IMG/VR virus record: IMGVR_UViG_3300046449_000037
Coordinates: 1-30,373 of that record
Strand: one strand, 5' to 3'
Origin: a virus
Length of the DNA stretch: 30,373 nucleotides
Positions within the stretch are counted from its first letter, which is position 1, and each line of letters opens with the position of its first letter. Positions 1 to 30,373 of the stretch are shown in pieces. The translations under genes and the position numbers were made by a program. The notes beneath the pieces were generated by a model. That model saw only the letters and a list, made by a program, of their open reading frames with translations. It was not told the DNA's origin and did no database searches.

Positions 1-127
1 TCATCCCGGCATCAATGACTTCGCGTCTTGAAGCAATAGATTTGTTAATGTCAGCAGCAAAGCCGCGAACGCCAGCACCACCAATGGCAGATGAATCAAG
101 CATTTCCCTGCGCCATCCCAAAGCGTA
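1..127. repeat. Terminal direct repeat, left copy (circular contig overlap)
   Basis: Positions 1-127 are identical to 30247-30373. The repeat lies wholly inside the portal coding frame, which reads through it without interruption, so it is an overlap of a circular or circularly permuted sequence rather than a functional terminal repeat. A length of exactly 127 matches a common maximum assembler k-mer size, which supports an assembly overlap. The unique genome is then 30,246 bp. Confidence 0.95.
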
Positions 128-1144
128 GAATGCAGATGACTCAACCAGCTTTGTGAAGTTCAGCCACTGGTCGCTTGGTCGGTTGCTCTGGTGTGCCTTC
201 AAGCTGCCACCGTTCTTGATGTATCGGATCAACCCCGAATCCATCAACTGCGTCTGCAACCTGCCATCACTGCCCGGCTGTGGGTTGACAATGGAATTGC
301 CCATGTCTGCGCGCCCGGTTTCGTTTGATTCCACCAAGGTCAAAGCACTGTTGACCTTCTCGGCAATCTTTTCTGCGTCCCGCGTTTCGGCTAAATCATA
401 CCAATCAAGAATTGCTGCTGCAACTGTTGGCTGCCCACGGCTTTGGCTGAACCATTCCAAGTCTGCAACGTGAATCATGCTGTTTGCATTTACATCACGA
501 TGCCCTTCTTTTGATGATTCGTCTTGAACCCTGTATGCAATCGGCTGCATGTATTCGTCAACGATAACGCCAGCGAAAATGCGCAAGCCTTTGTATCGAC
601 CAGATGTGACTGTGTGCGCTCCATTCAATCCAAAAGAACCGACCCTGTGCGCTTCCAAGTATTGCAATTTTGGAAAGCCTGTTTCAGCGTTTTCCGTCAA
701 TACAATGAAATAATCACCATCAACATCAATGGTCTTTGAGCCAAGCCATGCAGACTTGCGGAAAGAAAAAGCAGTGCCGCGAGTATCAAGCAATCGGTCA
801 ATTTTCTTGAAGTCTTCTTCAACTGCCAAAGCAAATTTGGCATCTGCGCTGTATGACTGCAACCGCCATGCGTTGCCGTAAACGTAATTTGCTTTCTGCT
901 TTACTGCGCCAGATACAGTTGAAAAGGATTGGTAAATGTATCGGCTGTCACCAAGCAGCATTTTCTGGCGGTTTTCCTGCATCAGTTCTGCAATATCACG
1001 CGCCAGCTTGCCACGTCCAAACCTGCGCTGGTCATCTGCGCCGCCGGGATAAAATTCGTTTGTGCCGCCTCTGCCCCAAAATGAAGTCACCCCGGAAGCG
1101 ATTTTTTTAATTCTTGGCAGTAGTTTGATTGGTTTAATCGCCAT
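1..1144 (-). CDS. Portal protein, N-terminal part (continues at 30246)
   Basis: This is the first 381 codons of the portal protein, the dodecameric ring at the capsid vertex through which DNA is packaged and ejected and to which terminase and tail attach. The frame runs from ATG at 1144 off the left edge and, after joining the 127-bp overlap, continues to the stop at 29585, giving 601 aa, a usual size for lambda gpB-type portals. The protein contains a portal-like core: a basic N-terminus, a region reading FRKSAWLGSKTIDVDGD, and a later segment YALGWRREMLDSS. The start overlaps the stop of the upstream gpW-like gene by one base (TAATG), indicating translational coupling. Location after terminase and the joiner gene, and before a ClpP-like protease, matches the lambda head operon. 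I see the reading frame and gene order directly; the family assignment is by motif and context. Confidence 0.9.
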   Translation of the reverse strand, partial: MAIKPIKLLPRIKKIASGVTSFWGRGGTNEFYPGGADDQRRFGRGKLARDIAELMQENRQKMLLGDSRYIYQSFSTVSGAVKQKANYVYGNAWRLQSYSADAKFALAVEEDFKKIDRLLDTRGTAFSFRKSAWLGSKTIDVDGDYFIVLTENAETGFPKLQYLEAHRVGSFGLNGAHTVTSGRYKGLRIFAGVIVDEYMQPIAYRVQDESSKEGHRDVNANSMIHVADLEWFSQSRGQPTVAAAILDWYDLAETRDAEKIAEKVNSALTLVESNETGRADMGNSIVNPQPGSDGRLQTQLMDSGLIRYIKNGGSLKAHQSNRPSDQWLNFTKLVESSAFYALGWRREMLDSSAIGGAGVRGFAADINKSIASRREVIDAGM

Positions 1145-1497
1145 TAGTATCTTCCTCCGGATTGGTCAGCAAAGCGCGCCTTGCTAACATTAGTGACTTG
1201 GTTGCCTGCATCAATTACGTAGTTGCCCATCTCTGTGTCGGTCATTTGACCGCCATCAGCACCACCAGTTGTTGCAATGCGATAGAGCAACCTCAGTTGC
1301 TCAATAAAATCAGATGCAGACCATCCTGCTGGAAGTTCATATTGGAACTGCTTGCCAGCAACGTTTGCAGACACAATTCGTGCGCCGCCTCTTGATTGAG
1401 TATCAAACTCACCAAGTGCCAGTGTCTCGATTATTGACAATGCGGTTGCTGCGTCTTTCGACGATTTAATCCATATAACAAACAGAAGGCTTCTCAT
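1144..1497 (-). CDS. Putative head-tail joining protein (gpW-like position)
   Basis: This encodes a 117-aa protein between the terminase and portal genes, the place occupied by the head-tail joiner gpW in lambda. The middle holds a helix-strand-helix-like stretch (ALSIIETLALGEF, then a Q/R/G-rich strand region, then ASDFIEQLRLLYRIA), and the C-terminus ends in a short Gly/Arg/Tyr tail (GGRY), reminiscent of the flexible gpW tail. It is longer than lambda gpW (68 aa). The start ATG has AAAGG three bases upstream, and its stop shares one base with the portal ATG. A terminator lies upstream, so it may have its own promoter (1506-1534). The role is inferred mainly from position; a different small connector or an unrelated accessory protein is possible. 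Confidence 0.5.
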   Translation of the reverse strand: MRSLLFVIWIKSSKDAATALSIIETLALGEFDTQSRGGARIVSANVAGKQFQYELPAGWSASDFIEQLRLLYRIATTGGADGGQMTDTEMGNYVIDAGNQVTNVSKARFADQSGGRY

Positions 1498-1505
1498 GTG
1501 CCTTT

Positions 1506-1534
1506 GTTATGATAAGAAAAAGCCAAATTGTCAA
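1506..1534 (-). promoter_or_regulatory. Candidate sigma70-type promoter before gpW-like/portal genes
   Basis: On the minus strand TTGACA (1534-1529) is followed after 17 bases by CATAAC (1511-1506, four of six matches to TATAAT). It sits between a minus-strand terminator (1552-1583) and the next gene, where a fresh promoter is expected. Transcription would begin about two bases before the ATG at 1497, giving a nearly leaderless mRNA. Its spacer shares TGGCTTTTTC with the candidate promoter at 1933-1961. Confidence 0.4.
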
Positions 1535-1551
1535 CGCAGCGAATTTGGCAC

Positions 1552-1583
1552 AAAAAAGCCTCCCGATTTCTCGAAAGGCTTTT
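1552..1583 (-). terminator. Rho-independent terminator after the 86-aa gene
   Basis: An eight-base-pair stem (1554-1561 with 1576-1583, AAAAGCCT/AGGCTTTT) contains a short inner CGA/TCG pairing. On the minus strand it is followed by a run of six T. It lies 45 bases past the stop of the 86-aa gene. The stem would also form on the plus strand, but with a shorter T run and no plus-strand gene. Confidence 0.75.
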
Positions 1584-1591
1584 AACGTTTT

Positions 1592-1611
1592 GCGATGCTC
1601 CCCAGCATCGC
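1592..1611 (-). other. Perfect hairpin with GGGG loop
   Basis: GCGATGCT (1592-1599) pairs perfectly with AGCATCGC (1604-1611) around a four-base loop that reads GGGG in the minus-strand transcript. There is no T run after it, so it is not a terminator by itself. It lies between the stop of the 86-aa gene and the terminator at 1552-1583. A similar GGGG-loop hairpin precedes another terminator at 27281-27298. Confidence 0.7.
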
Positions 1612-1627
1612 TTAACTACTGATTAAA

Positions 1628-1888
1628 TTAATATCCCATGCAGAGTTCGTGTTCTGGGATGAGATTAAACGCGCAACGCTCCTCGAACTGCTTAAGGCTC
1701 ATCACTGATAACACTACTCCAAAGTCGGAAACTTCGCGTGTGTATTTATCCAAATAATCAAACTCGAAAGATTTAACATAATCGCGAGCTTTTGTGATCG
1801 CATTTTTAGCGGAAGAATAAGCGTGAACTGTTGTCCATCCGTCATCGCCGTTAATCATTGTTACGTATTTGATATCTGCTTTTTTCAT
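1628..1888 (-). CDS. Hypothetical 86-aa protein
   Basis: I do not recognise this protein. It begins MKKADIKYVTMINGDDGW, which looks like beta strands, followed by a helical AKNAITKARDYVKSF segment and an acidic, Cys-containing C-terminus ending CMGY. The mixed alpha-beta pattern and 86-aa length suggest a small soluble single-domain protein. It sits between terminase large subunit and the gpW-like gene, an insertion relative to lambda order, and is bounded by its own candidate promoter (1933-1961) and its own hairpin plus terminator (1552-1611), so it looks like an independently transcribed accessory gene. The leader AATAACCCAAAAAACATG has no Shine-Dalgarno motif but matches the AC-rich leader seen before other genes here. 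Confidence 0.7.
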   Translation of the reverse strand: MKKADIKYVTMINGDDGWTTVHAYSSAKNAITKARDYVKSFEFDYLDKYTREVSDFGVVLSVMSLKQFEERCAFNLIPEHELCMGY

Positions 1889-1932
1889 GTTTTTTGGGTT
1901 ATTATTGTTATTAATTTTTCCTGCGAAACAAA

Positions 1933-1961
1933 ATCATCATGGAACGAAAAAGCCATGTCAA
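1933..1961 (-). promoter_or_regulatory. Candidate sigma70-type promoter before the 86-aa gene
   Basis: TTGACA (1961-1956 on the minus strand) is followed after 17 bases by GATGAT (1938-1933, four of six matches). It lies immediately after the terminase large-subunit stop. The predicted leader is about 38 bases and contains the AC-rich ribosome-recruiting stretch. A 15-base stretch including the -35 box (1953-1967) recurs exactly at 12384-12398, also just after a stop codon. Confidence 0.45.
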
Positions 1962-1965
1962 TACA

Positions 1966-3753
1966 TTATTCATCATCAACTGCAATATTCTCAGTGCCAA
2001 GTGATTTGCACATTGCAGCGCAAACAACCTGCATGGCTTCACAGTCAAAAAAGTGGTCATTGTGTTTGTCCCGATTTATCCAATCGTAATACACAGAGCC
2101 ATCTGGCTTGGTCTTGGCAATCTTTGCCCATGCATTGATTTGGCGTTCATACATTGCCCCGGCATCATCTGCATACGTCCAGATTGGTTTGCCTCTGTGA
2201 TCATTCAGCGACCGCATCAAACTCAACCTGTTCTTGGCTGATTGCTTGGAAAAGAAGAATTGCCCAACTCTTGCGCCTCTGCTGATTGCTGTGCCGTCAT
2301 AAGCATCAACGGGTTTCAAGTCTGAGTAAATGCGCCGAAAGCCATCTTGGTTCAGATAATCTTTTGCACCATCACCGCGAAACACCATCCAATTGTTTTC
2401 AAGTGCAATGCGCTGCACTTGGTTGGTGTTGTAATTGCCATCCAGAAACACCCGGCAAGCACCGCCAGAACCAAGTGCATGTTGTGGGATTTTCCAGTGG
2501 TCGCATGCTTCCCGGATTTCAGCAGTTGTGACAACTTTGCGGCAATCAATCAATCTTGTGCGCAATGTCCCATCAACAATTGCCCATGATCGTATTACAT
2601 AATAATAATGATCTTTCTGAACGTCCACTGTGCAAAAGACAAATTGACCAGCAGCATTCCAAGCTTCTTTCAATTCATATCCACCAGTTGCGGTTTGTTG
2701 AATGTCGCTTGCCACATAATCTTCTTCAGCCCATGACTCTGCCAAGCGTTTGCGCACAAAGTTTTCCAGTGAATCAAGCACCCCACGTTCCCGGTCAATC
2801 TGCGCCAGCTTGAATTGCTCCACAAGGCTTGCCCAAGAAACATGCGCCATTGCGTTGTAAGTAAAAAAGTCAAATGCGTCATCACCATCTGGATTTAAAG
2901 CAACGTATTGACCAGATTGATTTCTGGTCTTCTGCATTGCTGGTGATGCGTCCAGCTTGCCGCCACAAAGCTGGCATTCATAATAAACAGATGCTGCAAG
3001 CTTGGTGAAGTCAATGCGCCCTTCTGCATTCATGTAATCTTCTTTTGCTGCCCATCGCATGCCGCCAACTGGTATTTCATCACCAGAAGCAGGTTGCCGC
3101 CAAATGTATGGAATCAACTCACCGCAACAATCACAAGCAATGTGCCATGTCTTCTGCTTTGACCGGATCCACATATCATCAATTTCACTGCCTTTGGTTT
3201 GCCCGGAAGTTGGCAGAAACATTTGAGAAGACCAAGTAAAGCTGCTCATGCGGTCTTTGATCTGGTCAAGCCAGTTGTGACCATATGCCCAAGACTCATC
3301 TGCACTGATGCGCTCCAAGGTCTTTGAGTTTCGCGCAGCCAGAACGTTGGCAGACAACAAGCGAATTGCGCCAAAGTTGGTTGATGTGTAAAACTTTGTG
3401 CGCCTGTATGGTTGATCTGGTATTAAATTCAGCACCGCATCAGTTGAATCAATCAATGGTGTGAATTTGTCATCTGAAAATTCTTTCAGTGCTGCCTCGG
3501 TCAAGTCATACATTGCCGCCCGTCCCGGCTCAACCTGCAAGCAATACAAATGCCACATCTGCGCCAACAAGGTTTTGATGTGCTGCACTGAACCAATCAA
3601 CCCCACTGTTTTGCCCCGGCTGTCTGCCAGTGCCTGCAATGGCTCAACCAGCAATGGATGAAACTCTGGCTTGAAGCTGCCATAATCCAAACTGATGTGA
3701 CGTTTTGACCATTTGATTGGATCAACCTTTTTGTATTTACTCAGCAGCAACAT
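1966..3753 (-). CDS. Terminase large subunit, lambda gpA-like
   Basis: This is the packaging motor: an ATPase that drives DNA through the portal plus a nuclease that cuts the concatemer. Counting from the ATG at 3753 it has 595 aa, close to lambda gpA (641). The expected P-loop position (about residues 53-61) reads GSVQHIKTL, aligning with the gpA-type S-A-Q-V-G-K-T but lacking the glycine before the lysine. A DE pair follows in ISADESW (about 149-155). A zinc-binding-like region has CDCC (207-210) and CQLC (260-263). The C-terminal nuclease half includes VDVQKD and NDHFFDCE near the end, a gpA-family signature. I chose the ATG at 3753 because GGAGG sits six bases upstream and it overlaps the small-subunit gene by 17 bases; a longer start at 3798 would overlap by 62. 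Confidence 0.9.
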   Translation of the reverse strand: MLLLSKYKKVDPIKWSKRHISLDYGSFKPEFHPLLVEPLQALADSRGKTVGLIGSVQHIKTLLAQMWHLYCLQVEPGRAAMYDLTEAALKEFSDDKFTPLIDSTDAVLNLIPDQPYRRTKFYTSTNFGAIRLLSANVLAARNSKTLERISADESWAYGHNWLDQIKDRMSSFTWSSQMFLPTSGQTKGSEIDDMWIRSKQKTWHIACDCCGELIPYIWRQPASGDEIPVGGMRWAAKEDYMNAEGRIDFTKLAASVYYECQLCGGKLDASPAMQKTRNQSGQYVALNPDGDDAFDFFTYNAMAHVSWASLVEQFKLAQIDRERGVLDSLENFVRKRLAESWAEEDYVASDIQQTATGGYELKEAWNAAGQFVFCTVDVQKDHYYYVIRSWAIVDGTLRTRLIDCRKVVTTAEIREACDHWKIPQHALGSGGACRVFLDGNYNTNQVQRIALENNWMVFRGDGAKDYLNQDGFRRIYSDLKPVDAYDGTAISRGARVGQFFFSKQSAKNRLSLMRSLNDHRGKPIWTYADDAGAMYERQINAWAKIAKTKPDGSVYYDWINRDKHNDHFFDCEAMQVVCAAMCKSLGTENIAVDDE

Positions 3754-4417
3754 CAACGCCCTCCAAATAGTTTTCACCCTCTGATTGAACACAAGCAATG
3801 ACCCATTTGGGCAGCTTCACTTGGCTTTCTGATTTGGCAACTGCCTTGAAACCTTCAAAGATGCGACCGCCCAAAATGGCTGGTGCAAGCATTTCATAAA
3901 GCTTTGCTGGTGATGACTCGGCTGCCAGAACTTCAGCAATCTCTTTGACCTGCGCCCTTACACACGCATTGCCTGCATAAATGATCGCTGTCAAAATGCG
4001 CTCAACTTCTTCTCTTGGCATCATTTCGCCTTTATCAATGCCCAGCTTCTTGATGTGTGCCTCTGATTCTCTGATGCACTTTTCTGTCTTCAGCAGCAAA
4101 TCGTTCCAGTGCTTCACCTCATCGGCTAAGTCTGCCTTGGCTGCCACGTTCAATTGGTCAACGTAGTAATCCCGGAAGTCTTCCAAGGTCTTGCGGTCGG
4201 CTTCTTCGGCTGGTGCTGCCTTTTGTATTACATCAGTTGATGACTTGCGCTCAATTCGCTGGATGCTGTCTTTCAATTTCTTTGGCATTCTCTGCCGATT
4301 GATTCGCAGCCACTTGCACAACGCTTGATGATCAGCAAGTGGCGCACCTTGTTGCTTCCATCTGCTCACCATTAATTGGCTTACATTGAAAATGTCTGCA
4401 ATTTTTTGCTGTGTCAT
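3737..4417 (-). CDS. Terminase small subunit (DNA-recognition)
   Basis: This 226-aa protein lies directly upstream of the large terminase subunit and overlaps it by 17 bases, as expected for the DNA-recognising partner. Residues 1-20 (MTQQKIADIFNVSQLMVSRW) form a clear helix-turn-helix like those of phage Nu1-type small subunits, which bind the packaging site. The middle (about 80-125) is a charged helical segment likely to mediate oligomer assembly, and the C-terminal part would contact the large subunit. It starts inside the stop of the 47-aa gene (ATGA overlap, 4414-4417), so the two are coupled. It is longer than lambda Nu1 (181 aa). The assignment rests on the HTH plus position. Confidence 0.85.
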   Translation of the reverse strand: MTQQKIADIFNVSQLMVSRWKQQGAPLADHQALCKWLRINRQRMPKKLKDSIQRIERKSSTDVIQKAAPAEEADRKTLEDFRDYYVDQLNVAAKADLADEVKHWNDLLLKTEKCIRESEAHIKKLGIDKGEMMPREEVERILTAIIYAGNACVRAQVKEIAEVLAAESSPAKLYEMLAPAILGGRIFEGFKAVAKSESQVKLPKWVIACVQSEGENYLEGVDVAAE

Positions 4418-4557
4418 CCTAGTCTTTGATTTTTGGTTTTTGATTCGCGTTCAAAAAAAGCCTTAGTCAAATTACCCATGTAATCCGCTTTTTTAAAAGA
4501 TTCCTTACCACGGGGCATGCAGAAACGCCCTGTGCTGCCCTCTGGCAGCCTCTGCAT
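4414..4557 (-). CDS. Small basic protein, 47 aa, coupled to terminase
   Basis: This short frame reads ATG at 4557 to TGA at 4414 and encodes 47 aa beginning MQRLPEGSTGRFCMPRGKES and ending TKNQRLG. It is rich in Arg and Lys with a hydrophobic centre (MGNLTKAFF). The stop overlaps the small terminase start as ATGA, the same arrangement used by at least six other gene pairs in this genome, which is the main reason to accept it. It starts 20 bases after the ribbon-helix-helix gene. I do not recognise a family; a nucleic-acid-binding or packaging accessory peptide would fit its charge, but that is speculation. Confidence 0.6.
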   Translation of the reverse strand: MQRLPEGSTGRFCMPRGKESFKKADYMGNLTKAFFERESKTKNQRLG

Positions 4558-4577
4558 GATGTGTGTGACGCTGTGCA

Positions 4578-4781
4578 TCAGATTGATACTGTCTGCCCAC
4601 GTTTAGCCATCTGGATTGCCTGCAATGCATCCAGACCACTGCGCAGCACTTCAGACTTTGACTGTCCTGTTGCATCTGCCAAGCCTTGCAGTTGATCAAT
4701 GTATGGCATTGGCATGCGAAACGAAACCATCTTGCTGGTTTTCTTTGTTTTGCTTTGGTCTTTCATTGTATTCTGTTCCAT
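4578..4781 (-). CDS. Ribbon-helix-helix (CopG/Arc-type) DNA-binding protein
   Basis: This 67-aa protein has a ribbon-helix-helix pattern: a basic N-terminus (DQSKTKKTSK), a strand reading MVSFRMP, a first helix YIDQLQGLADATG and a second helix beginning SKSEVLRSGLDAL. Such proteins bind DNA as dimers, with the strand in the major groove, and usually autoregulate or repress phage operons. It lies between the palindrome-rich gap (5057-5329) and the packaging genes, so operators there are plausible targets. The start could be the ATG at 4781 or the second Met at 4766. The leader is AC-rich (ACAACCAACCACATG), with a TTGACG element just after the upstream stop (4811-4819). The fold is well supported; the target is inferred. 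Confidence 0.85.
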   Translation of the reverse strand: MEQNTMKDQSKTKKTSKMVSFRMPMPYIDQLQGLADATGQSKSEVLRSGLDALQAIQMAKRGQTVSI

Positions 4782-4810
4782 GTGGTTGGTTGTATGTGAT
4801 GCCGGGTTGC

Positions 4811-4819
4811 CGTCAATAC
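4811..4819 (-). promoter_or_regulatory. GTATTGACG element after a stop codon
   Basis: The minus strand reads GTATTGACG one base after the stop of the 78-aa gene and about 30 bases before the ribbon-helix-helix gene. It shares GTATTGAC with the elements at 1953-1967 and 12384-12398, which are also placed just after stop codons. I see no convincing -10 box at standard spacing, so promoter function is uncertain. Confidence 0.25.
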
Positions 4820-5056
4820 TTATGTAAAGACCACTGTGAAGCCATTGCCTCCATTGGTTGGCAGCACATTGTAATCAACCCACTCAATGGCTTCTTCACC
4901 TTCCATGCCTTGCAGCATAAAAGCTGCAACCATCTTGTTGTAATCATAAACAAGCCATCCATTGTAATCTGTTCCAATGATTGCTTCATCAATGCCATCA
5001 AATCTGATTGCCTCTGAATTTGCTTCTTCAATGTATTGTTTAATTTTTGTATTCAT
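4820..5056 (-). CDS. Conserved phage protein of unknown function, 78 aa
   Basis: The sequence has the pattern of a small phage protein family that I recall from many annotated phages but which has no assigned function: a DGIDEAIIGTD motif (about residues 20-30), then YDYNKMVAAFML, then EEAIEWVDYNVLPT near the C-terminus. It is acidic and lacks membrane segments. It is the first gene after the 273-base non-coding gap and so opens the packaging-gene group. Its leader contains two tandem 11-base repeats AGTCAAACAAC (5062-5083) ending five bases before the ATG, giving an AC-rich stretch without a Shine-Dalgarno motif. Confidence 0.75.
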   Translation of the reverse strand: MNTKIKQYIEEANSEAIRFDGIDEAIIGTDYNGWLVYDYNKMVAAFMLQGMEGEEAIEWVDYNVLPTNGGNGFTVVFT

Positions 5057-5061
5057 TTTGA

Positions 5062-5083
5062 GTTGTTTGACTGTTGTTTGACT
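5062..5083 (-). repeat. Two tandem 11-bp repeats in a gene leader
   Basis: GTTGTTTGACT occurs twice in direct succession (5062-5072 and 5073-5083); read on the minus strand it is AGTCAAACAAC twice, immediately before the start of the 78-aa gene. A weaker third relative lies just beyond (5084-5096). It may serve as an AC-rich translation leader or as a binding site. Confidence 0.7.
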
Positions 5084-5129
5084 ACTGTTTAGTTGTATTG
5101 ACCTGCTCTATCACTGGTTGATCACTCAC

Positions 5130-5157
5130 CCTATAGGGAATTGATTAATATGATCAA
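5130..5157 (-). promoter_or_regulatory. Weak promoter candidate with overlapping palindromes
   Basis: On the minus strand TTGATC (5157-5152) is followed after 16 bases by TATAGG (5135-5130), each four of six matches to consensus. The -35 box overlaps a TGATCA palindrome and the -10 box overlaps CCCTATAGGG, so a dimeric regulator could occlude it. It would transcribe the 78-aa, ribbon-helix-helix and terminase genes. Confidence 0.3.
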
Positions 5158-5329
5158 GCAGGCTTGGTGTGGGTCATAAATGCCCCCCACACGCCTTTTA
5201 AGTGCCGTTTTGTTGTGGTGTGTGATGTTAATGTGCAACAGCAAACACCGCTTGTTTACTGGCTTTAAAGCCTGCTGTATCATATTGTTGCTGATGTGAC
5301 ATATTGTAATATGACTGACCAGTGATTTG

Positions 5330-6223
5330 CTAATAATCCGCCCCAATCTCGCATGACTCACCACAACCGCTTCCTGTGTCCAAATCAACGTCATAACTTT
5401 GCATATTGAACCCAAGATCAAGTTGTTTTGAATCAGAATATGGTTCAAAATTCATGCTTTTTGCCATCTCTAAAATGTCAATTGATGATGCATGTCCCCG
5501 GAAAAATACGCGCTTTTGGTCTTCATTTCCATCAGATTGATTGGTGTAAGCATACGTTGCTTCCATTCTTTTGGGAAAATCAAAAATTGATGGATCATCT
5601 TTTGCCAAGGTCAAAAGCTTTCTCTTAGACTTCTTCCAGCACCAGACACAATTGCCGTAATGCTCACCCTTTAATTCTAAATCAAAGCCCCAAGATGCAC
5701 ATTCACGCTTCACATCTTCTTTTGTCCATCCAGCATCAACCAATGGATACATTAGAAACTGTTCAATTCTCTTGGGGCTGACTCGATCAATTTCATCTGA
5801 TCTGATGCCAATGGCTGTCCAATAATCGCCACGACTCCATCCCTTGTGATCTCTTAAATACGAATATAACACTTCAACCTTTAACCTTGAATTGCATTGC
5901 GGCATTGCTTGATTTGGAATGCCATATTTTTGAATCATTGCTTCAAATGGCTCTCCATACCTTGATGCAGTTTCATAATCCACAACCTTTGCACGCATTC
6001 CCTTGCCCTTCTCCGGGTTCACAATGCCCTCAACCCAAACAACGCCCCAATTAAATGCTTTGTCGCAGTCATGGATAAACTTCAATGTGTTCTCATGCTC
6101 ACATCCAGTGTTGGCAAAGGTGATGGCAATGTCATGCGTCTTGGAAAATTTATCAACGCATAATTTGGTCATTACGGCTGATGTTCGCCCACCACTAAAG
6201 CTGATTGCAAGTTTTGGTCTCAT
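5330..6223 (-). CDS. PAPS-reductase-family ATP pyrophosphatase with four cysteines
   Basis: This 297-aa protein carries the PP-loop SFSGGRTSA (residues 8-16) that binds ATP pyrophosphate in the adenine-nucleotide alpha-hydrolase fold. Further family signatures are FANTGCEHE (36-44), CNSRLKVE (110-117), AIGIRSDE (137-144) and NCVWCWKKSKR (191-201). Cys110, Cys175, Cys192 and Cys195 form a possible four-ligand set, as in iron-sulfur members of the superfamily such as DndC. Phage members are usually labelled PAPS reductase, but activity is rarely shown; they may serve sulfur transfer or nucleotide or DNA modification. The start overlaps the primase-helicase stop as ATGA. It is the last gene before the 273-base gap. 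A DpdA/TGT-like gene about 3 kb upstream in the same gene group makes a DNA-modification role attractive, but this is inference. Confidence 0.8.
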   Translation of the reverse strand: MRPKLAISFSGGRTSAVMTKLCVDKFSKTHDIAITFANTGCEHENTLKFIHDCDKAFNWGVVWVEGIVNPEKGKGMRAKVVDYETASRYGEPFEAMIQKYGIPNQAMPQCNSRLKVEVLYSYLRDHKGWSRGDYWTAIGIRSDEIDRVSPKRIEQFLMYPLVDAGWTKEDVKRECASWGFDLELKGEHYGNCVWCWKKSKRKLLTLAKDDPSIFDFPKRMEATYAYTNQSDGNEDQKRVFFRGHASSIDILEMAKSMNFEPYSDSKQLDLGFNMQSYDVDLDTGSGCGESCEIGADY

Positions 6224-8157
6224 CTGTAAAAAGCATTCTCCAGTTTGCCAGTTGAATTGAGCATTTTGACCACTTGGATGGCATCAATTTCTGCTCTGCG
6301 CCTATTGAATTGCGCCTTGCTAATGTCCAAGTTCAAGTCACCAAAAAACGCTGCCTGCTCTTCACCAGATGGAATAAGTGCCAGCACCTTGTCATCACCC
6401 TGCTTTTTCTTTGCGCCCGGCTTGGCTGCCCTGCTTGCGTCCAAATCTTCAGACAGCACCCAATGTGGATAATCCCACCGCGCAACAAATGATGGCGTTG
6501 ATTTGAATGAGCGCACCACACTGTCAACAATGTAGCAGCCCTCATTCTCATGGCTGATGATTGAGATTAAACCATCCATCTCACCGACAACAGATGATGC
6601 GCCCCGGAAGCGGTCAATGACTTCTTTGCCAGATTGCGAACCCTTGCCAAAGTGATGAATCAAGATTGGTGTGATTTCGTATTTGGCAATGATCTCATCC
6701 ATCCATGACCCAATTGCTTTCATGGCTGCGTTGTCATTCTCATCTTCTGCGCTGTTGAATTTGTAAAGACAGTCCAGAATGATCACATCAAACTGGCTCG
6801 CCTGTATTGTCTTCAGCACCCTGCTCAACTCTTTGGTGCTGCGCACATCATAATGCTGGCGCAGACTTAGAGTTGCCAGATTCTGTGGCACATCCCAATT
6901 GCAAGCAGATGCACAACGTTCGTTCAATTCCCATTCATGCAATTCAAAGTCAACATACAGAACGCGCTGTGGCTCTGGTGCTTCCCACTGCAAGAATGGT
7001 TGCCCGGCAGCCATGCAAGATGCCAATGACATTGCGAAGTGCGACTTGCCAGCCTTGGCAACGCCACCAATCAGCAGCTTTGATTTGGCGTAAAGCAGCC
7101 CATCAATAATCACATCTGGTCGCCTTGCTTTGGCTTCTTCCAATGACCTTGGCGCACCTTCATTGCCAAATCTGACATTGAATGTTTGCCGCTCAACATT
7201 GTTGGCAATCAATTCCTTCAAGCCTTCTGTTGTCCAGCCTTCTGCCACTGCGTCTGCTGCATCCCAGCCTTCTGCCTTGTCGCTTGGTGCATCAATCAGA
7301 TTGCCCTTTGTGATGCCTTGCAGTTGCTTTGCGGCTGTGCGCCCCGGCTCATCATTGTCTGCCCAAATTGACACTTTCCTGCCTTCCAGCACCGCCCAAT
7401 CTGATTGATTGATTGCCTTGCTGCCACCAGCCCATGACAGCACCACATGGTCTGGCAATTTGGATGCCAATGCATCTGCTGCTTTTTCGCCTTCAACAAT
7501 CACAACATCTGCGCCGGGCTTCTTGTTGAGCAGTTCGCCTTTGTAAAGCGGTCTTGGAGCATTGAATGCCTGCCACTTCCATGTGCATCTGTCGGTCTTC
7601 TTGTGGCGCATCCAACTGCACTGGCTGATTGTCTTGCTGCCATCTGGCAAATCCCACCGCATGATCACGCCAACTGGCCGCCCTGCTGCGTCTGCGTATT
7701 TATATACAATGTCGGCCTGGCCGTGTTCCCAATGCTCTGGTGCTGGTGCTTCTGGCTTGGTCAATGCATGCTCCCAATCTGATTCAGATGCCACTGGCTT
7801 GCGCTTGGTTGTCTTTGCCATGCGCACAATGTTGACTGCGCCTTGCAATTCACTGGCCGCTTCACCCTGTGTGAGATTGTTTGTTGCCGCATACAATGAT
7901 ATCAAGTCACCGCCCTTGTCTTCGGTCGCATGGTCATACCATTGCCCTGTGCGCAGGTTGATTGACATTGAACTGCCCATTGAACCATCAATGCCGCCAA
8001 TCCTGTATGAGCCACCCTTGACCTTGCCGCCGGGCAGCCACTGATGGCAATGCGCCTCAATGTTGCCCATCAGTTTGGCGTTGATCTCATCAAAATCAAT
8101 TCGCTGTGCTGTGTGTGTTGCTTCTTCGTCTTCGTTCGTCGCAATATATTTTGCCAT
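6220..8157 (-). CDS. Primase-helicase fusion (Toprim plus RepA/DnaB-like ATPase)
   Basis: This 645-aa protein should unwind and prime phage DNA. Residues 25-115 form an N-terminal domain of phage-primase type (YRIGG, WYDHATEDKGGDLI) without a visible zinc-finger cysteine set. The Toprim domain has VVIVEGEKAAD (218-228, catalytic Glu222) and WADNDEPGR (265-273, metal-binding Asp267 and Asp269). The ATPase domain has Walker A GGVAKAGKS (364-372), Walker B VIILD (458-462) and the RepA-like segment HHFGKGSQSGKE about 40 residues later. The leader is the AC-rich ATAACCCACAAAACT directly before ATG, shared with the preceding gene. The first ten residues (MAKYIATNED) nearly match those of the SSB-like protein at 13517-14011. 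The gene overlaps the PP-loop ATPase gene by ATGA. Assignment is strong from motifs and length. Confidence 0.92.
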   Translation of the reverse strand: MAKYIATNEDEEATHTAQRIDFDEINAKLMGNIEAHCHQWLPGGKVKGGSYRIGGIDGSMGSSMSINLRTGQWYDHATEDKGGDLISLYAATNNLTQGEAASELQGAVNIVRMAKTTKRKPVASESDWEHALTKPEAPAPEHWEHGQADIVYKYADAAGRPVGVIMRWDLPDGSKTISQCSWMRHKKTDRCTWKWQAFNAPRPLYKGELLNKKPGADVVIVEGEKAADALASKLPDHVVLSWAGGSKAINQSDWAVLEGRKVSIWADNDEPGRTAAKQLQGITKGNLIDAPSDKAEGWDAADAVAEGWTTEGLKELIANNVERQTFNVRFGNEGAPRSLEEAKARRPDVIIDGLLYAKSKLLIGGVAKAGKSHFAMSLASCMAAGQPFLQWEAPEPQRVLYVDFELHEWELNERCASACNWDVPQNLATLSLRQHYDVRSTKELSRVLKTIQASQFDVIILDCLYKFNSAEDENDNAAMKAIGSWMDEIIAKYEITPILIHHFGKGSQSGKEVIDRFRGASSVVGEMDGLISIISHENEGCYIVDSVVRSFKSTPSFVARWDYPHWVLSEDLDASRAAKPGAKKKQGDDKVLALIPSGEEQAAFFGDLNLDISKAQFNRRRAEIDAIQVVKMLNSTGKLENAFYR

Positions 8158-8172
8158 AGTTTTGTGGGTTAT
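8158..8172 (-). promoter_or_regulatory. AC-rich translation leader before primase-helicase
   Basis: The minus strand reads ATAACCCACAAAACT directly before the ATG at 8157. The stop codon of the upstream nuclease gene forms the TAA inside this motif. The same 15 bases occur before the gene starting at 8633, and ATAACCCACAAAA recurs before the gene at 12311. No Shine-Dalgarno sequence is present. Confidence 0.55.
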
Positions 8173-8633
8173 TTGAATTGATGGAGTTGTGTTTGTTCAA
8201 GGCAATAGCCTTTTCCATGACCTAAATCACGCAAATTTTCTTCCTTAATAAGCTCGGTTTTGTAAGCCCAGCCAATCAATGAAACTGTGTTTTGATCAAC
8301 AATCGCCAGAACATATCTGTCAACGTCTGGGTTGACCTTTAAGCTGGCAAGCAATTTGCCAGATTGATATGTGGTTGATTTGATGTCATACCTGTCACCA
8401 TTGATTGTGCCATCAGCAGAACCAGACCTTGGTTCAAGACCCAAATCAAAAAAGCAGTTGTATTTCTTGGCAAAAGCATATTCAGCAATAAAGCCTTGGA
8501 TGTCTGCCAACGAACCATCTTGTTTGCCAACTTTAATATCTTTGATGTTGTTGCCGCGCGCCACCAATGACCGCATGCTGCCAATGATTCTACAAACAGC
8601 CATTTCTGATGGTTTGAGTGTTATTTTTACCAT
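8169..8633 (-). CDS. Putative PD-(D/E)XK-type nuclease
   Basis: This 154-aa protein shows the pattern of a small PD-(D/E)XK nuclease: a helix with acidic Glu51 (GFIAEYAFAKKYN), then Asp74 in a GSADGT turn, then RYDIKST (81-87) with Asp83 and Lys85 as likely catalytic residues, then a strand segment ending RYVLAIVD. Phages use such enzymes for host-DNA degradation, recombination or concatemer processing. It lies directly upstream of the primase-helicase, 11 bases away, and shares its AC-rich leader. No DNA-binding appendage is visible. The fold assignment is from motif spacing only; a restriction-related or repair nuclease is equally possible. Confidence 0.65.
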   Translation of the reverse strand: MVKITLKPSEMAVCRIIGSMRSLVARGNNIKDIKVGKQDGSLADIQGFIAEYAFAKKYNCFFDLGLEPRSGSADGTINGDRYDIKSTTYQSGKLLASLKVNPDVDRYVLAIVDQNTVSLIGWAYKTELIKEENLRDLGHGKGYCLEQTQLHQFK

Positions 8634-8648
8634 AGTTTTGTGGGTTAT
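8634..8648 (-). promoter_or_regulatory. AC-rich translation leader before the nuclease gene
   Basis: The minus strand reads ATAACCCACAAAACT directly before the ATG at 8633, and the TAA inside it is the stop of the 64-aa gene. Including the ATGG that follows, 19 bases match the leader at 8157 exactly. Confidence 0.55.
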
Positions 8649-8839
8649 GTGTTCTCTTCTTCTTCTGGTTGTTGTTGTTCAATCAAGCCAAGTCTTTCCA
8701 TGTGTGGGAATTTCTTTGCCCGGCATTCATCAAGCAGCTTTGCGGTCTTTCTGTATTTCTCAAAGTCTGGCATGGTCTTGTCTTCAATGCGCTTGGCATA
8801 TCGCATCAAGCTTGCAATCTGTTCGTATTCGCTGCCCAT
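8645..8839 (-). CDS. Small helical protein, 64 aa
   Basis: This 64-aa frame encodes a highly charged, probably all-helical protein (QIASLMRYAKRIEDKTMPDF near the N-terminus, KYRKTAKLLDECRAKKF in the middle) ending in a Gln/Glu-rich tail. I do not recognise it. The gene starts three bases after the DpdA-like stop (TAA-ATT-ATG, a junction also seen between the two membrane-protein genes near 17.77 kb) and its own stop supplies the TAA of the AC-rich leader of the nuclease gene. Tight packing on both sides supports it being real. Confidence 0.65.
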   Translation of the reverse strand: MGSEYEQIASLMRYAKRIEDKTMPDFEKYRKTAKLLDECRAKKFPHMERLGLIEQQQPEEEENT

Positions 8840-8842
8840 AAT

Positions 8843-9553
8843 TTATGCAAATGATATTTGGTTTTTATTATTTCGGTTTCTGCTGCCTTTACATGTATGA
8901 TCAGACAACCAATGCGTTGATGGAATTGCTTTTTGGCGCGCCCATTCTTCCAATCCCCTTGTTTGTTTTTTGTCGCCCCGATTCCATCCAGTGCCGTCAC
9001 ATGACTCAACGCCCATTGCTTCCAATTCATAAAGTCTGGTTGGCGAATTGCACCGCAAAACGTGAACCCTTGGAAATGATCTTGCCCACATTTCAACTGT
9101 TTCCCATTTCCATTCAGTAGTGCCACCAACTGCAATGACTTCTGGCTTTGGATTTAGTGATCTTACATCATCACGCGTCATGCCATCTTGAACTGCAACT
9201 GCCAGTGGAATTTTGCATGATTCCACAATTTTGGCGTATTTATTCCACTGCGCAATGGTTGCTTCACCATTGCCAATGACATCTGGCACAATTGCCCACT
9301 TTGCTTGTTGTTCTTGGCATTGCGACCAAACCAAAAGACGCTTCCAATCTTCTTCTAATTTGACCCATTTTTCAGTGTCAAAAGTGTTTTCCCTCATGTC
9401 CCAGCAACTGTAAGCACCATTGTCCAAAGCATATGGAAACCAAGGAAAAATTTGGCGTTCTTGAGTTGGCGAAAACAAGTGACCAATGCGCCCGGTTTCA
9501 CGCGCTAGCGAATGGAAAAACCACCCTTGGGAATTTGCTGGCATTACTAACAT
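8843..9553 (-). CDS. DpdA/TGT-like DNA base-exchange (7-deazaguanine) candidate
   Basis: This 236-aa protein resembles the tRNA-guanine transglycosylase superfamily, and specifically short phage DpdA-like proteins, which swap guanine in DNA for a 7-deazaguanine. Readable landmarks are WFPYALDNGAYSCW (38-51, Asp44 at the place of the TGT TDSGG aspartate), AIVPDVIGN (87-95), VAVQDGM (119-125), AVGGTTEWKW (141-150, matching the TGT GG substrate loop) and SCDGTGW (184-190, Asp186 as possible nucleophile). It lacks the TGT zinc-binding cysteine set. I see no FolE, QueD, QueE or QueC genes, so a precursor would have to come from the host. The gene lies between the RuvC-like and 64-aa genes in the replication group. 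Start could be Met1 (9553) or Met4. Family is probable; DNA modification is inferred. Confidence 0.7.
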   Translation of the reverse strand: MLVMPANSQGWFFHSLARETGRIGHLFSPTQERQIFPWFPYALDNGAYSCWDMRENTFDTEKWVKLEEDWKRLLVWSQCQEQQAKWAIVPDVIGNGEATIAQWNKYAKIVESCKIPLAVAVQDGMTRDDVRSLNPKPEVIAVGGTTEWKWETVEMWARSFPRVHVLRCNSPTRLYELEAMGVESCDGTGWNRGDKKQTRGLEEWARQKAIPSTHWLSDHTCKGSRNRNNKNQISFA

Positions 9554-9597
9554 GGATTTGCTCTTTCTAATTTTGCATTATTCATAAGATTTTTTAA

Positions 9598-10107
9598 TTA
9601 GATGTTTTCCCTTCTGCCATATTCTGCAAGCAATGCGGCATCAATCATGCCATCATGCGGCTTGGTGCATCGCTCAGACTTCAGCCATGTTTGGGTTGGA
9701 AATATCTGCTTGGCAACATTCAATGCAGCAGCCTTGGTGTTGAACTTTTGACCTTTGGGCATCTTTGGTTTGCTCCAAAATACCTTCTGCCATTTTTGAC
9801 TCATCACCACATGATATTTCAGTTGATAAGCTGCCAGCAATGTTTCAACCGCCGCAAACGAATAAGTCATTGACCGCAAGCCTGCTGCGCTTGGTGCATG
9901 TGCGCCCGGATTCTCAACAATGAATGTGTATTGCTCTGGATGCCTGCCAATCTCTTTGATCATGGCAGCCAAGCCACACAAATCAATCTTGCGCCCTTTG
10001 CCGCTTGGCACTGTTGGCATGACTGATGCCTGCATCAGATTGCCTTGCCAGTTAATCATTGTGATGCCGCCATCAAGACCGCAATCAATTCCAATGTAAT
10101 ATTTCAA
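9598..10107 (-). CDS. RuvC-like Holliday-junction resolvase
   Basis: This 169-aa protein has the RNase H-like RuvC signature: IGIDCGLDGGI with Asp8, FIVENP with Glu65, and KPHDGMIDAALLAEYG at the C-terminus with His151, Asp152 and Asp156. These acidic residues bind the metals that cut four-way junctions symmetrically. In phages this enzyme resolves recombination intermediates and branched concatemers before packaging. Length matches the family (about 150-175 aa). The ATG overlaps the stop of the upstream 76-aa gene (ATGA, 10104-10107). The presence of a RecT-like annealing candidate and SSB-like protein in the same gene group suggests recombination-dependent replication. Confidence 0.88.
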   Translation of the reverse strand: MKYYIGIDCGLDGGITMINWQGNLMQASVMPTVPSGKGRKIDLCGLAAMIKEIGRHPEQYTFIVENPGAHAPSAAGLRSMTYSFAAVETLLAAYQLKYHVVMSQKWQKVFWSKPKMPKGQKFNTKAAALNVAKQIFPTQTWLKSERCTKPHDGMIDAALLAEYGRRENI

Positions 10108-10334
10108 ACCCTGCCTTTCATTTTGTCAGCCAATTGAAGCATACCAGATTTGGCAAGTGCCATATATGCTTCCAATTCTTTGATGCGGTCATTGGCTTGG
10201 TTCAATTCCTCCTCAAGCTGTCTGGCAAATTTAGATTCAACCAATATCCCGTATTTAGTGTGCCGGAAGCTGCTGCCTCCAAATTGACTTGGTCTGTAAT
10301 CAAATGCCTCAATGTCTGTTCTTGGTGTTTTCAT
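10104..10334 (-). CDS. Small coiled-coil phage protein with TPRTD start, 76 aa
   Basis: This 76-aa protein begins MKTPRTDIEAFDY and has a central coiled coil (KFARQLEEELNQANDRIKEL, about residues 35-54). Proteins combining an N-terminal TPRTD and an FARQLE-R/E-EL helix are common in phages and have no known function. It starts inside the stop of the 51-aa gene upstream (ATGA) and ends inside the start of the RuvC-like gene (ATGA). The upstream 51-aa gene begins with the same MKTPRTD, so the two look like a diverged tandem pair. Confidence 0.75.
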   Translation of the reverse strand: MKTPRTDIEAFDYRPSQFGGSSFRHTKYGILVESKFARQLEEELNQANDRIKELEAYMALAKSGMLQLADKMKGRV

Positions 10335-10486
10335 ATTTCGTTGTTTTGTGATTTAAGTTCTGCAAGTTCAGTTTCCAGTTCTCTTGCATGTTCCATCAAT
10401 GCCTTGTATGCAGCCGCCAGCCTAAATGCGTGATCCAAGTGGAAACGATTAGCTTCTAGGATTTCGTCGGTTCTTGGTGTTTTCAT
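10331..10486 (-). CDS. Small helical protein, 51 aa, paralogue of the TPRTD protein
   Basis: This frame runs from ATG at 10486 to TGA at 10331 and encodes 51 aa. It begins MKTPRTDEILEANRFHLDH and ends with a helix rich in Glu and Leu (HARELETELAELKS). Its first seven residues are identical to those of the next gene, and both end in a coiled-coil-prone helix, so they probably arose by duplication or share an N-terminal recognition peptide. The stop overlaps the next start by ATGA. No function is known. The gap upstream (10487-10589) is AT-rich with a TATACT sequence but no clear -35 box. Confidence 0.7.
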   Translation of the reverse strand: MKTPRTDEILEANRFHLDHAFRLAAAYKALMEHARELETELAELKSQNNEI

Positions 10487-10589
10487 AATGTGTGCGCCCT
10501 ACTGGGCTGTGTTGTCTAGTATATTAATTGAAATTCTGGAATCATTTGCGCTGTGTTTTATTTGACTTGATTTTAATTGAGCCAAGTCA

Positions 10590-10721
10590 CTAATCATCCA
10601 AAACAATGCCAGTGCCGTTGCAGGCAGAGCAGGTTGGAAAGTCATTTGTGTTTGGGTTGCCGGGCAATTCGCCAATGCCATCGCATGCCGGGCATTCTTC
10701 TGCTTCTTCATCTTGATTCAT
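10590..10721 (-). CDS. DnaJ-type zinc-ribbon peptide, 43 aa
   Basis: Starting from the ATG at 10721 this encodes 43 aa: MNQDEEAEE followed by two CxxCxGxG motifs (CPACDGIG and CSACNGTG) separated by about 15 residues. Two such motifs coordinate one zinc, as in the DnaJ cysteine-rich domain. A longer frame to 10844 exists, but it would overlap most of the HTH gene; the short start has GGAAGG seven bases upstream and overlaps the HTH gene by only 14 bases. Small phage zinc ribbons often act as transcription or protein-binding adaptors, but no partner can be named here. Confidence 0.7.
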   Translation of the reverse strand: MNQDEEAEECPACDGIGELPGNPNTNDFPTCSACNGTGIVLDD

Positions 10722-11019
10722 CAGTAAACCTTCCCATGCCAAACTTGTTGCGCCATTGACTGTAAGTTGACACATGCAAGCCAACTTCATTGCAGCCAAT
10801 CTTGGCAGAAACACCTGCCCTGCGTAAATCATCAACCGCATCAATCATGCTGCGCTTTTGGTCGGCTGTAAGACTGTGTGGCAAATGCGTTGATTCTTCC
10901 AAAACCGCACGTTCACCTGTGAGCTTTTCAAATGCTTCATTGGCTTCAACTTCTTCTGCAATTTTTCGTTCCGCCCACTTCATGAAGCTGGAAATGCCCT
11001 GTGCTTGTGTTTCAATCAT
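10708..11019 (-). CDS. Helix-turn-helix protein, 103 aa
   Basis: From the ATG at 11019 this encodes 103 aa. The N-terminal half is helical (ISSFMKWAERKIAEEVEANE). The C-terminal half (about 52-94) resembles the helix-turn-helix of transposase-type or MerR-free regulators: ADQKRSMIDAVDDLRRAGV, then AKIGCNEVGLHVSTYSQW and RNKFGM. It may regulate phage transcription. The start overlaps the lysozyme-like gene's stop as ATGA (11016-11019), which is why I prefer it to an upstream start at 11061. There is no accompanying transposase catalytic domain, so an insertion element is unlikely. Confidence 0.65.
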   Translation of the reverse strand: MIETQAQGISSFMKWAERKIAEEVEANEAFEKLTGERAVLEESTHLPHSLTADQKRSMIDAVDDLRRAGVSAKIGCNEVGLHVSTYSQWRNKFGMGRFTDESR

Positions 11020-11387
11020 ATTGCGCCCATCCTTTCCAGTTCTGCTTTGACCTTCACCCAATACTTTTCAGTTGCCTGCTTCTTGTATCCATTCAGACCG
11101 CCATTGTGGATGCGCGCAATGTCTTGTGCCGTCACTGGTCTGCCAAGCCTTGCTTCGGTCGCATAACGCTCCATGTAAGCCAGTGTGATCTTCATTGCAG
11201 TAATGCGGTCAAATGCATCTTCATGCACCCAATCTTCCCCGGCATGCTCTGCTGCGTCTTGAACATAAGCCGCTTGCAATTGTAAGCAGCCCCAAGATGC
11301 GCCGTTGTCGCCAATGGCGTTGTCATTGCCAGATGACTCAACTTGAATCATTGCGAGTAGTAATGTGATTATTGATATTGTATTCAT
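11016..11387 (-). CDS. Lysozyme-like endolysin (transglycosylase-type fold)
   Basis: This 123-aa protein should cleave the glycan strands of peptidoglycan. Its N-terminal helix MNTISIITLLLAMIQVESSG carries the probable catalytic Glu17, followed by NAIGDNGASWGCLQLQ (23-38), the substrate-groove pattern of the lysozyme superfamily, and by ARIHNGGLNGY (91-101) and ATEKYW near the end. The hydrophobic N-terminus may look like a signal peptide, but it includes the catalytic helix, so cleavage there would destroy the enzyme; a membrane-anchored export signal is possible. It is encoded among replication genes rather than next to the candidate holins at 17.4-17.9 kb, which is unusual. Endolysin is the most likely role; a virion-associated muralytic enzyme is the alternative. 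Confidence 0.8.
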   Translation of the reverse strand: MNTISIITLLLAMIQVESSGNDNAIGDNGASWGCLQLQAAYVQDAAEHAGEDWVHEDAFDRITAMKITLAYMERYATEARLGRPVTAQDIARIHNGGLNGYKKQATEKYWVKVKAELERMGAI

Positions 11388-11395
11388 ATTGTTAA

Positions 11396-11779
11396 TTATT
11401 GATTAATTGTTGAACCTGTTGGACGCTGCATTTTTCCATTTCGAATCAATCCCAAAACCATTGCTTCTGCTTCGTAAAATGTAATTAAACCTTCATTTTC
11501 TTGAAATTCATCAACAAAATCAATCCATTCTGATCTTGTGCAAGTGGTGTTGATTTGCGGTTTTGTGTTTATGTATTCTTCAGAATGCACATCTTTTGTT
11601 CGTTCAATTAAACCTTCATTGATAAACCATTGCAAAACCCCGCGAATGGTAAGCCAGTTTTTGACTGTTGCGCCAGAAGCTTGCACTTCATTTACCAACT
11701 CTTGCCAAGTAAATTTTGAATCATTTGATTCAACGAATTGTTCAATAAATTCAACTGTTTTGTTTTGTCCCTTTGTCAT
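11396..11779 (-). CDS. Hypothetical winged-helix-like protein, 127 aa
   Basis: I choose the ATG at 11779, giving 127 aa that begin MTKGQNKTVEFIEQF; a longer frame to 11863 would translate the (AAT)7 repeat as a run of Asn and overlap the upstream gene. The segment from about residue 23 (KFTWQELVNEVQ, then LTIRGVLQWFINEGLIERT and a strand-like EEYINT) has the helix-helix-wing look of a winged-helix domain. The C-terminal part (SEWIDFVDEFQENEGLITFY) is acidic. A regulatory or DNA-binding role is possible but not shown. The leader is (AAT)7 directly before ATG without a Shine-Dalgarno motif. Confidence 0.6.
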   Translation of the reverse strand: MTKGQNKTVEFIEQFVESNDSKFTWQELVNEVQASGATVKNWLTIRGVLQWFINEGLIERTKDVHSEEYINTKPQINTTCTRSEWIDFVDEFQENEGLITFYEAEAMVLGLIRNGKMQRPTGSTINQ

Positions 11780-11800
11780 ATTATTATTATTATTATTATT
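11780..11800 (-). repeat. Trinucleotide repeat (AAT)7 abutting a start codon
   Basis: Seven perfect AAT copies on the minus strand end exactly at the ATG at 11779. A shorter AAT run lies at 15620-15632 before the 56-aa gene. Copy number could change by slippage and alter translation of the downstream gene. Confidence 0.85.
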
Positions 11801-11840
11801 GGTGTGATGCAGTGTAAGATGCTGCGCCCTGTTGGAGTAA

Positions 11841-12311
11841 TTAAGCGTAAACTTCAGAAACAAGAACCAAATTTTGCAAGTCTGGTTTTGCTGTGCTGCT
11901 CATGTGCCAAGACAGAACAAACAATATTTCAAATTCAGCATCAGCCGCACCAGATTCAATTTCTTCAATTCTGTTTTGAAGTTGTGCAGCACGTGCCGCA
12001 TGTGCTGTTGACCATTCTGAATAACTGCCATCTAAAACATATTTAAAATATTGTGCTTCAGAATTACCAAGCACCTTTACAAATTCTTCAAGAGTTTTGC
12101 AATCAGCACCACGACCATATTTTGCTGCTTCATTAAGATTATAAGTTTTGCTTGTTCGTGCGCGCCCAAGATTAAATGACTTGGATTCTTTCACCACAAC
12201 GCATTTGACGTATTCACGAGCAGAGCAACGTTTGCCGATTTCAACGCCATCTGCTGTGCAGACGAATTGAGTTTTTTTACCTTTAACAGTGGATGTGATT
12301 TCAAGCTTCAT
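11841..12311 (-). CDS. Hypothetical protein, 156 aa
   Basis: I do not recognise this protein. It starts with strand-like MKLEITSTVKGKKTQFVCTADG, continues with a basic middle (GRARTSKTYNLNEAAKYGRG) and a helical, Ala/Gln/Glu-rich C-terminal half (AARAAQLQNRIEEIE), and ends in a strand-rich segment (AEFEILFVLSWHM). No membrane segment or catalytic motif is evident. Its leader is ATAACCCACAAAATACACACACT before ATG, of the same AC-rich type as at 8157 and 8633. The 89-base gap upstream contains the 15-base element at 12384-12398 and may hold a promoter. Confidence 0.65.
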   Translation of the reverse strand: MKLEITSTVKGKKTQFVCTADGVEIGKRCSAREYVKCVVVKESKSFNLGRARTSKTYNLNEAAKYGRGADCKTLEEFVKVLGNSEAQYFKYVLDGSYSEWSTAHAARAAQLQNRIEEIESGAADAEFEILFVLSWHMSSTAKPDLQNLVLVSEVYA

Positions 12312-12383
12312 AGTGTGTGTATTTTGTGGGTTATTGTTTAATATGGCTTATGCCAATGTCAGTAACTTTGGGCATCAACCCAC

Positions 12384-12398
12384 CCATGTCAATACATT
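12384..12398 (-). promoter_or_regulatory. 15-base element containing TTGACA, repeated from 1953-1967
   Basis: The minus strand reads AATGTATTGACATGG, identical to 1967-1953. Both copies begin within a few bases of a stop codon and precede a gene with an AC-rich leader. TTGACA could be a -35 box, but no good -10 box lies 16-18 bases downstream here. Confidence 0.35.
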
Positions 12399-12400
12399 CT

Positions 12401-13513
12401 TTAATAATAATTAAGCTGCCTGTAAATGCGCGCCCTTGCTTGGCTTTGCCTCTGCAACATTGGATGGAAGCCATCCCGGAAGTCATGGATGATGCCACAA
12501 GCCTTTCCGTCATGCGGTCGCAACACTCTGCCAGTTGATTGGATTGCCTTGCGTTCTGAACGCCCACAACCCGCCATGATGATCACATTGGCAACTGGCG
12601 CATCAAAACCTTCTTCAATGGCTGATGTGCCAATCATGCACTTCAAGCTGCCGTCCCGAAACCTTGCAATCACATCTGCCCGTTTCTTTGCGCCCATCTT
12701 GCTGTAAACCAACTCAGCACCTTCAATTGCAGCAGCCAAGCGTTTGCCATGCTCAATTGAACCAATCAGCACAATGGTGTGGTTTCCTGCTTCCATGCTT
12801 TGTCTGGCAATCAATTCAATGTGGGCATCCCGGTCTGGGTTTTCCCAGATGCCAAGCTTCTGCGCTGCCTGCCATTTGCACTGGCTGGTCTGCTTGCGCT
12901 CACCCTCTTGACTTCTAAACATCCAAGCCATCTTCCTGCGCCTGCTTGCAATCAATTCATCAGACAATTGCTCAATGGCTTCTGATGCTTGTGCGCTTTG
13001 CACATCATGCCAGACAACCTTTGCCTTTGCCAGATGCCCATCTTCAACCAAAGCAGCACGTTCAATGCAATGCACATTGCTGCCAAATAGATGGCGCACC
13101 AGACCATTGCGGTCTGCGTCACCAGTGAATGGAGTTGCTGACAATCCCCACCGGGCAGACTCTGTTTGTCTGATCTTTGCGCTCCATCCATCAGCACCTG
13201 CCCTGTGACATTCATCCACAATCAACAAGTCTGGTTTGCTTCCCATTGGCGCACCTGCTGCGCAGTAAATTTGCAGATGCGCCTTTTCTTTTATTACTGG
13301 GAAGCGGTCACAAGCTGATTGCATTTGCTCAACCTGTTCTCTGGTGTTGACCATGATTTCCACATCAGCCACACCTCTGCGCTTCAATAAACACAAAGCC
13401 AGAGCAGATGCCGCAATATGCGTTTTACCTGCTCCGGCTGGTGCTTGAACAATACCACGTTTAGACTTTGCCAAAAAAGCAATTGCCTGCTGCTGATATT
13501 GTCTTTGTTCCAT
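12401..13513 (-). CDS. Superfamily 2 DEAD/DECH-type helicase
   Basis: This 370-aa protein is a compact SF2 helicase. It shows an N-terminal Q-like motif (RQYQQQAI), Walker A APAGAGKT (24-31), motif II VDECH (99-103), motif III SATPF (125-129), a later ATPase motif EEGFDAP, and motif VI QSTGRVLRP. These bind and hydrolyse ATP to move along nucleic acid. Phage members of this size help replication, recombination or branch migration. It follows the SSB-like gene directly; I take the ATG at 13513 rather than the TTG one codon earlier, which leaves three bases after the SSB stop. There is no nuclease domain, so a restriction subunit is unlikely. Confidence 0.9.
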   Translation of the reverse strand: MEQRQYQQQAIAFLAKSKRGIVQAPAGAGKTHIAASALALCLLKRRGVADVEIMVNTREQVEQMQSACDRFPVIKEKAHLQIYCAAGAPMGSKPDLLIVDECHRAGADGWSAKIRQTESARWGLSATPFTGDADRNGLVRHLFGSNVHCIERAALVEDGHLAKAKVVWHDVQSAQASEAIEQLSDELIASRRRKMAWMFRSQEGERKQTSQCKWQAAQKLGIWENPDRDAHIELIARQSMEAGNHTIVLIGSIEHGKRLAAAIEGAELVYSKMGAKKRADVIARFRDGSLKCMIGTSAIEEGFDAPVANVIIMAGCGRSERKAIQSTGRVLRPHDGKACGIIHDFRDGFHPMLQRQSQARARIYRQLNYY

Positions 13514-13516
13514 CAA

Positions 13517-14011
13517 TTACCAAGGTTGTTCATCAAGTGGCGCATCTTCAGCTACTGATGATGTGCCTTCTTTGTATAACACATGGCTGTGATTGTAAAT
13601 GAAACCAGAGAAACCAATTTCAGCCCATGATTTTGTTTGATCATTGCGGTCTGGATTCATCTCCACCTTTGCGGAAAACCTTTTGCCCTCAACAATCTTG
13701 AAGAAGCTTTCAGCATTTTCTGTGTCCAATTCATCCCGGAAGATTTTAACACCGCATGCTTTTAAATACATGAAGATCAATGCGCGCGCTTTATATTCAG
13801 ATGTTGGCAATGCCAAGTCACCCCAAAAGAATGTTTTGCGCATTGTGTCGCCACACTTGGTTGAAAATGTGCATTCAAACATGTCAGTGCCATCACGCTG
13901 ATTGATTTTGTGACTCACATTGGTTGTTTTAAACTCATACAATCCAGCCTCTTTGATGTAATTGCTGTTGCTTGAATTTGCGTCTTCGTCGGTTGCGATA
14001 TATTTAGCCAT
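13517..14011 (-). CDS. Putative single-stranded DNA-binding protein
   Basis: This 164-aa protein has a beta-rich core suited to an OB-type fold (AGLYEFKTTNVSHKINQ, MFECTFSTKCGD, GKRFSAKVEMN) and ends with an acidic tail plus aromatic tip (DAPLDEQPW), as in bacterial and phage SSBs, whose tails recruit other replication proteins. Its place directly before a helicase and after a RecT-like gene fits that role. The first ten residues (MAKYIATDED) nearly equal those of the primase-helicase (MAKYIATNED) while the codons differ at synonymous positions, so the peptide seems to be conserved for protein-level reasons. The SSB call is from fold pattern, tail and context, without a diagnostic motif. Confidence 0.6.
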   Translation of the reverse strand: MAKYIATDEDANSSNSNYIKEAGLYEFKTTNVSHKINQRDGTDMFECTFSTKCGDTMRKTFFWGDLALPTSEYKARALIFMYLKACGVKIFRDELDTENAESFFKIVEGKRFSAKVEMNPDRNDQTKSWAEIGFSGFIYNHSHVLYKEGTSSVAEDAPLDEQPW

Positions 14012-14026
14012 AATAGTTTACTTTGA

Positions 14027-14692
14027 TTAATATGATTTTGTTTCTTCCCAAACCTTAATTCCGGGAATTGTTTTTGTTGTTTTTAGTGCTGCGCGAATTT
14101 TTGAATCATTAAGACTGAACAAATCTGGTCTTGCTTTGAGCGTTTCCGCTTCATCCACAATCTCAAACTTGGTTGTTGTGCGAACCTTCACACCTGCAAC
14201 TGCGTCATGCTTGGCTGCCACTTCTTGGCGCAGAATTGCAATCTGCGCTTGTGCATCATCCAGCAAGTCAGTGTTGTCACTGCCAACATCCAGTTGCTTT
14301 GCCGCTTCTGCCATCACCTTTTGTTCTTGGATTCTGGCTTGGCGTTCTGCTGCAATCTTCTTGTCACGTTCCACAATCTGAAACGCCCCAAGCAATCGCG
14401 CAATGCGGCTTTCTTCTGCTTTTACATCTTCAATGTAATCTTTGGCAACGCTGTCAATCTGCCTGCCAATTTCAAGCACTGGTGCTTTGGCAAGCTTTCT
14501 TGATTCCTCAATGCCTTTAATTAGATGACGCAATGCAGATTGTGCCTGTGCTGCAATTGTGGCTTCAAATCCATCATCAACAGAATCAATGCCTTTGGAT
14601 GACATCAATGCTTCGATTTTCATCTGCTCTGCTTCAGCAATGATTTCAATGATGACTCCATTGATCTTTGGTTGTGTGATCAATTCACTCAT
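14027..14692 (-). CDS. Coiled-coil protein next to the annealing protein, 221 aa
   Basis: This protein is mostly helical. Residues about 45-150 form a long charged coiled coil (SALRHLIKGIEESRKLAKAP, then AEESRIARLLGAFQIVERDK and AERQARIQEQKVMAEAAK). The C-terminal 60 residues are more mixed (KVRTTTKFEIVDEAETL) and contain a basic ALKTTKTIPGIKV stretch. Its start overlaps the RecT-like stop as ATGA. Similar coiled-coil proteins often accompany RecT/Red-beta-like genes in phages and may be accessory recombination factors, but the function is not established. No membrane segment is present. Confidence 0.7.
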   Translation of the reverse strand: MSELITQPKINGVIIEIIAEAEQMKIEALMSSKGIDSVDDGFEATIAAQAQSALRHLIKGIEESRKLAKAPVLEIGRQIDSVAKDYIEDVKAEESRIARLLGAFQIVERDKKIAAERQARIQEQKVMAEAAKQLDVGSDNTDLLDDAQAQIAILRQEVAAKHDAVAGVKVRTTTKFEIVDEAETLKARPDLFSLNDSKIRAALKTTKTIPGIKVWEETKSY

Positions 14693-15441
14693 TTTGAAAC
14701 CGCCTTTCTGAATGCATCAAAACCAATTTCCATTTTGGCTTGAATGCCTTGTGGCAAGTCACGCCATGTTTGATCAAGATCAAGGTCAATGTTGCCCTTG
14801 TTTGTCCAATACAAATTGGTTTTGTATTCCAAGTCATTGGCAGCAATCAAGCTTTCAAGATTTGGTCGCTGTGCGATTTCTTCCACTTCAATTGCTTCAA
14901 CATTTGTTGCTGCTTCTTCAAGCTTCTTTGGCTCGGCAATTGGTGCTGCATCTGCAACATCAATTTCCTCTGGCACATAAACACCTTGCACAATCTCTGG
15001 TGCAATAGCGCGCAGCGTTTCAGAAATGCAACGCGCCCTCAACATTGCTGCTGGTGTTTTGTCCCATGCTGAACCTTTGCGAACCAATCCAGCGCGCTGT
15101 GCATCATCCATTGAGAAGCTGCCATTGATCTTGCTGCCCTCAAAGTCAAAGATGGCAGCCTGCACCTTTTCATTCTTTAAGTCTTCCCAAGTGACTCTGC
15201 CACCTGCCCGGCGAAAGTCTGCCAGCATCGCATCTGCGCGCTTGGTCAACTTGCCTTTTACCAGATGGTAATTTTTCGCCATCTCCAATGGTGGTTTGTT
15301 TTCGGCAATGCATTGCAGTGCAAAAACAATGCCTGCTTCTTTGCTTTCACAACCAAACATTCCAGAACGGCAAATGGCGTTCCCAATCAACTCAATGCCT
15401 TCAGCATCGTTGATTTTATCATATGCAGTGATTTGGCTCAT
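14689..15441 (-). CDS. RecT/Red-beta-like single-strand annealing candidate
   Basis: This 250-aa protein matches the look of phage annealing proteins often labelled RecT family: an N-terminal GMFGCESKEAGIVFALQC stretch, NYHLVKGKLTKRADAMLADF, AGGRVTWED, a DAQRAGLVRKGSAWDKTP segment, MLRARCISETLRAIAPEIVQ and GVYVPEE. The C-terminal part is an acidic linker (about 165-200) followed by a small helical domain. These proteins anneal complementary strands during recombination-dependent replication, which fits the neighbouring SSB-like, helicase and RuvC genes. The start overlaps the stop of the 56-aa gene as ATGA (15438-15441). I recall the family pattern; a search is needed to fix the subfamily. 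Confidence 0.6.
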   Translation of the reverse strand: MSQITAYDKINDAEGIELIGNAICRSGMFGCESKEAGIVFALQCIAENKPPLEMAKNYHLVKGKLTKRADAMLADFRRAGGRVTWEDLKNEKVQAAIFDFEGSKINGSFSMDDAQRAGLVRKGSAWDKTPAAMLRARCISETLRAIAPEIVQGVYVPEEIDVADAAPIAEPKKLEEAATNVEAIEVEEIAQRPNLESLIAANDLEYKTNLYWTNKGNIDLDLDQTWRDLPQGIQAKMEIGFDAFRKAVSK

Positions 15442-15608
15442 CGGTTGCCTCCCATCTCATCAACAACAATGTTGACCTGTGGCGGTCTGTCACGACCTGT
15501 GAAAACTTGCAAGCGGAACACCTTAATGCCCCTGCCTTCAAGTTCCACCAGTATTTCTTCAATGGCTTCTTCAGCCGCTGATTTCATGGCTTTAACGTCC
15601 TTGTTCAT
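15438..15608 (-). CDS. Small conserved-looking protein, 56 aa
   Basis: This frame runs from ATG at 15608 to TGA at 15438 and encodes 56 aa: a helix MNKDVKAMKSAAEEAIEEIL, a Gly/Arg turn, two strands (KVFRLQVF and QVNIVVDE) and a short MGGNR end, a plausible small alpha-beta fold. AGGA lies four bases before the start, one of the better Shine-Dalgarno sequences in the genome. The stop overlaps the RecT-like start as ATGA. I do not recognise the family. A GCAGCA/TGCTGC hairpin and an AAT run lie in the 78-base gap upstream. Confidence 0.7.
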   Translation of the reverse strand: MNKDVKAMKSAAEEAIEEILVELEGRGIKVFRLQVFTGRDRPPQVNIVVDEMGGNR

Positions 15609-15686
15609 ATTGTCCTTTCATTATTATTATTGAGCAGCAATGTGCTGCAATTGGCATCCAAACCCTTAGATTTGTAATGACAATCT

Positions 15687-16232
15687 TTATATAATAATAA
15701 GTTGAACAATATTTTTGATGCAGTTTTGAACGCCACCTGCGTCAAATTCCCAATCAATCAAATCATCTGGCAGTGGTTTTTCGCTGCTGTGGTCGCCCGA
15801 ATATGTGATGCCGTCCCGGATTAGCCGCACAACATCACCGCCCACTTTGCGCACCCATTCTGCTTCATTGGCGAACCTGCAATCATCAATGACAACAACC
15901 AAATCATCTGGCTTGGTTGCTCCATCAATCAGTTTCTGAATCTGTTGCTGCATTGCCCAAAGCCAAATTTCCTCATTCACCATGCCTCTGCCCCACTCAG
16001 TGCCAAGAGAACAAAGCAACTGCCGGGCAGACTTGCCCAAGCCTTCAATTGGTTTTTCTTTGGCAACATTCAGATTGTGTTGATCAACGCCCATTGCTTC
16101 AAGCATTGCCCGTATTGGCGTTGCAAATGATACAATGACCACATCATCACTTAGTGCCGCCAAAGCATTTGCAATGGTTGATTTGCCAACAGTCTTTGCG
16201 CCATTCAGCGCAATCAATTTGATGCCTTCCAT
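15687..16232 (-). CDS. Deoxynucleoside monophosphate kinase
   Basis: This 181-aa protein is a P-loop kinase of the phage dNMP kinase type, which phosphorylates dNMPs to dNDPs to feed replication. It has the P-loop LNGAKTVGKST (9-19), a substrate-side region SFATPIRAMLEAMG (35-48), KSARQLLCSLGTEWGR (67-82) typical of this family, and VVVIDDCRFANEAEWV (113-128), which holds the Walker B-like acidic pair. The C-terminus ends in a hydrophobic run. It follows the metallophosphoesterase gene by six bases and should be co-transcribed. Phage enzymes can accept modified bases, which is of interest given the DpdA-like gene, but this is inference. Confidence 0.88.
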   Translation of the reverse strand: MEGIKLIALNGAKTVGKSTIANALAALSDDVVIVSFATPIRAMLEAMGVDQHNLNVAKEKPIEGLGKSARQLLCSLGTEWGRGMVNEEIWLWAMQQQIQKLIDGATKPDDLVVVIDDCRFANEAEWVRKVGGDVVRLIRDGITYSGDHSSEKPLPDDLIDWEFDAGGVQNCIKNIVQLIII

Positions 16233-16238
16233 TGCTGT

Positions 16239-17369
16239 TTAAACTGGCTGGTAAAACCTAGTGGTCAAACCCTTGGTCTTGTGGTATTCAAACGCGCTTG
16301 CGCCCTTCTGTGAGCCAACAAAGCCTGCGCCTGTGTGCCAAGCATCTGTTGCGCAAAGTGCTTCCAAGTATTCAACCACCAGCCCGGATTGCTCATCAAT
16401 GACAACTGGCGCAATGGTCTTCTTGTGGTGTATGTGACCGCACTTTAAGTGCCTGTATTTAGTTGCACCCCACTCTTTGGCAAACTCTGCTGCAATTATC
16501 ATTGGCCATTTCTGCGCTGCGATGCGGTCGCCATGTGACCAGACCAGCAAATTGTCGCCCCAAATCAAGTGCTTTCTTGGTGATGGTTCAGATTTGACTT
16601 TGATGTTTGGGCATTGGCTGTAATAGCCATCAAGAACCCGCGCAAGCCAGACTTCACTGTGCCAAGAGTGATTGCCCTCAAGCACCACAATCTCCACGTC
16701 ATTGGCTATTGTGGCAGCAATGGCGACCACATCCCGGCATGCTCTGATTAAGTATTCAACAACCCGATGATATCTTGTGTCAACATCTAGCACATGACCA
16801 CTGGCTTCTGTTTGGTTGCTTCGGTTGTCGCTGTGCATCATGTCGCCACCAAAGACCAAAACGCATTTGGCTGGTCTGCTTGATCTAGAGGCCAAGCCTT
16901 CAGCAGCTTCAACCATTCTGGCAGAAGCAATGTCACAATTATAATCTGCATCTTTGGTTTCCCTTTCGTCTGCATACATGCCCACATGCGCATCAAAAAT
17001 GTCCAATTCAAACAACATTTCATTTGTATCAGTCTTGCGCGCTTTTCTTTTTGGAGCTTTGCCCAAGCCTTTGACTTGATCACAAAGACCATCAACAAAG
17101 GCTTGCATGCCCTGCGCTTCCGGGAAAAGCCTGCGCCATTCTTGGATGACGTTGCCAGCACCATCATATTGGACAGTTGTTTTGCCAACATTTAAATGTG
17201 CTGGCGTTGGTGCTGATGACTTCCAAGGCACTTGCCCCAATCTTTCCAGCCTCTTTATCATTTGTCTTACTGTTGCTTCAGCTTTGCCAAGCTTTCTGGC
17301 TGCGCCTCTATAACTGCCAACTTCAATGTAAGCATCAATTGCTTCACTTTGTGCTTTAGTTAAAGCCAT
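16239..17369 (-). CDS. Calcineurin-like metallophosphoesterase with N-terminal HTH
   Basis: This 376-aa protein combines an N-terminal helix-turn-helix (residues 4-42, QSEAIDAYIEVGSYRGAARK and ATVRQMIKRLERLG) with a two-metal phosphoesterase domain. The metal motifs are visible in order: DAH (126-128), FGGDMMHSDN (173-182), LEGNHSWH (230-237), SHGD (278-281) and GHIHH near 310. The family hydrolyses phosphodiesters; phage members are related to Mre11-like or DNA-processing enzymes and their substrates are mostly unknown. The HTH suggests a DNA-targeted activity. It starts three bases after the 131-aa membrane protein gene and may be the first gene of the replication group. Confidence 0.88.
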   Translation of the reverse strand: MALTKAQSEAIDAYIEVGSYRGAARKLGKAEATVRQMIKRLERLGQVPWKSSAPTPAHLNVGKTTVQYDGAGNVIQEWRRLFPEAQGMQAFVDGLCDQVKGLGKAPKRKARKTDTNEMLFELDIFDAHVGMYADERETKDADYNCDIASARMVEAAEGLASRSSRPAKCVLVFGGDMMHSDNRSNQTEASGHVLDVDTRYHRVVEYLIRACRDVVAIAATIANDVEIVVLEGNHSWHSEVWLARVLDGYYSQCPNIKVKSEPSPRKHLIWGDNLLVWSHGDRIAAQKWPMIIAAEFAKEWGATKYRHLKCGHIHHKKTIAPVVIDEQSGLVVEYLEALCATDAWHTGAGFVGSQKGASAFEYHKTKGLTTRFYQPV

Positions 17370-17372
17370 AAC

Positions 17373-17768
17373 TTATTTGACCTGCGAACTGCCAAAATAG
17401 AAACCAACAATTGCCAGTGCAGTTTGTCGGATTTCTGGCAATATTACAAAGCCTTGCACTGTATCCCATTTGAGTGATTTAAAGAATCCAAAAAAGCCAG
17501 ATGTTTCATGTTGAACACTGATTCCAATGCTTGTGAAAGCAAAAACAAATGGAGCAAGAACAATGGCAAAGATTACTGAAAATGTAATCAGCCGCCGCAT
17601 ATAAACACCACCACGCGCTGCTGCCCTGTCTGCTGAATCATCAGCAACAGTTTGCCGGGCAATCATGCGTTCAAATAATCGCGTTTGGCTTTCTGCTTGT
17701 GCCGCCATCATCTTCATGATGAAGCCACTCACACCGCCGCCTAACATTGCTAAAAGTTCTGGTGTCAT
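17373..17768 (-). CDS. Membrane protein, 131 aa (holin candidate)
   Basis: This protein begins MTPELLAMLGGGVSGFIMKMM, a Gly-rich amphipathic or membrane segment, followed by a charged region (about 22-58) and a strong transmembrane helix (LITFSVIFAIVLAPFVFAF, about 60-78). A final hydrophobic segment (TALAIVGFYFGSS, about 116-128) may form a third membrane pass. Size, membrane segments and adjacency to another small membrane protein fit a phage holin or holin partner, which would time release of the lysozyme-like enzyme. The gene follows the 55-aa gene with the junction TAA-ATT-ATG. The role is inferred from context only. Confidence 0.55.
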   Translation of the reverse strand: MTPELLAMLGGGVSGFIMKMMAAQAESQTRLFERMIARQTVADDSADRAAARGGVYMRRLITFSVIFAIVLAPFVFAFTSIGISVQHETSGFFGFFKSLKWDTVQGFVILPEIRQTALAIVGFYFGSSQVK

Positions 17769-17771
17769 AAT

Positions 17772-17939
17772 TTAATCCTTGTTTTGAAGTTCCTTGATTA
17801 CCTTGACTGCTGATGCAGTCATATAGACTAGCGTAGCAAAACCCACGACCAGTCCTAAGAGTTCGTTAATGTGACCTAGTTCAATGGTAGCGATAAAGCC
17901 CCCTGTGCCTATGGTAGATTTGTAAACAATGTCTTGCAT
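17772..17939 (-). CDS. Small single-pass membrane protein, 55 aa (holin-like)
   Basis: From the ATG at 17939 this encodes 55 aa with a short N-terminus (MQDIVYKSTIGTGGFIATIE), one transmembrane helix (INELLGLVVGFATLVYMTAS) and a charged C-terminal tail (KVIKELQNKD). A longer start using TTG at 17960 is possible, but GGAA lies about ten bases before this ATG. Together with the next gene it could form a holin/antiholin pair. The single membrane span and charged tail are like those of many small phage holins, but no family can be named. Confidence 0.6.
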   Translation of the reverse strand: MQDIVYKSTIGTGGFIATIELGHINELLGLVVGFATLVYMTASAVKVIKELQNKD

Positions 17940-17952
17940 CCAAATTAATTCC

Positions 17953-18294
17953 TTAATCAATTGTTACACTGCCGTCATCGTGACGAGTGCGGGCTGGCAT
18001 TGCTGCAATCTTGCCTTGGATACGTTCCCAATCTTCATCGAGACGATCTGGAAGAACGTCCGCTAAGAGTGCGACAATTGCATTTGATAGATCAAAACAT
18101 TCGACTGCATCAGTTCCAAGCTCTGCCAGAACCTCCGATGGAGTTGCTCGCTCGTTGTTCCAGATGGAATCAAAGCCCTGCTCCCACGAATGAATGATAC
18201 TTTGAGAGAGTTGCGCAGTGCTGCGTTTAACTCTAGTTGCGATGCGTTTTGCGGGTGCAATAGGATCGCCGTTTGTTTGTGTTAGAATAGACAT
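17953..18294 (-). CDS. Hypothetical protein, 113 aa
   Basis: From the ATG at 18294 it begins MSILTQTNGDPIAPAKRIA and continues with a basic, helical stretch (TRVKRSTAQLSQSIIHSWEQ) and an acidic, helical C-terminal half (ECFDLSNAIVALLADVLPDR), ending in HDDGSVTID. I do not recognise it and see no membrane segment or catalytic motif. It sits two bases after the sulfotransferase gene, with GGAG nine bases before the ATG, and before the membrane-protein pair. A longer reading from TTG at 18309 would overlap the sulfotransferase. The gene is in the stretch with many CGAT/ATCG tetramers that differs from the replication genes. Confidence 0.65.
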   Translation of the reverse strand: MSILTQTNGDPIAPAKRIATRVKRSTAQLSQSIIHSWEQGFDSIWNNERATPSEVLAELGTDAVECFDLSNAIVALLADVLPDRLDEDWERIQGKIAAMPARTRHDDGSVTID

Positions 18295-18296
18295 AA

Positions 18297-19076
18297 TTAT
18301 TTTCTCCAAAACTCAGTGCCGTTGTATTGTTTGCAAAGATCAACTCCTAGCACTTGAGCCGAGTCATCTTTGATTGGTTTCACGTCCTTGCGGATCGTGT
18401 GAAGATTCATGCCATGAACGCTATCGTCTTCATTGGTATATTGCTCGACGCTAGTAAAGTCATGCTCAAAATTTGGTAGCTCAAGAAACTTGTAAATGTC
18501 CTCAAGTGTTTCCTTTGGGTTGTGTGTTAAATCATCGAACTCTACTAAGCAGAGACGGTCACCTAAGCCACGCATCATTGCGTCCTTGAGTCGGTTGTAA
18601 GCCAGTCCAAGAACTTGCTCTGCACCGAGTAAATGCTCTGCACGTCCCTGTATGGTCTGTGCTTGAAAGTAGTCGCCTTGATCCTTTGCTTGTGTTTTTC
18701 GGTGCAGCTTCTCAAAGCTAGAAAGAATCTGAGGGATGCCACGAACCGGGACGATAATCTTGACCTTACGATCCAGTGCAAACTCAGCCAGCTCGATCAG
18801 TGATAACCACCCACGCCCCTTGTCGATTACAACTGGACGATCCGTATTGTGATACGCATTAATCGTAGCATTAAGAACGGGTTGAAGGTTGTTAGCTAGA
18901 GACTTGGCAGCCTTGTGTTCCACCCAATCGCCCCACGCATTGCGCAGGACAAACAAAGCTTCGTGACAAGCACTTGTCGGAGTGCTGTGCATCTCTGGAT
19001 TCTGTGCAAGAATATTGCAGAGCAGAGTTGAACCGCTGCGAGGCAGTCCACTAATCATATGGATGGTTTTACTCAT
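18297..19076 (-). CDS. PAPS-dependent sulfotransferase family protein
   Basis: This 259-aa protein has the sulfotransferase signatures: the 5'-phosphosulfate loop GLPRSGST (10-17), Lys86 in VVIDKGRGW, and the 3'-phosphate-binding segment VPVRGIPQILSSF (109-121) with Arg112 and Ser119/120. Such enzymes move a sulfo group from PAPS to a hydroxyl or amine on a sugar, peptide or small molecule. The gene starts within the stop of the fibre gene (TAATG), so it is coupled to host-recognition genes; it might modify the fibre, a receptor or the cell surface. It lies in a region of different base composition, suggesting transfer. The family is confident; the substrate is unknown. Confidence 0.88.
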   Translation of the reverse strand: MSKTIHMISGLPRSGSTLLCNILAQNPEMHSTPTSACHEALFVLRNAWGDWVEHKAAKSLANNLQPVLNATINAYHNTDRPVVIDKGRGWLSLIELAEFALDRKVKIIVPVRGIPQILSSFEKLHRKTQAKDQGDYFQAQTIQGRAEHLLGAEQVLGLAYNRLKDAMMRGLGDRLCLVEFDDLTHNPKETLEDIYKFLELPNFEHDFTSVEQYTNEDDSVHGMNLHTIRKDVKPIKDDSAQVLGVDLCKQYNGTEFWRK

Positions 19077-21043
19077 TAAGAAGCTGTGCCTAGTGAAAGA
19101 GTTGTAACTGTCCCGCCAATGTTTAGATCAATTAGAATCTCGTTACCATTGCGACGAAATGCGATGCCATTACGAATCACTGTGTTGTCGGCTTCGCTGC
19201 CTTTAGTTGCTCCACCATCGCCGTATGCTGTCGCACGATTCTGAATAGTTTGAGCAACCATACCAGTGCCGTGAACTCGGATTGCTCCTGCTCTTGTGGT
19301 TGATCCAGACCAATAGCCGATTTCAGCGGTGTTATTGACTGTTGTTTTTGCACGGAAGCCGATAGCTGCGACATTGCTACCACTGGCTGTGGCGGTGCGG
19401 CCAATGGCTATGGAGAAGCTGCCACTGGCTTCTGCATCGTTGCCGATTGCTGTGGATGTAAGCCCCGAGGCTTCTGCGGCGTAACCCACTGCTGTGGAGT
19501 AGCTACCACTGGCTGTAGCGGTGCGACCGATAGCTGTAGCATACCCGTAGTAACCACTGGCCGTGGCGCCGTAACCGATAGCTGTACCATACCCGTAGTA
19601 ACCGCTGGCCGTGGTGCGGTTGCCGATGGCTACGGAGTTAGGGCCACTAGCAACCTTCGCGACGTTATCACGACTCGCTTGAATATTAATCGCATTTGAC
19701 CCGCGACCGTCGCCGCCAAGATCACCTGCACTGAATGCTCCGTTTGCATCTGTGCGAACTGATTTTGCATTGTTCGCTGTAATGTCACTTGCTTGTGCAG
19801 ATGTAATTCCCACCTTAGCATTGTTGGTTGTAATGTCACTTGCTTGTGCAGATGTAATTCCAACCTTGGCCGTGTTAGCTGTAATGTCACTTGCTTGAGC
19901 AGATGTAATTCCAACCTTGGCCGTGTTAGCTGTAATGTCACTTGCTTGAGCTGGTGTGATTCCCACCTTGGCATTGTTAGCTGTAATATCACTTGCTTGA
20001 GCTGGTGTGATTCCCACCTTAGCATTGTTGGTTGTAATGTCAGATGCTTGTGTTGGTGTGATTCCAACCTTGGCATTGTTGGTTGTAATGTCACTTGCTT
20101 GTGTTGGTGTGATTCCAACCTTGGCATTGTTGGTTGTAATGTCACTTGCTTGTGTTGTTGTAAAGCTTGCATCAGTTGCGTCTAATATTGAGCTGTGTGC
20201 TTGCACATCTTCACCCACCACCAAACTTAAATCTTCACGCCAGTTTGCCGGATTGAAGCAACCATTGGTGCTTGGATCTTCGGCAAAATCGCAAAGATTG
20301 GATGGCAATGTGTGCGCTGGAAAACTATTTGGTGCTGCCACTGATGGCAGAATGGAAATTGGAACTTGGCAAACAACATCTGTGCCAACTTTGATTTCAA
20401 AAAAGGCATCTGCGCCTTCTGCAATCAATTCCTGCACTCTGGCAGTGTTGGCATTCAGTTGACCCGTCCAAGTGCTGCCAGCAACTGCCCATGTCTCAGA
20501 AAAGATTGCTGGTTGTTGGCTAATTTCAATGACTTGCTGCGCCCGGATTGTTGGCGAACCAACAACGCTGGTTGCTGCTGTCACTTCAGATTCTGGTGCA
20601 AGGTCAAGGCTTTGCCCAGCAATGTCAACGCGCGCACCAACATCATTAAAAATTACTCTGTAAGAACCATTGGCAAGCTTTGAAACTGAAACCTTTGATC
20701 CATAAGCACCAGATCCACCATTAAGAGCATTTAAAGCACCCGCCACGGCTTCGGCTGATGCGTTCCAACTAAGGTTGCCAGTTGATTGAGTGCCTGCGTT
20801 CAGCTTGAATGTGCCAGATGTGGCAGCTTTGCCCTTGGCAGATATTGCAACCGCAACATCAACTGCTGTGCCGCTCCGGGCATCATACGCGCCATTGGAT
20901 TTGACCAGATGCAAAACAACATCCACAACTTCACCTTCAACCATTTGCGGCAATCGCACAACCTGTGTTGGTCGGTTTATGTTCGCAACCGCATTGGCGG
21001 TTAAATCTTTTAAATCTGTGTTAATGTAAACGCTTGTTGCCAT
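19076..21043 (-). CDS. Tail fibre with 17-residue repeats and YadA-like head
   Basis: This 655-aa protein is a probable trimeric receptor-binding fibre. The N-terminal part (1-270) is beta-rich and likely attaches to the tail; it has no collagen repeat. It is followed by eight copies of a 17-residue unit (QASDITxNxAKVGITxx), then by a YadA-like head in which ASG-S/Y-x-x-AIG-type repeats (about 465-565) would form a left-handed beta roll, and a C-terminal segment ending TLSLGTAS. The same kind of repeat units occurs in other phage fibres I recall. The stop shares a base with the sulfotransferase start. The C-terminal third is rich in CGAT/ATCG while the N-terminal third is not, which suggests a mosaic. 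Fibre is well supported; the receptor is unknown. Confidence 0.88.
   Translation of the reverse strand: MATSVYINTDLKDLTANAVANINRPTQVVRLPQMVEGEVVDVVLHLVKSNGAYDARSGTAVDVAVAISAKGKAATSGTFKLNAGTQSTGNLSWNASAEAVAGALNALNGGSGAYGSKVSVSKLANGSYRVIFNDVGARVDIAGQSLDLAPESEVTAATSVVGSPTIRAQQVIEISQQPAIFSETWAVAGSTWTGQLNANTARVQELIAEGADAFFEIKVGTDVVCQVPISILPSVAAPNSFPAHTLPSNLCDFAEDPSTNGCFNPANWREDLSLVVGEDVQAHSSILDATDASFTTTQASDITTNNAKVGITPTQASDITTNNAKVGITPTQASDITTNNAKVGITPAQASDITANNAKVGITPAQASDITANTAKVGITSAQASDITANTAKVGITSAQASDITTNNAKVGITSAQASDITANNAKSVRTDANGAFSAGDLGGDGRGSNAINIQASRDNVAKVASGPNSVAIGNRTTASGYYGYGTAIGYGATASGYYGYATAIGRTATASGSYSTAVGYAAEASGLTSTAIGNDAEASGSFSIAIGRTATASGSNVAAIGFRAKTTVNNTAEIGYWSGSTTRAGAIRVHGTGMVAQTIQNRATAYGDGGATKGSEADNTVIRNGIAFRRNGNEILIDLNIGGTVTTLSLGTAS
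19345..19645 (-). repeat. YadA-type head repeats in the fibre gene
   Basis: The translation here reads repeated units of about 13-15 residues such as YYGYGTAIGYGATASG, YSTAVGYAAEASG and FSIAIGRTATASG. These are characteristic of YadA-like head domains that fold as trimeric beta rolls. Individual units are similar in sequence at both protein and DNA level, so copy number could change by recombination. Confidence 0.75.
19764..20155 (-). repeat. Eight tandem 51-bp repeats in the fibre gene
   Basis: The core AATGTCACTT (two variants AATATCACTT and AATGTCAGAT) occurs at 19781, 19832, 19883, 19934, 19985, 20036, 20087 and 20138, always 51 bases apart. Each unit encodes 17 residues, QASDITxNxAKVGITxx, so the reading frame is preserved when units are gained or lost. 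The first three protein copies are nearly identical and later ones diverge. Confidence 0.93.
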
Positions 21044-21069
21044 GTCTAATATTTAGTCTGTTTTTTCAA

Positions 21070-21098
21070 TTTTGGCAATAGGTAGTATTTGCCGAAAA
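21070..21098 (-). other. Hairpin upstream of the fibre gene
   Basis: TTTTGGCAA (21070-21078) pairs with TTGCC-G-AAAA (21089-21098) apart from one bulged G, around a ten-base loop. On the minus strand no T run follows, so termination is unlikely; it lies in the 63-base gap (21044-21106) before the fibre start and could influence RNA processing or stability. Confidence 0.35.
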
Positions 21099-21106
21099 TA
21101 TTAATT

Positions 21107-21631
21107 TTAATAGCCCGGTTCTGAATAAAATGAATGGTTCAATGCAACAAAGTAATCTGGATGGGTTAAAAAAGATGGAACTGGCCACCCTCTAGGTGCA
21201 GGCAATCTTGAAAGATGAACTGCTGGAAATTTTACTGCTGTGCCGCCAGCACCAGATTTATAACTTCCAAAGGCTTTTGCATTTGTGCTTAAATCAGAAT
21301 ACACAACATCCACTCTGCTTGCAGTTAAATACCATTCATCTACTCCATCATTAAAAACTGTTGTCTCCAAAACTGTGTCACCCGTCCTAAAATATTTATG
21401 CTGATCTTCTTTTTGAAAATAACATTGAATGCTTCTTCCAATATCACAATTTTCGTTAATTGTTCCACCAAAATGACAAATTGCTTTATCTTCACCCTGT
21501 GCAAACATTCTTACTGTTTTTGGTGCTGGATACCCAACCGCCCTTAAACAATTTTCTTTGCTGTAATTCATGCGCACCAAAATTTCAGCAAATTTGGTTC
21601 TGGCTCGTTTGCCATTGTCGGAAATAAACAT
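21107..21631 (-). CDS. Hypothetical tail-region protein, 174 aa
   Basis: From ATG at 21631 the protein starts MFISDNGKRARTKFAEI and is rich in aromatic and Gly residues, with several Cys (NCLRAVGYPAP, ICHFGGTINENCDIG, IQCYF). The C-terminal part (HLSRLPAPRGWPVPSF) is Pro-rich and ends FYSEPGY. I do not recognise a domain. It lies between a 344-aa tail-region protein and the fibre gene, and its start overlaps the stop of the former (TGATG), so it is probably a tail or baseplate component. A start from TTG one codon earlier is less likely. Confidence 0.6.
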   Translation of the reverse strand: MFISDNGKRARTKFAEILVRMNYSKENCLRAVGYPAPKTVRMFAQGEDKAICHFGGTINENCDIGRSIQCYFQKEDQHKYFRTGDTVLETTVFNDGVDEWYLTASRVDVVYSDLSTNAKAFGSYKSGAGGTAVKFPAVHLSRLPAPRGWPVPSFLTHPDYFVALNHSFYSEPGY

Positions 21632-22665
21632 CAACTGATTGCTCTAACTTGAATTAATGATTTTTCATATATATTCCCCAAAAATCTGGTAATGGTTTCT
21701 GGCGCACCATTTAAATATTCACCATTTGCAACCATTGCATTATATTCAGCAAGGGTTGGTGTTGTTGAACTGCTTAGACTGTCTGGCAACTGCGTCATAT
21801 TAGACAAAGTGACGGACGTTGGATCGCTTGTCATCACATAACTCTTCAATTCGCGAGAAGGTGAATTTCTGGTTTCAATTTCACCATCTGTTGTAGTTGA
21901 TGTGCTAGTGACAACAGTTTTACTGAACCCCAAAGACGTTGGGTTTGTATAATATGATGCTTCATGTTGATCTTGAAAAGAAAACCTCCCAGCCCTCATT
22001 GTAATAATTGTTCCGCTTATTGCTCGAATGGAAGCACCGAAAGAACTTATACTACGAGGCCCTAATCCGCCTGTATCATATGAAATTGTTGGTGTAACAG
22101 TGACAGTAAACGAATCTCCAACGGCTAGTTTTGAAGTGTCGCCAGAAACAGACCCAATGAAAACATTGCCCGCCCCAACTGCTGACCCACCAACCTGATA
22201 TGTCGGGCTTGTAAACGGACTATTATATCCAGCCGATGAAATGCTCATTGTATAAGGATAGGTTGTTGTGTTCGTGCTTGATGACGTTGTGGTCACTCCG
22301 GAAAAGTCAAACGCATAAAGTCCAGTTGGATCATATCTAGTTTCTGGAATATTAGCAAAGACCCGAATGAATGTTGTGAATCCATCACCGCCATTAGAAA
22401 CAGATTGGTCACCCACATAATATGCAACCAAATCATCTGCAAATGGTGATCTGATTGGTTTTTGTGTTGCAGCAGTCATTGTATCACCATCCACCAATGT
22501 CGAATACGATGTGGTCAGCACTTTCATTTCATGGTAATAAATATGCGTAGTTGTGTCTCCATGATCTCTGAATGGCTTAACTTTATAGCCACCCGTGCAA
22601 GTTGCCGTTGAAAAACTTACAAAATTATTTCCTGCTGCTGGTGTTGGTGTATATGGAATTGCCAT
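21631..22665 (-). CDS. Putative tail protein downstream of tape measure, 344 aa
   Basis: The 344-aa product is Ser/Thr-rich and strand-prone, with stretches such as TTTSSSTNTTTYPYTMS and SLSSSTTPTLAEYNAMV, and few Lys or Cys residues. That composition is typical of surface-exposed structural proteins. It starts one base after the tape-measure stop (TAA-A-ATG), the position where distal tail or tail-tip proteins are encoded in siphoviruses, but I cannot align it to a known tail-tip family by eye. Near the N-terminus (KPFRDHGDTTTHIYYHEM) a short charged region is found. The call is positional. Confidence 0.6.
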   Translation of the reverse strand: MAIPYTPTPAAGNNFVSFSTATCTGGYKVKPFRDHGDTTTHIYYHEMKVLTTSYSTLVDGDTMTAATQKPIRSPFADDLVAYYVGDQSVSNGGDGFTTFIRVFANIPETRYDPTGLYAFDFSGVTTTSSSTNTTTYPYTMSISSAGYNSPFTSPTYQVGGSAVGAGNVFIGSVSGDTSKLAVGDSFTVTVTPTISYDTGGLGPRSISSFGASIRAISGTIITMRAGRFSFQDQHEASYYTNPTSLGFSKTVVTSTSTTTDGEIETRNSPSRELKSYVMTSDPTSVTLSNMTQLPDSLSSSTTPTLAEYNAMVANGEYLNGAPETITRFLGNIYEKSLIQVRAIS

Positions 22666-22666
22666 T

Positions 22667-24313
22667 TTATCTTAGTGCTTGGTCGAGTCGGTTTAACTGC
22701 TCGACAATTAATTTTATGTTTTCGGATTGAGTCTCAGACAATTTGTATAAATCAATCTGACTCTGGAATGAATCTTTTTGTAATGAAAAAGTTGAACCTT
22801 CAGAATAATATTTTGAAACTGGTTCTAATAAATCTTTAATATTAGTTTTTAATTCAAGAGACTTGATGTGATAATCTGAAACATTTGATTTGCTTTGATT
22901 TTCTTGCCGACCATTTCCAATGCCAGATTCTTCTGATGTGCCATTTCTGCCATGCCTCGCTAAAAGTCTGCCTGTGCGTTCTTCAACTCTGGATTTTTGT
23001 AAATCAAAGCGCAAATCACTTTCTTGATTTCTCAATTCTCCGTCCCCTTTAAAATCACCAACGCGTCTTTTTTCTTTTCTTTGCTTTGCAATGTCTACTA
23101 ATTCAGATCTTAAAATGTCACTGTTTTTTAATTTTGATTGCTCTTCAAATTCTGCAAAAAATCCAGTTGAGTAAGCTTTGCCAGCACGCTTTCCATCTTC
23201 AGTTTCTTTGTTTAAATCCGGTTCAATGGTTTGTCGGATTTCTTCTATTTTTTCTTTTCTTTCATTTTCTGCTTTTTCGACAGCTTTAAGGTCTGGCTTG
23301 CTCTTGGCTTTATCTTTTATTTTTTGCAACTTAGCTTCCATTTCAGCTTTTTTGGCTGCTGCCTCTGTCTCTCTTTGTTTGACAGATGCCACTTTTGCTA
23401 AAGTTAATGCATTCTGCTCGTTTTGCATTCTTAGCAATTCTGCTGCATCTGCTTCTAGTTTAAGCAATTTGGTTCTTTCTTTAATTAAATCCCCATCGCT
23501 ACCAGTGAAAACAGCAATTCTTTTACCTAAAAAGCCTTTGGCAAATGCATCTTCTGCTTTAAGTTGTTCAATAGCCAATTCCCGTAATTCATCTTTTGCA
23601 GGTCTTAGCTTTGCAATCAATTGACCTGTGAAAATAGTTATATTTTGCATGAACTTGTCAATTTCTTCATTAGCTTGATCTAATGCTTCAATTGTTGAGT
23701 TTTTCATATAACGCCCGGCTTCTTCAGCCCCTTCACCCAACTTCTTAAAAGCTTCACCGCCATTTTCTAGCAATGGTATTAACATGGTTGCATCAGATGC
23801 AATTGCTTCCATATAAAACACCATTTCTTGGTGTGGTATATTGGCTTTTTCTAAATAGTTAAAATACTTTTGCAAAGAATCTGCGCCGCTTAACCCCATG
23901 AATTCTTCTTTGGTTGCTCCAACAAGTGGTGCAATCTTTTCAAAAAAGTCCACCATTGGCCCACCGCCAGTATTGATAAAGTCACCCATTTTGTCAGATG
24001 TGTCTTTAAATATATCAGCAAGTTTTTCTTGCTCAATATTAACAGTTCTAGCCGCTTCTGCAAATTTTTGAAATTCAACAACGCCAAGGCCAGAAACTTG
24101 AGACAACTCTTTAATCTGTGATGCAGACTCAATTGCCCTGCGACCAAAAGAAACCAACGCACCAGCAGCACCAGCAGCACCCAATGCTGGCAGCAGAGAG
24201 CCTTTCAATGTAGCAACAAAAGTATTAACTGACTTTTTAGATTTAGCAATGCCACGTTGGAATCCAGAAGAATCCAAATTGATTTTGCCTTTAAGTTCTG
24301 CTTTCTGTGCCAT
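22667..24313 (-). CDS. Tape measure protein
   Basis: This 548-aa protein shows the features of a tape measure: a start MAQKAELKGKINLDSSGFQR typical of the family, a hydrophobic segment LLPALGAAGAAGALVSFGRR (about 38-57), long charged coiled-coil regions (about 285-360, rich in Ala, Glu and Lys) and a helical C-terminus. It sets tail length during assembly and may pass into the cell during ejection. At roughly 0.15 nm per residue the length suggests a tail of about 80 nm, an estimate from the general rule. The start overlaps the preceding 211-aa gene by 23 bases. No lytic domain is visible. Confidence 0.85.
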   Translation of the reverse strand: MAQKAELKGKINLDSSGFQRGIAKSKKSVNTFVATLKGSLLPALGAAGAAGALVSFGRRAIESASQIKELSQVSGLGVVEFQKFAEAARTVNIEQEKLADIFKDTSDKMGDFINTGGGPMVDFFEKIAPLVGATKEEFMGLSGADSLQKYFNYLEKANIPHQEMVFYMEAIASDATMLIPLLENGGEAFKKLGEGAEEAGRYMKNSTIEALDQANEEIDKFMQNITIFTGQLIAKLRPAKDELRELAIEQLKAEDAFAKGFLGKRIAVFTGSDGDLIKERTKLLKLEADAAELLRMQNEQNALTLAKVASVKQRETEAAAKKAEMEAKLQKIKDKAKSKPDLKAVEKAENERKEKIEEIRQTIEPDLNKETEDGKRAGKAYSTGFFAEFEEQSKLKNSDILRSELVDIAKQRKEKRRVGDFKGDGELRNQESDLRFDLQKSRVEERTGRLLARHGRNGTSEESGIGNGRQENQSKSNVSDYHIKSLELKTNIKDLLEPVSKYYSEGSTFSLQKDSFQSQIDLYKLSETQSENIKLIVEQLNRLDQALR

Positions 24314-24926
24314 TATTAAGTTCCTCTAAAATTTCTTGTTTAATCATTTTGATCAGCTTCGGTTCTGCCAGTTTGTAATCTGGAATGGTTGCCAACCTGC
24401 TTGCTTTCTGTAATTGAAAAATGCGATTCATTGACCAGCCTAATACTGTTGCCGGGTTTTGTCCATAGCGCGCAGCAACCTCATCAATCATTCCAACAAT
24501 GCCGTCAATTTCTGTAATTGTATTTTTCCTTTTAAATGTTTTACCTTTAATATTTATGCTTTCTGGGAATTCTTCAAATGCTGCATATATATGTTCATAA
24601 ACAATTCTTGAAAATTCACCCTGTTCAGATTGTCCAAATATATAACCAATATATTGCTTTGCTTTAGTTGTTTTCCTAGTTGAATTTGCATCATATTTGT
24701 CAGAATTTCTCCACAAGTATTCCATTATGTCATTGTCAGTTGGATTGCCGCCACAAATAAATTTGTTATCAATGATGTTTAAATCAACCCAAGCTTTAGC
24801 TGTTAATGGCAACAAGGTAATTTTACTAACAGAAGTTTTACCTTCACTTGAAGACCAAGCCAGAAGCCTGTTTTTTTTAATTTCGGCTTCAGCGTTTTTT
24901 AAATCTAATGACAATTCATCAATCAT
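24291..24926 (-). CDS. Putative tail assembly chaperone position, 211 aa
   Basis: The product has an acidic N-terminus (IDELSLDLKNAEAEIKKN), a middle with KAWVDLNIIDNKFICGGNP and a long helical C-terminal half (IDEVAARYGQNPATVLGWS, then IKMIKQEILEELNN). It lies directly upstream of the tape measure and overlaps it by 23 bases, the place of the tail assembly chaperones (gpG/GT in lambda). I see no second frame that would give a frameshifted product. The gene begins just after a terminator (24933-24970), with no Shine-Dalgarno motif (CATATTATG). The role is inferred from position. Confidence 0.5.
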   Translation of the reverse strand: MIDELSLDLKNAEAEIKKNRLLAWSSSEGKTSVSKITLLPLTAKAWVDLNIIDNKFICGGNPTDNDIMEYLWRNSDKYDANSTRKTTKAKQYIGYIFGQSEQGEFSRIVYEHIYAAFEEFPESINIKGKTFKRKNTITEIDGIVGMIDEVAARYGQNPATVLGWSMNRIFQLQKASRLATIPDYKLAEPKLIKMIKQEILEELNNGTESRT

Positions 24927-24932
24927 AATATG

Positions 24933-24970
24933 AAAAAAGCCTTGCCCACCGATGGGCAGACAAGGCTTTT
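24933..24970 (-). terminator. Rho-independent terminator after the 52-aa gene
   Basis: A ten-base-pair perfect stem AAAAGCCTTG/CAAGGCTTTT (24935-24944 with 24961-24970) encloses a loop that can form a second small pairing (CCCA with TGGG). On the minus strand six T follow. It lies 18 bases after the stop of the 52-aa gene and seven bases before the start of the 211-aa gene. Confidence 0.8.
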
Positions 24971-24988
24971 AATTAAAGCATTTGGTTT

Positions 24989-25147
24989 TTAATCTTCGGC
25001 TTTAGTCTTTTTTGGATTTGAGCCAAATTTTACTGCTGCACCACTATCAATTAATGACTGCGCCACAAGGTCACCAACATCAACTGTTGTGCCTGCTTCG
25101 GTCAATTGACCGCGAATAAACTTTTCAACTTTAAGTGTAATTTTCAC
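24989..25147 (-). CDS. Small protein, 52 aa, GTG start
   Basis: This frame starts with GTG at 25147, two bases after the stop of the preceding gene (TAA-TT-GTG), and ends with TAA at 24989, giving 52 aa: MKITLKVEKFIRGQLTEAGT, then VDVGDLVAQSLIDSGAAVKF and a Lys-rich tail. This small beta-strand-plus-helix layout is common among phage proteins encoded in head and tail operons and ends with a hydrophobic helix 'ALIDSGAAV' type motif. The function is unknown. A terminator follows the stop. I accept it because it fits the gap between two genes exactly and has a sensible composition. Confidence 0.7.
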   Translation of the reverse strand: MKITLKVEKFIRGQLTEAGTTVDVGDLVAQSLIDSGAAVKFGSNPKKTKAED

Positions 25148-25149
25148 AA

Positions 25150-25524
25150 TTAACCTTGGTAAGTTTTGCGAACTGCGACCATTTCAAAAGTATCAAATGA
25201 ATCTTTGTCCCGGTTGACTGTCACATCTTTAACAACAAGCGTTGAAGGTGTTTCGCTCCGGTCATAATCATGCGAAAATTCATCACCTACTGCTGGCAGA
25301 ACTGTTGTTGTAATGGAACGTTGCAAAGTGTAAGTGACTTCAATTTGGTCGCTGCCTTCACGAATCATAAAGTCAGCCCTGTCGCCACTGGCATCTGTGC
25401 GGCTGATGACTCGGTTTGCAAATGATGCGCCAGAGACTGCATCAACAATATAACCAATCAAGTTGATTGTGACTGTTTCAAAACCTTGTGGAAGGTTTGC
25501 TGTGGATGAATATGGTATTGACAT
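25150..25524 (-). CDS. Putative major tail tube protein, 124 aa
   Basis: The 124-aa protein is strand-rich with little helix (TVTINLIGYIVDAVSG, EVTYTLQRSITTTVLPA, TLVVKDVTVNRD), as expected for a tail tube or tail-terminator protein. It sits in the lambda gpV position: after the gp10-like and gpU-like genes and before the tail chaperone and tape measure. It is shorter than lambda gpV (246 aa), which has an extra Ig domain. The leader is AC-rich (CACAACCAACTAAAATTATG). The assignment is by position and strand composition. Confidence 0.5.
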   Translation of the reverse strand: MSIPYSSTANLPQGFETVTINLIGYIVDAVSGASFANRVISRTDASGDRADFMIREGSDQIEVTYTLQRSITTTVLPAVGDEFSHDYDRSETPSTLVVKDVTVNRDKDSFDTFEMVAVRKTYQG

Positions 25525-25562
25525 AATTTTAGTTGGTTGTGGCTGATTGCCTTTTGTTTAAT

Positions 25563-26066
25563 TTATACAGTTGGAAAAGCATCTGTCAGTATTGAAATTT
25601 GCCCTTCATAAGAAATGGTTGTGATATCAAAAACGTCTTCAATGGTATTGGCAGACCCAGAAGGTCTTAAAAACTCAATTTCATAATGCTTTAAATATGT
25701 CTCAAGTGCAGAACCTTTGGCTTTCAACATGCTGACCCAAGTGCGAATCAATGCCACAATTTCACGATGCCTTGATGAAACATTGATTGTCTGGCTGCCT
25801 TCTTCATTGTGCCTGCGCGTTTGCACCATAAATTCCAAATCAAATTCATATTGATCATACGTTGGATTGCCTGCACCGCCCGGCGATGGATTGTAATGCC
25901 CTGTGACACCGCCCAATGCCATTGTTACCCCAATATAGTCATCTGGCAATGTCTCAACGTCAAGCTGCTCTCTGACCTCAAGCATTTGATCGCCCAGCCA
26001 TTCCCGGAAAGCTGATTCAACGTTGCTTTCAAAGTTAAAAAGTTCTGTGTATGATGTGGCTGGCAT
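25563..26066 (-). CDS. Putative tail terminator (gpU-like position), 167 aa
   Basis: This 167-aa acidic protein (ESAFREWLGDQMLEVREQL near the N-terminus, EFDLEFMVQTRRHNEEG in the middle, VALIRTWVSMLKAKGSALE toward the C-terminus) has the alternating helix and strand pattern of small tail-completion proteins. It is encoded between the gp10/gpZ-like gene and the tube gene, as gpU is in lambda. I cannot verify the family by motif. The upstream gap (26067-26102) is short, and the leader lacks a Shine-Dalgarno motif. Confidence 0.5.
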   Translation of the reverse strand: MPATSYTELFNFESNVESAFREWLGDQMLEVREQLDVETLPDDYIGVTMALGGVTGHYNPSPGGAGNPTYDQYEFDLEFMVQTRRHNEEGSQTINVSSRHREIVALIRTWVSMLKAKGSALETYLKHYEIEFLRPSGSANTIEDVFDITTISYEGQISILTDAFPTV

Positions 26067-26102
26067 TTGTTATGTTTTACAATTTAGCAGTGATTTTGTC
26101 AA

Positions 26103-26873
26103 TCACTTGACTTTCCAGCCAGATTCTTTGGCTGCCTCTCTGAATGTTTTTTTCAACCTTGTCTCCATTGCTTTCAATCGGCCACGCTGAACAATTTTAA
26201 TTGTTCCCTGCGACAAGTGCTGCAATCCGTATGCTCTGGCATTAAAAAATGCCGTCCAAGATTTATTGAGTTGATGCATTCTTGCGCTGCCCGTTGCCTT
26301 GCCCATCTGCGCGCGCACCCAAGCTGGTATGCCTTTGACTTTAGGCTTCAGCATAAGCATGCCTTTGGCCATTGATGCTTTAGCAACGCCAACATCACGT
26401 TGCACCATGAATTTGTAAGTATCAAACATGTTCTCATCCACCCACATCTGTTGAAAGCCTTTGAGACTTCTGGCGCGCCCATTGCTTGGCTTTCTGTTGG
26501 CATTGTGAAACCTGCGCATTTCGCTGATTGAATTAATAACACCAGCACCAATGACTTTTCTGCCTTTGTAAATTTCGCCCATTGGAAACATTCTCTGCGC
26601 CCATTTAAAAACTCTGGCATCTGGAATGAAAAACAATTTCTTCAAATCGTATTCAATAGCAAGCTTGCCAGCCATCTGGTCTTTTTTGTTGCCAAGGGTT
26701 GTGCCTCTGCCCGGAAATGATTTGTATGGTGGAATGTATCGCGCAAGGTCACGCATAAAAAGACCGCCTTGGTCTTTCACAAATTCCTTTTCATCAACAT
26801 TAAATTTCTTAGCAAGTAATCTTACCTTTTGCTGAAACAATGAATCATCAAATTGAATGTATTTATTACGCAT
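26103..26873 (-). CDS. Putative tail-completion protein (gpZ/gp10-like)
   Basis: The 256-aa product is strongly basic (segments KKFNVDEKEFVKDQGG, KGRKVIGAGVINSISEM, RLKKTFREAAKESGWKVK). The N-terminal segment LFMRDLARYIPPYKSFPG resembles the start of HK97 gp10- or lambda gpZ-type proteins, which join the head to the tail. Its gene overlaps the 106-aa connector gene by eight bases (ATGCGTAA) and precedes the gpU-like gene. The family name is from this motif and position. Confidence 0.6.
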   Translation of the reverse strand: MRNKYIQFDDSLFQQKVRLLAKKFNVDEKEFVKDQGGLFMRDLARYIPPYKSFPGRGTTLGNKKDQMAGKLAIEYDLKKLFFIPDARVFKWAQRMFPMGEIYKGRKVIGAGVINSISEMRRFHNANRKPSNGRARSLKGFQQMWVDENMFDTYKFMVQRDVGVAKASMAKGMLMLKPKVKGIPAWVRAQMGKATGSARMHQLNKSWTAFFNARAYGLQHLSQGTIKIVQRGRLKAMETRLKKTFREAAKESGWKVK

Positions 26874-27186
26874 TCAACTTGGTTTCGTTTCTGGCTTTCA
26901 TCTCAACATTGCCTGTGCTGATACTGATTTCAGTGATGAAAAAAGTTTCACCTGTATCAACTCTGATGAAACGTTCTTTCTTCTTTGGCACTGTGCGAAC
27001 ATCCAGCAAAGCCACCACAAGCTTGGTTTCTGGGTTTTCATAATCTCCATGTTCAACCATGTCCCATTCACTAACCTGCTCATCAAAGACTGCATTGACA
27101 GTTTGCCCGTTGATCTCAATGGATTCACCCATGATTTCAGCAGCATCTCGGCAACCAATGTTTAAGAAGTCAGAAAAGTCAGTCAT
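26866..27186 (-). CDS. Putative head-tail connector (gpFII-like), 106 aa
   Basis: This 106-aa acidic protein (DFLNIGCRDAAEIMGE, YENPETKLVVALLDVRT, FIRVDTGETFFITEISIS) has strands in the second half that fit a small beta-barrel connector such as lambda gpFII, which binds the end of the portal-connector stack and accepts the tail. It is the first gene after the terminator following the 78-aa gene and overlaps the next gene by eight bases. The assignment comes from position and strand pattern. Confidence 0.55.
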   Translation of the reverse strand: MTDFSDFLNIGCRDAAEIMGESIEINGQTVNAVFDEQVSEWDMVEHGDYENPETKLVVALLDVRTVPKKKERFIRVDTGETFFITEISISTGNVEMKARNETKLNA

Positions 27187-27227
27187 GTCTTATTTTTAAA
27201 GCTGAAACCCGATTTTGGCAAGATGCG

Positions 27228-27266
27228 AAAAAGCCGCCACCCCGGGATCTCCCAGAATGACGGCTT
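27228..27266 (-). terminator. Rho-independent terminator after the 78-aa gene
   Basis: AAGCCG (27231-27236) pairs with CGGCTT (27261-27266), with further pairing of CCCGGGA/TCCC inside. On the minus strand five T follow. It lies 26 bases after the stop of the 78-aa gene, with the GGGG-loop hairpin (27281-27298) between them. Confidence 0.7.
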
Positions 27267-27280
27267 AACACACGTAACGA

Positions 27281-27298
27281 ACAATAACCCCTTATTGT
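27281..27298 (-). other. Perfect hairpin with GGGG loop, overlapping a stop codon
   Basis: ACAATAA (27281-27287) pairs perfectly with TTATTGT (27292-27298) around a loop that reads GGGG on the transcript. The stop codon TAA of the 78-aa gene (27294-27292) lies in one arm. Like the hairpin at 1592-1611, it stands just before a terminator. Confidence 0.7.
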
Positions 27299-27528
27299 AA
27301 AATGATTGTTTCCTTTCTTGCAGTCTTCTTTGCTGCCTTGGGTTTGGCAACCTTTATGGATTCAATTTTCTTGAATTTGTCCAAGTGACCTTTGCGCAAG
27401 TAAGCAATTTCACCGGGCTTTGTGCATGCCTTAAATGCATCAAGGCATTCACTGGCATCTTCAGAGCATACTAAAACAGACAAAACGCCAGATGGTGATT
27501 TGTGTAATGTGGCTGATGGTTTAAACAT
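27292..27528 (-). CDS. Small basic protein after the capsid gene, 78 aa
   Basis: The 78-aa product begins MFKPSATLHKSPSGVLSVL, has Cys22, Cys29 and Cys36, and ends in a Lys-rich tail (KVAKPKAAKKTARKET). The basic tail suggests nucleic-acid contact. It is encoded between the major capsid gene and the connector genes (the lambda gpFI/gpD area), but it is flanked by terminators on both sides, so it may have its own transcript. I do not recognise a family; a decoration or accessory packaging protein are options. Confidence 0.65.
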   Translation of the reverse strand: MFKPSATLHKSPSGVLSVLVCSEDASECLDAFKACTKPGEIAYLRKGHLDKFKKIESIKVAKPKAAKKTARKETIILQ

Positions 27529-27548
27529 AATATTGATTTTTTGTGTTG

Positions 27549-27583
27549 AAAAAAAAGCCGCCTTGGATTGACCAAGACGGCTT
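27549..27583 (-). terminator. Strong rho-independent terminator after the major capsid gene
   Basis: A 12-base-pair stem with one wobble pair (27555-27566 with 27572-27583, AAGCCGCCTTGG against CCAAGACGGCTT) encloses a five-base loop and is followed on the minus strand by eight T. It begins 10 bases after the stop of the major capsid gene. Confidence 0.88.
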
Positions 27584-27592
27584 AAAGATTAA

Positions 27593-28477
27593 TTATGCAG
27601 TTGTGATGCGAACGCCATAATCAACACCCTTTGCAACTCCATAAAGAAGGTTGCAGTTGTAATAAAGAATGCCGTCATTGTCGTAGAATCGACGGAATTG
27701 AACTGGAAGTCCAAGACCCGGAATCACAACAGTTTCAACTTCAATGCCTGCTTGTTCAGCCATTTCAGTGTCAACACCACGACCAGCCATAAGCAGCGCA
27801 TTGCGTTGGAATGCGAATGCAGCAAGGTTTTCACCATTAGCATCTGCAAGGTCTGTTTCGTAGCAATCAAACTTGGCAACGCGCGGCACAAGTGCTTCGC
27901 GTTTTTCTTCAGTGATGCCCGGAATTTCTGCACTGTTAAGAGTCTTAACAAGCGATGCATAATAAGCAGGATTCATGAAAACAGAACGTCCAGCTTGTGG
28001 TGCTTTCTTGGTTGAAGTCAATGTTGCGTTTAGATCAGCAAGGTCATCACGATCAAAATTTGCAGCAGTGATAACTTCAGCAGTGCCAAAGTTTGCGGCT
28101 GTGATCAGATTCCAAACATCACCAAAAACCTTGTCACCAAGTGCTTGCAGTGCTGGCTCAATGAAAAGAGCATTCAGATTGATGGATGACTTGCTGCGCT
28201 CAACATCAGTGAATCCATAAGTGAAACCATAATGCTGGTTCAATGTAACAGTTGCAGAAGTCATGGCAACATCTTGCGATGCAGTCTTGATGCCTGCGCT
28301 CATGTCAGCAGCAGTTGGTTTGGTTGGATAACGAGTTGTAACACTTTCACCTGCGCCTTGAACGTCAGAAGAAAAGTCAGTTGTGAGTGCGCTCAATGGA
28401 GCGAAAAGAGAACTTAGTCCAGCCAAGCTTTCTTGAGCGATTTCGGCGAGATTTGCGCCAGCGATTGAATTTGCCAT
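27593..28477 (-). CDS. Major capsid protein (HK97-fold type)
   Basis: This 294-aa protein forms the shell. It has the alternation of helical and strand regions seen in short HK97-fold capsid proteins (SLAGLSSLFAPLSALTTDFS, NQHYGFTYGFTDVERS, NLNALFIEPALQALGDKV, FRRFYDNDGILYY) and lacks Cys-rich or catalytic motifs. The gene is directly downstream of the protease-scaffold gene and ends at a strong terminator, giving separately controlled, high expression. The leader is CAAAA-rich (AAACCAAAACAAAACAAAATC) before the ATG and has no Shine-Dalgarno motif. The assignment is from position, size and pattern. Confidence 0.8.
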   Translation of the reverse strand: MANSIAGANLAEIAQESLAGLSSLFAPLSALTTDFSSDVQGAGESVTTRYPTKPTAADMSAGIKTASQDVAMTSATVTLNQHYGFTYGFTDVERSKSSINLNALFIEPALQALGDKVFGDVWNLITAANFGTAEVITAANFDRDDLADLNATLTSTKKAPQAGRSVFMNPAYYASLVKTLNSAEIPGITEEKREALVPRVAKFDCYETDLADANGENLAAFAFQRNALLMAGRGVDTEMAEQAGIEVETVVIPGLGLPVQFRRFYDNDGILYYNCNLLYGVAKGVDYGVRITTA

Positions 28478-28523
28478 GATTTTGTTTTGTTTTGGTTTAT
28501 TTAAGATTCACTTGGTTGTGAAA

Positions 28524-29570
28524 TTATTTAATAAGATGTTTGTTTTCAGAATACCACTTGTTCTTGGCTTCAAGACCTTGTGATTTTCCAATTGCTTTGT
28601 ATTCGTCCCAGAATGATTCAGCAGTTGTTGTTTTTTCTGATTGGTTGGAAGCTTCAGCAATTGCATCAGCAGTTTGTAAAGCCATCAGTTCAGCAGCAGC
28701 AGAAGAAACATCAATTGCCTTGATTTCAGTTGCTTCATTCAATGCAACTGCTGCTTCTTTCATTTCTTCTGTGTGCGAACTTTCCATGTCTTCAATTTCA
28801 GATTTATACTCTTTGAGCGAATTTTGCAATTCAAGAATCTGCGTTTCGCCATGCTCAACTTGTTCACTGACTTCAAACAATTCATCTTCAAGCTTTGCAA
28901 CTTTTGATTCATGTTTTGCAACAATGCTGGAAACAATCTTTTCAACTGGAAGTGTTGCCCCGGCTTGCGCAGCGATTGCAGACAATTCTGTGACTGATGC
29001 GGCTGCCTTTAAACCTTGAACTGTGCCATCAATGAAACCTGCTTCCATTGCTTCATCAGCAGTGAACCACGTTGTTGCATTCATTAATTCTTCCAATTCT
29101 TCGTTGGTGTAATTGCTCCGGCTGTAAGCGTTGATAATTGCAGACTTCATTTTGTCCATCAAATCAGCTTCTTTGCGCAAGCCTTCACTGTCGCCAATTG
29201 CCACTGTCCAAGGGTTGTGAATCATCAGCAAAGCATTGTCTGCCATCAGCACTTCATCGCCAGCCATTGCAATGACAGATGCCATGCTTGCTGCCATGCC
29301 GTCAATGTAAACTGTGACATTTGCTGGATGGCGTTTGATGGCGTTGAAGATGACATTGCCCTCAATGATTGAACCACCCGGCGAACTGATGCGCAGGTCT
29401 ATTTGTTCAACTTCACCAAGTGCATCAATGTCTTGGATGAATTGGTTGGCTTCGACTCCAAAGCCGCCAATTTCGTCATAAATAAAGATTTCCGCTTTAG
29501 AAGATTTAACACCTTCGGCGACAGTTTCTTGTTCCATTGCATACCATGAATTGGTTTTTGATTTTTCCAT
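28524..29570 (-). CDS. ClpP-like head maturation protease with C-terminal scaffold
   Basis: The 348-aa product has an N-terminal ClpP-type protease (about 25-190): ISSPGGS (61-67), GMAASMAS (91-98) with nucleophile Ser95, and LLMIHNPW (114-121) with His118; the segment DEAMEAGFIDG carries the conserved family end. The C-terminal part (about 215-320) is a long acidic coiled coil (AKLEDELFEVSEQVEHGE, LNEATEIKAIDVSSAAAEL) that would act as an internal scaffold, like lambda C/Nu3. It would shape the procapsid and then cleave head proteins. The gene lies between the portal and capsid genes. The leader has only a weak GGGA sequence. Confidence 0.88.
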   Translation of the reverse strand: MEKSKTNSWYAMEQETVAEGVKSSKAEIFIYDEIGGFGVEANQFIQDIDALGEVEQIDLRISSPGGSIIEGNVIFNAIKRHPANVTVYIDGMAASMASVIAMAGDEVLMADNALLMIHNPWTVAIGDSEGLRKEADLMDKMKSAIINAYSRSNYTNEELEELMNATTWFTADEAMEAGFIDGTVQGLKAAASVTELSAIAAQAGATLPVEKIVSSIVAKHESKVAKLEDELFEVSEQVEHGETQILELQNSLKEYKSEIEDMESSHTEEMKEAAVALNEATEIKAIDVSSAAAELMALQTADAIAEASNQSEKTTTAESFWDEYKAIGKSQGLEAKNKWYSENKHLIK

Positions 29571-29584
29571 TTTGTTTTTCCCGT

Positions 29585-30373
29585 TTAGGTTTCTTCTGTT
29601 GAAGTTTCTTTAGTTAAAGTTTCTGCTGTCTCAATGTCAGCTTTTGACTCTGAGCCAGACCTTAAAGTGATTGGTCTGCGATATCCACCATCCTGCACCC
29701 AAGCATCTGTGACGGAATCTGACATTTCTGGCAATCCTGCCTCTGCTCTGAATGCGTCTTCGTCGCTTTTTTGTGGTGTGATTGAACCTGCGCGAACTGC
29801 AACGCCATACGAATCAAACTTGGCTTTCAATGTGGCAAAATCCAAATCAGATTTCATTGCCAAAGTGGCCTGGCCGTCATCATCCATGTCATCATCAATG
29901 TCTTCACCAGTTTCCTGTGTGACCAGTTCAGTGACATCACCGGGCATTGCCGTTGTTCCAAGTTCAGTTGCAGTCAACCCGTTTTCTTCGGCAATTTTCT
30001 TCTTCAACACCAAGTTGGCAGCACGTTTGCGAAGCAAGTCTTCGTAATCCATGCCACGCGCTTCAACAATATGATCTTCAGTTGTTAAGCCTGCGCGCAA
30101 GTCAGCAATGTCTGCTGAACGCATGCGCCCTTCATCAACTGTGAATTGTGCCGCTTTTGTAAATCCAATCTTCCACCAGTCCTCTGGCAGTTCGCCATAA
30201 ACGCCCTGCTTTGCGCGTTTTGCAATTACATACATTGCTGCGCGCTTCATCCCGGCATCAATGACTTCGCGTCTTGAAGCAATAGATTTGTTAATGTCAG
30301 CAGCAAAGCCGCGAACGCCAGCACCACCAATGGCAGATGAATCAAGCATTTCCCTGCGCCATCCCAAAGCGTA
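29585..30373 (-). CDS. Portal protein, C-terminal part (joined to 1-1144)
   Basis: This is the C-terminal part of the portal protein whose N-terminal 381 codons are at 1-1144. The reading frame passes the 127-bp overlap unbroken and ends with TAA at 29585. It includes RREMLDSSAIGGAGVRG, WWKIGFTKAAQFTVDEG, RMRSADIADLRAGLTTED, and DLLRKRAANLVLKKKIAEE, typical of lambda-type portals, then a long acidic tail (DIDDDMDDDG) that is probably disordered. In transcription it is followed after 14 bases by the ClpP-like protease gene. Confidence 0.9.
   Translation of the reverse strand, partial: YALGWRREMLDSSAIGGAGVRGFAADINKSIASRREVIDAGMKRAAMYVIAKRAKQGVYGELPEDWWKIGFTKAAQFTVDEGRMRSADIADLRAGLTTEDHIVEARGMDYEDLLRKRAANLVLKKKIAEENGLTATELGTTAMPGDVTELVTQETGEDIDDDMDDDGQATLAMKSDLDFATLKAKFDSYGVAVRAGSITPQKSDEDAFRAEAGLPEMSDSVTDAWVQDGGYRRPITLRSGSESKADIETAETLTKETSTEET
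30247..30373. repeat. Terminal direct repeat, right copy (circular contig overlap)
   Basis: Identical to 1-127. Joining the two copies restores one continuous 601-codon portal reading frame, which is the best evidence for circularity of the contig. Confidence 0.95.

Follow-up and report, generated by a model that had tools for sequence, protein, structure and literature searches.

A marine phage carries, in one stretch of DNA (the window; 30,373 nucleotides analysed at full length), a 236-aa protein with landmarks of tRNA-guanine transglycosylases (TGTs) and a PP-loop ATPase. Do these two genes form a new DNA hypermodification module, as a preliminary description had proposed, or does the transglycosylase act by itself? 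The protein encoded at 8843-9553 is read here as a minimal TGT-type base-exchange enzyme that most likely puts 7-deazaguanine, derived from a host precursor, into the phage's own DNA as camouflage against restriction, with the PP-loop protein as an independent accessory. We assign this reading a probability of about 0.68.

Genome and gene layout

The two ends of the window share a repeat of 127 bp, so that the genome was taken as complete and circular (30,246 bp) and gene absences carry weight. The phage is kin of Verrucomicrobia phage P8625. Both open reading frames named in the preliminary description are present, and all genes given below are encoded on the minus strand. The small TGT gene (8843..9553; 236 aa, phrog_15826) is inserted between the gene for a RuvC-like Holliday junction resolvase (9598..10107) and a 64-aa ORF (8645..8839) that is kept in sister phages. 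The PP-loop gene (5330..6223) encodes a PAPS-reductase-like protein of 297 aa (phrog_424; PF01507) and shares an ATGA overlap with the neighbouring primase-helicase gene (6220..8157). A 154-aa ORF (8169..8633; phrog_18407, unknown function), missing in most sister phages, is a probable PD-(D/E)XK-type nuclease, judging by its motif D-x-K-S-T. The two genes of interest had been described as one group; they do share a leftward early-gene cluster, but are separated by 2.6 kb and three ORFs (the primase-helicase, 154-aa and 64-aa frames).

Searches of the complete genome with HMMs recovered no QueC, QueD, QueE, FolE, FolE2 or QueF, which bears out the earlier statement on FolE, QueD, QueE and QueC. 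The same searches detected no second DpdA and no Vut_1/YhhQ gene, and Pfam searches returned neither Vut_1 nor PTPS. Since both preQ0 synthesis genes and a YhhQ-type transporter are missing, a host precursor is presumed, the likelier of the two options raised previously. A DpdA-type gene without synthesis genes is not new, because phages of this kind form the largest known DpdA phage group, with 76 listed (PMC6884629). Phages 7-11 and MED16, for example, have DpdA but no synthesis genes and contain dADG in their DNA (PMC6884629, PMC8306585).

Fold and active site of the small TGT

The structure of the 236-aa protein was predicted with AlphaFold from an alignment with 70 relatives (pLDDT 93.1, pTM 0.89); single-sequence prediction was of no use (pLDDT 44). 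When the model was compared with the PDB using Foldseek, the first 14 matches were all TGTs. The same was true of the 50 matches listed in a VIA structure comparison, whose best match aligned 202 residues (Z 13.2, rmsd 3.6), and a viral structure library returned queuine tRNA-ribosyltransferases. Residues 1-210 of the model cover TGT residues 40-363. By its predicted fold, the protein is thus a minimal TGT barrel. PDB sequence searches with the single sequence or a profile found no TGT, so the fold was needed to establish this kinship. Profile comparison, proposed earlier as a check, gave a match to phage DpdA (E 7e-7 and probability 91.9% in hhalign, over residues 35-146 only) and placed the PP-loop protein in PF01507, whereas a comparison against one E. 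coli TGT sequence gave no significant result; the evidence for kinship to TGTs is therefore the fold, the DpdA motifs and the context. The TGT/DpdA-like identity first suggested from short motifs is supported by the fold, the DpdA-collinear motifs and the linkage to preQ0 synthesis genes and YhhQ-type transporters.

Those motifs (LDNGAY, VPD, VGGTTEWKW and SCDGTGW) are present in the protein and fall into invariant or nearly invariant columns among the 70 relatives, so that they are not due to chance. Invariant positions comprise D44, P90-D91, Q122, G143-G144, H164, R167 and D186-G187, and N45, G46, K149 and N169 are conserved in at least 90% of the relatives. The active-site set of the TGT superfamily (Asp/Asp/Gln/GG/Asp) is found in order, with residue equivalences assigned from motif order and the DpdA alignment rather than from superposed coordinates. 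D44-N45-G46 (9416..9424) takes the position of the base-binding Asp (D102 of Z. mobilis TGT) and corresponds to DSGAF in phage DpdA. P90-D91 (VPDVIG; 9281..9286) matches TGT D156 and the GIGD motif of DpdA, and Q122 (VQDG; 9188..9190) occupies the position of TGT Q203, a His in 9g-type DpdA. G143-G144 (VGGTTEWKW; 9122..9127) stands for TGT G229-G230 and for IGGMV in DpdA. H164 (VHVLRCNSP; 9062..9064) belongs to the subfamily signature H-x2-R-x-N, and D186-G187 (SCDGTGW; 8993..8998), at the position of TGT D280 and of CDSSSW in DpdA, contains the expected catalytic nucleophile.

The protein retains the barrel of TGTs with the acidic residues and the Gln of the active site, lacks the zinc domain of tRNA TGTs, and is most likely an unusually small version of the enzyme that exchanges guanine for 7-deazaguanine. 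In the predicted reaction, D186 would attack the glycosidic bond and become covalently linked to the nucleic acid in an intermediate, with release of guanine. A 7-deazaguanine (preQ0 or a near relative), drawn from the host's queuosine pathway, would then enter in place of guanine in the phage DNA, and the modified DNA may be camouflaged from restriction.

Genomic context and competing interpretations

In unrelated viruses, the best relatives of the small TGT lie inside preQ0-synthesis operons, and more distant ones directly adjoin a YhhQ/Vut_1-type transporter. The gene overlaps or abuts QueC, QueD, QueE, FolE or FolE2 at loci L001-L004, L026, L040, L082-L088, L146, L158, L160, L169, L178, L179 and L208, and no DpdA was detected on the short contigs L001-L004 and L026, which carry the small TGT with preQ0 genes. 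A Vut_1/YhhQ-like gene, checked against Pfam, adjoins the small TGT in 47 of 96 sequence clusters, mostly overlapping it and just upstream. Altogether, a preQ0 synthesis or Vut_1/YhhQ gene accompanied 62 of the 96 clusters and none of 79 control-gene loci, which makes insertion of 7-deazaguanine into DNA the most likely function. Strongly supported branches of the small TGT tree alone require at least nine changes of the Que label and at least six of the Vut label, and hence repeated independent linkage. The subclade to which the window TGT belongs comprises 15 clusters; in 13 of them no synthesis or transporter gene lies within 5 kb, many of the contigs being short. A 2019 survey found YhhQ uncorrelated with any phage group, so that the linkage to the small TGT is a testable addition; the two-gene cassette of transporter and TGT suggests simple salvage, by which phage DNA could be modified without the base being made.

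The same linkage would equally fit queuosine supply for tRNA, and TGTs are tRNA enzymes by origin. The small TGT might thus act on host or phage tRNA, altering a wobble base to tune translation. We consider this unlikely, as the protein is devoid of the zinc domain (no Cys is invariant) and of most of the additional length found in tRNA TGTs, the window phage has no tRNA genes, and DpdA proteins, its motif relatives, act on DNA (PMC6884629). A full DpdA is carried alongside the small TGT in Sonali, phiG7, R29Z and L158, so that the target of the small enzyme may be a different one. This co-occurrence would also suit a protein that serves as a companion subunit, or a degenerate TGT fold without catalysis, for example a sensor or a protein that inhibits a host enzyme. 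Eukaryotic TGT, likewise, is a pair of one catalytic and one non-catalytic subunit. Such a role is nevertheless highly improbable, because none of the 70 members deviates at the three Asp positions or the Gln of the active site, and several preQ0 operons hold the small TGT with no DpdA detected nearby.

A different alternative joins the TGT and PP-loop proteins in one pathway, in which the PP-loop enzyme would adenylate and alter (e.g. thiolate or amidate) the 7-deazaguanine before or after insertion to give a new DNA base. Genes of the two types adjoin or overlap each other in L108/L109 (with the window's PP-loop family), ReqiPine5, L156, L185, L307 and L062, and a PP-loop gene lies within 5 kb in 8 of 96 TGT clusters but in none of the 79 control loci (p 0.009, uncorrected for phage relatedness); the invariant cysteine pattern C110, C192-x2-C195 and C287-x3-C291 would fit an Fe-S or sulfur-handling PP-loop enzyme. 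This enrichment is small, however, and the PP-loop genes next to TGT genes come from several unrelated families; L039, L051, L054 and L062 were rejected as cases of the TGT with the window's PP-loop family, as their PP-loop proteins are of another family. Co-occurrence across related phages, another check proposed at the outset, separated the genes: the sister phage L024 has kept the TGT gene and is devoid of the PP-loop gene, P8625 has the PP-loop gene and no TGT, and only 2 of 32 relatives of the window's PP-loop gene share a contig with a TGT (30 of 32 do not). Moreover, a 96%-identical PP-loop gene occurs in a phage whose terminase is 50% identical. The two genes thus come and go independently among relatives, and the joint module is not supported here. 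A shared pathway is accordingly very doubtful. The same low standing applies to the broader idea of an undescribed (e.g. thiolated) 7-deazaguanine DNA base made by both enzymes from a host or imported precursor and assembled several times (in the window, L108/L109, ReqiPine5, L156, L185 and L307). The claimed new hypermodification module is thereby removed from the window, and the suggestion that the ATPase supplies a different chemistry is not supported.

The preferred reading, a TGT that acts without the PP-loop protein, leaves the latter as a common PAPS-reductase-like phage accessory that was acquired independently and probably lies outside the small TGT's system. It scored 33.8 bits against PF01507 (cut-off 22.5), and its identification as QueC was rejected (PF01507, not PF06508). 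Its SGG is invariant, and it has the motifs SGGxxS, CT-x2-LK and GNC-x2-CxKK of the phage PAPS-reductase-like family (phrog_424; NinC-like). Across 33 relatives, C110, C192, C195, C287 and C291 are invariant and C53 is conserved in 32; three residues of the four-cysteine set noted before thus stand, but Cys175, conserved in 15 of 33, was rejected as a cluster ligand, and C53, C287 and C291 had been missed. The nearest structure or family comparison was PptA (PDB 21fy) and the nearest defence profile SspD (4e-10); in contrast to these types, the C-terminal C-x3-C is invariant. General profile scans recognised no DndA/D/E or SspA/B/C partners among the window proteins scanned, inspection of neighbours at 14 loci and in three named phages revealed no recurrent partner, and literature searches on PptA, anti-defence phage PAPS reductases and PP-loop DNA thiolation brought up nothing on this family. 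The protein probably has a sulfur- or adenylation-related function.

Comparison with known transglycosylases

All 70 aligned small TGTs match phrog_15826, labelled "unknown function", for which a probable function can now be proposed. The family occurs on at least 500 uncultivated viral contigs and in 24 of 50,697 phage records searched; the literature searched holds no measured activity for any member. Proteins that SEA-PHAGES annotates in some actinophages as "DpdA-like tRNA-guanine transglycosylase", namely Sonali gp81, Ksquared gp54, Aoka gp40 and ReqiPine5 gp03, belong to it, whereas the window TGT falls into a separate subclade without an adjacent Vut_1 gene.

Bacterial and eukaryotic tRNA TGTs (PF01702) have the barrel and the order of active-site motifs in common with the small TGT, which is far shorter, has no Cys3-His zinc site (no invariant or nearly invariant Cys among 70 members) and matched neither PF01702 nor any other Pfam family at E up to 1. 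The motifs DSGAF, GIGD, IGG and CDSSS of 9g-type DpdA (9g/CAjan/Seuratvirus) are collinear with those of the small TGT, and both enzymes are encoded with preQ0 genes; the precursor may be made by phage or host. Phage DpdA is, however, longer (~300 aa versus about 205-236 aa) and not a close sequence match. Its His (H196 in the literature, presumably the residue aligned here; CFH in phiG7 DpdA) is replaced by Gln122 in all small TGTs, which are further distinguished by the H-x2-R-x-N signature and by their frequent pairing with a YhhQ-type gene. DpdA2 (Vibrio phage nt-1/KVP40 type), which serves preQ0-encoding phages, resembles the small TGT in being devoid of the DpdA His. Profile comparison with one KVP40 candidate (459 aa), taken as DpdA2 from its position between FolE and QueF, was not significant (probability 3%), and only a VHxxxVxSxxRL stretch lined up. 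The small TGTs of phrog_15826 appear to form a subfamily apart from both 9g-type DpdA and DpdA2.

Fold and conservation of the small TGT

The 236-aa protein encoded at 8843-9553(-), the small TGT (tRNA-guanine transglycosylase), gave no match in Pfam or NCBIfam profile searches. Against PHROGs it matched phrog_15826 ('unknown function'; E 8e-26), as did all aligned relatives (70/70), and, weakly, phrog_887 (queuine tRNA-ribosyltransferase). Residues D44, P90, D91, T99, Q122, G143, G144, H164, R167, D186 and G187 were invariant in the 70 sequences, and N45, G46 and K149 nearly so. An AlphaFold model based on this alignment (pLDDT 93, pTM 0.89) was searched against the PDB with Foldseek, the first 14 matches being TGTs, and was aligned to Zymomonas TGT using VIA-align (Z 13.2).

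Linkage to preQ0 genes and transporters

The nearest relatives of the small TGT (57-59% identical) were found in phages otherwise unlike the one in the window. In the viral loci L001-L004 and L026, its gene was followed by overlapping preQ0 synthesis (Que) genes, QueC, QueD, QueE and FolE2, which were also checked with Pfam; QueE was detected in L001-L003 and L026 but not in L004. Other arrangements of QueC/D/E/FolE adjoined it in L082-L088, L146, L158, L160, L169, L178, L179 and L208. In most actinophage-type members, it was adjoined by a Vut_1 (YhhQ-type) transporter gene, usually just upstream and overlapping. After clustering of 180 small-TGT loci at 75% identity, Vut_1 lay within 1 kb in 47 of the 96 clusters, preQ0 genes within 3 kb in 16/96, and either of them in 62/96, as opposed to 0/79 loci around a control gene (RuvC-like resolvase). 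Strongly supported branches of the tree alone forced at least nine changes of the Que label and at least six of the Vut label. Because the family is linked, repeatedly on the tree, to Que genes and to a transporter of the YhhQ type, which transports preQ0 according to a reference in PMC6884629, there is strong circumstantial evidence that it uses a 7-deazaguanine. The link to transporters is notable for extending across the family; since a 2019 survey found YhhQ uncorrelated with any phage group (PMC6884629), it seems previously unreported among open-licence papers.

Two-gene cassettes of transporter and directly adjoining small TGT were present in L143-L221 (e.g. L148, 9475-10636; L172, 9523-10717), L014, L018 and L019. 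Full-length DpdA (phage DNA 7-deazaguanine transglycosylase) accompanied the small TGT in Sonali (L012/L142), phiG7 (L015), R29Z (L017) and L158, where both lie within one preQ0 operon. In the Seuratvirus records of phiG7 (L015, 8001-8530) and SHIN8, the small TGT was split across two overlapping ORFs, which may reflect decay, frameshifting or sequencing error.

The two ends of the window repeat 127 bp, so that it represents a complete circular phage genome of 30,246 bp, with all main genes leftward. Searches of this genome found neither preQ0 genes nor a transporter nor a second DpdA, confirming the lack of 7-deazaguanine synthesis genes noted in the preliminary description. The simplest reading is that the host would supply the precursor, since dADG occurs in the DNA of Salmonella phage 7-11 and Pantoea phage MED16, both with DpdA but without synthesis genes (with 76 phages, the largest of the known DpdA groups), and not in that of Orion, whose host lacks the pathway (PMC6884629, PMC8306585). 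The closest named relative by terminase (63.5% identity), Verrucomicrobia phage P8625, infects Puniceicoccales sp. IMCC8625 and has most structural and recombination genes in common with the window phage, which suggests that the latter's host is plausibly a marine verrucomicrobium.

Separability from the PP-loop gene

The small TGT had been proposed to form one module with the 297-aa PP-loop protein (5330-6223(-)), which mostly did not hold. In L024, a sister contig with 98% identity to the window in the major capsid, 94% in the portal and 91% in the TGT, the small TGT is retained but the PP-loop and 154-aa genes are absent, and a ParB-like gene lies near the position of the PP-loop gene. In the close relative L021, the small TGT lies at a different place, and about 18 further close relatives lack it between the resolvase and the next gene, its place in the window. 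The PP-loop gene of L090 is 96% identical to that of the window, the terminase 50%; P8625 carries no TGT, and its PP-loop gene is a distant one. Among 32 loci of the window's PP-loop family, the small TGT was present only in L108/L109 (2/32), where the two genes overlap. The co-occurrence check across relatives thus mostly separated the two genes, yet PP-loop genes of several families adjoin the small TGT in ReqiPine5, L156, L185, L307 and L062, and this adjacency was seen in 8/96 clusters vs 0/79 control loci (nominal p 0.009, uncorrected for phage relatedness). A joint chemistry is accordingly possible, at low probability; the neighbouring PP-loop gene is more probably an unrelated accessory gene.

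The PP-loop protein is PAPS-reductase-like (PF01507, 33.8 bits vs a cut-off of 22.5) and belongs to a common family (506 phage records; phrog_424, E 1e-52). Its best defence-profile match was SspD; in the PDB it matched PptA (21fy), for which no paper was found in the open-licence literature. Of the four cysteines highlighted earlier, C110, C192 and C195 proved invariant and Cys175 was not conserved, while C287 and C291 were also invariant; an Fe-S or redox role may be envisaged.

Transporter, small TGT and PAPS-reductase-like genes stand side by side in ReqiPine5 (L153, 9465-11626), L156 (3837-6004), L185 (8586-10651) and L307, possibly as a three-gene variant. PptA-like PP-loop genes (FSCGA-SAV motif) occur in relatives of the window phage, L226 (4582-4903) and P8625 (L314, 28360-29133), one of them just after the primase-helicase, the place of the window's PP-loop gene. 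The ParB-like gene lies between the Arc-like repressor and small terminase genes in the sister phages L024 (3363-3968), L230, L231, L235, L237 and L239. The 154-aa ORF (8169-8633(-), phrog_18407) probably encodes a PD-(D/E)XK nuclease; its gene also occurs close to TGT in L004 and L040 and close to the PP-loop gene in L101/L102, and in sister L232 it has the same flanking genes as in the window. A sulfotransferase-like protein (18297-19076(-); PRSGSTLL motif; phrog_27463, 'unknown function') is encoded by a gene overlapping that of an adhesin-like protein with near-identical tandem repeats (19076-21043(-); ASDITTNNAKVGITP...). With the PAPS-reductase-like gene, the phage possibly carries two sulfur-linked genes.

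Proposed mechanism and comparison with known enzymes

If the small TGT works as TGT does, the attack on C1' of a deoxyguanosine would come from D186 while D44, D91, Q122 and the GG loop hold the base; guanine would leave and a 7-deazaguanine enter. An active small TGT would thus modify DNA and might protect it from restriction, as a new, minimal variant of phage 7-deazaguanine insertion.

The motifs of the small TGT follow one another as they do in phage DpdA (phiG7, R29Z, Sonali), and profile comparison matched the two over residues 35-146 (E 7e-7); together with fold and invariant residues, this bore out the TGT/DpdA-like character first ascribed to the 236-aa protein. Where 9g-type DpdA has His (CFH), the small-TGT family shares a Gln with TGT (VQDG), and DpdA2, represented by a single KVP40 candidate, gave no significant match in profile comparison. 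Residues 1-210 of the model span residues 40-363 of Zymomonas TGT; the zinc domain and further extensions of tRNA TGT are therefore missing. From its fold, motif order and Gln for His, the small TGT is therefore a member of the TGT superfamily in a subfamily of its own.
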